From: Singulisphaera sp.
GTDB taxonomy: Bacteria > Planctomycetota > Planctomycetia > Isosphaerales > Isosphaeraceae
Reading direction: 5' to 3'
DNA: 52,591 bases
Assembly (NCBI GenBank): GCA_027451445.1
Contig: DAIDJG010000160.1
Span: forward strand, 1-52,591
Shown here in pieces: positions 1 to 52,591 of the stretch. The position numbers and the translations under genes are program-made. Numbering within the stretch: the first letter of the stretch is position 1; the number at the start of each line of letters is the position of its first letter. The notes beneath the pieces are model-generated. The model worked only from the letters and a program-made list of their open reading frames with translations. It was not told where the DNA came from and searched no databases.

Positions 1-2
1 AC

Positions 3-668
3 GAGGTCGTCATGCTCGGCGCCCATCTCGACTCCTGGCACGCAGGGACCGGCGCGACCGACAACGCGACCGGGGTCGCCGTCTGCATGGAGGCGGTGCG
101 CATCTTGCGCGCGCTCGATCTCCAGCCTCGGCGCACGATCCGGGTCGCGCTCTGGACGGGTGAAGAACAGGGTCTCCTCGGCTCCCGCGCCTACGTCGCC
201 GACCATTTCGGCACGTCGGCGCGCGCGTGCGAGACCGACGACCCCCGAAAGGCCGAGCGCGACGCCTTCTCCGTCTACTTCAATCTCGACACCGGCACTG
301 GCCGGATCCGGGGTCTGTTCCTCCAGGGCAATGAACCCGCGCGTGCGTTCTTCCGTCCCTGGCTCGCCCCCGTCCGCGACCTGGGCGTCGCCACACTGAC
401 CCTCGCCTCGAGCGGGGGCAGCGACCATATTCCCTTCGACGCCGCCGGTCTCCCCGCCTTCGAGTTTGCACAGGACATGATCGAGTACAACACGCGAACG
501 CACCACTCCAGCCTCGACCTCTACGACCGAGCCGTGGCCGACGACCTGAAGCAAGCCTCGGTCGTCATGGCCGCATTCATTCACAATGCGGCGAACACCG
601 ATGAGAAGGTCCCGCGCAAGCCGCTAGAGGCCGAAACGCTCAAGCCCCCGGTGAGCGTGGCGGAATAA
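3..668 (+). CDS. M28-family metallopeptidase, C-terminal part (5' end outside window)
   Basis: The reading frame is open from the left edge, so the true start lies upstream. The visible part has the dinuclear-zinc exopeptidase signature of M28 (aminopeptidase Y/S type): a GAHLDSW motif carrying the first zinc His, then GATDNATG with the bridging Asp, then [11 protein letters not shown] with the catalytic Glu and the adjacent zinc Glu. A later [10 protein letters not shown] segment supplies the distal zinc His. The family removes N-terminal residues from peptides and is usually exported. Any signal peptide would be in the missing part. The C-terminus is a short polar tail, and the gene is followed by more than 1 kb without a credible gene. 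The family call is firm; the substrate is unknown. Confidence 0.9.
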
Positions 669-1821
669 AGCGCGACGTCCGCGTTTTGCTCCGATAAACG
701 CCACGCACTTACTCTGAAAAGCCTGTGGACCCTCGTGAATCATGGGCAATCGAACCAACGGTCGTCCTCCGACGCGTCCCTGCTGAGACGCCACGATCGC
801 GCTCTGGCTGGGGAAATGCGGCTATCTGGATTTAGAGCGCCTTAACGATTGGATTGCCCACATCGGGCAGCAGATCCCCAGACCCCTGTGCAAGGGCAAA
901 CATATAACTCCCCCCTTGGGAAGGGGGGTTGGGGGCTTACGCGTTAACTTAACGCTATGGTCAATCTCTTCCGAGACGCGAACATATTAACTCTCCCCCT
1001 TGGGAAGGGGGGGTAGGGGGGGTGGGCAGTGGCCGTCCGACGAGTGCAACTCCGCCACGAACCGCGTGCGGTTAATGCCCACGGCGAGCGGGGTTGGCCT
1101 CCGCCACCGGCGCCCCATTCCGCTCCAAGCACCCTCCTACAACCGGTAAAGACGAAGCCACACTTTACGGCGAAACGTCGCGGTAGACAGACATCATGAC
1201 GGAAACGTTCATCATCCTGAATTCGAGCGTACGCATAGAGCTACGCCATTTCCGAACAAATGATCCGCTTGCGATGGCGAAGCGAAGAACCGAGAGCGAA
1301 GGCCACTGCCCACCCCCCCAACCCCCCCTTCCCAAGGGGGGGAGTTATATGATTCGCCGTTGCGACGGGGGTGGCCATAGCGTTAAGTTAACGCGTAAGG
1401 GGGGGTAGGGGGGCTGGGCATTGGCCGTTCGATGTCTGCAACTCAGCCCCCGAACCACTCTCCTGCGCATAACGATCGAAGGGCTGGGCCCCGCTCATTA
1501 CGAGCGCTGATTCCCCAACCCCCCAACCCCCCCCCTTCCCAAGGGGGGGAGGTATATATACTCGCGTTAGGAAAGGGGGGAAGCGAGCTTTCCCCCACGC
1601 CGCGCAACGTCATGCGCCGCGCATGGGCCTCGCTCACATGACCTCAATGCGCCGCGCATCGACTCTTCGCCACCGGCATCTTGACCGGCGCCTTCCCCCC
1701 CGACATCATCTACCACGCTCATGCGGACTGGAATCGAAACGGACCAACTGCGCAAGGATCAATCCCCCCCTTTGGAACGGAGCTGTCGGACGTCGGGATT
1801 CCGCCGAGCGGAGGAACGTTC
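669..1821. other. Gene-free stretch rich in GC palindromes
   Basis: No reading frame here resembles a protein; the open frames are translations of the repeats. The stretch holds at least four copies of a C-run/G-run palindrome (listed separately). It also holds the 15-bp palindrome gcgttaacttaacgc at 941-955 and its reverse complement at 1380-1394, each next to a G-run repeat. The pnt operon promoter should lie in the last few hundred bases, but I cannot point to a convincing -35/-10 pair. Confidence 0.6.
906..1557. repeat. Cluster of CCCCCCTT-CCC-AAGGGGGG palindromic repeats
   Basis: Copies with the core ccccccttgggaagggggg or its complement occur at 906-935, 988-1027, 1304-1350 and 1511-1560. 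A G-run half copy lies at 1397-1418. Copies 988-1027 and 1304-1350 are extended reverse complements of each other, including the flanking gggcagtggcc and ggccactgccc, so together they could form a very large hairpin. The same core reappears three times inside the glycosyltransferase gene at 44846-45062, which shows it is a dispersed family rather than local slippage. Confidence 0.85.
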
Positions 1822-2994
1822 ATGATCGTCGGAGTCCCCCGAGAGAGCTACCCGGGCGAGCGTCGCGTTGCGATGGTCCCCAGCGTCATACCGGGCCTTC
1901 TCAAAGCGGGTTTCGAGGTTGTCGTCGAAGCCGGGGCCGGCACCGAGGCCGGTTACCCCGACGCCGAATACACCAGCAAGGGCGCCAGGGTCCTGCCCAA
2001 CCGCGCCGAGGTCTTTCAGGCAGCCGAAATCGTCCTCCAGGTCCTGTGCCACGGATCAAACGACAAGACCGGCAAGGACGATCTCCCCTTACTGCGCACA
2101 GGCCAGGTGCTGATCGGCTTCTTGCGACCGCTTGGGGCACTCGAGACGATCCAGGACATCGCCAGCCGGGGCGTCACCTCCTTCTCCGTCGAGCTCATGC
2201 CGCGCACCACTCGGGCGCAGAGCATGGACGTCCTCTCCTCGATGGGCACGATCTGCGGTTACAAGGCCGTCATTCTCGCCGCGAATACCCTGCCGCGACT
2301 GCTGCCGATGCTCACCACGGCCGCGGGCACGATCACGCCCGGCCGCGTCCTCGTCATCGGTGCCGGTGTCGCCGGCCTTCAGGCGATCGCCACGGCCCGT
2401 CGGCTCGGAGCCGTCACCTCCGCGTATGACCTTCGGCCCGCAGCCAAGGAACAGGTCCAGAGCCTCGGCGCTCGCTTCGTCGAGCTCCCGATCGAAGCCG
2501 AAGACGCGCAGGACGCCCGCGGTTACGCACGCGCCCAGGACGAATCGTTCTACCAGCGCCAGCGCGAGCTGCTCGGCAAGGTCATCGCCGAGAGTGACGC
2601 CGTCATCACCGCCGCCGTGATCCCAGGCAAGAAGTCGCCCGTTCTGGTGACCGCCGACATGGTCGCCAGGATGGCCCCCGGCTCCGTGATCGTCGACCTC
2701 GCCGCCGAGCGCGGAGGCAACTGCGAGCTGACCCGCGCTGGCGAAGACGTGGTGGAACACGGCGTGACCATCATCGGCGAGTTCAACCTCGCCAGCAGCG
2801 TCCCTTACCACGCGAGCCAGATGTACGCCCGCAACCTGAGCGCCTTCCTGCTCCACCTGGTACGCGACGGCCAGGTCCAGCTCAACCTCACCGACGAAAT
2901 CATCCGCGACACTCTGTTGACCTGGGACGGCGCCATCGTCAACGCGCGTATCCGCGAATTCTTCGCGCTGCCGGCCGCTGAGGGAACCACGTAA
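1822..2994 (+). CDS. pntAA: NAD(P) transhydrogenase alpha subunit part 1 (dI domain)
   Basis: This is the NAD(H)-binding soluble subunit of the proton-translocating transhydrogenase, which moves hydride between NADH and NADP+ using the proton gradient. The 390 aa match the usual length of the split alpha-1 subunit. It begins MIVGVPRE, the alanine dehydrogenase/PNT N-terminal domain, followed by the NAD-binding Rossmann fold with VLVIGAGVAGLQAIATARRLG at about residues 175-195. RDQ-loop-like and IPGKKSPVLV segments follow. The ATG at 1822 is chosen because the conserved N-terminus starts there; upstream in-frame sequence is unlike the family. The stop overlaps the start of pntAB (TAATG), indicating translational coupling. 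Confidence 0.95.
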   Translation: MIVGVPRESYPGERRVAMVPSVIPGLLKAGFEVVVEAGAGTEAGYPDAEYTSKGARVLPNRAEVFQAAEIVLQVLCHGSNDKTGKDDLPLLRTGQVLIGFLRPLGALETIQDIASRGVTSFSVELMPRTTRAQSMDVLSSMGTICGYKAVILAANTLPRLLPMLTTAAGTITPGRVLVIGAGVAGLQAIATARRLGAVTSAYDLRPAAKEQVQSLGARFVELPIEAEDAQDARGYARAQDESFYQRQRELLGKVIAESDAVITAAVIPGKKSPVLVTADMVARMAPGSVIVDLAAERGGNCELTRAGEDVVEHGVTIIGEFNLASSVPYHASQMYARNLSAFLLHLVRDGQVQLNLTDEIIRDTLLTWDGAIVNARIREFFALPAAEGTT

Positions 2995-3290
2995 TGAAAC
3001 TTGACCTGATGACGAGTCTCTACGTCTTCATGCTCGCCGGATTCATCGGCTTTGAAGTGATCCGCCGGGTGTCTCCGCTGCTCCACACCCCCCTGATGTC
3101 GTTGACCAACGCGCTCGATGCGATCGCCGTCGTGGGGGCGATCATCCTGGCCGGCTCGCAGAAGGGCACACTCGCGACGGTGTTCGGCACCATCGCGATC
3201 GTCGCCGCCACGAGCAACATCGTGGGCGGGTTCGTGATCACCGACCGGATGCTCAAGATGTTCAAGGCGAGCGGTGCGAAGAAGCACTGA
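2994..3290 (+). CDS. pntAB: NAD(P) transhydrogenase alpha subunit part 2 (membrane segment)
   Basis: A 98-aa, mostly hydrophobic protein with three predicted helices: the first around residues 6-22, then SLTNALDAIAVVGAIILAGS, then LATVFGTIAIVAATSNIVGG. This is the small membrane subunit (dII part) that is separate from the alpha-1 subunit in many bacteria. It joins PntB helices to form the proton channel. The start codon shares two bases with the pntAA stop. The operon is then interrupted before pntB by a 185-bp spacer that carries a dispersed repeat, which is unusual because pntAB and pntB are normally adjacent. Confidence 0.95.
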   Translation: MKLDLMTSLYVFMLAGFIGFEVIRRVSPLLHTPLMSLTNALDAIAVVGAIILAGSQKGTLATVFGTIAIVAATSNIVGGFVITDRMLKMFKASGAKKH

Positions 3291-3425
3291 GAGTCTATCC
3301 CGGGAGGGGAGCGGAGCCGGAAAAGGGGGACTGGCTCCGAGTCTTCGAGGTGCCTGTCCCCCTTTTCCGGAGCATCCGTGGAAATGGGGACCGGCACCGT
3401 CCGAATCGGAGCAAATTGGGACCGT
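3290..3425. repeat. Truncated copy of the composite hairpin element found at 26254-26415
   Basis: The element begins at the pntAB stop codon with agagtctatcccgggagg. It contains a hairpin whose arms are ggaaaagggggactgg and a complementary strand ending cccccttttcc, then gtggaaatgggga. The same modules occur in a different order and orientation at 26254-26415. The right terminal inverted repeat seen in that copy is not recognisable here. It lies between two genes of one operon and may form strong RNA structure in the pntAB-pntB spacer. Confidence 0.75.
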
Positions 3426-3475
3426 CCATTTCCGCAGCCGTGATGAGGCAGGCTCCGAACTTCGGGAAGGGTTTC

Positions 3476-4855
3476 ATGATCCGCAGCGAACACGTGATCG
3501 AACTCGCGTACCTGGTCGCCACGGCGCTCTTCGTGCTCTCGTTGAAGTGGATGAGCTCGCCGACCACCGCCCGTCGCGGCGTTCGAGCGGGTGAGGTGGG
3601 CATGCTGCTGGCGATCGCCGGTACGCTGCTCCACCACGAGATCGTCGACTACACCTGGATCGCCATCGCGCTCGTCCTGGGCACCATCATCGGCGTGCCG
3701 CTTGGCCGGGTCCAGATGACGGCCGTGCCGCAGCGGACGGCGCTCAGCCACGCGTTCGGTGCGCTCTGCGTGACCCTGGTGGGGACGGCGGAGTTCTACC
3801 TCAAGACTCCCGATGTGCCGCAATTCATGATGGCCGTGCTTTCCCTGGAAGTGATCCTGGGCTCGCTCACCTTCACCGGGAGCCTGATGGCCGCGGGCAA
3901 GCTCCAGGAGGTGCTGCCCCAGCGGCCGATCACGTACAAGGGGCAGAACCTCGTCAATCTCTCGTTGCTGGGGTTCACGCTCTGTATCGCGGCCTTTCTC
4001 GTCTATCACCCGGAGCAGAAGTACCTGTTTCCGCTCCTGGTGCTGATCCCGCTCGCCTTCGGCGTCATGATGATCATCCCCATCGGCGGCGCCGACATGC
4101 CCACAGTGATTTCCTTGCTCAACTCCTACGCCGGCCTCTCCGCCGCGGCGATGGGTTTCGTGCTCGACAGCAAACTCCTGATCGTCGCTGGCGCCCTGGA
4201 TGGTGCCTCGGGCTTGATCCTGTCCATCAACATGTCGAAGGCGATGAATCGCTCGTTCACCAACGTCCTCTTCGGCGCATTCGGCCAGGAGCAGGCCTCA
4301 GCCGCCGGGGCAGAGCAGGGGAGATCTGTCAAGAACGCGACCGCCGAAGAGGCCGCCGCCATCCTCGCCGCGGCGAACTCGGTGGTGGTTATCCCCGGCT
4401 ACGGCATGGCTGTCGCCCAGGCCCAGCACAAGGTCCGCGAATTGTTTGACGCCCTGACCAAGCGCGGCGTCGACGTCAAGTTCGGCATCCACCCCGTCGC
4501 CGGCCGCATCCCCGGCCACATGAACGTCCTCCTGGCCGAGGCCGACATTCCCTACGACAAACTCCTCGACATGGATGAGATCAACGGCGACTTTCCCCAG
4601 ACCGACGTCGCCCTGGTCATCGGCGCCAATGACGTGACGAACCCCGCGGCGCGTAACGACCCGTCAAGCCCGATCTACGGCATGCCGATCCTTGACGTGG
4701 ACAAGGCACGCACCGTCATGGTCATCAAGCGTGGCATGAGCCCCGGGTTCGCGGGGATCGACAACCCGCTGTACTACCTGGACCAGACGTTGATGCTCTT
4801 CGGCGATGCGCGGTCGTTCGTGGGTTCGCTGGTGCGCGAGCTGTCGGGAAGCTGA
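3476..4855 (+). CDS. pntB: NAD(P) transhydrogenase beta subunit
   Basis: At 459 aa it is the length expected for PntB. The N-terminal half has about eight hydrophobic helices (dII), for example VIELAYLVATALFVLSLKWM and VGMLLAIAGTLLHH. The C-terminal third is the NADP(H)-binding dIII domain, recognised by VVIPGYGMAVAQAQHKV, HPVAGRIPGHMNVLLAEA, NDVTNPAA and VIKRGMSPGFAGIDNPL. The ATG at 3476 is preferred because it starts MIRSEHVIELAYLVATA, directly before the first helix; upstream in-frame residues come from the repeat. The last part of this gene is duplicated downstream at 5695-6089. Confidence 0.95.
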   Translation: MIRSEHVIELAYLVATALFVLSLKWMSSPTTARRGVRAGEVGMLLAIAGTLLHHEIVDYTWIAIALVLGTIIGVPLGRVQMTAVPQRTALSHAFGALCVTLVGTAEFYLKTPDVPQFMMAVLSLEVILGSLTFTGSLMAAGKLQEVLPQRPITYKGQNLVNLSLLGFTLCIAAFLVYHPEQKYLFPLLVLIPLAFGVMMIIPIGGADMPTVISLLNSYAGLSAAAMGFVLDSKLLIVAGALDGASGLILSINMSKAMNRSFTNVLFGAFGQEQASAAGAEQGRSVKNATAEEAAAILAAANSVVVIPGYGMAVAQAQHKVRELFDALTKRGVDVKFGIHPVAGRIPGHMNVLLAEADIPYDKLLDMDEINGDFPQTDVALVIGANDVTNPAARNDPSSPIYGMPILDVDKARTVMVIKRGMSPGFAGIDNPLYYLDQTLMLFGDARSFVGSLVRELSGS

Positions 4856-4911
4856 GCAGCGCGGACGGCATCGACGAATCACCTTCGCCCAGGACGAAGT
4901 GATAGGACCGG

Positions 4912-4940
4912 TTGGCAAGGCCGCAGGTATGTGGTACGGT
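4912..4940 (+). promoter_or_regulatory. Possible sigma70-type promoter for the HNH cassette
   Basis: TTGGCA (4912-4917) and TACGGT (4935-4940) are separated by 17 bp and lie 30 bp before the ATG at 4971. The -35 box is good and the -10 box is weak. Its position fits a cassette with its own promoter just after the pntB stop. It is only a sequence match. Confidence 0.3.
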
Positions 4941-4970
4941 GACATCAGGCATTCACAAGGTTTACCGTAT

Positions 4971-5273
4971 ATGCAAGCGATAACTACGCCCACCACCGAC
5001 GCCGCGATCGTTGGCAGGCTTGATAAGCCCGACCACAGCGATTTCTCCGTGGAGACGGCCCGCGAAATCCTGAGCATCCAGCTTAGCGAGGCGGACCAGG
5101 TGCGGATGCGGGAACTCTCCGAAAAGGCCCAGGACGGCACGCTTACGGCGAGCGAACAGGGCGAGGTGGAAAGCTACCGCCGGGTCGGATATTGGCTTGG
5201 CGTCCTGTGGTCCAAGGCCCGCCTTTCGTTGAAACACGCTGGCATGGACGCTCCGAATGGATATCACACTTGA
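4971..5273 (+). CDS. Small conserved-looking protein paired with HNH nuclease
   Basis: A 100-aa polar, largely helical protein: FSVETAREILSIQLSEADQ, then VRMRELSEKAQDGTLTASEQ, then a YRRVGYWLGVLWSKARLSLK tail. No catalytic motif is visible. It overlaps the following HNH gene by 17 bp, implying a two-gene translational unit. From memory, similar small helical proteins precede HNH nucleases of this type in planctomycetes and cyanobacteria, but I cannot confirm this here. It could be a partner or an inhibitor of the nuclease. Function unknown. Confidence 0.75.
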   Translation: MQAITTPTTDAAIVGRLDKPDHSDFSVETAREILSIQLSEADQVRMRELSEKAQDGTLTASEQGEVESYRRVGYWLGVLWSKARLSLKHAGMDAPNGYHT

Positions 5274-5664
5274 GCGGCTGGTCTGGCAACGGGCCAAATC
5301 TCGGTGTGAATACTGTCAACTCCCGCAGCGCTTCTCGCCGCTGCCACACGCGATCGATCACATCATCGCCCGCCAGCATCGCGGACCTACGAAAGCGGAA
5401 AACCTCGCTCTCGCCTGTTTCTTCTGCAACAGCTACAAGGGTCCGAATATCTCCAGCTTGAATCCACAGACCGGGAGAGCCGTGCGGCTATTCAATCCAC
5501 GGAAGGATCGTTGGAGCCGGCATTTTCAGTGGAACGGTCCCTATCTCACCGGCCGCACGCATACCGGCCGCGTTACGATCATCCTGCTTGAAATCAATCG
5601 AGCTGAGGCAGTGGAACTCCGCGAGTATCTGACCCGTGAAGGATCGTTTCCACCCACCGAATAG
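5257..5664 (+). CDS. HNH endonuclease
   Basis: A 135-aa protein with a compact HNH fold. It has a zinc pair CEYC at residues 18-21, the catalytic block AIDHIIARQHRGP (His-His around residues 34-40), an N-x-ALAC segment and a second zinc pair CFFCN. The C-terminal part, SSLNPQTGRAVRLFNPRKDR followed by WSRHF, is typical of small stand-alone HNH proteins. The start overlaps the end of the preceding small gene. The pair sits between intact pntB and a defective copy of the pntB 3' end, so it arrived with, or caused, that duplication. The substrate is unknown. Such proteins range from homing-type to defence nucleases. Confidence 0.9.
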   Translation: MDITLERLVWQRAKSRCEYCQLPQRFSPLPHAIDHIIARQHRGPTKAENLALACFFCNSYKGPNISSLNPQTGRAVRLFNPRKDRWSRHFQWNGPYLTGRTHTGRVTIILLEINRAEAVELREYLTREGSFPPTE

Positions 5665-5694
5665 GGGACAGGGCGATCACTTCAGAAATATCGC

Positions 5695-6089
5695 ATCGGG
5701 TTTGATTCGGTCCATCAACATGAAGGCGATGAACCGCTCGTTCACCAACGTCCTCTTCGGCGCGTTCGGCCAGGAGCAGGCCTCGGCCGCCGGTGCAGAG
5801 CAGGGGAGATCCGTCAAGAACGCGACCGCCGAAGAGGCCGCCGCCATCCTCGCCGCGGCAAACTCGGTGGTGGTCATCCCCGGCTACGGCATGGCTGTCG
5901 CCCAGGCCCAGCACTATGCCGATCCTCGACGTGGACAAGGCACGCACCGTGATGGTCATCAAGCGTGGCATGAGTCCCGGGTTCGCGGGGATCGACAACC
6001 CGCTGTACTACCTGGACCAGACGTTGATGCTCTTCGGCGATGCGCGGTCGTTCGTGGGTTCGCTGGTGCGCGAGCTGTCGGGAAGCTGA
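5695..6089 (+). pseudogene. Second, internally deleted copy of the pntB 3' end
   Basis: The sequence matches pntB from about 4209 to its stop. One codon is missing after the Asn-Met pair, and about 251 bp (original 4430-4680) are deleted, which removes most of the NADP-binding domain and breaks the frame. Outside the gaps, ten single-base differences were counted after that Met codon, and all ten are synonymous. The last ~110 bases are identical, including the tga and the next bases. There is no 5' part, so it cannot make a working subunit. The synonymous pattern suggests the copy diverged while it was still a functional gene, for example in another strain. Confidence 0.9.
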
Positions 6090-6371
6090 GCGATCTGAAC
6101 AACAAGGAGATAGGCCACCTTCCCTTCGGCGCGACGTGGTCCAGTCGACGGCGATCTAAGCCGTTGATTTAAAAGTGGTTGTGAAAATGGGAGCAACGTC
6201 ATCCTCTTTATTTCCGGCGCGCCGAGTGGTACAAGGTACCTAAGAGTCCATCCCTTATCGGAGGGAACGACCGATGGAGGGTGTCGGCCATTTCCGCGTC
6301 GACCGACGCGCTATGCAGAGCTTATCGGATAGCCGCTTTGCGCTCGATACGAGCCACGGGAGTTACACGGC

Positions 6372-6635
6372 ATGACCATCAGCTTTGAAATACCCCAGGA
6401 TCTCGCGCAAGCGCTTCGCACCAACGGCTTGGACCTGAACCAGGAGGCGAAGGAAGCGTACCTTGTCGAGCTTTACCGCCAGGAACAGATCACGCACCAT
6501 CAACTTACCGAGGCGTTGGGATTGAGCCGCTACGAGACCGATGGTGTCTTGAAGCGGCACAAGGTCTCGCCGAACGTCACCGCCGCGGAGATGCGTGCTC
6601 AAGCCGTGGCCCTCAAGGATGTGCGGGCGGAATGA
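6372..6635 (+). CDS. UPF0175-family antitoxin
   Basis: An 87-aa protein beginning MTISFEIPQDLAQALR, the characteristic opening of UPF0175. A helix-turn-helix-like region follows (YRQEQITHHQLTEALGLSRY, ETDGVLKRHKV). UPF0175 proteins are usually the antitoxin and DNA-binding partner of DUF3368 PIN-like toxins, and exactly such a gene follows with a 4-bp ATGA overlap. It is expected to neutralise the toxin and repress the shared promoter. The 280 bp upstream hold no gene. Confidence 0.88.
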   Translation: MTISFEIPQDLAQALRTNGLDLNQEAKEAYLVELYRQEQITHHQLTEALGLSRYETDGVLKRHKVSPNVTAAEMRAQAVALKDVRAE

Positions 6636-7195
6636 TTGTCGTCTCCGATACGACACCCCTGAACTACCTCATCCTCATCGAAGCGACTGAGGTGCTCTCC
6701 GCCCTGTTTGGCCAGGTTTATGCACCGCCCGCGGTGTTGCAGGAGCTCTCGCACCCGCGTGGTCCACAATCCGTCCGCGCCTGGGCCGCTTCACCTCCCG
6801 AGTGGCTTGTCGTGCAGGGGCCCGCCCAGAGGGTCGAGACGTTGCCCAAGGCGCTTCATGACGGGGAGGTGGAGGCCATTTCCCTCGCACGCGAGCTGGG
6901 GGCCGAGTGGGTCCTGATCGATGAGCGAAAAGCGTCGCGCGAAGCAGAGCGCCTTGGCCTGCGGGTCGCAGGGACCCTCGGCATCCTCGAAGAAGCGGGC
7001 GCTCGGGACCTTCTCGACTACGAGAAGAGCCGAGACCGGCTCGTTAACGAGACCAGCTACTATGTTACGGATGATGTCCTCCGCGAATCGGCGACTCGCT
7101 ATCACGCGCGGAAACAAGCCCAGGAACACGATCGGCAGGATCGAGAAGATGTCCTCCCTGAGTCCGAGCACGAGCGGAAGCATTTCGGAGAATGA
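6632..7195 (+). CDS. DUF3368 PIN-domain toxin
   Basis: A 187-aa protein opening MIVVSDTTPLNYLI, with the first PIN acidic residue in SDTTPL. It continues with LHDGEVEAISLARELGAEWV and LIDERKASREAERLGL, which supply the other acidic residues, then VAGTLGILEEA. This is the standard DUF3368 pattern, a VapC-like RNase fold. It is translationally coupled to the UPF0175 gene. The C-terminal ~40 residues are very polar and include EHDRQDREDVLPESEHERKH. They may be an altered tail, because the family often ends soon after the region around YYVTDDVL. All catalytic acids seem present. Confidence 0.88.
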   Translation: MIVVSDTTPLNYLILIEATEVLSALFGQVYAPPAVLQELSHPRGPQSVRAWAASPPEWLVVQGPAQRVETLPKALHDGEVEAISLARELGAEWVLIDERKASREAERLGLRVAGTLGILEEAGARDLLDYEKSRDRLVNETSYYVTDDVLRESATRYHARKQAQEHDRQDREDVLPESEHERKHFGE

Positions 7196-7311
7196 GCACG
7201 GACTCAGAGACTTACGAGCGTCTCGAGGAGCGCGTTGCCCGCTTTTTCAAAGGGGCATCGCTCACCTGCCAATGGGCAGGGAAATTCGCCCCTCCGGCGC
7301 CACCGCCGCGG

Positions 7312-7752
7312 CTAGACGGGCCCACGGACCTTGGGTAGGAACAGCGTGGGCGAAACGCTGCAGTACGCTCCGAGCGCCACGGCGTGCTTGGGCCCGATCC
7401 CGCGCTTGCCCGTGCACATCTCCGAGATCGACGAAACGGGAATCCCCGTCGCCCGCGCGACCTCGGCCTGGCTGCGGCCGTTCGTCCCGATCAAAAACCT
7501 GAGCATATCGGCCCCGGTTCGGCCGCTCGTGTCGATCGCATGACGCGACCGTTCGTAATCGTGGATGAGGACCGAGAGCACCTCCAGGTAATCTTCTTCG
7601 TCCTGGGTGGCGGCATCCTTGCGGAGGATCGCATGCGCGATCGCCGTCGCCGCGTCGAGTTGCTGGTCCGTGCGGACCGGTCGGAGCGGGAACTCGGCGC
7701 ACAACTCGGCGAAACGGTCGGGCTTGACCGCGATCTTGGTCTTGGTAGCCAT
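7312..7752 (-). CDS. HigA-like Xre-family antitoxin, toxin partner missing
   Basis: A 146-aa protein starting MATKTKIAVKPDRFAELCAE. The middle helical part (EEDYLEVLSVLIHDYE) and the C-terminal helix-turn-helix (LIGTNGRSQAEVARATGIPV, SSISEMCTGKRG) are typical of HigA-type antitoxins. The ATG at 7752 is chosen because family similarity starts there; the open frame continues upstream without resemblance. No HigB/RelE-like gene is adjacent: the upstream ~190 bp (7753-7944) contain only short frames, and a dispersed repeat at 7817-7850 lies there. It is probably the survivor of a broken toxin-antitoxin pair. Confidence 0.8.
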   Translation of the reverse strand: MATKTKIAVKPDRFAELCAEFPLRPVRTDQQLDAATAIAHAILRKDAATQDEEDYLEVLSVLIHDYERSRHAIDTSGRTGADMLRFLIGTNGRSQAEVARATGIPVSSISEMCTGKRGIGPKHAVALGAYCSVSPTLFLPKVRGPV

Positions 7753-9104
7753 CGGACCGGGACTCCTGCCTACGGGGGCAGTCGATTTTCCATCTCTCTT
7801 CGTCATACTCGGCGTGTACCCTGATTTCACGCCTCGCCAACATCCGTCCGTCGTCATCCGTACGGCTTCTTCCACCGAATCGCCCGCGAAATCCGGGAAT
7901 ACCGGTCGTCCAGTATGGCTTGGTGCGTCATGATTCTTCCTCACGTCCGTTCCGCACGCGAGCGAACAGGGAACGCCGCAGCGCCCATTGTTTAGCCGAT
8001 CTCACACACGATCGATGTTCTCGGGCTGCCGCCCCGATCATGCCTTGTTCAGCGGTCAAAAAGGGCCAAAAGCGCTCCGATATTTACGAGAAATACGATA
8101 AATGCTCTCCGAAGCAAAGGGAAGCGGCCTATTCGTTCGTTGCAAAAGAGAACGTCGTATACTTTAGTTTAACGTGAAAGTTCCGCCGGAGAACCTATCG
8201 TGCCGTCATAACTCCTTGTGTCTCTTGGCGCTCCGAATAGCCGCGCCCATTCCCTTACTCGGAATCGCAACCCGTTGCCAGCCTTGGGGCTCCGAGTCGC
8301 CGAGTAACGCACTGCGTCGGCGCGCTCGTTCCGGTTCGTCCCTCAGTAGGGATGAGGGATGAGGGATGAAGACTGGCACGACGTCGCTTCATCCTTCCTC
8401 GTTGATCTCCGGTGACTCTCTGCGCCCGGGCGAGACTTCTGTTCATCCCTCATTCCCCATCCCTGCCGAGCGCAGTGCCCCCTTCTCTATGCTCCGGGTA
8501 ACTCGATAGTTCTTGCCCCCTCTCACGGCAAATCAACGTCGATTCGCACTGGAGTTCCGATCATTTTTGATGGTAAGGATTTCGTGATTTTCGTCGGGCC
8601 GTGCGCAGGAGGTGGCGGGAGAGTCGGCGATAAAGGATGACGATGGAGTCGTGACCGCACAAGTCGAGCAAACCGTCCGGCAGCCGCCCAAGGTTGTTCG
8701 GCGAGAAATCTCGTCATGTGGGTGGCCGGGGCAGAGGAGGCCGACAGGCCGACGCGCCCCGGAACTCGGCGCTCCTGTGGATACCCCTCGCTCATCACGA
8801 CCATGGCCTTCTGGACGAGTGGCCCGGGTGGCCGGGGAAAAGCCCGCGCAGCCGGCGTGCCCCGGAGGCGCGAAGGACCTCCGGGGCACGCCCGCCCTGC
8901 GGGCTCGCTTTGCCCCGGCCACCCCGGGTCGCAATCCATCAACCCGAGGTTGTTCGGCGAGAAGTCTCCAAAAGACGGTGTACCAGGTACGGCCCCGGCG
9001 GTCGATCGAGTCGCGTCTGGCGCTTGACCTTCTCAGGGAGCGGTACGCCCGAACGCGGGTCGAGACAACCAAGGCCCTTCACAAGGAGCGGGCGGAGTGA
9101 CGGA
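7753..9104. other. Gene-poor stretch with repeat and gene scraps
   Basis: No convincing intact gene. Visible items: a dispersed repeat (7817-7850); a gatgagggatgagggatgaa tandem near 8349-8370; two 23-bp direct repeats with the core gttgttcggcgagaa at 8690-8712 and 8946-8968; and a strong hairpin at 8855-8891 between them. Just before 9100 the plus strand reads SIESRLALDLLRERYARTRV followed by a short charged tail and a stop. This looks like the C-terminal scrap of a lost gene. Confidence 0.5.
8855..8891. repeat. 14-bp perfect inverted repeat (hairpin)
   Basis: Arms gcgtgccccggagg (8855-8868) and cctccggggcacgc (8878-8891) flank a 9-base loop. The hairpin sits in a gene-free stretch between two direct repeats (8690-8712 and 8946-8968). 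No T-run follows, so it does not look like a simple terminator. Confidence 0.75.
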
Positions 9105-9398
9105 TTAACCCGGCATCCTTGCTACGATGTCATCGTAGCCTGGTGCCACGTACAGGTCGACCGCCCCGTCGGCCTCGGGCACGAAGCGTGCGACCGGGTT
9201 CAGGACGACCTCGACGGTGTCCTTCTCCATGAGCAGGACCGGGACTCTGTAAGTACCGAGCCGGCGCTCGCTGAGCGTCTTGGCGATCCGCCGGGTCCGC
9301 CAGCCGGACGCTCGAGCCCCGCCCGCGACCTCGCCCACGAGGCTGTTCAGGCGGCCCACCCACTCGTCCTTCACCGCGTCGGAGTCCTCAATCCTCAA
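9105..9398 (-). CDS. Hypothetical protein
   Basis: A 97-aa frame with plausible protein character: charged N-terminus (MRIEDSDAVKDEWVGRLNSL), then TYRVPVLLMEKDTVEVVLNP, then ARFVPEADGAVDLYVAPGYD and a short end. Strongly GC-biased third positions and an alternating hydrophobic pattern support coding. I do not recognise a named family. It converges with the gene scrap ending at about 9100. It may itself be a shortened remnant. Confidence 0.45.
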   Translation of the reverse strand: MRIEDSDAVKDEWVGRLNSLVGEVAGGARASGWRTRRIAKTLSERRLGTYRVPVLLMEKDTVEVVLNPVARFVPEADGAVDLYVAPGYDDIVARMPG

Positions 9399-10398
9399 GT
9401 CTCACTTGCCCCGTCGCCATGGTTCGGCCCCGCCTCAGGATTGGCTGAGTCATTCTCGTCATTCAGGGCGACGAAATCCGCAACCATGGTTTTAGCCTGC
9501 ATTCATTAGGTCTGGCAGGGCACGCCTGCCCCAGAAGAGGTGAGGGAGCGGCTTGGTTGTGCGCGGCGACGGTAATTGATGGGAGAAACGCGGTTTCTGA
9601 ACATGCTCACTGATGGGGACCTTGTACTGTCCAGACGCCCATCAACGAGTCACGCGGCCCAAAGAAGCAGCCACCGGTACTCTCCGGTCGCGCCCCTGAG
9701 ACCGGCCTATCTCCCATCGCAGATGTTGACCGCCATCCCATCGAATATCGTGACCGCTCTCACCTGGTCCGCGCAGATCGCCCTGATTTCATGTCCGCCC
9801 GATATCTACCCTATTCGCGGGACATAGAAAATGGCGCACTCCTCGTAAGTTACCCTGGTTTCATGCCTGGCTAGAATCTACCTGCCACAGCGACGGTGAT
9901 CAGGTGCCGATCGCCAACGACATCGGCGATCTCGAATAGACGACGTGCCAATGTGTTTCTGACTGGCTTGGCCACGGCAATTGCCTCATCGCTCAGAACC
10001 TTGGGTCCACCGGCTCGCTCTCGAACGTGACTCCGCCGAACTCGCACTCGTTCTCCCGCAGCACGAACGGCTCGTGCGTCTTGATGCTGAAAGTGAGCCG
10101 TTTGGTGGAGATGAAACGGAGCACCTCGGAGGCGTCCCCAGTCACTGACCGGTCGTTCTCGTTGTCCGGGATCATGGGCGGTTAGAGATCGTACGAGACG
10201 ATCACGGTTGGACGAACGTGCTTCCCAGCAAACTTGTTCGTTCCAGTCCTTCCGACGTCATCAGCACGACGATGTTCCACTTGGGGACCGTGATCAACAT
10301 TGCGAAGTGGGTCCTCGACCAATTCAGCGGGGCCAATCGTTTGCGAACAGCCGCTCGAAAGCCTCCGTTGGCCCAACCGCTGGTTCAATTGCCGCTCG
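9399..10398. other. Mostly gene-free stretch with dispersed repeats
   Basis: Contains two members of the caccctgrttt repeat family (9777-9811 and 9851-9886, plus orientation). No large gene is supported. On the minus strand around 10210-10320 a frame reads THFAMLITVPKWNIVVLMTS and continues to a stop. It may be the C-terminal end of a lost protein. A possible 60-aa gene is listed separately. Confidence 0.45.
9993..10175 (-). CDS. Possible small hypothetical protein
   Basis: A 60-aa frame starting MIPDNENDRSVTGDASEVLR and ending shortly after CEFGGVTFESEPVDPRF. Composition is natural for a soluble protein (Ser/Glu-rich, alternating beta-like LTFSIKTHEPFVL), but there is no recognised domain or clear ribosome-binding site. 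It could equally be a fragment. Low confidence. Confidence 0.3.
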   Translation of the reverse strand: MIPDNENDRSVTGDASEVLRFISTKRLTFSIKTHEPFVLRENECEFGGVTFESEPVDPRF

Positions 10399-11379
10399 CT
10401 ACAGCGAGGTGACGAGCGCCGTGTCGTGGAGGTGCTGACATCGAACCCCTCCTCTCTGACCCTTCCGGCGAAAAGCGACCATGGTGTTCCGCTCGTACTG
10501 GCCCTCGTCCGACGCCGCAGAAGAAAGCTTTGCAAGAATTTCTGGGAAATTGAAGGTCCCGGCGGGTGCCTCGATTCGCTCATCAATCGGCTCGCTTTGA
10601 TATCGGGCCTGCGCCGACCCGTCCGAGCGGATGTCGAGATTCCAAGGCCCGTACCTCATCAGATGGATCTCGATGACCGGCCCTTGGTTCTTCATCAAGA
10701 ATTCCACACCCTCATGGTGGTTGGCGGCGAGAAAGGGGTCTCCATCCCCCCATAAAGCTCCGACGAGAACGTCCCCCCAGAGATCGTAGTGCTGGGAGCT
10801 TCCATGCACGTAGGGTCCGTTCGACCAGACAGGCACCGCCGACGCACGTTCGGCATCGAAGCGTCTGGCCAAGCCCTCGTCACAGAGGTAAAGTCGTGAC
10901 CCCAGCGTCAACTCTTGCAAGGTGAACGTCACGAGGAAGCGTGAAAGCGAGTCGCAGACGAGCCGCTCTCCTTGAAACCATGTCCCATCCTCGTTCATGT
11001 GGTCTCCGTAACACCAGACGGGTGGATCGTCACCGTTGGTGAGTGTTCGGCAGTGCCAGCACGCTTGGTTCTCCCAGAGGAAGACGATCTTGCCGTCGTC
11101 CTCGAACTTCACCCGATCGAGGGCGACTAGGCTGTCCTGATGCGAGAGTGCGGACACTGTGTACTCGACCGGCTCGTCGCTCTCCCGATCCGGCCAACGA
11201 CCGGCGAACTCATAGAGGCGTCGAAGCGGCAGAGGAAGGGGGCGCTCATCCAGACCTTCAGCCGATTCCCCGAACGGTGGACGGCGTGGCCCAAGCCAGA
11301 ACTCGATGAAGTCGCATAGGGCGTCCATCCGGGCACTGGCGGTCACGGCCTCTAGCAGTCTTGGATGGAACGTGCTCAT
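10399..11379 (-). CDS. SMI1/KNR4-like (SUKH) protein
   Basis: A 326-aa soluble protein. The segment LPLPLRRLYEFAGRWPDRES, followed by LDRVKFEDDGKIVFLWENQ and a DDPPVWCYGDHMNEDGTWF region, resembles the SMI1/KNR4 fold: a conserved LP-x-x-L-R-x-L-Y-x-x-x-G entry followed by beta strands with a W-E-N-Q turn. SUKH proteins often act as immunity proteins to secreted toxins, but single-domain SUKH genes are also common without a toxin. None is adjacent here. ATG 11379 (MSTFHPRLLEAV) is preferred; 11391 is a possible earlier start. The C-terminal third is unassigned. Confidence 0.65.
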   Translation of the reverse strand: MSTFHPRLLEAVTASARMDALCDFIEFWLGPRRPPFGESAEGLDERPLPLPLRRLYEFAGRWPDRESDEPVEYTVSALSHQDSLVALDRVKFEDDGKIVFLWENQACWHCRTLTNGDDPPVWCYGDHMNEDGTWFQGERLVCDSLSRFLVTFTLQELTLGSRLYLCDEGLARRFDAERASAVPVWSNGPYVHGSSQHYDLWGDVLVGALWGDGDPFLAANHHEGVEFLMKNQGPVIEIHLMRYGPWNLDIRSDGSAQARYQSEPIDERIEAPAGTFNFPEILAKLSSAASDEGQYERNTMVAFRRKGQRGGVRCQHLHDTALVTSL

Positions 11380-11561
11380 TAAGATCCTCACCGCTCACGA
11401 TTTGCCGCAGAGGGCGGGCTCGTCCCTACCCAGCCGTCCCGATCTACATCGGTGACACAACTGTCTCCACCTTCAAAGCGCCCGCCGACGATCGGCAATT
11501 AGAATGCCAGTCCGGTGTCCGAGTTCAACCGGTACGTTACACTGAATCAGGACCGAGATCC

Positions 11562-11748
11562 TGGCCAGGCACTAAACTTAGGGGACCTATGGTCGTCGCG
11601 CCGGACTGTGGCAGTGTTGGCCAGATGCTAAACTTAGGGGACTTATAGACGTCGCGTGCGATTTGTTCCTCGTACGTTGTCATGCAACGAAACAGCGCAG
11701 TTCACGCAGAGCACCCTGGTTTTGTGCCTGGCCAGGATCTGTCCGCCC
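11562..11748 (+). repeat. Left flanking direct repeat of the AAA+ ATPase gene
   Basis: The full unit is 11618-11748. It matches 15452-15580, on the far side of the ATPase gene, over its whole length in the same orientation at roughly three quarters identity by eye. Shared blocks include ctaaactt, agacgtcgc, gatttgttcctcg, gttcacgcaga and caccctg. A partial extra copy of its first ~39 bases lies at 11562-11600. The unit ends 4 bp before the stop end of the ATPase gene. Confidence 0.8.
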
Positions 11749-11752
11749 TCAT

Positions 11753-14700
11753 CTATGATCGCTCATCAATTATTGCTGTAAATCCCTTGGTAAACAATTC
11801 TTTCAAAACTTTGTTCAAACCATTATACTCTCGAAGTAAAATTGAACGGAAGCTACCATCAACATGCATTTGAAACTGGCCTGCAGAAGGCAGGCAGGTT
11901 TTCGAGAATTCGCGCTGTTCGTGTAGAGTGCTCATGTCGACAATAGACTCGATGGATCGCACGCCGTGAAAATAGCGGAAGGACAGCAACATCGCGTTCA
12001 AGACATCTTCGTCGAAGTAAGCCCGCCTATTGACGTCGAGGATCGCCTTCTCGGTGTCGGCGATTCGCTCGATAATTTGCCGGATGATGACCGCCCTCCG
12101 AACGACAAACGAGAAGTTCTCGTCATCCCCGAAATCTTCGGTTCGCTTTGACCCAGACTCTTCGAGTTCATACGAAGATGGGTGCGTACGTTCGACGACC
12201 TCAGGATTGACACCGACGATATCCAGGAACCCGCGCAGCCTGCTATGAAAATCCGGCCCCTTCGCTGACGCATACCAGTCTTTCTCCGCGTGTTTTCCGT
12301 AGCGGTCCGCCCAAAAATTCGCGCTGCGAAACGCGGAGTGTGCCGGAGCAATGCCACCGGCGAAGACAAGGATTGCCTTGCCGATTCCGAGCATGTTGTC
12401 GTGATGCTGGAAACGACCGTCCTGCATCGGGGCCAGGAAGTACTTTAACCATCCCAGCGGCTTACCCTCGAACTCACAATCGAACTCGTCGAAGAAGACG
12501 AGAGGTAGTCGGTCGTCGAGACCAGCGTCGCGCACCTGAAGGAGCAACTCCGTAAGTTGATTAAAGGACGAGAACTGCGCGAGGTTGAATGTGAACTCCT
12601 CGAGCCGGCTGCGTCGCCCCGCCACCTCTTGCGCGAGCTGTTTCACACCGAACGACTTGCCAGAGCCTGGCGGACCGAAGACAGCGACCGAGATGGGAGT
12701 CCGACGATCCATTCGGCTGAGGTATTCTGCGAAGAGGTTTTTGATGCTACGCAATCCTTCAATTTCGCGGCGCTCCACCACAAGAAGTTTGCCGAACAAC
12801 GCAGAGGGAAAATTCGGTTTCGCTTCGTGAAAGGCTCGTTGCGGACCGAGCAGGACGATTTTGCGACCGAGATCGAGCGCGTTACGGGCAATCTGGGCGC
12901 GTCGGTCTTCTGGTAGCGATTGCGATGAAAAGTGGTGAGGGCGGACGTGCCTCAAGTGTTCACCGAGTATGCTCCGATAGCCAGAGAAACTGTTGTCGCT
13001 CAGTTTGTGTGCCTTAAAAACACCAAACCTATGAGCACCCCGATTGACGCAACCGTCGAGTGGTGCATCGCCAAAGAGTTGGACAATCGGCAGCCGAAGG
13101 TCTTCAAAGAGTTTCACCGTCCTTGGCTCGGGTCCGTAGCCCAAATCGTAGTAACGGCGACACGACTGCAGCGCAAATTTGATCCCGTCTTCGATCGGGA
13201 TCGGAGAAATAGGAGAGATTTCGCCCTTCTCACGTCGTTCGTTCCGCCACGAGCGATAGAGTTTTCGTATGAGGCCGGCGACGAACACTGTAGTCAGGCC
13301 TGCGAGATCGCCGCATTGAACCGCGTCGCTGTACTCTCCCTCGATCCGCTCCCGGTCGAAGAATAGCGACAGACTCCCGAAATTCTTCGTCTCCTGGACG
13401 TCTTGCCGCGCTTCATCGACATCGTCTTCGTTCGAATCTCGCGACCAATGAAGCGCACCGTCAAGACCAAGTCGGACGATAATGTGACGGCACTCACATA
13501 GCGCCCCGAGCGCCCCCTCGCCTACGGCACGATGAAAATCCTCAATCGTACGTTCCCACGAGACTTTCTTTGCGAGCTTGATTCCTGGGGTCCCTTGAGG
13601 ACCAATAAATCCATTGCGCAGCGTCTCGCCAGATACGACCAGGATGCAACGGTCTTTCAAACTGGTCTTCTGAACAAACTTTAGCAGAAGTGAATCTCTC
13701 ACCTTGATCCAGTGACTCGCCTTGATGACGAGCCAAACGTGTTCCAAGTAGTGTTCGACCCGATTGTGCCATTCCGCCAACTGAAGCACCTCTTTCTCGC
13801 TGCCGTCGGCGAATCCGCGAACATTTTCGACACAGTCAGCCGGAATGAGGAATGGCACCCAGAATCTCGCGTCTTCGCTGTAGCCGAGCCCCTCGTCATC
13901 CACAACGACGATCGTTGGACAAGATTCGGTTGCTGAAGCGCTCTCGAATTCCTGAGCGAGCGGCGAGTTCGGGATGTTCGCCCAACTCTCGTTCAAAATG
14001 GTTGGTGCGGAAGCTTGCGGGCCCTCGACTCCGTGTGCGATCGCGCGTCGATACACGCGCCCACCGCCCTCGGAATGGGGAACATGCGCTGAGAATAAGC
14101 GTAGCTCACTGAGAGTTCGGACGACGTATTCCGAATCGGCCATTCGGATACTTTTCCCTGGGTGGGCGTAAAACCAGATGAAGTCCTCCACGTTCGTGTT
14201 GGCGAGTTCGAACTCATGCGGCCGCGGTTCTTGCGGAATCTTCGCGCGCATGATCTCGATCTGCCTATCGCTTGCGTTCTTCCAGCCGTGGTTCAGCTTC
14301 CCGAAGTCGACCATCCGGGCGTGTACATCGAACCGGCCCGAGAGAACTTCCACTTTGCCGGTATCGAATTCGAAACAAGTCTTATTGTTTTGACTTTTTG
14401 CATCGTGGGCGAGGATGTTAAAGCCCCTGCCAGGATCGTCAGAAACGATCCGGATGCCTGAACCAGGCGCCGGTTGGATGCTACACAGCTCGCCAGTTTC
14501 AGACTCAAGTCGGATCGAAGTGATCGACTGTCCGGTAACGTAAAGCTCGATCGCATAGAACGCAGCGCGTTTCTCGGCGTCCCGAACGCGAAACCTGCAC
14601 GCTTCAAAGCATCGCTTCGTCTGGCTGACTTCAATTCGTCCGGGTTTGTCGTCATCCTCTGTGTTGAACTCCAGATCGCAGTTGTGCACCCCAAGTTTGA

Positions 14701-15166
14701 CGTCGATCGTGTGACTCGATCGCTTCAGGCCAGCGTGACGTTTGATTGCGGGACTGTTGAGGGTAATTTTAATTCCGGAATACTCGCATCTTTCTTCGTT
14801 GACATACACGATCAACTTCGTCTCGGGCAACGGCTGAATAGAAAACAGTAAATCTTGTTCATCTTTTGCGTCAATCTCATAGCGGCCCTCCAGACGAATG
14901 TCGATTCCGTCCCTGACCCGAGCCTCGTACATGCGCGAAAACCTGGGCCCTTCGAGCGCAGCCTGCACCATGTGTCCCGTGAACCAAGCCCCGCCAGGAA
15001 TTGCAAAGAGATGGGTTCCCGGATTATATGTCCAAGGTTGTTTCGGGACGCTTCGACCTTTCGGAGGTTCCTGGGAAATGAAAGCGTAATCAACTCCAAC
15101 ATCTCCAATTACTGCAACACGTATCTTTGAGATTCCAGTCATTTCTGACAGTTTGGCTTCCCCCAT
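11753..15166 (-). CDS. Ribokinase-like plus AAA+ ATPase fusion, candidate defence protein
   Basis: A 1137-aa soluble protein. ATG 15166 is chosen because gaggggt lies about 6 bases before it; the frame is open to 15220. The N-terminus has a PfkB/ribokinase-like first strand (KIRVAVIGDVGVDYAF, about residues 14-29). After a long insert, later PfkB-like parts follow: ILVVSGETLRNG, then CRHIIVRLGLDGALHW, then VQCGDLAGLTTVFVAGLI, which corresponds to the GAGD catalytic region with C-G-D retained. The C-terminal AAA+ domain has Walker A GPPGSGKS (831-838) and Walker B VFFDEFD (Asp at 893, Glu at 894). A tail reads FRYFHGVRSIESIVDMSTL and resembles, from memory, the end of RyR-associated bacterial AAA ATPases. 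Base composition is visibly lower in GC than its neighbours, implying transfer. A role in anti-phage defence or ligand sensing is inference only. Confidence 0.85.
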   Translation of the reverse strand: MGEAKLSEMTGISKIRVAVIGDVGVDYAFISQEPPKGRSVPKQPWTYNPGTHLFAIPGGAWFTGHMVQAALEGPRFSRMYEARVRDGIDIRLEGRYEIDAKDEQDLLFSIQPLPETKLIVYVNEERCEYSGIKITLNSPAIKRHAGLKRSSHTIDVKLGVHNCDLEFNTEDDDKPGRIEVSQTKRCFEACRFRVRDAEKRAAFYAIELYVTGQSITSIRLESETGELCSIQPAPGSGIRIVSDDPGRGFNILAHDAKSQNNKTCFEFDTGKVEVLSGRFDVHARMVDFGKLNHGWKNASDRQIEIMRAKIPQEPRPHEFELANTNVEDFIWFYAHPGKSIRMADSEYVVRTLSELRLFSAHVPHSEGGGRVYRRAIAHGVEGPQASAPTILNESWANIPNSPLAQEFESASATESCPTIVVVDDEGLGYSEDARFWVPFLIPADCVENVRGFADGSEKEVLQLAEWHNRVEHYLEHVWLVIKASHWIKVRDSLLLKFVQKTSLKDRCILVVSGETLRNGFIGPQGTPGIKLAKKVSWERTIEDFHRAVGEGALGALCECRHIIVRLGLDGALHWSRDSNEDDVDEARQDVQETKNFGSLSLFFDRERIEGEYSDAVQCGDLAGLTTVFVAGLIRKLYRSWRNERREKGEISPISPIPIEDGIKFALQSCRRYYDLGYGPEPRTVKLFEDLRLPIVQLFGDAPLDGCVNRGAHRFGVFKAHKLSDNSFSGYRSILGEHLRHVRPHHFSSQSLPEDRRAQIARNALDLGRKIVLLGPQRAFHEAKPNFPSALFGKLLVVERREIEGLRSIKNLFAEYLSRMDRRTPISVAVFGPPGSGKSFGVKQLAQEVAGRRSRLEEFTFNLAQFSSFNQLTELLLQVRDAGLDDRLPLVFFDEFDCEFEGKPLGWLKYFLAPMQDGRFQHHDNMLGIGKAILVFAGGIAPAHSAFRSANFWADRYGKHAEKDWYASAKGPDFHSRLRGFLDIVGVNPEVVERTHPSSYELEESGSKRTEDFGDDENFSFVVRRAVIIRQIIERIADTEKAILDVNRRAYFDEDVLNAMLLSFRYFHGVRSIESIVDMSTLHEQREFSKTCLPSAGQFQMHVDGSFRSILLREYNGLNKVLKELFTKGFTAIIDERS

Positions 15167-15201
15167 TGCACACCCCTCGAAATCTAATTGAAGGCGACAC
15201 C

Positions 15202-15219
15202 TGTATTGACGGTAATACA
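15202..15219. promoter_or_regulatory. Perfect inverted repeat upstream of the ATPase gene (possible operator)
   Basis: TGTATT-gacggt-AATACA is a perfect 6-6-6 dyad located 36 bp before the chosen ATG (15166, minus strand). Farther upstream on the minus strand, TTGACT (15291-15286) and CATAAT (15265-15260) are separated by 20 bp, which is long for a sigma70 promoter. The dyad would lie in the leader, where a repressor could bind. It has only sequence support. Confidence 0.4.
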
Positions 15220-15451
15220 CCAGGACGTGTGTCGTCGCGATTGTGGATCCGAATTATCAATTATGCTCCGTCACTTCGCCGTGAGAGTCAAGAGAAATCT
15301 CTTTTTATGGCCGGATCTCATGAAGTCGCGGAATAACCAGTGCGAGTTGCCTCGAATTTGAAAGAAGCGAAGGTGGTCGAAAGCGGGAGCGTGGCTGCGG
15401 TGGCGCACATTTTCGGGAGTTCAAGAGTCGACGTACATTCAGGGAGATACT

Positions 15452-15580
15452 GGCCATGCAACTAAACTTCGGGAACATACAGACGTCGCCTTGGATTTGT
15501 TCCTCGCACATTGCCGCGTCAGGGAACGGTGCGGTTCACGCAGATCACCCTGATTTCACGTCTAGCCGGCATCTGCCTCC
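15452..15580 (+). repeat. Right flanking direct repeat of the AAA+ ATPase gene
   Basis: This is the partner of 11618-11748. It starts tggccatgcaactaaactt, has the same gatttgttcctcg and gttcacgcaga blocks, and ends with the caccctgatttcacg module that also occurs alone elsewhere. Both copies are on the plus strand. Together they bracket the ATPase gene and its leader with almost nothing else inside. Confidence 0.8.
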
Positions 15581-15591
15581 GTGGACGACAC

Positions 15592-15924
15592 TCACCACGG
15601 GATGGGCAGACAATGCACCAAGGTGTTGAGGCGTTTCCGGGCCTCCTCGATCGTAACCGCAGCAGGTGGATTCTGATCGTCGCGTCGGTGCACCAGGAAG
15701 TTGCGATACTCACGCACCTCGTAAACGGCATCCCGGACGTCTTCGGAGAGAGAGCGAGCGTGCTTGAAGTCAGCTGTCCCATCGATCAGGTTTCTCGTCC
15801 TGATCAGGTCATCGTGGTCCCCCGTGATGTGACGACGGTACGAGCGAAGCGCTGTCTCAAACTCGGCCCGCGTCCGGAAGATGCACCCTGGTTTTGGGCC
15901 TGGCCAAAATCCGCCCTCGATCAA
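15592..15924 (-). pseudogene. C-terminal fragment of a HEPN-like protein
   Basis: The frame gives RAEFETALRSYRRHITGDHD, DLIRTRNLIDGTADFKHARS, then VRDAVYEVREYRNFLVHRRD and a short tail. RNFLVH fits the HEPN RNase signature R-x4-H at the end of a long helix, and the whole is alpha-helical. The apparent N-terminus (MIEGGFWPGPKPG) is just translation of a dispersed repeat (15883-15917), so the true 5' part is gone. HEPN domains are common in toxin-antitoxin and defence systems. The residues present are not enough to call an active enzyme. Confidence 0.55.
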
Positions 15925-18900
15925 TTCTTCTCCAGCGCTTCGGCGATGAGCTTGCCGATCTTGTCGTAATAGAGGCCCGCGGCGATGAGCTTGCCGTCGG
16001 GACCGATCAGGATCGCGCCGTGGACGTTTTCATCGTGAACGCCATAGGCCGAGGCGATCGGATTGGACAAATTGCCGACGATCGCCTGAGGCCAGGGTTC
16101 GCCCTTTTCCGCAATATACTTTCGGGTCTCCGCATCGTCCGGCGCAAGGGTCAGGCTCAGGATCGCAAACCGGGGATCATCGCCGAATCGTTTGTAAACA
16201 TCGTTCATGCGCGTGATCTGAAAGGCCGACTGCTGGTCCCAGAGCGTCCCAAAGTCGAGCAACAGGACTTTCCCCTTGAAGTCGCCGGGCACAGCGAGCG
16301 TCTTCCCGTCGACCGTCGTGACCTCGAATGGCGGCGCCGAATCGCCCGCTTTGAGTACCGCGCGTCGACGAAGCCGCAGCATACCGACATCGAAGGTTTC
16401 GTCGGTCCGGCCTCCCGGAATGGGTGGGATCGTGAAGACCTGGACAAGCCGCGCGAAGGGGCCGGTCTCCCCAAAGGGTCTGGGCTCATTGACGTAAACG
16501 GTCAATCGATACTCCCCGGCAGGCAGGTCATCGAGTCGGAAGGAACCGTCGGGAGAGAGGCCAACGGCGACGGCGACGCGACGATCGCTGTAGGCCTGGC
16601 CCTCGGGGCTTTCCCGCCACCGCTGGGACCACTCCGACCATGCTCCACCCTGGAGGGAGGTCTTGCCCCGAAAGAGGCTCAGGGGATACGGGATGAAAGG
16701 CCGATTGCTTTCGATCGAGGCGCGGGCGTTCTGCGTGAAGTCAATCGGGGCGGTCCATCCTTCCGGCGGCTCAACGCGGCCAACCACCGATCTCCCGGTG
16801 CCTCCGACCGCCACGGTTACCGATGCGCCCGGATCGACGTGGACAGGAACTCCGAGCGACCAGACCCGGTCTGTGGCGTTCCCAGGGTCACGTCGACCGA
16901 CGCGCAGGTCGCTGGTAGGCATGACCTTCTCGAAACGGAAGCGTCCTTCGTCGTCGGTCGTCGCCGACGCATGGAAGAAGAGATGGCAGAACATCGTCGA
17001 GCGATCCTGTATGTGCCCGCTCAGCTCGACGCGCAGTTTGGCACCGGGCCGGCTGCCAATCAGGTAGCGCCCCTCGACTGTGGCGTATGGTCGCGCCTGG
17101 ATGTTCGGCGACGCGGCAATCGCATCCTTGCTCGCGTAGGCAAAACAATCGTCGCCCACGATGAGAACCATCCAGGGCTTCGCCAGCGACGTGACGGTGA
17201 AGGTGCCCTCGGCACTCGTGCGAATATCCCGCCCGCTCTCCCGCCCGGTGTGGACCTCACCGTCCTGGAGATTCAGGTTGCTCTCGTTGAGCACCCCGCG
17301 GTAAACCCTGGCACCGACCAGCGGTTTTCCATCAGGGCGTAAGACGGTCGCCACGGGTTCGGCACCGGGTTTGATCGGGGCGAGGTTGATGTCGTAGTCA
17401 TAGACCGCCGTTTCGTCGCGGCGGATGACGCGAGAAACAAACGGCTCGTAACCCTCAGCAACCAGTCGGAATCGGTAAGCGTCGGCCGCAACGGGAATGT
17501 TCAGGTTGAGGTCGCCCTTGAAAACCACGACCCCGATTCCCGTGGACGGCATCGCCACCCACTTCGCCACGTCACCGGTCTTTGGGTCGGCTTCTCCATA
17601 TTCGATCGCCGCGCGTTCGACGCGTTTCTTCGTCTCCGCATCGAGCACCTTGCCATGGACGGAGAGGGATGCTTTCAGCGTGAACGTCACGTCTTCGGCG
17701 GAAGGTTCGACGCGCTGTCGTGAGATGCCGACATATCCTTGACGATGAACGTTGATCTCAAGTGGATCGTCAGGGGCATCATCCCACCGAAATCGTCCAT
17801 CGTGGTCCGTGTAGAGGAAGACCCGAAGGAAGCGATATCGTCGCCAGGAATCGACATTGACGAAGGCATTTTCGACCGGCTTGCCTTCGGAGTCGACCAC
17901 CCTTCCCACAAACGCACGCGGACGGCCAAGCCGGATCTCGATCTGGGGAACCGCCTTGCCAACGTCGACGGATCGTTCGCCCGGAGCATGACCCCTGGCG
18001 ATGGCCACGAGATAGTTCGTCTCCGAGCGGACCTGGCCGGTCCGGAAATGGCCAGCGTCGTCGGTCGAAACAGCGAACTCACGAACGTCGTTCCCAAGAT
18101 GATCCTGGCTGCGCGACGAGTAGACCGTCGCTCCGGCGACCGGCTGCCCATAGGCGTCGACGACGCGGCCTTCGATCGGCACACCCTTCGTCATGACGGA
18201 AACGGCCGTGCCGGCACGAAGGTCGGCGATCCTGGGCTTTGCGCGGTCGGCCATGTAGTCGCGGTCGCTCAGGTAGTCGGGATGATCGATGGAGATCCCA
18301 AGCAACTCTCCCGTGGTTTCCGGTGCCCCTGACGTCTTCCACCGGCCGGCCGAATCCGTCGTCGCCCGCAGGTCGAAGAGGATTTCCGAGGTGTTCTTCT
18401 TGTAGTTGTGACTCCACAGGTAGACGGTCGCGCCGGCGATCGGGCGTCCCTGTTCATCCTGAACCGTTCCACCGAGCGATTCGCCCGCAATGAGCTTCAC
18501 CGTCGCTTCACCGGGGACCGGCTCGCCTGGCTTGTAACCCCAGTTGTGACGTTGCATGGCGAAGCCGTCTCCCCAAACGTCGACTCCGACGTTCTTATCG
18601 CCAGGGCCCGTCGAATGTCGAATGTCGAGTCGGCCGCGCTCATCAGTGATCCGCCATTCGTCGCGCATGTCGATCCACACGCGGACGTTCGCGTTCGGGA
18701 CGGGTTTGCCGGACTCCGCCGAGACGACCTGGAGGTGCAAGACCTTGACGGGAGCGCTGACGGCCTTGCCTTTCGTCTCAGCCTGGGCTGCCTCCGCCTT
18801 GTCGACCGCCGGAGGTGCTTCACTTCGAGTAAGCCGCGCGACACTCACAACCATTGCGAGTGCAAGCCCAACGATTGCGATCGCGAACCGCACCGTCCAA

Positions 18901-19994
18901 CCGGGCAGGCATCGCGATGAGCCGCGACTCCTGTCGATCGCCGCCAGACGTCGTGCGAGCCCGGGCGATCGTGCCATCGCCAATCCCAGCGACTGTTGAG
19001 GACGCCGGACCAGCTCTGAAGCAATCGCGAGCAACGTGGCCCGGTATCTGGTCGCGCCGCCCATCTCGTGAATCGAGAAGGCGTCACAGGCTCTCTCACG
19101 GGCTTCCGATGCGGACCGGGCGAGCAACCACGCCAGAGGGTGGAAGCCGTAGATCGAGACGACCAGTTGCTGGAACACGTTCCAGGCGTAATCGCCACGG
19201 CGGACGTGCGCGAGTTCATGTAACAGAACAGCGTCCGCATGTTGATCGGGGTCGAGTGCGGCCGCCGAGGTCGGCAGGAGGATCTCAGGACGACGCCAGC
19301 CGACGACGACCGGTACGCTCACGGCAGCCGACCAGGCGAGGCGGACTCGTTTTTTGAGCCCGAGCCGGTTGTGCCAACGTTCGAGCGCTGCGTTCCATGC
19401 GGGGTCGTCCACGGAGATCGCGTCGCGTCGAAGTCGGATGACGACGCTGAGCCCGTGAATCAGCCGCGCTACCAGGAGGGTGACCGCGAGGACGTAGGAT
19501 GCCACACCAAGGAGGGCCAGGCTGAACGACCGTGCCGCCGGCGACAGGACTCGCGAGTCGACCGACTCGACTCGAACGCCGGCGGCGTGCGAGGGGCTCG
19601 CACCCGGCTCGAGAGAGACGGTGTCGGTCCGGGTAGAAGCGCTTCTCAATCGCTCGATCTCGGCGTCCTGTGTCCCGGGCATCATGGACCGGATCTCTGC
19701 CGACTCGTCGTGCACAGCGTCCGAGGAGCGCGACCCGACGGATACGGACGGTACGGGTGCTGGTCGTTCATCGAATGCGGGTAGACAGGCCACGGCGAGT
19801 GGCGGGAGTGTCGCTACCGCGAGAGGAAGGAACAACAACCCAGCAAACCCGGCGTTGGCGACGGTCGCGGCGAACGAGGGTCGCCAGCGCATCGATACCC
19901 GCACGACGACGACCACGATTGTCAGCAAGGCCGTGGACCTAACCGCGACGTCAAGGACCGTCGAAAGCCAGCTTGTTCCGATCAATGCGATCAC
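15921..19994 (-). CDS. BlaR1-type M56 peptidase sensor with carboxypeptidase-regulatory repeats and a thioredoxin-like C-terminus
   Basis: A 1357-aa membrane protein. The N-terminal ~390 residues form an M56/BlaR1 unit: hydrophobic helices near residues 13-37, 43-70, 150-175 and 368-388, and the zinc protease motif HELAH at 259-263 with a downstream EARERACDAF. The middle holds about six beta-sandwich repeats of the carboxypeptidase-regulatory type, with signatures such as DEQGRPIAGATVYLW, DAYGQPVAGATVYSS and DSEGKPVENAFV. The last ~140 residues are thioredoxin/AhpC-like (AGDSAPPFEVTTVDGKT, KVLLLDFGTLWDQQSA), but the CxxC is absent: after W1252 the sequence is DQQS. The GTG start overlaps the blaI stop (GTGA). 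Presumed role: sense an external signal and inactivate the BlaI repressor. The ligand is unknown. Confidence 0.9.
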   Translation of the reverse strand: MIALIGTSWLSTVLDVAVRSTALLTIVVVVVRVSMRWRPSFAATVANAGFAGLLFLPLAVATLPPLAVACLPAFDERPAPVPSVSVGSRSSDAVHDESAEIRSMMPGTQDAEIERLRSASTRTDTVSLEPGASPSHAAGVRVESVDSRVLSPAARSFSLALLGVASYVLAVTLLVARLIHGLSVVIRLRRDAISVDDPAWNAALERWHNRLGLKKRVRLAWSAAVSVPVVVGWRRPEILLPTSAAALDPDQHADAVLLHELAHVRRGDYAWNVFQQLVVSIYGFHPLAWLLARSASEARERACDAFSIHEMGGATRYRATLLAIASELVRRPQQSLGLAMARSPGLARRLAAIDRSRGSSRCLPGWTVRFAIAIVGLALAMVVSVARLTRSEAPPAVDKAEAAQAETKGKAVSAPVKVLHLQVVSAESGKPVPNANVRVWIDMRDEWRITDERGRLDIRHSTGPGDKNVGVDVWGDGFAMQRHNWGYKPGEPVPGEATVKLIAGESLGGTVQDEQGRPIAGATVYLWSHNYKKNTSEILFDLRATTDSAGRWKTSGAPETTGELLGISIDHPDYLSDRDYMADRAKPRIADLRAGTAVSVMTKGVPIEGRVVDAYGQPVAGATVYSSRSQDHLGNDVREFAVSTDDAGHFRTGQVRSETNYLVAIARGHAPGERSVDVGKAVPQIEIRLGRPRAFVGRVVDSEGKPVENAFVNVDSWRRYRFLRVFLYTDHDGRFRWDDAPDDPLEINVHRQGYVGISRQRVEPSAEDVTFTLKASLSVHGKVLDAETKKRVERAAIEYGEADPKTGDVAKWVAMPSTGIGVVVFKGDLNLNIPVAADAYRFRLVAEGYEPFVSRVIRRDETAVYDYDINLAPIKPGAEPVATVLRPDGKPLVGARVYRGVLNESNLNLQDGEVHTGRESGRDIRTSAEGTFTVTSLAKPWMVLIVGDDCFAYASKDAIAASPNIQARPYATVEGRYLIGSRPGAKLRVELSGHIQDRSTMFCHLFFHASATTDDEGRFRFEKVMPTSDLRVGRRDPGNATDRVWSLGVPVHVDPGASVTVAVGGTGRSVVGRVEPPEGWTAPIDFTQNARASIESNRPFIPYPLSLFRGKTSLQGGAWSEWSQRWRESPEGQAYSDRRVAVAVGLSPDGSFRLDDLPAGEYRLTVYVNEPRPFGETGPFARLVQVFTIPPIPGGRTDETFDVGMLRLRRRAVLKAGDSAPPFEVTTVDGKTLAVPGDFKGKVLLLDFGTLWDQQSAFQITRMNDVYKRFGDDPRFAILSLTLAPDDAETRKYIAEKGEPWPQAIVGNLSNPIASAYGVHDENVHGAILIGPDGKLIAAGLYYDKIGKLIAEALEKN

Positions 19995-20395
19995 TTCCGA
20001 TCTCCTTTCGTGGATCGTTTCCTGGGAGCAACGGGCTGCGTCGATCGTCGAAGGTTGTCGAGCTGATCCGAGGTGAGTTGTTCGTCTTCGATCAACCTGA
20101 GCACGAGGTCCTCGGCGGACCCTTTGAAGAACCGTTCGAGCAAACCGTGAATCGCCTGACGCTGGGCCTTGCGCCGTTCGATCGCGGCGCGGTAGATGTA
20201 GACCTTGCCGCGGGCCTCGTGGGACACGAAGCCCTTCGCTTCCAGAATCCGCAGCAGGGTTCGCACCGTCGAGTCGTGCGGTGAACCGGCCAGCCGTTCG
20301 CGAACCTGCTCGGCAGTGGCCTGGCCGAGTTGCCAGATCGCGTCCATGACCTCGGCTTCGCGCTCGGTCAGCACCTCGGACTTCTTGCGTGTCAT
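19991..20395 (-). CDS. BlaI/MecI/CopY-family transcriptional repressor
   Basis: A 134-aa protein beginning MTRKKSEVLTEREAEVMDAI, with the winged helix ATAEQVRERLAGSPHDSTVR, TLLRILEAKGFVSHEARGKV and YIYRAAI. The C-terminal half holds the dimerisation and cleavage region expected of BlaI. ATG 20395 is preferred over an upstream frame extension because the family N-terminus is there. It is translationally coupled to the M56 sensor. Together they form the usual two-component derepression pair, probably autoregulated. Inverted cgttaaa/tttaacg half-sites lie in the leader at about 20410 and 20480 but are too far apart to call an operator. Confidence 0.93.
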   Translation of the reverse strand: MTRKKSEVLTEREAEVMDAIWQLGQATAEQVRERLAGSPHDSTVRTLLRILEAKGFVSHEARGKVYIYRAAIERRKAQRQAIHGLLERFFKGSAEDLVLRLIEDEQLTSDQLDNLRRSTQPVAPRKRSTKGDRK

Positions 20396-21234
20396 GGTCT
20401 TGCCCTTCGTTAAATCGTTAACACTTCGGGCATCGTACCGGCGTACCAACGTTCTTCGCAAGACCGACTGTTAGGAATTTAACGGTTTCTGAGGTGGTCG
20501 TTGAATCCCAATGAGAGGCACGATCGGCGCCCCTCGCCGACCACGACACACCGCGCAACAAAAAGCGTCTCAACTCTCGAGCTGCTGCACCACAGCAACG
20601 CGAACATTTCACCACGCCAGCTTCGCCCTGCGGGCTCGCCCCCAGCCGCCCAAGGCTTATCAGCTTAGGAACGGGCCGGTAATAAGTTCCCGATTTCGGC
20701 TCGGCTCGACTCGGCGAGATCGTGAGCCGCCATGGTGGCTCGCTCCTGAGTTTGCCCCGGATGGGGCATTTGATAGTAGCCCAGCGTTTTAACGCTGGGA
20801 TTGACGAAACCATTAAATTCTCATACGTCCTGGAGGGACGATTCGGGCTGGGCGTTGGCCGGGTGGCAAGGGCAGCCGCCCCGCTGGGGCGAAAACAATC
20901 AAATCAGACAGATGGGTGTTCGTCGAACCCAGCGTCAAAACGCTGGGCTATTGTCAATTGCCCCATCCGGGGCAAAGAGACCGACGGAACGCTCGTCTGC
21001 GAAAGCTCGACGGACCACGCTTACCGGAAGAGAAATCGGGAAGTTATTCCCGGCCTGTTCCTTAGCGCACGAACTCTCGTCCGGCTACGGAAAACCGGAA
21101 AACTGCACGGGCCTTGCACGATGGCCACTTCGAGGGTACATTCATTACAACCTAATAATGTTTGGGCCCCTCTGGGACCTTCCGTTTTCTTCACACGAAC
21201 CTGTTGATCGCTCCACTTCCGGGAGCCTCGAGGG
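20396..21234. other. Gene-free stretch with mirrored palindromes
   Basis: No gene is supported. The blaI promoter should lie at its left end and the promoter of the secreted-protein cluster at its right end. The middle holds the mirrored repeat pair 20752-20978. Confidence 0.6.
20752..20978. repeat. Mirrored pair of ~50-bp repeats, each with an inner palindrome
   Basis: The left arm (20752-20799) reads tttgccccggatggggca, then a short spacer and cccagcgttttaacgctggg. The right arm (20928-20978) is its near reverse complement: cccagcgtcaaaacgctggg, a spacer, then tgccccatccggggcaaag. Each 20-bp cccagcg block is itself a palindrome. The ~130 bp between them include gtcctggagggacg. The arrangement resembles REP/BIME-type elements. 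Confidence 0.8.
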
Positions 21235-21690
21235 ATGAGGTCAAGAGCTACCCACCGCGGGTTTTGCACTCTGCGGGGCGTGCTGATCGCCTTGACCGCG
21301 TTGGCATGCGCCGGGACCTCGAAGGCCCAGGCAGGTTGTTCGCATTACGTCGTGGCAGGCAACCAGCCCGCAGACGTGTTCGCCCGGTTTGAGAGCGGTG
21401 GACCCGGCCACGTGTTGCCGTCCTTGCCGCCTGGGAAAGACGCCCCGGTTTCCGGCAAGCCTTGCACCGGCGCGTTCTGTTCCGGACAACCGGCAGTACC
21501 CATGCCCCTCCCCGTACCGGCGGCCGTGGGCATGGACCACACCGAGCAATGGGGGGCACTGCTGCTTCCGCCCCCTCGCCACGCGGTCGAGGGGCGTGCT
21601 CACCCTCAGACTGAGGGGCTCGTGCGGGCAATCCACCAAGGGCCTTCCGTCGATCGGCCTCCTCGTTTGCACCACGTCCCGCACGCCTGA
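21235..21690 (+). CDS. Secreted Cys-motif protein A (uncharacterised)
   Basis: A 151-aa protein with a Sec-type signal peptide (GVLIALTALACAGTSKAQA, cleavage expected after AQA). The mature part opens CSHYVVAGNQP and has a PCTGAFCSGQP block, then Pro-rich sequence and EQWGALLLPPP. The protein at 24387-24827 shares the same order: C-[SG]-H-[YF]-V near the mature N-terminus, P-C-[TS]-G-x2-C-x-G in the middle, and a W-[GA]-L-L block. I know of no named family with this pattern. It probably works in the cell envelope with the DUF1559 protein downstream. The two Cys pairs could form disulfides or bind a metal. Confidence 0.75.
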   Translation: MRSRATHRGFCTLRGVLIALTALACAGTSKAQAGCSHYVVAGNQPADVFARFESGGPGHVLPSLPPGKDAPVSGKPCTGAFCSGQPAVPMPLPVPAAVGMDHTEQWGALLLPPPRHAVEGRAHPQTEGLVRAIHQGPSVDRPPRLHHVPHA

Positions 21691-22113
21691 AAAACGACCG
21701 GGCCAGTATCGGAACGTGCTCCGGGCGCACTCGACTCGCGTCCCGCCCGTTTCACCGAGCGCATCGGCTGGTCGGTCGCGAGCAACCTGAACGACGACAA
21801 GCAAAGGCGAGAGGAGCCCCGGGCATCCCTGCGCAGGACTCTGCCAAGGGGACGACCGTCCATTCTCCGAAGTTCCGACGACGGCGTCGGCAACGTCGAT
21901 GCCGAAAGCCGCGACGTCCGTGCTTTTTACCTTTTTCTTCAGAATCGTTGGTTGTGCCCCCCGCGCGTTGAAAAAAGGACGTAACGGGCGATCGCGGAAC
22001 GGTTTCCGCCACGCCGCGTCCTGCACGGCAAGCCCCTTGGCTGGAACGCCTTGGGATCGCCGTTCAACGTGCATCAGGCACCACCGAATTCTTCCGGCCC
22101 ACGGGGACGACTC
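21691..22113. other. Gap between secreted protein A and DUF1559 protein A
   Basis: Frames in these 423 bp show no protein character. A ribosome-binding site for the next gene is only weakly seen (ggggacgactc before ATG 22114). Confidence 0.5.
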
Positions 22114-23168
<1,055 letters not shown>

Positions 23169-23169
<1 letters not shown>

Positions 23170-23642
23170 TGAATTACGTTGCAAGATTGTGTCGCGAATT
23201 GATGGGCCGTCGAGCGGTCCTCGCGTGCGCCGCTTGGCTGGTCTTCGCCGCGGGGGGATGCACCAATGGCCACAGTGCATTGCCCGACCAGGATGCGGCC
23301 CGCTCGGCAGTCGAGAACGCGCTCAAGAGCTGGCACGACGGCGCCAGGCCCGGCACGCTCGCGGGAACCGAGCCCCCCGTCCAGGTCTTTGACACGCCCT
23401 GGAGCCAGGGTGCCCGGCTACGTTCCTACGAGATCCTGCGCAATGACACCACCACGGCCGAGCGCCGGTTTAACGTTCGCCTGTCAACGACAAACCCCGA
23501 TCGCGTCCAGGAGGTCCAGTACTACGTGATGGGCCAGTCGCCCCTGTTGGTGTTTCGCGACGAGGATTACCTGAGAAACATCAACATGGAAGACGGCCCG
23601 AAACCCGCGAGGGGAGCCAGGCCGGCCTCGCGGAGAAGGTAG
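23169..23642 (+). CDS. Putative lipoprotein A, partner of DUF1559
   Basis: A 157-aa protein with a signal sequence and lipobox-like LVFAAGGCTNG (Cys at about residue 31). The mature domain reads AARSAVENALKSWHDGARPG, GARLRSYEILRNDTTTAERR and QEVQYYVMGQSPLLVFRDED. It is translationally coupled to the DUF1559 gene. The next gene product is a clear relative: AR-x-A-x-E-x-x-L-x-x-W, then G-x-RLR-x-Y, then RF-x-V-x-L, then YY-x-x-GQ and R-x-ED. No named family is recognised. It is probably a periplasmic or envelope lipoprotein that works with the prepilin-like protein. Confidence 0.8.
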
Positions 23643-23650
23643 CCGCTGAA

Positions 23651-24334
23651 ATGTCTCGACACCGTAATACGTTGAGGAATCGACACGCTCGGGAGCCGAG
23701 CGCACCGCGGATCGAACTCCCGTTCCCGCGCGTGCCTTTGGCGCAAAACGTGGGGAAGCCGCGCGCCGTGTCCGGGCCTTCGCCGGCGCTCCGGTTCGCG
23801 CGCCGGCTGCTCGTTGGCCTTGCTGTCGGCTCCTGTCCCGCTTGCGGTACGAACGCGAATCCGAATCCCCAGCGTTACGCTCCCCCCGCGGTTGATGCGC
23901 GCCGCGCACTCGAGCAATCCCTTGAAGCGTGGCGAACCTCGCCCGAGTCTGAGCGGACGGTCTCCACCCTCAGCCCCGTGATGTTCGTCGACCAGCAACG
24001 TCTGCCGGGGCAACGCTTGCGGGAGTACGCCGTGTTCGGCGAGATTCCGGGATCGGACGCCTACCGCCGGTTTCGGGTCAAGCTCGTTCTCGAGGAACCG
24101 GACGATGAGATCGTGACCACCTATTATGCGTTCGGTCAGGGCCAGATCTGGGTCTACCGGGCGGAAGACCTCGACATGCTTATGCACATGGATCATTCGA
24201 TGATGGCTGCCGCCGCCGAGGACGCCGAGCGCGCTCTTGCCGAGAAGGGTCCGGCGGCGGACGGTCCGCGCCCGCACCATCATCATCCGGGCAAGCCGCT
24301 CGAAGACGAGGCCCGAGCGCGCTCCAACCCTTGA
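23651..24334 (+). CDS. Putative lipoprotein B, paralogue of lipoprotein A, His-rich tail
   Basis: A 227-aa protein. A long N-terminal part precedes the hydrophobic stretch RLLVGLAVGSCPACGTNANP, whose Cys could be the lipid-modified residue, so the true start may be internal. The mature domain parallels lipoprotein A: DARRALEQSLEAWRTSP, GQRLREYAVFGEIPG, YRRFRVKLVLEEPDD, TYYAFGQGQIWVYRAEDLDM. The C-terminus is rich in Met and His (MLMHMDHSMMAAAAED and GPRPHHHHPGKP), suggesting metal binding. It starts 8 bp after lipoprotein A and so is in the same operon. Confidence 0.78.
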   Translation: MSRHRNTLRNRHAREPSAPRIELPFPRVPLAQNVGKPRAVSGPSPALRFARRLLVGLAVGSCPACGTNANPNPQRYAPPAVDARRALEQSLEAWRTSPESERTVSTLSPVMFVDQQRLPGQRLREYAVFGEIPGSDAYRRFRVKLVLEEPDDEIVTTYYAFGQGQIWVYRAEDLDMLMHMDHSMMAAAAEDAERALAEKGPAADGPRPHHHHPGKPLEDEARARSNP

Positions 24335-24386
24335 CGATCGACTTTGATGCCATGGGGCTCGACTTTGCTTAGGGAACGGGTCTGAC

Positions 24387-24827
24387 GTGAGTCATGCAAA
24401 GCCAGGCAGGTGGACTCTGCTTATGGTCGGGGTATCCCTGACCCTCGCCTGCGGACTCGCTGCGCCCGGCGAAGCGCTGTCGGCGTGCGGCCATTTTGTG
24501 TCGTCCTCGGGGGCGGCCACCGCGGGACTTTCTGTGCTCGAAACTTCGGACATCCTCGCACCGGTGCGCTTGCCGGGCGGATCCGAGGCCGTGCCCGGGG
24601 AACGTCGTACTCCCTGCTCCGGTCTCTCGTGCAGGGGTGAGTCGACGCCCCCGCTGATCCCTGCGCCCGAAAGTTCGCCGCAGCACGAGGTCTGGGCACT
24701 CCTTCACCGACCGCAAAGCCTGTCCCCCGCCTTGTTTGCCGGCTTGCCCGCGGCCGGAATCGCGGGCCCCCCCTGCATTCGCAGCTTCCCGCAGGAACGT
24801 CCCCCCCGCGGTTCCTTGATTTCCTGA
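24387..24827 (+). CDS. Secreted Cys-motif protein B (uncharacterised)
   Basis: A 146-aa protein with a signal peptide (WTLLMVGVSLTLACGLAAPG) and mature start CGHFVSSSGAA. It then has TPCSGLSCRGESTPPLIPAP and a HEVWALL block. It parallels secreted protein A at 21235-21690 in motif order and spacing. Like that copy it precedes a DUF1559 gene on the same strand. The C-terminal third is Pro/Ala-rich with one more Cys. No named family. The GTG at 24387 is the only plausible start near the leader. Confidence 0.75.
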   Translation: MSHAKPGRWTLLMVGVSLTLACGLAAPGEALSACGHFVSSSGAATAGLSVLETSDILAPVRLPGGSEAVPGERRTPCSGLSCRGESTPPLIPAPESSPQHEVWALLHRPQSLSPALFAGLPAAGIAGPPCIRSFPQERPPRGSLIS

Positions 24828-25080
24828 CGATCCGTGGAGGCGCCACGTAACGATCCGCCGACCCCGCTACGGTTCACTCGGCGATTGTGGCGCGGGCACT
24901 TGCCCTGGTCGCGCGCGCACTGCGCGACGCTCTCGGTTCGTAACGACAATGCGACTCGGCACGCGCTGACTCCGCACGTGGGCGTTCGCTGAACGCGGCC
25001 GCGCCTGGCGCCGGTCGTGGTAGCGCTACCTTTGTTTTCATCACTGGATCATTCCCCTTCGTGACGATGAGGGTCCCACT

Positions 25081-26151
25081 ATGAGAATCACCGCACGGCG
25101 TTCCGGATTCACGCTCATCGAGCTGTTGGTCGTGATTGCAATCATCGCCGTCCTGATCGCGCTTCTGTTGCCCGCGGTGCAAGCGGCGCGCGAGGCCGCC
25201 CGGCGCATGCAGTGCACCAACAACGAGAAACAGATCGGACTTGCGGTCCACAACTACGTTGATGCGTTCTCGTGTTTTCCCTTCGGCAAAGGGGGCGACT
25301 ACTCGGCAACGGTGCCCGGTGCGCCGGTCTATGCACGATGGTCGGCACAGAGTCAGCTTCTCGGCTACATGGAGCAGTCGACGCTGTTCAACGCAATCAA
25401 CTTCAACCTCCCGCCCGAGACACCGGACGTCAGCATGATGGGCATGAGCTTCGAGCCCGCCTACCAGGATCCCAACCGCGCCAACGCGACGGTCTGCCGA
25501 CTGGCGCTCAATGTCATGCTCTGCCCCTCGGACCCGGCGGTCACCGGCGACTGGCCTGGCGGCAACAGCTACGTGGTCAATCAAGGAGGGTGGCTTTGCG
25601 ACGCCTGCGAGCAGTATCCCCCCATGGTCGGAAGCGCTGGCTTGCCCCTCGGTCCGTTCTACAACAGGAGCTGCGTACGGTTCGCCGCGCTGACCGACGG
25701 GACGAGCCTGACCGCCTTCTTCAGCGAGAAGCGGCGCGGGGCGGGGATGCCCAACCCGAAGAGCGACCTCTACGCGATGGGCAATGCGATGTCGCTGGGG
25801 CAAACCTATCAGCAATGTACCGCCCTGGACCCGGCGATGGCGATGGTGCTGAGCAGCCGCATGGGAGCGGCGTGGGCCGTGGGTTCGATGACGTGCATCG
25901 AATACAATCACGTGAGCCCGCCCAACACCCGTTCCTGCGGCGCCATGATCGGAGGGATGATGATGTCGGGGCCGACCGCGATGGTCAACATGGCCGTACA
26001 ACTCCCGCCGTCGAGCTACCACTCCGGCGGCGTCAACGTGCTCTTCGGCGACGGCTCCGTCCGCTTTGTCAAGGACAGCATTGCGGCAGGCGTCTGGCTC
26101 GCTCTCAGCACCCGCAACGGTGCCGAAGTGATTAGCGGATCCGATTACTGA
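25081..26151 (+). CDS. DUF1559 prepilin-like protein B
   Basis: A 356-aa protein with leader [20 protein letters not shown] and [20 protein letters not shown], and the C-terminal [19 protein letters not shown]. It is much closer to DUF1559 protein A than DUF1559 proteins usually are to each other. Shared stretches include FPFGKG, YARWS-x-x-SQLL, FN-x-IN and PGxNSY-type segments. The pair therefore arose by duplication of a Cys-protein/DUF1559 unit. It ends ISGSDY with no sorting signal. A ribosome-binding site (cgatgagggtcccact before ATG) is weak. Confidence 0.93.
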
Positions 26152-26253
26152 GCGCCGCACGATCCTAGAGTGGTTTACGATCGCATTGCGCACAGCCGCG
26201 ACCGACCAGGCGGGCGACAGCGGGCGGATCGTGCCACAGGCTCGTGTGGGCTT

Positions 26254-26415
26254 AGAGTCTGTCCCACAAGTCCCGGGAGCGTGGAAATGGGGACTGGCTC
26301 CGGCCGTCTTCGGACGGTGCCTGTCCCCATTTCCACAGAAAAGGGGGACAGGCACCTCGAAGACTCGGAGCCAGTCCCCCTTTTCCAGCTCCGCTTCACT
26401 TCCGGGACAGACTCT
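26254..26415. repeat. 162-bp composite element with 12-bp terminal inverted repeats
   Basis: The ends agagtctgtccc (26254-26265) and gggacagactct (26404-26415) are perfect inverted repeats. Inside are two further hairpins: 26281-26336 with 13-bp arms (gtggaaatgggga) and 26339-26384 with 10-bp arms (aaaaggggga). The two inner hairpins share related loops (ctggctccg and gacaggcac). The element carries no gene. A rearranged, truncated relative lies at 3290-3425. Confidence 0.85.
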
Positions 26416-26443
26416 TAGCCCCGGCATCTACCTTAGCTCCTAC

Positions 26444-26505
26444 ACTAACCCGACGCGCAAGCGAGGGATAATTATATCATGGTTTAGCTCACGCTTCGGG
26501 TCAGT
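26444..26505. repeat. Imperfect copy of the palindrome at 47373-47435
   Basis: The left arm actaacccgacgcgcaagcg and a right part tcacgcttcgggtcagt correspond to the perfect palindrome at 47373-47435 with several mismatches and an AT-rich loop (ataattatatcat). It is a decayed member of that family. Confidence 0.75.
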
Positions 26506-26752
26506 ATCGGGGATTCGGTGCCAGGAGGTGCACAACGCGGTCGTAAACCGCTGTAGTCACGACAAACGGCGAAACTTGAACTTACAATCATAGCATCTTA
26601 TTTAATTTAAGTTATTAATAATCATTAATATTAGATAACATAATTTAATGACAGTATCCGCCTCTGGTGTCCGCGTTCGAAGTCGGTCTCATTCCAGGCT
26701 TGACACTATTCCTCGCGTGGAATCTATTCACTCCATGGAATAGGAAATCCCA

Positions 26753-27100
26753 ATGGAATGGGACGTGCAATTCGACGACGATTTCGCGGCATGGTTTGAC
26801 AGCCTGCCGGAGCCGCTACAGGATGAAATCATCGCCCTCGCCAACCTCCTCAGGGAACATCGACCGCGGCTTGGAAGGCCCTACGTCGATATGCTGGAGG
26901 ACTCCGAGTTTAGCAACATGAAGGAGCTGCGGGTGCAGTTCCGACGTGATCCGTGGCGTATCCTGTTTGCGTTCGATCCCTAGCGAGCGGCCATCTTGCT
27001 AGTGGGCGGCAACAAGCGAGGCGACAAGCGTTGGTACAAGAAATACCTTCCCATCGCCGAGGAACGCTTCCGGCGGCATTTGAAACGTTTGGAACAGTGA
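26753..27100 (+). pseudogene. HigB/RelE-type toxin gene interrupted by one stop codon
   Basis: Residues 1-76 read MEWDVQFDDDFAAWFDSLPE, then QDEIIALANLLREHRPRLGR, then SNMKELRVQFRRDPWRILFA and FDP before TAG at 26981-26983. In the same frame the sequence continues RAAILLVGGNKRGDKRWYKK and YLPIAEERFRRHLKRLEQ to tga at 27098-27100. The whole matches the RelE-like HigB toxin family (RVQFRRDPWRILFAFDP, then LLVGG-x-K, then W-Y). A single point change explains the interruption. The antitoxin follows intact. Loss of the toxin by a nonsense mutation is the simplest reading; a sequencing error is possible. Confidence 0.85.
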
Positions 27101-27101
27101 G

Positions 27102-27443
27102 GTGTTTACGGCGATTTGTTTAGATGATTTTGTGGCGAAACTGCCCAAGGAAAGACAGGAAGCCATCAAGAAACGCACCGCGGAATTGCTCGCCGAGGAG
27201 GCGACGTTGCGCCAGGTGCGGGAAGCCCGCGAACTTTCTCAAGAGGAGGTGGCCAAGAAGCTTCATATCAAGCAGGCCGCGGTGTCGAAACTCGAACGCC
27301 GCACCGACATTTGCCTGAGCACTCTGCGCCACTACATCGAGGTGATGGGGGGCCAACTGGAGATCGTCGCCCGCTTTCCTGACCACGCCGTGCGAATCAC
27401 GCAGTTCGAGGCGCTTGATCCGAAGCGGTGTCCGCAGGAGTAA
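27102..27443 (+). CDS. HigA-type Xre-family antitoxin
   Basis: A 113-aa protein. The region ERQEAIKKRTAELLAEEATL precedes a helix-turn-helix (ARELSQEEVAKKLHIKQAAV, SKLERRTDICLSTLRHYIEV), followed by MGGQLEIVARFPDH. This is a typical antitoxin encoded downstream of a HigB/RelE-like toxin. The start is GTG at 27102, one base after the toxin stop. It would bind the operon promoter and the toxin. The toxin here carries a nonsense codon, so the antitoxin may now act only as a regulator. Confidence 0.88.
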   Translation: MFTAICLDDFVAKLPKERQEAIKKRTAELLAEEATLRQVREARELSQEEVAKKLHIKQAAVSKLERRTDICLSTLRHYIEVMGGQLEIVARFPDHAVRITQFEALDPKRCPQE

Positions 27444-27450
27444 GCCGCAC

Positions 27451-27678
27451 ATGGCCAAGCGCTGGAAACTTCCGCTCGACGGGCGAACGGCTCGATCTGG
27501 AGGTGGATACGGCTCGTTCCCCAAGTCGAATGCTCCAGGGTTCCACGGCCACACGCGGGACTCGAAAACCGGGAAGTGGTACGCGGTTTACGGCAACGAA
27601 TGTGCTATCCTCGGATGCCATTGCGATCGCTGGGTTGAGGAGATTCCCGATCCGTCGTTCCACGCCGATTGTCCGTAG
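27451..27678 (+). CDS. Small hypothetical protein
   Basis: A 75-aa protein starting MAKRWKLPLDGRTARSGGGY. It is rich in Gly and aromatic residues, with GKWYAVYGNECAILGCHCDR and a final Cys-Pro. Three closely spaced Cys (EC, GC, HC) and nearby His could bind a metal. It follows the antitoxin by 7 bp and may be co-transcribed. No family recognised. Confidence 0.5.
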   Translation: MAKRWKLPLDGRTARSGGGYGSFPKSNAPGFHGHTRDSKTGKWYAVYGNECAILGCHCDRWVEEIPDPSFHADCP

Positions 27679-27743
27679 GTGCCAGGTCCCCGGTCGCTCG
27701 GGTCACTGCGCTGGTCGCAGCTTTTTGGTGTGGGAGAGAAGTC

Positions 27744-28142
27744 ATGCCCATTTGCCCAACATGCGGCTCGACTGAGGTCCCCTGTCCGCGGTGCGCAGGC
27801 GAACGCGACGTTGCGTCGTGGATCGAGCCCTCTCCGAGCTCCGCACCCTGGAGTGACCTTCCGGGGCTCGGCTGTCCGTCGTGCGGCTATGCGGGCGACA
27901 TGACACCGGACGGGCGAGGCCTGAGCTGCCCGGCGTGCGGCATCGTCTTCGCCCGCCAGCTTGCGGGTTCCAACCTGCACGTGACGCAAGCGGTTCGCTG
28001 TCCGGGTTGCGGCCGCAATGTCGGTCTCACCGCCGTGGACCTCGGCAAGACAGTGATCTGCCCCGGTTGCTCGTGCTTCCTGGGTACACCGCTGCCAGCG
28101 GCCGTGGCCAGCCGCAAAGTCAATCGTCGACCGCTCGCCTAA
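27744..28142 (+). CDS. Multi zinc-ribbon protein
   Basis: A 132-aa protein with repeated CxxC pairs: PICPTCGSTEVPCPRCAGE, LGCPSCGYAGDM, LSCPACGIVF, VRCPGCGRNVGL and VICPGCSCFLG. They form about three zinc-ribbon modules. The good ribosome-binding site gggagagaag before ATG 27744 supports the start. Such proteins are usually nucleic-acid-binding or adaptor proteins; no catalytic domain is present. The specific role is unknown. Confidence 0.75.
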   Translation: MPICPTCGSTEVPCPRCAGERDVASWIEPSPSSAPWSDLPGLGCPSCGYAGDMTPDGRGLSCPACGIVFARQLAGSNLHVTQAVRCPGCGRNVGLTAVDLGKTVICPGCSCFLGTPLPAAVASRKVNRRPLA

Positions 28143-28288
28143 CGTGATCGCGGGCAAAGGCGCCGCCACGCTGGTTCTCGACGCAATTGGTCTGACGGGC
28201 ATCAGCGCATCAAAGAGGTGTGGGGTGCGTAAAGGTCCGCACTCCGTAGATTTCGCCTTCAGAGCGCGCTCTGCGACTCTCGCTGCGC

Positions 28289-28474
28289 TCACTGCAATCC
28301 ACCCGGCGGCGCCAGGCCCGCGGCGCCTTGCATGTTTTCCATGGATTTCGAAGTACCCTCCGGTGGGAGATCCGCTTTCTTGCCCCCGGCGCCCGGCTTG
28401 GACTCCATCTCCTCGCAGCCTGCCACGAACAACGTAAGCACCACCGCGCTGACTCCCAGCCATCGACGCATCAT
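28289..28474 (-). CDS. Small lipoprotein
   Basis: A 61-aa protein starting MMRRWLGVSAVVLTLFVAGC, with lipobox FVAGC and a short Gly/Lys/Pro-rich polar mature part. An aaggag ribosome-binding site lies 7 bases before ATG 28474, which decides the start. It is typical of the tiny planctomycete lipoproteins of unknown role. Confidence 0.8.
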   Translation of the reverse strand: MMRRWLGVSAVVLTLFVAGCEEMESKPGAGGKKADLPPEGTSKSMENMQGAAGLAPPGGLQ

Positions 28475-28591
28475 CGGGATGCTCCTTTCTCGAGACGAAC
28501 CGTTACCGCTCGATCGCCTGGAAAACCCGTACGGGCTAGAGGGTATCATGCCGGAATGCGTTCCACCACCGGCTCGAAGATCCGTTTCCTT

Positions 28592-28804
28592 TCACGCCAG
28601 GATGCAGGGCATTCCGTAAAGCGGCACGTGGGTATCCCGGCTCACGAGCTTGAATCCCTGATGCCCGGCCTGGGCGATGAGCATTCGGTCGAACGGGTCG
28701 CGGTGGTGATCCGGCAGCGTTCGCACGGTCAGGGCATGGTTGAAGGTCACAGGCAATGGAAGGAATCGGTTGGCGTCGATCGCCGAGGCCTTCGCCCTCT
28801 TGCG
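28592..28804 (-). pseudogene. C-terminal fragment of a PIN-domain (VapC-like) toxin
   Basis: Read on the minus strand, the frame gives AIDANRFLPLPVTFNHALTV, then RTLPDHHRDPFDRMLIAQAG, then a GFKLVSRDTHVPLYG end. HHRDPFDRMLIAQA and LVSRD carry the last two acidic residues of the PIN fold. A stop at 28805-28807 precedes the fragment and the first half of the domain is missing, so it is a remnant. No antitoxin is nearby. Confidence 0.8.
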
Positions 28805-28869
28805 TCAGCGACCGCCAAGACAACCCGGTAACGCTACTACAGTGGCCAACGATTCGAGGTTTTTTGCTC

Positions 28870-30300
28870 TCACGACGGTCGCTGCGGCGTCGCCTTCAAC
28901 CGGCCGAGCAGGTCCTTCCAGGCTGAGCGGTTCTCATTCTCGAGCTGACCGACGCGCTCCAGCAGCCACGCGCTCGACGCCTTGCTCGGGCCTTGCTCGG
29001 GGACGTTGCGAGGGATCCGCAATGGCGTCGCCTGCGGGGGCGGTGGGGTTGCGGGCTGTGGCGGAGGGGCGGGCAGGGGGGTGTGCGCGGGAGGGGTGTC
29101 GAGGCGCTGGAGGATCTCGGCGCGAAGGGTGGCGAGCTCGCGGTCGACCCGCTCCATGCGCTCGAGGTGGGCTGTCAAGAGCTTGGCGTTGTCCTGCTGC
29201 ATCTGGTGGAACAGTTGCGTGATCGCCAGTTGAAACTCGTTCTGCTGGCGGAGGACCTCGCCCTGATTGCCCTGGATCGCACCCATCAACCAGGCGAGCA
29301 GGGCTTCCTGCGACTCGGCCGGGACCACGTTGAGCGGAGTTGTCCCCAACTCGGTCCCGACCACTTCGGGCTCGATAACCTGGGGTACGAGCGGGGGAGG
29401 GCCACCCGAGTCGGATCGCAGGGCCGGTAGGTTCGTTCCCAGGAGCTGAACGGTCGCGACAAACGAGGACGAGCCAATCGTCACGATGTCGCCATCGTGG
29501 AGCGGCAAGACACCGTTGACGGCCTGGTCACCGACCCAGAGATACTGGCCACACAGGTCGATCAGGAAGGCGCGGGTGGGCGTGCGGACAATCGCGCAGT
29601 GGACACGAGCCGCGAGCTTGTCCTTGATCTGGATGCCGCACGACGACGACCAGCCGAGGAAGACCAGCTCCGAGCCTAGCTCCCAGGGGGTCTCGTCCGA
29701 CTGCAAAGGTGCCAGCGTCACACGTGCCAGGGCGGCCTGGTTCGTTTCGGCCAGCAGGTCATCCTCGGTCGGATCCGGGTCGTGGGGCTGGCCGCCGATG
29801 CGCATGCGCAGCAAGGTGATGCGACGGCCGGCGACCTCGAACGACTCGCCCACGCGCACCCAGCCGACCATCTGCCCGGTGCTCGTGATCCGCGTGCCCG
29901 AGCGTGTCAGGAGGTCGACGACGTAGAGTCCGCGAGGGTCGAGGTGGAGATAGACGTGGCGCTCGCTGACCCCCGGATCGTTGAGGTAGATGTCGCTGTC
30001 GGCCGACTGACCCACAAGCGCGAACGGACGGCGGATCGTGACGATCCGGTCCTTCTCGCGGCCCACGCCCTGGACCTGGAGCATCATGTCGCCCTCGGTC
30101 CAGAACTGGCCAGGGGCGTCGTCGTCCCGGTCCTCCATCGACTCTCCCTGCTCCTTGACCGCCGGCCCGGCGTCGTTCATCACCCGCTCGCCCTCGTCCG
30201 AAAACCACGAGTGGCCGGGGACGGCCAGAGTGCGGGCGCCTTCTAGAAGATATCGAAAGTTGGGAGAAAGTCGGACCATCATTTCGGGCCGGGTGGCCAT
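28870..30300 (-). CDS. Protein with two FHA domains and a coiled-coil tail
   Basis: A 476-aa soluble protein. The first FHA domain is around residues 88-160 (FALVGQSADSDIYLNDPGVS, then ERHVYLHL with the Ser-x-x-His pattern). The second is around 208-285 (LVFLGWSSSCGIQIKDKLAA, RVHCAIV, DGDIVTIGSSSF). A Gln-rich coiled coil follows, then a Pro-rich linker (PPAHTPLPAPPPQPATPPPP) and a final helix. FHA domains bind phosphothreonine peptides, which suggests a Ser/Thr kinase partner not in this window. Its start is 20 bp after the upstream TPR gene's stop, so the two probably form one operon. The start could be ATG 30300 or an internal ATG at 30180. Confidence 0.88.
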   Translation of the reverse strand: MATRPEMMVRLSPNFRYLLEGARTLAVPGHSWFSDEGERVMNDAGPAVKEQGESMEDRDDDAPGQFWTEGDMMLQVQGVGREKDRIVTIRRPFALVGQSADSDIYLNDPGVSERHVYLHLDPRGLYVVDLLTRSGTRITSTGQMVGWVRVGESFEVAGRRITLLRMRIGGQPHDPDPTEDDLLAETNQAALARVTLAPLQSDETPWELGSELVFLGWSSSCGIQIKDKLAARVHCAIVRTPTRAFLIDLCGQYLWVGDQAVNGVLPLHDGDIVTIGSSSFVATVQLLGTNLPALRSDSGGPPPLVPQVIEPEVVGTELGTTPLNVVPAESQEALLAWLMGAIQGNQGEVLRQQNEFQLAITQLFHQMQQDNAKLLTAHLERMERVDRELATLRAEILQRLDTPPAHTPLPAPPPQPATPPPPQATPLRIPRNVPEQGPSKASSAWLLERVGQLENENRSAWKDLLGRLKATPQRPS

Positions 30301-30319
30301 TTTCGGTCGCCCATCCCCA

Positions 30320-33300
30320 TCAGTTGGTCAAACACTGGGCCCAGTCCGCACGTTCGGAGGGCGCGAGTTGCTCGGGGATCAAGCCGGCTGCGCGGGCGCG
30401 GTCACGGGCCTTGTGAAACTCTTCGGTTTTGCCCTGCTTCTGATAGATGCGGGCCAGGTGGAAATAGAATGCGCCGCTGGGCGACATGCGGAGCGCGGTG
30501 TCCAGGTCGGTGATCGCCTCGCCGTACTGGCCGAGCCGCGACAGGATGACCGCACGGGTGTCGAGCAGGTGGGGCTGCGGGCCCATCTTGTCGAGCGCCT
30601 GGTTGATCCGCTTCAAGCCGGCGCGCGGGTCGTTCAGGTCTTCGGAGAGGCCCCACGCCATGTTGTTCAGGAACTGGTAGTCGCGCGGCTTGAGGGTTAA
30701 CATCGTTTCGTAGAGCTGGTTCTCCTCCTTGTACCGGCCCTGAAGCCGGCGGAGGGCGGCCTCCTTCTGGATCAGGTCGATGGAGTTGGGCGCCTTCTGC
30801 CGCGCGGCTGTCAGGAACTTCTCGGCCAGTGCGGCCCAGCGCGGGTCGGCCTTGGGCACGCTCGCAAGGACCAAGGCCGAGGTCCCGGCCTCCGGGGCAC
30901 CGTCGTTCTTGGCCACGGATTCCAGAATCGCCGCCGCCTCCTCGGCGTCATGGCCTGCGGGCCCATGCATCGCCAGATACTCGGCCATGGTGCACTCGCC
31001 CTGAATGCCGAGCTTGCCCACCAGGCGCGCGACTCGCTCCGCGGAGTCAAACGCCTTCAGGCTTACCAGGAGGGCGATCATTTTCTGGCCGGTCGGGAGG
31101 TCTTGCAGGGTCTTCAGGCGCTCGACACTCGTCTGCTCGAGTACGCTCGCGGCTTCCTGTTTCTGGTTCTTGGCGATCAAGATCCGGGCACGCATCTCAG
31201 CCACGGGGAGGCTGTGCGGGTCGAGCTCAATCAGGCGGGCGAGCTGCTTCTCCGCGTCGTCGAGCGCGTTGCCGTCGAGCAGGATTTTCGTGTAGAGCAA
31301 GATCGCCTCGGGCGTACCGTTCGGTCCCGCGGCGATCTCGGCATGCTTGAGGGCCTCGGCCCGCCGGCCGAACGAGGAGTGGATGCGGGCCATCAGCTCG
31401 TGGACGACCGGCGATTGCGGCAGCTCGTTCTGGAGTTGCTCCAGGATGGTGAGCGCCTGCTCGCGGTGGCGAGGCTCGGGCCCTTCCATGTACACCTTCG
31501 CGCGGACCAGGCGATCGTCCGGGTTATCGTCCGATTTGGGTCCGGAGCCGACCAGCCGAAGCGCCTCGCTCCAGGCGCCGAGGTCCCCGGTATGGCTGGC
31601 CAGCGAGAGCGCCAAGCGGTGGGTCGCCCAGGTCAGCGCGGGGTCGTTCTCGACGACCTTGCGGAGCATGCGTTCGGCCTCGGCCCGGCGGTTCGTCTGC
31701 TCGCAGTAGGTGATCACGGCGATGCGTACCGGGAGCTGGTCGGGCCACTTGCGGAGGGCCTCGCGATAGAACTCATCGGCCCTGGGGTAATCTTCCGCCA
31801 CCCGGTAGCACTGGGCCCAGAGCAGCTCGGGGAACTCGGCCTTGGCGTGCTTGCGCATCGCGTCGACCGTCTTCACGGCGTCGTCCAGGCGCCTCTGGTA
31901 GACCTGGAGCATGAGGAGCTGGATCCAGGGGCCGGTCTCGGTGGGCTGCTGCGTCGTGAGCGTCTGCAAGGCGGCCTCGGCCTTCTCGGGCCGGCCCAGG
32001 GCGCGAAGCACCTGAGCTTGCCAGAGCCTGGCATCGAGGGCGCCGGCGTCTCCCTTGACGAGCTGGTCGGCGAGCCGCTCGGCGCGGTCCTTGTTGCCGG
32101 TCTTCAGGGCCTGAGCCACCGAGAGCCGGTCGATCCGAGGCGCAACGACGGCGGTTTCCTTGCGCAGGCGGTCGAGCTCGTCGTCCCGGCCTTCGCGAAT
32201 CAGCAGGTCGACCAGAGGCGCCAGGGCGCTTTGGCCGCCCCCGAGATCGACGGCACGGCGGTAGGCCTTGATCGCGCCGTCGAGATTGCCCTGCTTCTCC
32301 AGCACCTGGCCTTCGAAGCTGTAGCCGAGCGGCAGCCGGGGATTGTCGGCTTCGATCTCGTGCGCCAGACGCCCGGCCTCTTGAAGCCGATCGGCGGCGT
32401 CGCGCGGGCTGAGGGGTTCCTTGGGCTTGATTTGCAGCAACTCCTGGATGCGGGCCACGCGTGCATAAGGGCTCTTCGGCCCGCCGACGGCTTTCAAGGC
32501 CTCAGCCTCCGCGCGAACCCCAGCCTCATCACCCAGAGCGATGGCCAGATCCACGAGCTGGATGTGAGGCTCCGGCTTGTCGGGGACGAGCTTCGCATAT
32601 TCTTGAAAGGCCTTCCGCGCGGCGATCAGGTCGTTGCGCCCGGTGTGGAAGTCGCCCAGGGCACGCCAGAGCTCGGCCTTTTGATAGGCGGGAACGATGT
32701 CCAGCCCCTTCTCCATGGCAGCCCGTGCCTCACGGATGTGCCCCAGGCTGAGCAAGAGCGCGGCCTGGCTCTCGATCAGGAGTGCACTCGGGCCGGCGTC
32801 CGCAAGGGCCTGGTCGATCACCTTGAGCGCCTCGGCCGTCTGTCCCCGGCGGCTCAAGAACTTGGCCCGCGTGGTCCAGAGCGGAACGACCTTGGGGTTT
32901 GCCTTCGTGGCGTCTCGCAAGAGGGTGTCGAGGGCTTCATACTGTTCGCGGCTGAACAGGACGTCGGCCTCGGCGAGGAGCACTTCGAGGGCCCCGGGCG
33001 CGACCTTCCTGGCGCGTTCGATGGCCTTCTCGACGTCGCTCCACGACCGTTGGGCCGCGGGCTGCTCCATCTGCTGGAGCCAGAGGTACTGGATCTCCGC
33101 CCCCAGCAGGCGCGGCTCGCCGGGGACGGCCTTCAGCCCGAGCTCCAGAGTGTCAATCGCTTCGCCATGATGCTTGGGCCAGAGGATACGGGCGATGGCC
33201 AGCCAGGAATCACCCAGGTTGGGGAGCAGGTCCGAGGCCTTGCGATAGGCCGCCAATGCCTTTTCCTCATCCCGCAGCGCTTCATGGCACTCGCCGATGA

Positions 33301-34531
33301 GCTTGTAGACCACCGGCTCCAGTTGCTTGTCGGACTTGTAGACAATGCCTTCAAGCTCCTTCAGCGCCTCATCGCTGCGGCTCTTTTTCAGCAGTGCGAA
33401 GGCGTGGAGGTAGTGGTAGTACGAGTTGGGTTCATCGCCGCCGGCCAGGCGCTGGTACTGGTCGATCAGGGGTTCGGCCTCCTGAGTACGGCCGATGAAG
33501 AGCAGGAACTGAGCGAGCGAGAAGGTCAGGTCGGCATCGTTGCCCCCGGTCTGGAGCAAGCCGGCCCGCCAGCTCTCGACGGTGTCGTCGAGCCGGTGTT
33601 CGCGGAGGTCGACGATGCCTGCGACCGTCTTGACGCGCAGGCTGTCGCGGTCGCTCTCGGGGATCGCCGCAAGGTGCGCGCGGGCCGCGGGAATATCGCC
33701 GCGGATACTCGCCGTCTGGGCGGCCATAAGCCGGGCCTCGAGGCTTTTCGGATCAGCCTGCACCGCCTGGTCGATCTCGGTCCGGACGCGATCCGCTTCG
33801 GTGAACGAGTTGAAGAAGCGTGCCCGCGCCAGGTGGGCCGCAGCCAGCTTCTCGGGCGATTTCTGGTTGTTGGCGACGAGCTGGTCGAGCACCTCGCGGG
33901 CCTTGGCCTCGTTGTTGAGCTGGTTCTTGTAGAGCATCGCCAGACGCTCGCCGCCGGCCACGTCGCCCGGGGCCCTCTTCTCGGCCTGCTCGTACTCCCG
34001 GCAGGCTTCCTGCAGGGCCTTGGTATCGCCGTCTTCGCCCAGGAGTTGGAGGGCATTGGCCAGGAGCCGGTGGGCTTCCGCATCGTCCGCCCCGCGACGG
34101 ATCAACTCACGGGCCAGGGTTTCAGCCTCCTTGGCCCGGCCGGGCAGTCTGAGCGTCAAGACCAGGAGCCGGCGCCGCGTCTCCTGCCGCCCGGCGTCCT
34201 TTCCCAGGATTTGCTGGTGGATCGGCACCGCCGCTTGCGCCTGATAAATCTCCTGTGCGGTCGCCGCCAGGATCTCCGCCTTCAGATCGAGCGCATCGAG
34301 GTCGTTGGGCTTCAGCTCCAGGTAACGCCCCAGGTAACCCAATGCGAGCGACGGCTGCTTCTGCTCCCAGCGCAGTTTTGCCTCGCGGAGCAAGCCCGAC
34401 GTGCCATTCCGATTATTATGGACCGCCAGCCCGACCACGGAGGCCACGACGATCACGCAGCCGATTCCCAAGATCAAGACGCCGCGTAAATTCAGCCGGC
34501 GGCTCCGAGTGGTCCTGTTCCCTTCGTTCAT
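30320..34531 (-). CDS. Giant membrane-anchored TPR protein
   Basis: A 1403-aa protein with one N-terminal membrane segment (LRGVLILGIGCVIVVASVVG, about residues 15-40), then almost continuous tetratricopeptide repeats. Typical units include SLALGYLGRYLELKPNDLDA near the start and YGEAITDLDTALRMSPSGAF near the end. There is no enzymatic domain. Such proteins scaffold secretion or polysaccharide complexes; the PrsT/EpsL-type TPR proteins of exosortase loci are the closest analogy. It is divergent from the exosortase/exopolysaccharide locus that starts 0.9 kb away. The link to that locus is by position only. Confidence 0.88.
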   Translation of the reverse strand: MNEGNRTTRSRRLNLRGVLILGIGCVIVVASVVGLAVHNNRNGTSGLLREAKLRWEQKQPSLALGYLGRYLELKPNDLDALDLKAEILAATAQEIYQAQAAVPIHQQILGKDAGRQETRRRLLVLTLRLPGRAKEAETLARELIRRGADDAEAHRLLANALQLLGEDGDTKALQEACREYEQAEKRAPGDVAGGERLAMLYKNQLNNEAKAREVLDQLVANNQKSPEKLAAAHLARARFFNSFTEADRVRTEIDQAVQADPKSLEARLMAAQTASIRGDIPAARAHLAAIPESDRDSLRVKTVAGIVDLREHRLDDTVESWRAGLLQTGGNDADLTFSLAQFLLFIGRTQEAEPLIDQYQRLAGGDEPNSYYHYLHAFALLKKSRSDEALKELEGIVYKSDKQLEPVVYKLIGECHEALRDEEKALAAYRKASDLLPNLGDSWLAIARILWPKHHGEAIDTLELGLKAVPGEPRLLGAEIQYLWLQQMEQPAAQRSWSDVEKAIERARKVAPGALEVLLAEADVLFSREQYEALDTLLRDATKANPKVVPLWTTRAKFLSRRGQTAEALKVIDQALADAGPSALLIESQAALLLSLGHIREARAAMEKGLDIVPAYQKAELWRALGDFHTGRNDLIAARKAFQEYAKLVPDKPEPHIQLVDLAIALGDEAGVRAEAEALKAVGGPKSPYARVARIQELLQIKPKEPLSPRDAADRLQEAGRLAHEIEADNPRLPLGYSFEGQVLEKQGNLDGAIKAYRRAVDLGGGQSALAPLVDLLIREGRDDELDRLRKETAVVAPRIDRLSVAQALKTGNKDRAERLADQLVKGDAGALDARLWQAQVLRALGRPEKAEAALQTLTTQQPTETGPWIQLLMLQVYQRRLDDAVKTVDAMRKHAKAEFPELLWAQCYRVAEDYPRADEFYREALRKWPDQLPVRIAVITYCEQTNRRAEAERMLRKVVENDPALTWATHRLALSLASHTGDLGAWSEALRLVGSGPKSDDNPDDRLVRAKVYMEGPEPRHREQALTILEQLQNELPQSPVVHELMARIHSSFGRRAEALKHAEIAAGPNGTPEAILLYTKILLDGNALDDAEKQLARLIELDPHSLPVAEMRARILIAKNQKQEAASVLEQTSVERLKTLQDLPTGQKMIALLVSLKAFDSAERVARLVGKLGIQGECTMAEYLAMHGPAGHDAEEAAAILESVAKNDGAPEAGTSALVLASVPKADPRWAALAEKFLTAARQKAPNSIDLIQKEAALRRLQGRYKEENQLYETMLTLKPRDYQFLNNMAWGLSEDLNDPRAGLKRINQALDKMGPQPHLLDTRAVILSRLGQYGEAITDLDTALRMSPSGAFYFHLARIYQKQGKTEEFHKARDRARAAGLIPEQLAPSERADWAQCLTN

Positions 34532-35410
34532 GGTCTGCCTCGTTCACGAGGAGGGGGGGGGTGAAAATCCTTCCCCCGTGTGGAAGATTGGGGAACTCCG
34601 GTGGGGAATATCCCTGGATCCGGGGCCATCCCAATGCGCCGGACGAATGGTTCCACTATAGTAGGCCGTGGTTCCTGGACGCCGCAATGCGACAAAGAGG
34701 CAGCGCCCATGTTGCAAGAATTCATCGGCCAGCGCGCCGGGGGAACACCTGCAATGACGGCGCGGAAGTTGAGGGGGCTAACGATTCTTGCGGACCTGCT
34801 TGGACTGTGAGTCTGCTCCCGCGACCCCAGCCGGCTTGTCCGGTTGCTGAAGGAGGTCTGTGGCTAGACTGGCCGTGAATCCGCTCCCCTGACCCCAACC
34901 GGCTTGTCCGGCTGGTGAAGGAGGTCTGTGGCTAGATTGCTTCGCGCGTTCACCCACCTCGATTTTAGCTTTCGACCTTCTTCACCAGCCGAGCAAGCCG
35001 GCTGGGACCGAGTGTGTCGACGCGATACTAGCTTTGGACCTTCTTCACCAGCCGGGCAAGCCGGCTGGGTCGGGGAAACGACGGCGATTCTGCGGGCGCC
35101 CAAAATCTTTCCGCAGCCTTCCCAGGCTTCCTTTCTTGAGGCGCCAAGATGCGCCCTCCTAATAAGACAGGGCGTGTCGTACTGTTGCTACACAGCGTGC
35201 TTCCAGCTTGCAATGTCGCGCTAGCCGGACCATCATGATCATGTGGCTTTACGCTGCCGGTAGGATCGGCGTTCTCGTTTTGAGCGGTATGGTTCGCCCC
35301 ACAACCCTGTCTCGCGCCGTTTGCCAGGCTCTCGATCGTTGGCGATCCGGCCGCGATCTTTGGAGCAGTTCTCATCATGCGGTGAGGGTCCCCCTGACGA
35401 GAAATTGATT
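34532..35410. other. Divergent intergenic region with mirrored repeats
   Basis: No gene in about 880 bp between the divergently transcribed TPR gene and the exosortase locus. It must hold promoters in both directions, but I find no convincing boxes. The centre contains the four-unit repeat cluster 34809-35079. Confidence 0.6.
34809..35079. repeat. Four-unit cluster: two direct plus two inverted copies
   Basis: Two head-to-tail units of ~68 bp begin at 34809 and 34877, sharing ccggcttgtccgg and tgaaggaggtctgtggctag. Two further units in reverse complement lie at about 34965-35020 and 35028-35079, sharing gaccttcttcaccagccg and gcaagccggctggg. Left and right pairs could fold onto each other. 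Confidence 0.8.
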
Positions 35411-36160
35411 ATGAGCGTCACGGAAGCTAGAACCGAACCAACCGTCGCCGTTGCCAACGCGCCGGTGTCTCCCTCAGCGCGAGGGGTCACGGGCGCGACC
35501 TGGGGTCGCGTGGCGTTGGCGTGCGTGATTCTTCTGGCGTCGGGAGGAGTGCGGTGGTGGCAGACGCAACGGTTTAACACGCTTTTGAATCTCGGGAAAG
35601 AGTCGCCCTTCCCTCTGGAGGAACTGCCGCTGAACCTGGGTCCCTGGCGGGGTGAGCCGGCACAGCTCGATCCCAAGATTGCCGAGAGCACCGGATCGAC
35701 CGACTACACGTTGCGCCGGTATGTCAACCAGACGACCGGGGTCAAGGTCGACGTCATCATCCTCTACGGCCCTGCCACCGCGATGTTCATTCACAAGCCC
35801 GAGATCTGCTATCCCAACGCCGGGTTTGACCAGGTCGATGCCGCAAGTGAGCGGACGGTCCAGGTCGATCGGCTGAGCGCACCGTTTCGGTCTCTGGTCT
35901 ATGCGCGTGGGGAAGCGGGGCAAATCGAGCGCCAGGAGGTTTACTACTCCTGGAGGATCAACGGTCACTGGACGCCCGAGGCGGGAACTGTCAAGCAATT
36001 GGAACGTATACCTGGAATGTACAAAGTGCAGTTGTCTCGCGGCGTGACCATGCAGGAGCGCCGCGACGTCGGCAATCCGTGCGAAGCGCTTCTGGAAGCG
36101 CTCTTACCCGCGCTGGAGCAACGCATCAAACAGCCCTCAGCGCGGGGCCAATCCCGCTGA
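35411..36160 (+). CDS. EpsI-family exosortase-associated protein (DUF3485)
   Basis: A 249-aa protein. After a disordered N-terminus there is one membrane segment (RVALACVILLASGGVRWW), followed by the EpsI domain: LGPWRGEPAQLDPKIAESTG, then VDVIILYGPATAMFIHKPEI, then CYPNAGF. The IHKPEICYP block is the EpsI hallmark. EpsI domains accompany exosortases, either fused or as neighbours, and are needed for exopolysaccharide export in some systems. ATG 35411 fits the family start. It is the first gene of the plus-strand locus and lies 51 bp before the Wzz/BY-kinase. Confidence 0.9.
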   Translation: MSVTEARTEPTVAVANAPVSPSARGVTGATWGRVALACVILLASGGVRWWQTQRFNTLLNLGKESPFPLEELPLNLGPWRGEPAQLDPKIAESTGSTDYTLRRYVNQTTGVKVDVIILYGPATAMFIHKPEICYPNAGFDQVDAASERTVQVDRLSAPFRSLVYARGEAGQIERQEVYYSWRINGHWTPEAGTVKQLERIPGMYKVQLSRGVTMQERRDVGNPCEALLEALLPALEQRIKQPSARGQSR

Positions 36161-36211
36161 CGTCCCCCGGCCCTTGGTACATCTGCGCACCCTTACGAAA
36201 GCCCATTTGTC

Positions 36212-38506
36212 ATGGATACGCCGGACCCAAACCACGGACCTGTTCCCGCAAGGCAAGCGCACGTCCCGCCCACCGTCCAGGTCACTCCCGCCGAGTTCGA
36301 CGACGACTATTACAACGATTCCTCTTCGTCCAAGAAGAAGCTCTCGCCCGGCCTCGTCTGGCGCGCATTCCGCCGCTACTGGTGGCAGGCGCTGTTGCTC
36401 TGGGCCATCGGCTCCGCCGGCCTGGTGGCCCTGGCCTACTATCGGGTCAAGCCGACGTACGAGGCCGTAGCCCAGGTGAGCGTCGAACCCCCCGAAGAAA
36501 TCTTCGAACGCAAATCCTCCAGCCTCGTCAGCTTCACGGAATACCGCAACAGCCAGGTCTCGCTCATCACTGGGCCCGTTGTGCTCAGTTTGGCGTTGAG
36601 TAAATACCCTGAGCTTTACACTTATCCGAAGTTGAAAGACTCTCTCGATGCTGAGGCCGAAATCCGGCATGTCCTCCAGGTGGCGCCGGTGCGCGAGACG
36701 AACCAGATCCAGGTGAGCATGACGTCGGAGTTGCCCGCAGAGGCCGCCGCGGTTGTGAATGCGGTGGTCAATGCGTACATCGAGAACGCTCAGGAAGTGC
36801 ATGAAAAGGACGCGAAACGCCGGCGCGAGAACCTGTTGTCCGTTCTGGAAGAAGCGCGGAACGCCGTCAGCAACAAGCGCTCCGCCCTGCAGAAATTGGG
36901 TGAGGAGCACGGTGAGGCCGTCGTCAAACAATACACGGACCAGAATCGGCTTTCGGTGAACGATTACGCCGAGCTCAACCGGAGGCTGACCGCGGTAAGC
37001 GTCGAGCGTGTTAAGGTCCAAAGCTATCTCGAAATGCTGAGAGGCGAGAAAACGGGTCTCGCGGCCGGTGTCAGTGCGCCGGATGAGCTAGCGCAAAAAG
37101 ACGCGATCAGCAACATGTTTTATTCTCACCCGTCTGTGGTGCCCATCGTGGAACGCCATGCCACGCTGAAATCGCAGCATGACAGCGCCGTGCGGAAGAT
37201 TCGCTCTCCCAGCGACCCTGCGCTCAGCCATTACCGGCAGCAAATGAAAGCACTGGAAGCTCGCCTGGATAACCTCTGGCATAGCCTGGAGCCCACGATT
37301 CGCGGGCGAGTCCTGAACGGAGCGGGCGATGACGGCGCCGACAACTCGGTCCGAGGCGTGGAGCGTCAGCTCGCGAGCCTGGTGGCCGAAGAGCAGGCCC
37401 TCAAGGCCAGGCTGTCGGAGATGACCGTGCAGAACGACCGGGCTGCCAACGATGGGCTGAAGCTCGAGTTCGCCCGTAACGATCTCACCACGGCGGAGGC
37501 GGTCCAGACGCAGTTAGAACGGCACTTCAAGCAGCTCGAGTTCGATTCGAAGGGAACGTTCTCGCGGATCCGTCTCGACTTTCAGGCGAAGCCGATGCTT
37601 CGGCCCAGCACGAACCACCGGGTCCAGGCCATGGCCGCTGCGCCGGTCGGTATGCTCTTTGCCGTGCTGGGGCTCTTGACCCTGTTCGAGCTCCACTCCG
37701 GCCGCGTGGCTGACCCTGACGAACTGTCGAGTCGGGTGCGGCTCCAGGTGCTCGGCGTCGTGCCGCCGCTCCCTCGGCTCCGGCCCGCGGGCGGCCAGCT
37801 CATGGCGCGGAACGATTACCGGGCGCAGCGGCAGCTCGACGAGTTCGTGCAGAGCCTCGATCACCTGCGTGTGGCGCTCTGTGCCCGGCCCGACCCTTGG
37901 GGCCGCAACCGGCACTGCGTGCTGATCACCAGCGCCATTGGCAGCGAAGGCAAGACGACCCTCGCCGCACAACTCGCCGAGAGGTGCGTGAACGCCGGGT
38001 TGATGACCCTGCTGATCGATGCCGACCTGCGCAATCCGACCTTGAGCCGGATGCTCGACGCCTCGGGCCAGCGCGGCCTCGTCAATGTGCTGCGGGGTGA
38101 GCAAGCCCCCGAAGATGTGATGTTGATCGTCGAAGACGCGGGCGGTTTCCACTTCCTCCCCGCCGGTACTCCCCGCATGGATCCGAGCCGGCTATTGCAA
38201 GGCGACCAGCTCGGCAACCTCCTGGCCCAGGCGCGTGAGAGCTTCGACATCGTCATCGTCGACGCCCCGCCCGTTCTCCCCGTTCCCGACGCCCTCACGA
38301 TCGGCCGCTGGACCGACGGGGCCGTCCTCGCCGTACGCTACGACACCAGCCGCTTCCCCCTCGTCGAGCGGGCCAACCGCCGCCTGGCCACTGTGGGCGT
38401 TCCCGTGCTGGGGGCCGTCGTCAACGGCGTGCGGCCGTCCCAGGGGGGCTATGGAGGCTACTACGCCTACGGCGGCAGCAGCACGTCGGCGGAGCCGGCG
38501 GTTTGA
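36212..38506 (+). CDS. Wzz/BY-kinase: chain-length regulator with tyrosine autokinase
   Basis: A 764-aa protein. The N-terminal Wzz part has a first membrane helix (QALLLWAIGSAGLVALAYYR, about residues 65-85) and a long periplasmic coiled coil. A second helix is near 475-495 (AAPVGMLFAVLGLLTLFEL). The cytoplasmic CpsD/CapB-like kinase has Walker A SAIGSEGKTT (574-583, Lys 581), Walker A' LLIDADLRNP (about 600-609) and Walker B IVIVDAPPV (about 684-692). The C-terminus has the Tyr cluster GGYGGYYAYGG used for autophosphorylation. The arrangement is the fused type. It should control polymer length and export for the locus. No Wza-type outer-membrane exporter is seen in the window. Confidence 0.93.
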   Translation: MDTPDPNHGPVPARQAHVPPTVQVTPAEFDDDYYNDSSSSKKKLSPGLVWRAFRRYWWQALLLWAIGSAGLVALAYYRVKPTYEAVAQVSVEPPEEIFERKSSSLVSFTEYRNSQVSLITGPVVLSLALSKYPELYTYPKLKDSLDAEAEIRHVLQVAPVRETNQIQVSMTSELPAEAAAVVNAVVNAYIENAQEVHEKDAKRRRENLLSVLEEARNAVSNKRSALQKLGEEHGEAVVKQYTDQNRLSVNDYAELNRRLTAVSVERVKVQSYLEMLRGEKTGLAAGVSAPDELAQKDAISNMFYSHPSVVPIVERHATLKSQHDSAVRKIRSPSDPALSHYRQQMKALEARLDNLWHSLEPTIRGRVLNGAGDDGADNSVRGVERQLASLVAEEQALKARLSEMTVQNDRAANDGLKLEFARNDLTTAEAVQTQLERHFKQLEFDSKGTFSRIRLDFQAKPMLRPSTNHRVQAMAAAPVGMLFAVLGLLTLFELHSGRVADPDELSSRVRLQVLGVVPPLPRLRPAGGQLMARNDYRAQRQLDEFVQSLDHLRVALCARPDPWGRNRHCVLITSAIGSEGKTTLAAQLAERCVNAGLMTLLIDADLRNPTLSRMLDASGQRGLVNVLRGEQAPEDVMLIVEDAGGFHFLPAGTPRMDPSRLLQGDQLGNLLAQARESFDIVIVDAPPVLPVPDALTIGRWTDGAVLAVRYDTSRFPLVERANRRLATVGVPVLGAVVNGVRPSQGGYGGYYAYGGSSTSAEPAV

Positions 38507-38612
38507 TTTTTTGTAGGGTGGGTATTGCCCACCTCTTCCTATGAACAGGGGTGGGGAACACCCCGGTACCGTTCAAATCGTTGTGAACCGTCGTTAACCA
38601 TGAAAACAAAGG

Positions 38613-38728
38613 AACATAAATACTCACTCCCCCCTTGTGGGGGAGGGCCGGGGTGGGGGGTAACGCATTGCCTGTGGCCGTTCGAACCCCCCACCCCAGC
38701 CCTCCCCCACAAGGGGGGAGGGAGTAAA
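38613..38728. repeat. Paired inverted repeat element, copy 1
   Basis: The left arm (tactcactccccccttgtgg at 38621-38640, continuing to about 38660) and the right arm (about 38687-38726, ending aggggggagggagta) are inverted repeats around a core with gtggccgttcgaacc. A near-identical element is at 42139-42263, sharing ggaacataaatactc just outside the left arm. It lies directly before the exosortase gene. Confidence 0.85.
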
Positions 38729-38834
38729 AACCCTCGGCCGCTTGGCCTTGCGGTTAGTTGAACGATATTGGGGCGATGCCCACCGTACGAATTCTGCGAG
38801 CTGGGACGAACCCGCTCTGAGGAGAGCAAGCGAC

Positions 38835-39764
38835 GTGGCCACACTGCCGGTCAACTTTCCCGTAAGTCGGACCCGGAGGGTCTCGGAGGTCTTGCTCGTC
38901 GGGCTCGTGACCGCCGCGCTTGCTGTTTCGTTCGCGCCTTGCTTCGTCAACCTCGTCAGCCTCTGGAACGCCAATCCCAACAACAACTACGGCTACCTCG
39001 TCATCCCGATCGCCCTCTGGATCCTCTGGGATCGCCGGAACGAGCTCGACCGCGCACGGGTCACCTCCTGCGGCTGGGGCTTCGTGTTCCTCGTGGGGTT
39101 GCTGGCCCTGCGGGCCTTTTTGTACGAACGGAACGAACAGTACATCGAGGCATTCCTGATTCCCTGGGTCGTGGGCTCCCTGGTGCTGACGCTGGGCGGC
39201 TGGCACCTGCTGCGCGTGGCACTCCCGGCGCTCGTTTTCCTGTTCTTCATGCTTCCCTTGCCGCCGAGCATCAACGGCATCCTCGCCGGTCCACTCCAGT
39301 CGTTGGCGACTCACGGCAGCCTTCTTTTGATGCAGGTGACGGGGCTCCCGGTGTACCGGGAAGGGAACGTGATCTTCGTGGGTGCCGACCCCCTCGAAGT
39401 CGCCCGCGCGTGCAATGGCCTGTCGATGCTCGTGACCTTCGTGGCGCTGAATGCCGCGGCGGTGCTCGTGAGCCGTCGGCCGCTCTGGGAACGGATCATC
39501 GTCATGGTGAGCGCGATTCCGATTGCCCTCGCGAGCAACATCGTGCGAATCGTAATCACCGGCTGGTGCTACTACGCCTACGGCAGTAAGTTCGGCAATG
39601 AGATCGCCCACGACTGGTTTGGCTACGCGATGATGCTGTTTGGTCTGGTGCTGTTGCAAGTAGAGCTCTGGTTGCTCTCCTGGTTGTTCGTCGAAGTCGA
39701 GGAAATGGCCTTTGTCGCCCCCCGCCGCCGCGCCGCGGTTGAGAATGGTGTGGAGAAAGCTTGA
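38835..39764 (+). CDS. Exosortase (planctomycete XrtU-like)
   Basis: A 309-aa integral membrane protein with about eight helices. The exosortase triad is present: Cys193 in ARACNGLSML, Arg238 in SNIVRIVITG and His259 in EIAHDWFGY. The FxLPLPPSINGILAGPLQ segment is also typical. Exosortases cleave C-terminally tagged (PEP-CTERM-like) proteins at the membrane, probably passing them on to the cell surface. GTG 38835 is favoured because gaggag lies 10 bases upstream; the frame is also open from a TTG at 38742, but that part comes from repeat sequence. The subtype is suggested by the host group and the separate EpsI gene. Confidence 0.92.
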   Translation: MATLPVNFPVSRTRRVSEVLLVGLVTAALAVSFAPCFVNLVSLWNANPNNNYGYLVIPIALWILWDRRNELDRARVTSCGWGFVFLVGLLALRAFLYERNEQYIEAFLIPWVVGSLVLTLGGWHLLRVALPALVFLFFMLPLPPSINGILAGPLQSLATHGSLLLMQVTGLPVYREGNVIFVGADPLEVARACNGLSMLVTFVALNAAAVLVSRRPLWERIIVMVSAIPIALASNIVRIVITGWCYYAYGSKFGNEIAHDWFGYAMMLFGLVLLQVELWLLSWLFVEVEEMAFVAPRRRAAVENGVEKA

Positions 39765-39773
39765 CGTTTTTGC

Positions 39774-40997
39774 ATGAAGGTTCTTTTCTTTAATCCCACA
39801 GGCGTCCTGGGCGGAGCCGAGCGCAACCTGCTCGACGTGCTCACGTCGCTCCGCAACGCGCGGCCGGACTGGCGGTTCGACGTGCTCCTGGGGGCTGAAG
39901 GGCCGCTGCGAGGGACCGTCAAGGCGTCGGGCTTCGCCTGCACCGTGCTCCCCCTGCCGCGCAATGTGGCTCGGCTCGGCGACTCGGGCGGATCGGTCGG
40001 TCGGCTGGCATTGCGAGCCCCCGCGGCGGCCTGGACGACGGCACGATACGTCAGGCGGCTCAAGGCCTGGCTCCGGGCCGACGGCCCCGAGCGGGTTGTG
40101 ACCAACGGTATGAAGGCTCACGTCCTGGGCGCCTGGGCGGCCCCTCGCCATGTGCCGGTGCTCTGGCACCTGCAAGATTTCCTGGGATCGCGTCGCGTGA
40201 TGGCACGCCTCTTGCGGCTCTCGGCGGGCCGGAACGTTTCCGTCCTGGCGCTGTCCGGGGCCGTCGCCGACGATGCCCGGAAGGTGCTCGGGCCGCGCAC
40301 CCCCGTGAATACGGTCTACAGCGCGATCGATCCGGAACGGTTCGCGCCGGGGCAGGGGAGTGATTTGGACGCTGCGGCGGGGCTGGCTCCCGCTCCTCCA
40401 GGGACGGTTCGCGTGGGTCTGGTCGCGACGTTCGCGCGCTGGAAGGGGCACGACGTGTTTCTCGAGGCCGTGGCGCAGGTATCTGACAACCTGCCGTGCC
40501 GGTTCTATATTGTCGGTGGGCCGATCTATGAATCGGTGGGCTCGCAGTATTCCCTGGAGGAGCTGAAGGCCAAGGCGGAAGCGTTGGGAGTTGGGAAACG
40601 CGTAGGCTTTACGGGACATCAATCCGATCCCGCCGCGGCCCTGCGGGCGCTCGATGTGGTCGTTCACGCGAGCACTCGGCCGGAGCCCTTCGGTCGGGTG
40701 ATCGTGGAAGGGATGGCCTGCGGCCGCGCGGTGATTGCGATGCGCGATGGCGGCGCAGCGGAACTGTTCGAAGACGGCGTCTCCGCACTCGGGTGCACCC
40801 CGGGCGACGCGGCGGACCTCGCCCGGACCATCACCCGGCTGGCGCTTGACCCCGAGCTTCGCCAGCGCCTGGGGGCGGCGGGTCGCGAGACCGTTCTGGC
40901 CCGCTTCGATCGTGCTCGGCTGGCTGACGAATGGCTCCCCGTTCTCGGAGCCGATCGTCGGGCGAGCCAGGCGGAGTTGTCAGGAGAGCGGGCATGA
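39774..40997 (+). CDS. GT4-family glycosyltransferase
   Basis: A 407-aa GT-B enzyme. The N-terminal domain begins MKVLFFNPTGVLGGAERNLL, with a Gly-rich acceptor loop. The C-terminal donor domain has VGLVATFARWKGHDVFLEAV and the E-x7-E motif in RPEPFGRVIVEGMACG. It should transfer a sugar from a nucleotide donor to a growing lipid-linked glycan on the cytoplasmic face. It starts 9 bp after the exosortase stop and overlaps the next gene by ATGA, so it is part of the operon. Donor and linkage cannot be read from sequence. Confidence 0.9.
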   Translation: MKVLFFNPTGVLGGAERNLLDVLTSLRNARPDWRFDVLLGAEGPLRGTVKASGFACTVLPLPRNVARLGDSGGSVGRLALRAPAAAWTTARYVRRLKAWLRADGPERVVTNGMKAHVLGAWAAPRHVPVLWHLQDFLGSRRVMARLLRLSAGRNVSVLALSGAVADDARKVLGPRTPVNTVYSAIDPERFAPGQGSDLDAAAGLAPAPPGTVRVGLVATFARWKGHDVFLEAVAQVSDNLPCRFYIVGGPIYESVGSQYSLEELKAKAEALGVGKRVGFTGHQSDPAAALRALDVVVHASTRPEPFGRVIVEGMACGRAVIAMRDGGAAELFEDGVSALGCTPGDAADLARTITRLALDPELRQRLGAAGRETVLARFDRARLADEWLPVLGADRRASQAELSGERA

Positions 40998-42028
40998 AAT
41001 GGATCATCACCGGAGGCGCAGGGTTCATCGGCTGTCACGCCGCGTCGCGGTTCCTGCGAGCCGGGGCACAGGTCGTGGTCATCGATAACCTCAGCCGCCG
41101 GGGGGCCGAGACGAACCTGGCGTGGCTCCGCGACCTGGGGCTCACCGAGTTCGTGAAGGCCGACGTCCGCGATACCGCGACGATGAACGCCCTCCTCGCG
41201 AAGCACGCCGACGCTGACGCCGTGCTTCACCTGGCTTCGCAAGTCGCGGTGACTACCAGCGTGCGCGACCCCCGCGCCGATTTCGAGACGAACGCCCTGG
41301 GCACCTTCAACGTCCTCGAAGCCACCCGCGTCGCCGCCGACGGGCGGCCGGCCGTGCTCTACGCCTCGACGAACAAGGTCTACGGCAACCTGACGCATAT
41401 TCCGACCGTCGAGGGCGACGAGCGCTACGCCTACGCCGCCCGCCCGTTCGGTATCTCGGAGGCTGAGCCCCTCGAATTTCACAGTCCCTACGGCTGTTCG
41501 AAGGGAGCAGGTGACCAGTATGTCCATGACTACGCCCGCATCTACGGGTTGAAGACCGTCGTCTTTCGGCAGTCGTGTATTTACGGCACGCGTCAGTTCG
41601 GCATCGAGGATCAGGGGTGGGTGGCCTGGTTCTGCGTCGCCGCGACCCTGGGGAAGCCGTTCACGGTCTACGGCAATGGCAAGCAGATCCGCGACACCCT
41701 TTGGGTCGACGACCTGATCGACGCCTACGAACAGGCCCTGGCGCGGATCGACAACGTGCGCGGCGAAGTCTTCAACATAGGCGGCGGCCCGGCCAACACT
41801 TTAAGCCTGCGCGAGCTGATCGCCGATCTAGAAGAAGGGCTAGGACGGCCTTTCCGCCCCGCCTCCGCCCCCTGGCGGCCGGGCGATCAACGGGTCTTCG
41901 TCGCCGATATCCGAAAGGCCGAGCGGATGCTCGGCTGGAGCCCCAAGGTCCGTACGACCGAGGGCGTGCGCCGGTTGCTCGACTGGGTCGCCGAGCACCG
42001 TGGTCTTTTGGAGTCACTTGGCTTTTAG
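40994..42028 (+). CDS. NAD-dependent epimerase, CDP-paratose 2-epimerase-like
   Basis: A 344-aa extended SDR enzyme. The nucleotide-binding motif TGGAGFIG is at residues 6-13, and Tyr166/Lys170 lie in SPYGCSKGAGDQYVHDYAR. The blocks HLASQVAVTTSVRDPRADFE, ASTNKVYGNL and VVFRQSCIYGTRQFGIEDQG are characteristic of RfbE-like CDP-paratose/tyvelose 2-epimerases rather than GalE. The enzyme would provide a modified nucleotide sugar for the neighbouring transferases. No genes for the earlier CDP-dideoxyhexose steps are seen in the window, so the exact substrate is open. Confidence 0.85.
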   Translation: MKWIITGGAGFIGCHAASRFLRAGAQVVVIDNLSRRGAETNLAWLRDLGLTEFVKADVRDTATMNALLAKHADADAVLHLASQVAVTTSVRDPRADFETNALGTFNVLEATRVAADGRPAVLYASTNKVYGNLTHIPTVEGDERYAYAARPFGISEAEPLEFHSPYGCSKGAGDQYVHDYARIYGLKTVVFRQSCIYGTRQFGIEDQGWVAWFCVAATLGKPFTVYGNGKQIRDTLWVDDLIDAYEQALARIDNVRGEVFNIGGGPANTLSLRELIADLEEGLGRPFRPASAPWRPGDQRVFVADIRKAERMLGWSPKVRTTEGVRRLLDWVAEHRGLLESLGF

Positions 42029-42138
42029 TATTTGTGACCATGGTGGATTCGGGAGACAATGGTTTTGGTTGAGTGTTCGCGTACGAGAGAATGGTGAGAG
42101 TTTCGCCTCTTTGTCCCGGATGGGGCAAGTGATTGGAA

Positions 42139-42263
42139 CACAGGAACATAAATACTCCCTCCCCCCTTGTGGGGGAGGGTCGGGGTGGGGGGTGTATCGC
42201 GTCGCCCGTGGCCGTTCGAACCCTCCACCCCAACCCTCCCCCACAAGGGGGGAGGGAGTGAAA
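42139..42263. repeat. Paired inverted repeat element, copy 2
   Basis: Same element as 38613-38728: ggaacataaatactccctcc, arms of cccccttgtgggggagggt and its complement, and a core with gtggccgttcgaaccctcc. It sits in the 287-bp gap between the epimerase and the next glycosyltransferase, which otherwise holds no gene. Confidence 0.85.
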
Positions 42264-42315
42264 TCTTTCGTCTGCTTTGGATTAGGGTTACACGATAGAT
42301 TCAGCCAATATCCCC

Positions 42316-43554
42316 ATGCATAAAACGCCACACTCTAAAATTCACGATGGTCATGTGATGTCCATGAAAAACCTGCGCATTTGTCATCTCGGAAAATTCT
42401 ACCCTCCCGCTCCCGGAGGGATTGAAACCCATGTGCGGACCCTGGCCCTGGCTCAGGCCGACCTCGGAGCGAACGTCCAGGTCTTCTGCATGCGGCACGA
42501 CCCGGGCCCAACGACGACGGAGTGGGACGGGCCTGTCGAGGTGACGCGCTTCGGTCGTGCTCTGTCGGCCGCGAAGCTCGACTATTGCCCCGACCTCGTG
42601 GCGGCGCTTCGCGACGTGGATGCCGACGTGCTCCACATGCAGGTCCCGAATCCGACGATGATCCTGGCGCTCCTCGCGGCTCGCCCGCGGTTGCCGCTGG
42701 TGGTCATGTATCAGAGCGATGTGATCCGCCAGCGTCTGCGGTCCTTGCTGTTCCGGCCGATCGAGCGCTTGGCGTACCGGCAGGTCCGCGCGATCGTGGC
42801 GAGCAGCCCCACCTATCCCGGCGGCTCCTCGTTTCTGCGCTCCTACGGCGACCGGTTGCAGGTCCTGCCGATGGGGATCGACCTCAAGCCCTATCTCGAA
42901 CCGTCGCTCGAGGACCGCGACGAGGCGATGCGGATTCAGGTCCGGCACGGCCGGGGCGGGCCGATCTGGCTCGGCGCGGGGCGAATGGTCTATTACAAGG
43001 GATTCCACAACGCGATCCGCGCCTTGACGCGCGTCCCGGGCACCTTGCTCCTCGCCGGCGACGGGCCGGAGCGGCAGGCGCTCGAAGATGAGGCGAAGGA
43101 GCTGGGCGTCAGCGATCGGGTGGTCTTCCTCGGCAATCTGCACTACCGGGCGATCGTCCCCTATTACCTCGCCGCCACCGCGTTCTGGTTCCCGTCCAAT
43201 GCCCGGAGCGAGGCCTTTGGCCTGGTCCAGGTCGAGGCGATGGCCTGCGGCTGCCCCGTGATCAACACCGCGATCCCGCACAGCGGCGTCTCCTGGGTGA
43301 GCCTCCACGACCAGACCGGCCTCACGGTCCCCATCAACGACCCGTTGGCGTTCGCCAATGCGGCCCAACGGCTGCTGAACGAGCCGGGCCTGCGTGACCG
43401 TCTCAGCGAGGGCGCGCGGCGTCGGGCGAGTGCCGAGTTCGATCATCGCGTCATGGCCCAGCGCAGTCTCGATCTCTACGATGAAGTCCTGACCGACGAA
43501 CCGGTTCCTCACCTGGCGAGCCGGCCCCGTCTCATTCCCAGCCAGTGGTCCTGA
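42316..43554 (+). CDS. GT4-family glycosyltransferase
   Basis: About 400 aa, GT-B fold. The N-terminal MKNLRICHLGKFYPPAPGGI has the GGIE acceptor loop. The donor domain has GAGRMVYYKGFHNAIRAL, ILLAGDGPER-like LLLAGDGPERQALED, and E-x7-E in ARSEAFGLVQVEAMACGCPV. ATG 42316, 42358 and 42364 are all possible; the conserved start favours 42358 or 42364. It is expected to act in assembly of the lipid-linked oligosaccharide. Confidence 0.9.
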   Translation: MHKTPHSKIHDGHVMSMKNLRICHLGKFYPPAPGGIETHVRTLALAQADLGANVQVFCMRHDPGPTTTEWDGPVEVTRFGRALSAAKLDYCPDLVAALRDVDADVLHMQVPNPTMILALLAARPRLPLVVMYQSDVIRQRLRSLLFRPIERLAYRQVRAIVASSPTYPGGSSFLRSYGDRLQVLPMGIDLKPYLEPSLEDRDEAMRIQVRHGRGGPIWLGAGRMVYYKGFHNAIRALTRVPGTLLLAGDGPERQALEDEAKELGVSDRVVFLGNLHYRAIVPYYLAATAFWFPSNARSEAFGLVQVEAMACGCPVINTAIPHSGVSWVSLHDQTGLTVPINDPLAFANAAQRLLNEPGLRDRLSEGARRRASAEFDHRVMAQRSLDLYDEVLTDEPVPHLASRPRLIPSQWS

Positions 43555-43562
43555 GCCTTGCC

Positions 43563-44699
43563 ATGAGCACGAGGCCGGCGCTACGGGTGCTGCATTGTTC
43601 CTCGGGCAACATGCACGGGGGCGTCGAGACGTTCCTGGGCACTCTGGCTCGGCAACGCAGCTTGAACCCCGACCTGGAACCCGAATTCGCGCTCGGCTTC
43701 GAAGGCCGGCTGAGCGACGAGCTGCGCCTCGCGGGCTCACCTGTTCACATTTTGGGTCCCACCCGGTTTAGCCGGCCATGGACCGTCTGGCAAACCCGTC
43801 GCCGGCTGCGGCGTCTTTTGGGCATGCGCCCGATTGATGTGGTCGTCTGTCATGGGTGCTGGCCGCATCTGCTGTTTGGCCCTGAAGCCCGACGAAGCGG
43901 CCGCCCCTTGGTCTTCTGGATGCACGACCTCGCCCAGGGGACACACTGGCTCGATAGGGGTGCTTCGCAAACGCCCCCCGACCTGGCGGTGGTCAATAGC
44001 CATTGCACGGCGGATGCGCTCCCTCGGCTCTTTCCTGGGGCGCCTCGGGAGGTGCTGTATTATCCGGTCGATGCGGTGAAAGTTGACGCGGATGAGGCGC
44101 GGGCTGCGATCCGTGCTGAACTGGCCACGCCTGGTGATGCGACGGTGATTCTCCAGGCGTGCCGCCTCGAGCGCTGGAAGGGGCATGCGCTCTTGATTGA
44201 CGCCCTGGGCCGTCTCCGTGACCGACCCGGCTGGGTCGCCTGGATTGCCGGCGGCGTGCAGCGCCCGGCGGATCAGGTGTATCTCGATGAGCTGAAGGCG
44301 GCTGTGCGGGCTCTGGGCATTGAGGATCGCGTGCGGTTCCTGGGCCAGAGATTCGACGTGCCCCGGCTGTTGGCGGCGGCGGACCTCCACTGTCAGCCGA
44401 ACATGGGCGCGGAGCCATTTGGGATCGCGTTCATCGAAGCCTTGCACGCCGGACGAACTGTCGTGACGACTCGACTGGGAGGGGCGGCAGAGATCGTTGA
44501 CGACACCTGCGGTGTGCTGGTTGAGCCTGAGGATGCCTCCGCGTTGAGCATGGCCCTTGCCCGCCTCATCGACGAACCGGAGACGCGTGTCCGCCTCGGC
44601 GCCGGCGGTCCGGCGCGGGCGAGGAAGCTCTGCGATCCGTCCCAGGCGCTGACGCGGCTTGAGACCCTGCTTCGTCCCCTTTGTGCGAAGGGGGCATGA
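43563..44699 (+). CDS. GT4-family glycosyltransferase
   Basis: A 378-aa GT-B enzyme. It begins MSTRPALRVLHCSSGNMHGG with the GGVE loop. The donor domain has ILQACRLERWKGHALLIDAL, VRFLGQRFDVPRLLAAADLH, and E-x7-E in NMGAEPFGIAFIEALHAGRT. ATG 43563 is 8 bp after the preceding stop, and its own stop overlaps the next start (ATGA), so it is tightly within the operon. The acceptor and donor sugars are unknown. Confidence 0.9.
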   Translation: MSTRPALRVLHCSSGNMHGGVETFLGTLARQRSLNPDLEPEFALGFEGRLSDELRLAGSPVHILGPTRFSRPWTVWQTRRRLRRLLGMRPIDVVVCHGCWPHLLFGPEARRSGRPLVFWMHDLAQGTHWLDRGASQTPPDLAVVNSHCTADALPRLFPGAPREVLYYPVDAVKVDADEARAAIRAELATPGDATVILQACRLERWKGHALLIDALGRLRDRPGWVAWIAGGVQRPADQVYLDELKAAVRALGIEDRVRFLGQRFDVPRLLAAADLHCQPNMGAEPFGIAFIEALHAGRTVVTTRLGGAAEIVDDTCGVLVEPEDASALSMALARLIDEPETRVRLGAGGPARARKLCDPSQALTRLETLLRPLCAKGA

Positions 44700-46099
44700 T
44701 GGCGTCGCCGATCTGGCACATCCTGACGGGCGAATACCCTCCCGAGCCGGGGGGTGTGAGCGATTACACTGCGCTGGTGGCTGGTGGGTTGGCTGAGGCC
44801 GGGATCGAGGTTCATGTGTGGACGGCTCCTGCGAATCGAGCGGCTGATCCCCCACCCCCCCTAACCCCCCCTTCCCAAGGGGGGGAGTTGAAAGCACCCG
44901 CTCGCCGCGCGAATTCTTCCCCCCCTTGGGAAGGGGGGGTTAGGGGGGGTGGGGCCCAAGCCTCCGCCAACGGAACCTCCGCCCATTCCGAACGGAGCCC
45001 ATTAAACTCCCCCCCTTGGGAAGGGGGGGTTAGGGGGGGTGGGGCCCAGGCCTCCGCCAGCGGAGAAGGCGTCCACCTCCATCGCGAACCCCACCTCTGG
45101 TCGCCCGAAGGCCTCACCCGTCTCAGCGAGGCCCTCGACGCAACCTCATCCCCTCGCGTGATCCTGGCCCAGCATGTACCGAGCCTCTGGGGTTATCGCG
45201 GCATCAACCTGCGCTTCGGCCGCTGGCTCCGCACCCGCCGCGCCCAGGGCGACGACGTCCGCGTCATGTTCCACGAGGTCCGCTACCACACGAAGCTCTG
45301 GGACAAACCCACTCGCTGGCTCCTCGCCGCCCTCCAGCGCCTCATGGTGCGCGACCTTCTCGCCGCCAGCTCCCGAGTCTACGTCTCAACCCCCTCCTGG
45401 GAACCGACACTCCGCCGCCACGAGCGCACCACACACCGACAATTCACCTGGCTCCCCGTTCCGAGCACGATCCCCGTCATCGACGACCCCGACGGCGTGG
45501 CCCTCCTGCGCCAACGTCTGGCCCTGCAAGGCGAGGTCCTCATCGGCAGCTTCGGCACCTATTCCGGTACGGTTGCCTCATTGCTCGCCCAAACGTTGCT
45601 TCGCCTGCTGGATGGGCGCAATGATCGCCGTGCCGTCCTGGTCGGCCGCGGGAGCGTGTCCTTCCTCAATCAGCTCGTCACCGCCCATCCTGCCCTGAAG
45701 GGCCGGCTGACCGCATTGGGTGGTTTACCACCCATTGAGATCTCACGCTACTTGCAGGCCTGCGACCTCCTCATCCAGCCCTACCCCGACGGCGTCACGA
45801 GCCGCCGTACGAGCACCACCGCCGCCCTCGCACATGGCCGAGCCGTCGTCACGAACCAGGGCTCTCTCCACGAACCGTTCTGGGCCGAGAGCGGAGCCGT
45901 CGCCCTCGCGCCAGCGCCCCACGCCGAAGGCTTGATCCGCATCACCGAAGCCTTGCTCGACGACCCCGAGGCCCGCGCAAACCTGGGCGCAGCAGCCCGA
46001 CGTCTTTACGAGCAGGTCTTCGCGCTCGAACATACCATCAACCGCTTGTTGCGTCCCTGTGCCGGCGCCGCGAGGGAAACCGTGGAGTGCGCCCGATGA
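44696..46099 (+). CDS. GT4-family glycosyltransferase invaded in frame by palindromic repeats
   Basis: A 467-aa GT-B enzyme. The N-terminal domain (MMASPIWHILTGEYPPEPGG, VSDYTALVAGGLAEAGIEVH) is interrupted at about residues 50-124 by low-complexity sequence. That insert is DPPPPLTPPSQGGE in one orientation, then two copies of SPPWEGGVRGGGAQASA. The enzyme then resumes at VHLHREPHLWSPEGLTRLSE and WGYRGINLRFGRWLRTRRAQ. The donor domain (LIGSFGTYSGTVASLLAQTL, CDLLIQPYPDGVTSRRTSTT) is intact. The insert is translation of the repeat family also found at 906-1557. It keeps the frame, so the enzyme may still work with a surface loop of about 70 extra residues. The start overlaps the previous stop. 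Confidence 0.88.
   Translation: MMASPIWHILTGEYPPEPGGVSDYTALVAGGLAEAGIEVHVWTAPANRAADPPPPLTPPSQGGELKAPARRANSSPPWEGGVRGGGAQASANGTSAHSERSPLNSPPWEGGVRGGGAQASASGEGVHLHREPHLWSPEGLTRLSEALDATSSPRVILAQHVPSLWGYRGINLRFGRWLRTRRAQGDDVRVMFHEVRYHTKLWDKPTRWLLAALQRLMVRDLLAASSRVYVSTPSWEPTLRRHERTTHRQFTWLPVPSTIPVIDDPDGVALLRQRLALQGEVLIGSFGTYSGTVASLLAQTLLRLLDGRNDRRAVLVGRGSVSFLNQLVTAHPALKGRLTALGGLPPIEISRYLQACDLLIQPYPDGVTSRRTSTTAALAHGRAVVTNQGSLHEPFWAESGAVALAPAPHAEGLIRITEALLDDPEARANLGAAARRLYEQVFALEHTINRLLRPCAGAARETVECAR
44846..45062. repeat. Three GC palindromes inside a glycosyltransferase gene
   Basis: Copies lie at 44846-44890 (C-rich strand first), 44918-44975 and 45002-45062 (both in the opposite orientation). 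The last two are almost identical over more than 55 bp, including ggggcccargcctccgcc after the core. The cores are ccccccttgggaagggggg-type. The spacing leaves the reading frame open throughout. Confidence 0.9.
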
Positions 46100-47301
46100 A
46101 ACCCGTCCTGATCGTCAGCGGCGACTTCGTCAAGACCGGCGGCATGGACCGCGCGAATCACGCCCTCGCGACGTACCTGGCGAACCAGGGACGCGAGGTC
46201 CACCTCGTCGCCTACCGCGCCTCGGACGATCTCCTCGAACGGCCCAACGTCGTGCTGCATCGCTCGCCGAAGCCGCTGGGCTCGTACATGCTCGGCCAGC
46301 CGGTGCTCGAGCAGATCGGCCGGCGCTGGGCGAAAACGATCAGCGGCCGCGGCGGTGACGTTGTCGTCAACGGCGGCAACTGCATCTGGGGCGACGTCAA
46401 CTGGCTCCATCACCTCAACGTGCTCGACAAGCCCGAGGTCGCCGGCAGCTTGCTCCGACGGATCAAGCGGCGGGTCAACTACCACTACGCCGCCTGGACC
46501 GACCGCCTCGCATTGCGCAAAGCCCGCCTCGTTGTGACGACCTGCGAGCGCAACAAGCGCGATCTGATCCGCTGGCTGTCGCTTCCCCCCGAGCGCATTG
46601 CCGTCGTCTACATGGGCACGGATCCGACCCTCTTCTACCCCGCCCGCTCCGAAGCGCGAGCGGCCACGCGCACCGCGCAGGGGTGGCCCCTCGATCGCCC
46701 TTTGGTCGCGTTCGTCGGTGCGCTCGGCGAGGATCGGCGCAAAGGCTTTGACACACTCTTCAGCGCCTGGAAGCAACTGTGCGGCGAGTCGAGCTGGGAT
46801 GCGAACCTGATCGTCGTCGGCCGAGGCGGCGAGCAGGCCGCGTGGGAAGCACGCACGGCCGAGGCCGGCCTGTCCTCGCGGATCCAGTTCCTCGGCTTCC
46901 GTCGCGACTTCCCCGAGCTGCTGCGTGCGTGCGATGCCCACGTGCTCCCCTCGCGCTATGAGGGGTACTCGCTGGCGACGCAGGAGGCGCTGTGCTGCGG
47001 TCTCCCCGCCTTCGTCACCGAGTCGGCCGGCATCGCCGAACGCTACCCCGAGGCGCTTCGGCACATGCTGATCCCCGATCCCAACGACGCCGGCGATCTG
47101 GCGAACCGCCTGCGCGACTGGCGCGCGGCGATGACCCGCGATGCCGCCGCCGTGGCTTACCTCTCCGAAGAGCTGCGCTCCTGGACGTGGGAGCACACGG
47201 CCGAACAGTTTGCTACGCTGATGGCTGGCAAGCGAGAAGGTTGTTTAGATCCATCTGCGGTGACCAACGGTGATCGTCTCCGTACCCCAGCCACCCCCTG
47301 A
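46096..47301 (+). CDS. GT4-family glycosyltransferase
   Basis: A 401-aa GT-B enzyme starting MKPVLIVSGDFVKTGGMDRA. The donor domain has LVAFVGALGEDRRKGFDTLF, IQFLGFRRDFPELLRACDAH, and E-x7-E in PSRYEGYSLATQEALCCGLP. ATG 46096 overlaps the previous stop by ATGA. The C-terminal ~20 residues are polar. It is the last gene before a strong hairpin (47373-47435), so part of the transcript may end here. Confidence 0.9.
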   Translation: MKPVLIVSGDFVKTGGMDRANHALATYLANQGREVHLVAYRASDDLLERPNVVLHRSPKPLGSYMLGQPVLEQIGRRWAKTISGRGGDVVVNGGNCIWGDVNWLHHLNVLDKPEVAGSLLRRIKRRVNYHYAAWTDRLALRKARLVVTTCERNKRDLIRWLSLPPERIAVVYMGTDPTLFYPARSEARAATRTAQGWPLDRPLVAFVGALGEDRRKGFDTLFSAWKQLCGESSWDANLIVVGRGGEQAAWEARTAEAGLSSRIQFLGFRRDFPELLRACDAHVLPSRYEGYSLATQEALCCGLPAFVTESAGIAERYPEALRHMLIPDPNDAGDLANRLRDWRAAMTRDAAAVAYLSEELRSWTWEHTAEQFATLMAGKREGCLDPSAVTNGDRLRTPATP

Positions 47302-47372
47302 ACGCTTATTGGGAGGAGTTTCGTGTCGCACGCACTGTGGCTTCGCTCCCGATTTGGTGAGCCAAACTCCAC

Positions 47373-47435
47373 ACTAACCCGAAGCGCAAGCGAGGGATTA
47401 TATTATAATTTTCCTCGCTTGCGCTTCGGGTTAGT
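47373..47435. repeat. Perfect 23-bp inverted repeat, possible terminator
   Basis: The arms 47373-47395 (beginning actaacccgaagcgcaagcg) and 47413-47435 are exact reverse complements around a 17-base AT-rich loop. They lie in the gap between two genes of the same direction. No long T-run follows, so terminator function is uncertain. A degenerate relative is at 26444-26505. Palindromes of this general sequence are, from memory, common in planctomycete genomes. Confidence 0.85.
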
Positions 47436-47447
47436 ATTGTTCTTTGC

Positions 47448-48929
47448 GTGCAATCACCGAGTAAACTCCTCGCTGTGAGCCTCCCTGATCGAGGACGACC
47501 CGTGGCCTTTCCCCATACACCTCCGCCGCTCCAGCAGCCGCGCCCGGCCCGGCCGAGGCCCGCGCAGGCAGACCCGTCGCGGATGCCCCCCTGGGGCTGG
47601 CTCGAGCTGGTGGTGCTGTCGCAAACGTTGTTCTCGGCGCTCTTGTTTGTACCGGGGATCTCGAAGGCGCGGACGGCGATCCGGGTCGCCGCCTACCTGG
47701 TTGCCCCCTTGGCCTGGTTCTACGTGGCACGACGCAACCGGACGCCCGCCGGCTCCGACTCGTTCCCCGCGCGGCCCTGGCTCATCTTCTCCGCGGTCTG
47801 GCTCATGCTGGAGGTGATGCACCCGAATTCGCACACCCTCAAGTCGGCCGCGGCGCAGGCGGCCTTGTACATCGCGATCCTGTCGCCTGCGCTCTGGGCG
47901 CCGGCCGCCCTGGCGTCGCGCAAGCAAGTGGGCCGGCTGCTGGCGATCCTCTTCGTGTGCAATGCGCTCAGCACCGTGGTGGGGATTGGGCAAGTCTTTC
48001 GTCCCGCGACCTTCAACCCACCCGACATGCCCGCCCTCAAGAACATCTACGGCGGCAAGAACCTGATGTATGAGACCGACGACGGACGCGTCATCATGCG
48101 GCCGTCCGGGCTGACCGACACTCCCGGAAGCGCGTCGCTCGCCGGCGTGACCGCCGCGCTCGTTGGCCTGTGCTGGGCGCTGCGGCCCATCGGCTTCGTC
48201 AAACGCATGCTTTGCCTCGGCGCGGCGTTCCTGGGGATCGCGGTCATTTATTTCACGCACGTCCGCATGGCGCTCGTGATGCTCGCGTTCTGCCTGGTTG
48301 CGCTCATCGGCCTGTTCATACTCCAGCGCAACTGGCGGCAGGCTGCGCTCCTGACCACGGGCGGCGTGCTCGCCTTCGTCGGTGCGTTCCTCTGGGCCCT
48401 ACGCTCGGTCGGCAGCTCCGTCGCGGAACGCTTCGGGACCCTCGTGACCAGCGACCCCGGGACCCTCTACAGGACCAACCGGCTCTCCTTCCTTCAGCAC
48501 GCCTTCAATACCCTGGCCTGGGATTCCCCCCTGGGCGCGGGTATGGGTTGGTGGGGCATGACGCATGCCTATTTTGGTAATTCCAGTATTCATACGGATG
48601 TTTGGGTTGAGGTGATGTGGCAAGCCTGGATCCAGGACGGGGGGATTCCGCTCCTGATCGGCTACGTCGGGGCGGTGGCGATCGCGCTTTACGATTCGAC
48701 GCGAATTGCGCTCACCAGCCCCGACCGGGAGATCGCCTACTGGGGGGCGGTGATCGTCGCCTTGAACCTGAGCGTGCTCGTGTCGTGCTTCAGCTCGGTG
48801 CTGTTCCTGAGCCCGAGCGGTGTTCAGTTCTGGCTCCTGGCCGCAGTTCTGCACGCGGCTGACTACAGAGCCCGCCAATCCGCCCGGGCCGCCATGATGG
48901 CGGCTCGCGCCTCGGTCGCCGTGCCATGA
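47448..48929 (+). CDS. O-antigen ligase/polymerase-like membrane protein
   Basis: Up to 493 aa with about ten to twelve hydrophobic helices, for example WLELVVLSQTLFSALLFVPG, FLGIAVIYFTHVRMALVMLA and WGAVIVALNLSVLVSCFSSV. A large loop carries RPSGLTDTPGSASLAG, typical of Wzy/WaaL (O-antigen ligase) proteins, and SPLGAGMGWWGMTHAYFGNS with a His resembles the periplasmic catalytic loop. It would polymerise repeat units or ligate the glycan in the periplasm. The start is uncertain: GTG at 47448, 47475 or 47502. The stop overlaps the next start (ATGA). Confidence 0.85.
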   Translation: MQSPSKLLAVSLPDRGRPVAFPHTPPPLQQPRPARPRPAQADPSRMPPWGWLELVVLSQTLFSALLFVPGISKARTAIRVAAYLVAPLAWFYVARRNRTPAGSDSFPARPWLIFSAVWLMLEVMHPNSHTLKSAAAQAALYIAILSPALWAPAALASRKQVGRLLAILFVCNALSTVVGIGQVFRPATFNPPDMPALKNIYGGKNLMYETDDGRVIMRPSGLTDTPGSASLAGVTAALVGLCWALRPIGFVKRMLCLGAAFLGIAVIYFTHVRMALVMLAFCLVALIGLFILQRNWRQAALLTTGGVLAFVGAFLWALRSVGSSVAERFGTLVTSDPGTLYRTNRLSFLQHAFNTLAWDSPLGAGMGWWGMTHAYFGNSSIHTDVWVEVMWQAWIQDGGIPLLIGYVGAVAIALYDSTRIALTSPDREIAYWGAVIVALNLSVLVSCFSSVLFLSPSGVQFWLLAAVLHAADYRARQSARAAMMAARASVAVP

Positions 48930-50056
48930 TCGTCGGCTTCAACGCTCGCCTGCTCGCCTCGCCCGACTTGCGGGGCTGGAACCGCTATACGACGAACCTG
49001 CTGGCCGCCTTGCCGGCGCAGGGGGTTCAGCTCGTCCTGTACTCCGACCGCCCCTTGCACGAGAGCCATTTGGCTCGCCTGCCGGCCGGGAGCTTCGAGA
49101 CGCGTGTGGCGCCTCGGATGCGCTATTCGGTTTGGGAGCAGCACTGGCTCCCCCGGCAGTGCCGGCGCGATCGCATCGACGTGCTCCACACACCCTTTCA
49201 CTTTGGCCTCCCCTGGCGGAGTCCTTGCCCTCGCGTGTTGACGCTGCACGACGCGATCGATCAGGCCTATTACGCGAAGCGCACTCCGAGCCGGGCACGC
49301 TGGACCCCCTCGGCGCTGCGGGACCGCTGGTACCAGTGGTCCGCACGGGTGTGCGCGGAGCGGATCATCACCGTGAGCACGCACGCGAAAGGGGATCTCG
49401 TTAGCGTGCTGGGCTTGCCGGAGTCGAAGATCACGATCATTCCCGAGGCGGCTGACCCTCGGTTCCACGCGCCGATTGCGTCCGAGGATCGGGTCCGCGT
49501 GCGCGAACGATATGGGCTGACGCAGCTTTATGTCTTCTACGTCGGTGGATGGGAGGAGCGGAAGAACCTCCCGTTTCTCATTCGCGCTTTTGGCGCTGCG
49601 GGGATTCACGGCGTCGAGTTGGTCCTGGCTGGCGGTCGTGACGATCAGCGGGCCGCCCTGGACGCGTTGGCTGCCGAGTATGGAATGGCCGCGCGCGTCC
49701 GCCTGCTCGGCTGGGTCGAGGACGCCGACCTGCCTGCCCTGTACGCCGAGGCCCTCTGTTATGTGAATCCGAGCGAATACGAAGGGTTCGGCCTCCAGCT
49801 CTGTGAAGCGATGGCCGTCGGCTGCCCGACGCTCGCCGCACGCGCGACGTCGCTTCCCGAAGTGCTGGGATCGGGGGGCGAGACGTTTGACCTTACGAAC
49901 ACCGATGCGCTCATGGAACTCTTGCGGCGGGTCGCGAAGGACTCCTCGTACCGGGCCGAATTGGCTCAGCGAGCCCGCGAGCGTTCGCATGATTTTTCAT
50001 GGTCGCGCACGGCCGAGCGGACGGCGGCGGTTTATCGTGAACTTCTTCCCTCGTGA
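48926..50056 (+). CDS. GT4-family glycosyltransferase
   Basis: A 376-aa GT-B enzyme similar to the mannosyltransferase B type. It begins MIVGFNARLLASPDLRGWNR and has LHTPFHFGLPWRSPCPRVLT and LTLHDAIDQAYYAKR-type motifs. The donor domain has FYVGGWEERKNLPFLIRAFG and E-x7-E in NPSEYEGFGLQLCEAMAVGC. It overlaps the polymerase gene upstream by ATGA and the flippase frame downstream. It probably adds one sugar of the repeat unit. Confidence 0.9.
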   Translation: MIVGFNARLLASPDLRGWNRYTTNLLAALPAQGVQLVLYSDRPLHESHLARLPAGSFETRVAPRMRYSVWEQHWLPRQCRRDRIDVLHTPFHFGLPWRSPCPRVLTLHDAIDQAYYAKRTPSRARWTPSALRDRWYQWSARVCAERIITVSTHAKGDLVSVLGLPESKITIIPEAADPRFHAPIASEDRVRVRERYGLTQLYVFYVGGWEERKNLPFLIRAFGAAGIHGVELVLAGGRDDQRAALDALAAEYGMAARVRLLGWVEDADLPALYAEALCYVNPSEYEGFGLQLCEAMAVGCPTLAARATSLPEVLGSGGETFDLTNTDALMELLRRVAKDSSYRAELAQRARERSHDFSWSRTAERTAAVYRELLPS

Positions 50057-50067
50057 GCCCCCGCTCC

Positions 50068-51615
50068 ATGCGCACGCGACGCTCTCTGCTCAACTTCGCG
50101 ACAATGGTGTTCTACACTGGGACCACGATGGTTGTCGGCCTGTTCGCATCACCCTGGCTCGAGCACTGGCTGGGGAAAGAGGCGTTCGGTGCCTATCGCG
50201 TGCTCCTCAGCGGTTACGCCTACCTGACGCTCCTCGAATTCGGCCTGGGGGGTGGCTTGTCGCCGATGCTGGCGCGTGCCCTGGGGCAGGGGGATGATGC
50301 GGGCATGCGGCAGACGTTGGCGGCGGGGACGCGGGCGTATTTTCGCGTGGCGCTGCTGACGATCGCCGTGGGGTTATTACTGGTGCCGGTGATCCCCTGG
50401 TTCGCGACGGGGGTGGGATCGTCGACGGCCTTCGATCTGCGGCGAGGGTGGGCGCTGGGACTGGTGGGGTACGTTGTGCTCGGATTGCTCCCGTTCCGGA
50501 TGCTCGTCGAAGCGCGGCAGGAAGGGTATCGCCTTAACCTTTTGCTGACGGCGCAGTCGCTGCTCGTCACAACAACGGCGCTGCTTGCGGCTCGGGCGGC
50601 GTGGGGGATCACGGGGCAAGCGCTGGCCATGGCGTTGGGGGCGTGGGCGTTCAGCCTGGTTTTGACCGCCGGTGAATGGCGACGCGCGCCGGGCCTGGTC
50701 CGATCGCTCTGGTCCAGCCGGCCGACGTCCGAGACACGCCAGGCGCTCTGGGCCCTGAGCATTCCGACGCTGGTCATCACGCTTTGCGGTCGCGTCAGTC
50801 TGATGAGCGATGATCTTATCGTTGGCGGGGTGCTGGGCGCGGAGTTGGTGACGACCCTCTTCTTCACCCAGCGCCTGGCCGCCCTGGCCCAGACGCTCCT
50901 CCAGGGAATCGGCAGCGCGACGTGGGCTGCCCTGGCCGAGCTGCACGCGCGCGGCGAGCACGAGATCTTCCGGCGCCGGCTTGTCGAGCTGACCGGCCTG
51001 GTCTCGGTGATCGCCGCCACGGGCCTTGCCCCGGTCGTCGCGTACAACCGGCACTTCTTCGCCCTCTGGGTCGGCCGGTCACTCGCCTACGGCGGCGACG
51101 CGGTGATCGCGATCGCGGCCTTGAACGCCCTTTTGTTCGCTCAGACCACGCTCTGGTCCTGGTGCTTCGGGGCCACCGGACACGTGCGTAGGATCGTCGG
51201 GCAATCCGTGGCGTGGGCCGCGGTGAACCTGCTGGTGAGCCTGGTGTTGACGCGTTTCGTCGGGATCGTCGGACCCTTGCTCGGCACGACGGTTTCCTAC
51301 GCGGCGATTAGCCTCTGGTACTTGCCGCGTGCCCTTCAGCGCACCTTCGGCGTCTCTGCGGCGGAGCTCGCGAAGGCTGCGGCGAGGCCGGCGGTGTGGG
51401 GAGCGCTCTACGCGCTGGCGCTCTGGTGGCTGGCGCAGAGGCATCATCCGTATGGCTGGCTCGGCCTGGCCGTCGAGATGAGCCTGGCAGCGTTGGTGTT
51501 CCTGGCCGTGAGCGCTCGCTGGTTCCTCACCGCCGAGGAGCGTACACTCTGGCTCGCGCGGCTGCGAGGGTTCAGATCACCGGCCGGGGTAAAGCCGGCG
51601 TCACCCGTTTCGTGA
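50068..51615 (+). CDS. Wzx-like polysaccharide flippase (MOP superfamily)
   Basis: About 515 aa with twelve or more membrane helices. It opens MRTRRSLLNFATMVFYTGTT with ALGKEAFG-type LEHWLGKEAFGAYRVLLSGY, the usual first-helix/loop pattern of Wzx and RfbX exporters. Later segments (LWALSIPTLVITLCGRVSLM, GVLGAELVTTLFFTQRLAAL) fit the family. It would flip the lipid-linked repeat unit to the periplasm. ATG 50068 is preferred; GTG 50053 in the same frame overlaps the preceding stop. Confidence 0.9.
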   Translation: MRTRRSLLNFATMVFYTGTTMVVGLFASPWLEHWLGKEAFGAYRVLLSGYAYLTLLEFGLGGGLSPMLARALGQGDDAGMRQTLAAGTRAYFRVALLTIAVGLLLVPVIPWFATGVGSSTAFDLRRGWALGLVGYVVLGLLPFRMLVEARQEGYRLNLLLTAQSLLVTTTALLAARAAWGITGQALAMALGAWAFSLVLTAGEWRRAPGLVRSLWSSRPTSETRQALWALSIPTLVITLCGRVSLMSDDLIVGGVLGAELVTTLFFTQRLAALAQTLLQGIGSATWAALAELHARGEHEIFRRRLVELTGLVSVIAATGLAPVVAYNRHFFALWVGRSLAYGGDAVIAIAALNALLFAQTTLWSWCFGATGHVRRIVGQSVAWAAVNLLVSLVLTRFVGIVGPLLGTTVSYAAISLWYLPRALQRTFGVSAAELAKAAARPAVWGALYALALWWLAQRHHPYGWLGLAVEMSLAALVFLAVSARWFLTAEERTLWLARLRGFRSPAGVKPASPVS

Positions 51616-51647
51616 GCCATTTTCCACGCCAATCCACCAGCCACCGC

Positions 51648-52591
51648 ATGCACAAAATCCTTTGCATCATCACTGGAGGCCCTGTCGACCAACCCCGCGC
51701 GCGGCGGCTCGTGTCCAAGTTTCGAGCCGAAGTCACGTTCCTGGACGTCGACCGCTCCGAATCACGCCAAACCTCCAGCCGCCGCATTCGCGACGCCCTC
51801 TCATCGGCCCCCTGGGACCTCGTCTACCTCGAAGGGACCGGTATCGCCGGCGGTCTCAACCTGATCCGCGCCGCGAGGCAACAAGGCCTGCCGTTCATCG
51901 TCTCGTCGGGCGATCCGGTCGGCGGGTTCTTCCGTACGACGAAGGGGCCGCTCTGGGGCTGGGCCTTCGAGATCTACGAACGCCGGCTCTATCGCGCCTG
52001 TGCTGGGTTCATCGGCTGGACGCCTTACCTCACCGGCATGGCCCTGGCCATGGGAGCCCCTCGCGGCGCGACGGTCGAGGGAGGCGTCGACCTGAACGTG
52101 TTCCGGCCGGCGTCGCCCGACGAGCGGCGTGAGGCCCGCCGCGCCTTTGGGCTCGATCCGGATCACCTGGTCTGCGGGATCGTCGGCTCATTGATCTGGT
52201 CGCCCAGGCAGTCGTACTGTTACGGCCTGGAGCTGATCGAGACGATCAATCACGTCCAACGCGACGATGTCTCTCTCTTGATCATCGGGGACGGCACCGG
52301 CCGCGAGCGTCTGGAACAGCGTGTGCGGCTGGACCGTCGCGAGCGCGTCCGGTTCACGGGCCGCTTACCGCGCGAGGACGTCGCTCGTGCCCTCGTGGCA
52401 ATGGACATCGCCTTCAACACGCAGACCCTCGATGGCCTCGGCCGCTATCGCCTCACGGCCAAGCTGCCGGAGTATTTGGCGTGTGGCGTGCCCGTCGCGA
52501 TGAGCCCGGTCCCCGGCTTCTACGACTACGTCCGCGAGGCCGGCTGGGCTCTCCCTGCGCGGCACCCCGCCAGTCCCGAATTCGCGCGCGA
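51648..52591 (+). CDS. Glycosyltransferase, GT-B type (3' end outside window)
   Basis: The frame is open from ATG 51648 to the right edge, at least 314 aa. The N-terminus is MHKILCIITGGPVDQPRARR. The donor half includes VCGIVGSLIWSPRQSYCYGL, LLIIGDGTGRERLEQRVRLD, VRFTGRLPREDVARALVAMD and KLPEYLACGVPVAMSPVPGF. These fit GT4-like enzymes, with the E-x-L-A-C-G block in place of the usual EAMACG. The window ends before the last helices. It extends the locus beyond the edge. Confidence 0.88.
   Translation, partial: MHKILCIITGGPVDQPRARRLVSKFRAEVTFLDVDRSESRQTSSRRIRDALSSAPWDLVYLEGTGIAGGLNLIRAARQQGLPFIVSSGDPVGGFFRTTKGPLWGWAFEIYERRLYRACAGFIGWTPYLTGMALAMGAPRGATVEGGVDLNVFRPASPDERREARRAFGLDPDHLVCGIVGSLIWSPRQSYCYGLELIETINHVQRDDVSLLIIGDGTGRERLEQRVRLDRRERVRFTGRLPREDVARALVAMDIAFNTQTLDGLGRYRLTAKLPEYLACGVPVAMSPVPGFYDYVREAGWALPARHPASPEFAR

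Follow-up and report, generated by a model that had tools for sequence, protein, structure and literature searches.

An AAA+ protein with a predicted pseudo-ribokinase domain and of probable foreign origin in a Singulisphaera genome

The window, that is, the whole stretch of 52,591 nucleotides analysed here, includes a gene, denoted P0001, that consists of one open frame of 1137 codons on the minus strand, from an ATG at 15166 to a stop at 11753, with the sequence GAGGGG immediately upstream of the ATG. The features of P0001 and its immediate surroundings are as follows.

10399..11391, minus strand: P0002, a 330-aa neighbour with a weak SUKH-1 match (Pfam, 12.5 bits, cut-off 25.4)
11556..11740, no strand assigned: MITE-like element next to the stop of P0001, its 22-nt terminal inverted repeats being 95% complementary (repeat analysis)
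11753..15166, minus strand: P0001, 1137-aa predicted pseudo-ribokinase/AAA+ protein (open frame and motifs)
11822..12811, minus strand: AAA+ module, residues 786-1115 (Pfam, alignment)
12239..12241, minus strand: Arg976 of GPDFHSRLRG, candidate arginine finger from its motif, invariant in 14/14 rows
12479..12505, minus strand: Walker B, PLVFFDEFD, residues 888-896 (alignment)
12653..12676, minus strand: Walker A, GPPGSGKS, residues 831-838 (alignment)
13067..13879, minus strand: PfkB-like part 2, about residues 430-700 (DDEGLG, K, LR..SWERT.ED, VRLGLDGALHW, GLTT; alignments and profile comparison)
13289..13291, minus strand: Thr626, counterpart of the PfkB catalytic Asp in GAGD (profile alignment)
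14162..14905, minus strand: insert of the branch formed by P0001 and L002, residues 88-335 (alignment)
14912..15139, minus strand: PfkB-like part 1, residues 10-85 (VAVIGDVGVDYAF first strand, GGAWFTG; alignments and profile comparison)
15452..15575, no strand assigned: second, diverged direct copy of the MITE-like element, upstream of P0001 (75% over 114 nt; repeat comparison)
15592..15924, minus strand: P0003, 110-aa upstream frame, DUF4145-like (Pfam, 19.8 bits, cut-off 23.1)

The sequence-only reading of this DNA had described P0001 as a single protein of 1137 aa, GC-poor relative to its neighbours and of probable foreign origin, and these statements hold. The frame is intact, and its GC content is 0.540 versus 0.633 in the window, with none of the 424 non-overlapping window stretches of the same length (3.4 kb) being as GC-poor (minimum 0.603). 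Furthermore, a genome search finds no relative of P0001 in any of the 44 other genomes of the host's family, and the nearest relative comes from a host in another family of the same class. Taken together, these three observations indicate that P0001 was probably acquired horizontally. So does the gene reside in a defence island, as was also proposed? The surroundings do not bear this out: PADLOC yields only weak matches for P0001 to P0003, and among ten further frames in the window Pfam recognizes housekeeping domains and, beyond these, an HNH endonuclease and a helix-turn-helix protein, the other frames having no match. P0003 has no useful match among PDB sequences. The P0001 contig (C160) contains no TIR, the two TIR matches in the genome being located on contigs C358 and C86, and the genome search detects no DUF4062. 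An integron cassette array behind the repeats was considered and rejected, since folding of the repeat strands is no better than that of shuffles (z -0.18, 0.36, 0.91) and 22-nt terminal inverted repeats are present instead.

The Walker A and B motifs of the C-terminal AAA+ module, claimed previously to be retained, are indeed intact: G831, G834, G836, K837 and S838, as well as D893, E894, F895 and D896, are invariant in all 14 aligned rows (P0001 included). The SRL and G.RS motifs are conserved as well among the AAA+ rows and would, judging by motif, supply the arginine finger and sensor 2, respectively. The Pfam AAA profile scores 19.7 bits against P0001, under the cut-off of 21.2, with four of eight relatives above it, and the AAA core is present in 24 family members. 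The assignment of P0001 to the STAND class has to be abandoned because STAND profiles score far too low, nSTAND_NTPase5 reaching 18.7 bits against a cut-off of 34.

The N-terminal part is a more difficult case. No Pfam PfkB match was obtained for P0001 or for any of nine N-domains, the N-domain profile has no useful match among PDB sequences, and the comparison of an earlier 9-sequence profile with PfkB was weak (probability 3%, E 0.014). A profile of 18 members, drawn from 22 aligned N-domains (L044 and L089 are outside this set, and L002, L039, L031 and L035 were left out as split, partial or divergent), aligns with PfkB (PF00294) end to end in global hhalign mode, family columns 10-336 to PfkB 1-294, with a probability of 77% and E 2.4e-6. 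The local mode gives a score of 31.5 (probability 13%, E 0.002), whereas 60 column shuffles, made in this mode only, do not exceed 16.4 and the four control profiles stay at or below 15.5. Thus, the PfkB relationship read from motifs in the letters holds between profiles only, without a Pfam or PDB sequence match, and ribokinase-like affinity of the N-terminal part is supported at this level. The catalytic loop is another matter. The CGDLAG loop favoured previously has a variable Asp (GD, GE, GN, GQ, GR, GK and others), and the register of the alignment places Thr626 at the catalytic position. By eye, none of 21 members, P0001 included (GLTT), has an Asp at the GAGD position and hence we predict a pseudokinase, which speaks against the suggested modification of a ligand by this part. 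The GG..N substrate signature reads GGAWFTG in P0001 and GGA in the consensus, both without the Asn.

The two PfkB-like parts are separated by an insert that P0001 has in common with its sister L002 and that is missing from the compact members. The insert is beta-rich in two low-confidence AlphaFold models; when modelled alone, it gives a mean pLDDT of 34 and no usable fold, as does the whole of P0001 modelled from three sequences only (mean pLDDT 32). The P0001 insert has no match among PDB sequences.

P0001 is one member of a family rather than a one-off fusion. Proteins combining the PfkB-like and AAA+ parts are found in Planctomycetota, one Clostridia MAG, two plasmids and one plasmid-like contig, and a literature search found no description of this domain order among the top-ranked open-licence PMC articles, in agreement with the initial impression of novelty. 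The first genome search matched 22 genomes, of which G023, G069, G102, G108, G391 and G395 (weak, AAA part only) are not counted, and a later one matched 17, ten weak ones again not counted. L045, L046 and L049 were classed as AAA-only and excluded, and the G278 fragment (L047, on a 3.6-kb contig) is omitted from every locus count; L048 is a fragment too but is retained because its RyR and its neighbour are visible. L002, which shares 58% identity with P0001 over the AAA core and is split into two frames, is on a 5-kb contig, so that its neighbours are mostly out of view. No relative of P0001 appears in phage records, and viral contigs contain at least one (four scans). Outside Planctomycetota, the survey comprised one genome-contig scan, with one relative among 17 stretches, and a plasmid collection.

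Many of the relatives possess a domain that is missing from P0001. An RyR domain (PF02026), fused or in the next gene, is present in 13 of 25 family members; Pfam detects it in six of nine relatives' ORFs scanned (E 3e-8 to 2e-24), and these regions match ryanodine receptors in a search of PDB sequences. Phage RyR domains, which share homology with a domain found in calcium channels of animals, occur in proteins that bind or cleave TIR-made 2'/3'cADPR, and in one of these, the counter-defence protein RyDEP, the ligand residues are H75, W78, H100 and D117 (PMC13232231). The RyR-bearing relatives carry tandem repeats, the second of which contains His-x-x-Trp in 13/13 (Phe in L085). All four RyDEP residues are present with exact spacing in three members (L037, L042, L063) and shifted by one position in L086; the remaining RyR members have a partial set, with L031 and L036 retaining only His-x-x-Trp. 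In the tree, members with and without RyR are interspersed; the group test on this tree contrasted fused RyR with next-gene RyR only. P0001 has no RyR by Pfam, and none was detected in its genome by a search that found RyR in all three known-positive genomes; profile search likewise finds no RyR in the genomes of L002 and L035.

The neighbourhoods of the relatives appear to provide a functional clue. A TIR or DUF4062 is encoded in the fetched stretch of 9 of 21 Planctomycetota family loci versus one of 20 control stretches, which were picked by contig number or round coordinate and not by random draw (p 0.009), and by RyR status the Planctomycetota loci divide into 8/11 with RyR versus 1/10 without (p 0.0075), the family loci being mutually related and the stretches unequal in length. 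Among 67 mechanically defined ORFs of at least 220 aa within 4 kb of 19 loci (set A6, some surely not genes), nine match TIR_2. In the control (A7), for which 67 ORFs were picked at random out of 139 obtained in the same way from 19 stretches of those genomes, TIR is not among the best 25 families, each with at least two members; the single TIR that the genome search found across the 20 control stretches is in an ORF outside the 67, and with the control conservatively taken as 1/67, the comparison gives p 0.017. PADLOC kinase models are commoner in the control (4/67) than among the neighbours (2/67). In L044, AAA, RyR, TIR and WD40 are joined in a single frame, a RelA_SpoT-RyR gene adjoins the L085 member, a ThsB_TIR gene (Pfam) is located beside L089, the tail of which has no useful match among PDB sequences, and a SIR2 family gene is found near a plasmid member. 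A SLOG-SLATT-like gene adjoins four members and is one gene off in a fifth; by eye, these genes have a SLOG-looking N-terminus, SLATT_3/SLATT_1 are below the cut-off in the two scanned, and the profile has no useful match among PDB sequences. The L037 locus, for instance, combines a TIR-STAND gene, PfkB-AAA-RyR and a SLOG-SLATT-like gene. A hidden RyR or TIR beside the RyR-less members was sought by six-frame profile search of 12 loci (E up to 1) and none was found, with a TIR profile of our own, built from five sequences, that misses some TIRs such as the ThsB_TIR beside L089. Thus, the neighbourhood survey advised at the outset supports an immune association for the RyR-bearing loci, and with TIR or DUF4062 at one of the ten RyR-less Planctomycetota loci, this association may not reach P0001.

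The reading that we prefer, with a probability of roughly one half, is that P0001 is a ligand-gated AAA+ machine of a conflict-system family, horizontally acquired and devoid of RyR. Under this scenario, the pseudokinase domain, enlarged by the insert, would bind either a protein partner or a ligand resembling a nucleotide or sugar, and would control the C-terminal AAA+ motor, which would then oligomerise and remodel or unlock a target. The family would function in cellular conflict, probably in anti-phage systems. Members that bear RyR are most likely triggered by a signal of the ADP-ribose type, which a TIR or DUF4062 NADase, encoded nearby or fused, would produce and RyR would read, thereby providing the gating; P0001 lacks RyR and therefore would have to read its trigger in some other way. 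Given that many relatives reside near alarm-signal immune genes, P0001 may be a signal-switched motor that acts during virus attack. We count in favour of this reading the PfkB profile relation, the missing catalytic Asp, the conserved AAA core, the RyR and TIR links of the relatives, the mobile spread of the family (two plasmids and a plasmid-like contig) and the 0/44 genomes of the host's family. Against it, we count the absence of RyR from P0001 and of TIR from its contig, scanned neighbours that are housekeeping genes or have no match, the single TIR/DUF4062 case among ten RyR-less loci, the PADLOC kinase models that are commoner in the control, and a PfkB similarity under curated thresholds with models that do not confirm the fold. 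A broader and decidedly more tentative extension is that the family represents a new class of immune transducers in which ADP-ribose-type messengers, made by TIR or DUF4062 NADases, would gate the pseudo-ribokinase/AAA+ motor via a swappable sensor (RyR, perhaps SLOG), with predicted pore-forming SLOG-SLATT effectors as partners; in P0001, the pseudokinase insert would have taken over from RyR as sensor.

Could P0001 instead be a stand-alone metabolic or housekeeping regulator or chaperone, whose ribokinase-like domain would act as a sugar or nucleoside sensor while its AAA+ part would remodel an enzyme, with the TIR link confined to RyR-bearing members? Nine of the ten RyR-less Planctomycetota loci have neither TIR nor DUF4062 and several genes near P0001 are housekeeping ones, but absence from all 44 family genomes, low GC and a nearest relative in another family are not what one would expect of a housekeeping gene; moreover, the same AAA core occurs with and without RyR, both kinds being interspersed in the tree, and we regard this explanation as unlikely. 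Still less probable is a decaying orphan that does little, having shed, once transferred, an RyR sensor at its C-terminus along with its partner genes: the lack of RyR, the contig without TIR and the MITE-like repeats on both flanks would fit, but the 1137-codon frame is intact with the invariant AAA+ residues kept, and the RyR-less form does not look like a fresh loss because the sister L002 is alike in lacking RyR and in having the insert, and RyR is absent from both the L002 and the L035 genome. Finally, an active PfkB-type kinase that makes a phosphorylated signal or modified ligand for the AAA+ part is highly improbable, the relation to PfkB over the full profile length notwithstanding, with the GAGD Asp replaced in 21/21 inspected and the Asn of GG..N missing in P0001 and the consensus.

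In functional terms, a bacterial AAA+ family in which RyR is close or joined to TIR NADases would be a candidate receptor on the host side, and the role of bacterial RyR domains would become directly testable; if true, control of an AAA+ motor by a pseudokinase downstream of TIR signalling would represent a new effector logic. P0001 itself is of smaller value in this respect, defining a RyR-less member and suggesting that the motor can pair with another sensor.

How does P0001 compare with the known systems? With the PfkB/ribokinase-like kinases (PF00294), it shares, in register, the V.GD..D first strand, the GG motif, the VV.FG.DGA strand and the G-and-helix segment that follows; it differs in falling below curated cut-offs, in lacking the catalytic Asp and GG..N, in its fusion to AAA+ and in the insert of about 250 residues. 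A likeness to Thoeris (a TIR protein, ThsB, with a signal-gated effector) is seen in those relatives where TIR is close or joined to a protein whose domain belongs to a cADPR-binding family, and in the ThsB_TIR beside L089, but P0001 has no TIR nearby, and to our knowledge no AAA+/PfkB effector has been reported in Thoeris. SLOG-SLATT effectors were reportedly found in nucleotide-signal conflict systems by Burroughs et al. in 2015; the SLOG-SLATT-like genes adjacent to or one gene off from five members are reminiscent of these, but none is located beside P0001, and the top-ranked open-licence PMC articles searched describe no coupling of SLOG-SLATT to a PfkB-AAA+ protein. The resemblance to RyDEP (PF02026; PMC13232231) resides in the relatives of P0001, with their tandem RyR, His-x-x-Trp and, in part, H100/D117, but their RyR is fused to a bacterial AAA+ protein and P0001 itself has none. 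Finally, the NTP-dependent conflict systems of multicellular bacteria, MoxR-vWA among them, are AAA+-centred, have planctomycetes among their hosts and have been proposed to act by remodelling an effector complex (PMC7159879). RyR and PfkB are mentioned 0 times in PMC7159879. The family of P0001 is likewise centred on an AAA+ module and found in planctomycetes.

The gene for P0001, the 1137-aa predicted pseudo-ribokinase/AAA+ protein, is an uninterrupted frame of 1137 codons with GAGGGG directly upstream of its ATG, and is flanked by two copies of a MITE-like element:

15166 (ATG) to 11753 (stop), minus strand: P0001
11556-11740: MITE-like element adjoining the stop codon of P0001; its terminal inverted repeats are 22 nt long
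15452-15575: diverged direct copy of this element, upstream of P0001

The lower GC content that the sequence-only reading saw in this gene is confirmed: 0.540 against 0.633 for the window, with 0 of 424 window stretches of P0001 length outside the gene reaching a value as low, and a GC3 of 0.61 against 0.74-0.87 in the M56, pntA and pntB genes. No paralogue was found in the host genome (10.9 Mb, 622 contigs, the window being contig C160), and no homologue in 44 other genomes of the same taxonomic family. Searches of five same-family genomes with window DNA found an M56 gene (38-57% identity) with the small gene that follows it in four (G099, G115, G119 and G167), with no match to P0001 or its 330-aa neighbour P0002 in the examined stretches; the congener G171, the nearest genome, gave short matches only. 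The absence from 44 genomes, the comparison with the same-family genomes and the MITE-like copies, taken together, make horizontal acquisition of P0001 probable, and the foreign origin proposed earlier stands at that strength.

Close to P0001 are P0002, which has a weak SUKH match, and a DUF4145-like 110-aa frame, P0003; NAD(P) transhydrogenase genes and an M56-peptidase gene followed by a small gene (19994-20470) are also nearby. Short pieces of the MITE-like element match on five other contigs of this genome. The P0001/P0002 block is bracketed by a 97-aa gene (9105-9398) and the P0003 frame (15592-15924), counterparts of which adjoin in G099 (locus L115, 6867-7744; about 320 bp between them, about 70% identity); the two may form a mobile pair that has been separated in the window. 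Elsewhere, at 5257-6169 and directly after a near-full NAD(P) transhydrogenase beta gene, there is an HNH endonuclease gene and, behind it, a fragment whose match to the beta subunit is confined to positions 243-320. A 58-nt inverted repeat lies at 20751-20976 (arms 90% complementary, 110 nt apart).

Pfam yields for P0001 AAA-type matches alone, subthreshold, at about residues 802-897, and neither NCBIfam nor PADLOC gives a strong match; the domain anatomy was defined through relatives found by homology searches. The AAA+ core carries G.PG(S/A)GKS, VF(F/W)DEFD, FAG, DF.SRL.G and RRA, and the N-domain consensus comprises V.GDV..D, a GG motif, DD.GLG, a conserved Lys, LR...ISR.LSWERT..D, VV.FG.DGA and G-x-M-x-G. 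P0001 and its relative L002 share an insert (residues 88-335) that compact members lack; it appears beta-rich in two low-confidence models. Its conservation is poor: 40 of 159 aligned residues are identical, compared with 180 of 326 for the AAA part.

The ribokinase-like character originally read into the N-domain holds at the profile level only: PfkB was found neither by Pfam in nine N-domains nor by a PDB sequence search, and a first profile-profile comparison scored low (probability 3%, E 0.014). When 18 N-domains were compared with eight PfkB proteins from the genome of P0001, the local score was 31.5 (probability 13%, E 0.002), against at most 16.4 for 60 column-shuffled profiles and at most 15.5 for reversed PfkB, SLOG-SLATT, AAA and RyR profiles, and the global alignment began at the first strand and reached the C-terminal helices (probability 77%, E 2.4e-6). 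On these profiles, a ribokinase fold is likely but unproven. In the global register, the GAGD of PfkB falls on GLTT of P0001, none of 21 members inspected by eye has Asp at this position, and the Asn of GG..N is absent; the N-domain is thus predicted to be a pseudokinase. The CGDLAG loop, once taken for catalytic, is rejected as a separate, unconserved stretch outside the GAGD register.

The family comprises 25 members, namely 24 AAA cores placed in a tree and the fragment L048. P0001 and L002 group together (support 100/99), and L035 joins them on weaker support (91/88); the rest is largely without resolution, with RyR-bearing and RyR-less members interspersed. A tandem RyR region is fused in 11 of the 25 (L031, L033, L034, L036, L037, L038, L042, L044, L048, L063, L086) and resides in the next gene in two, L040 and L085, in the latter fused to RelA_SpoT. 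Pfam RyR matches in the relatives reach E 2e-24, and the family RyR profile matches ryanodine receptors in PDB. P0001 itself has no RyR, and the genomes of P0001, L002 and L035 (G000, G304, G137) gave no RyR match in a search that detected three of three RyR-known genomes. The RelA_SpoT-RyR gene of L085 (6193-8784) lies directly upstream of a RyR-less family member and possibly encodes an alarmone synthetase with a signal-sensing domain. L061 (IMGVR_UViG_3300048597_000653), an IMG/VR 'viral' contig carrying a RyR-less relative, resembles by eye a conjugative plasmid, with coupling-protein-, antirestriction- and TraI/RecD-like genes.

Could this family function in immunity? In PMC13232231, RyR proteins from phages are shown to use H75, W78, H100 and D117 to bind or cleave 2'cADPR and 3'cADPR. 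His-x-x-Trp is retained in the second RyR repeat of 13 of 13 (with Phe in L085); all four residues occur at the exact spacing of the phage protein RyDEP in L037, L042 and L063 and shifted by one residue in L086, and the remaining members retain part of the set, L031 and L036 His-x-x-Trp alone. Of the 21 Planctomycetota family loci, 9 have TIR (PF13676) or DUF4062 (PF13271; a TIR-like NADase according to PMC13174449) in the fetched stretch, compared with 1 of the 20 control stretches (p 0.009). Split by RyR status, the figures are 8 of 11 RyR-bearing and 1 of 10 RyR-less loci (p 0.0075), family loci being related, stretch lengths unequal and the control non-random. The positive loci are:

L033, L048: DUF4062
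L034, L037, L040, L042, L086: TIR gene
L044, 917-6487: AAA+-RyR-TIR-WD40 in this order, a single 1857-aa frame with no domain assigned to its first 600 residues
L089, 778-2592: AAA+ member without RyR or PfkB part, adjoined by a ThsB_TIR gene (1-960)

The C-terminus of the L089 member looks SLOG-like by eye. Furthermore, a gene encoding SLATT-like regions and an N-terminus that resembles SLOG adjoins the members of L032, L033, L034 and L086 and is one gene away in L037 (SLATT below cut-off in the two scanned, SLOG assigned by eye, the L086 gene placed by an in-house profile alone), and one member, which is on a Methylobacterium plasmid and carries the annotation 'RyR domain-containing protein', is near a SIR2 family gene. 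The retained RyDEP residues, the TIR/DUF4062 association and the SLOG-SLATT-like and SIR2 neighbours suggest a link to immunity. This reading is weakened by the relatedness of the loci, unequal lengths and non-random control, by PADLOC kinases being commoner in the control than among family neighbours (PADLOC families matched in all: 98 vs 39), and by the absence of TIR/DUF4062 neighbours at 9 of 10 RyR-less Planctomycetota loci; P0001's contig likewise has no TIR, the two TIR matches of its genome being on other contigs.

Beyond domain assignment, we infer each step of the mechanism. A ligand or partner would most likely bind the pseudokinase of P0001, or its insert, and so license remodelling of a target by the AAA+ motor; we put the probability of this general switch at about 0.5. 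In the RyR relatives, the licence would probably be an ADPR-type signal. It seems rather unlikely that a full TIR-RyR-SLATT pathway forms a new class in which P0001 is a member with its sensor swapped.

The sequence-only reading knew of no described system with this domain order, and we found no description of PfkB-like plus AAA+ proteins with RyR in open-licence PMC full text, among the top matches listed. The closest conceptual source is probably Burroughs et al. 2015 (SLOG/SLATT), which may already mention such proteins.
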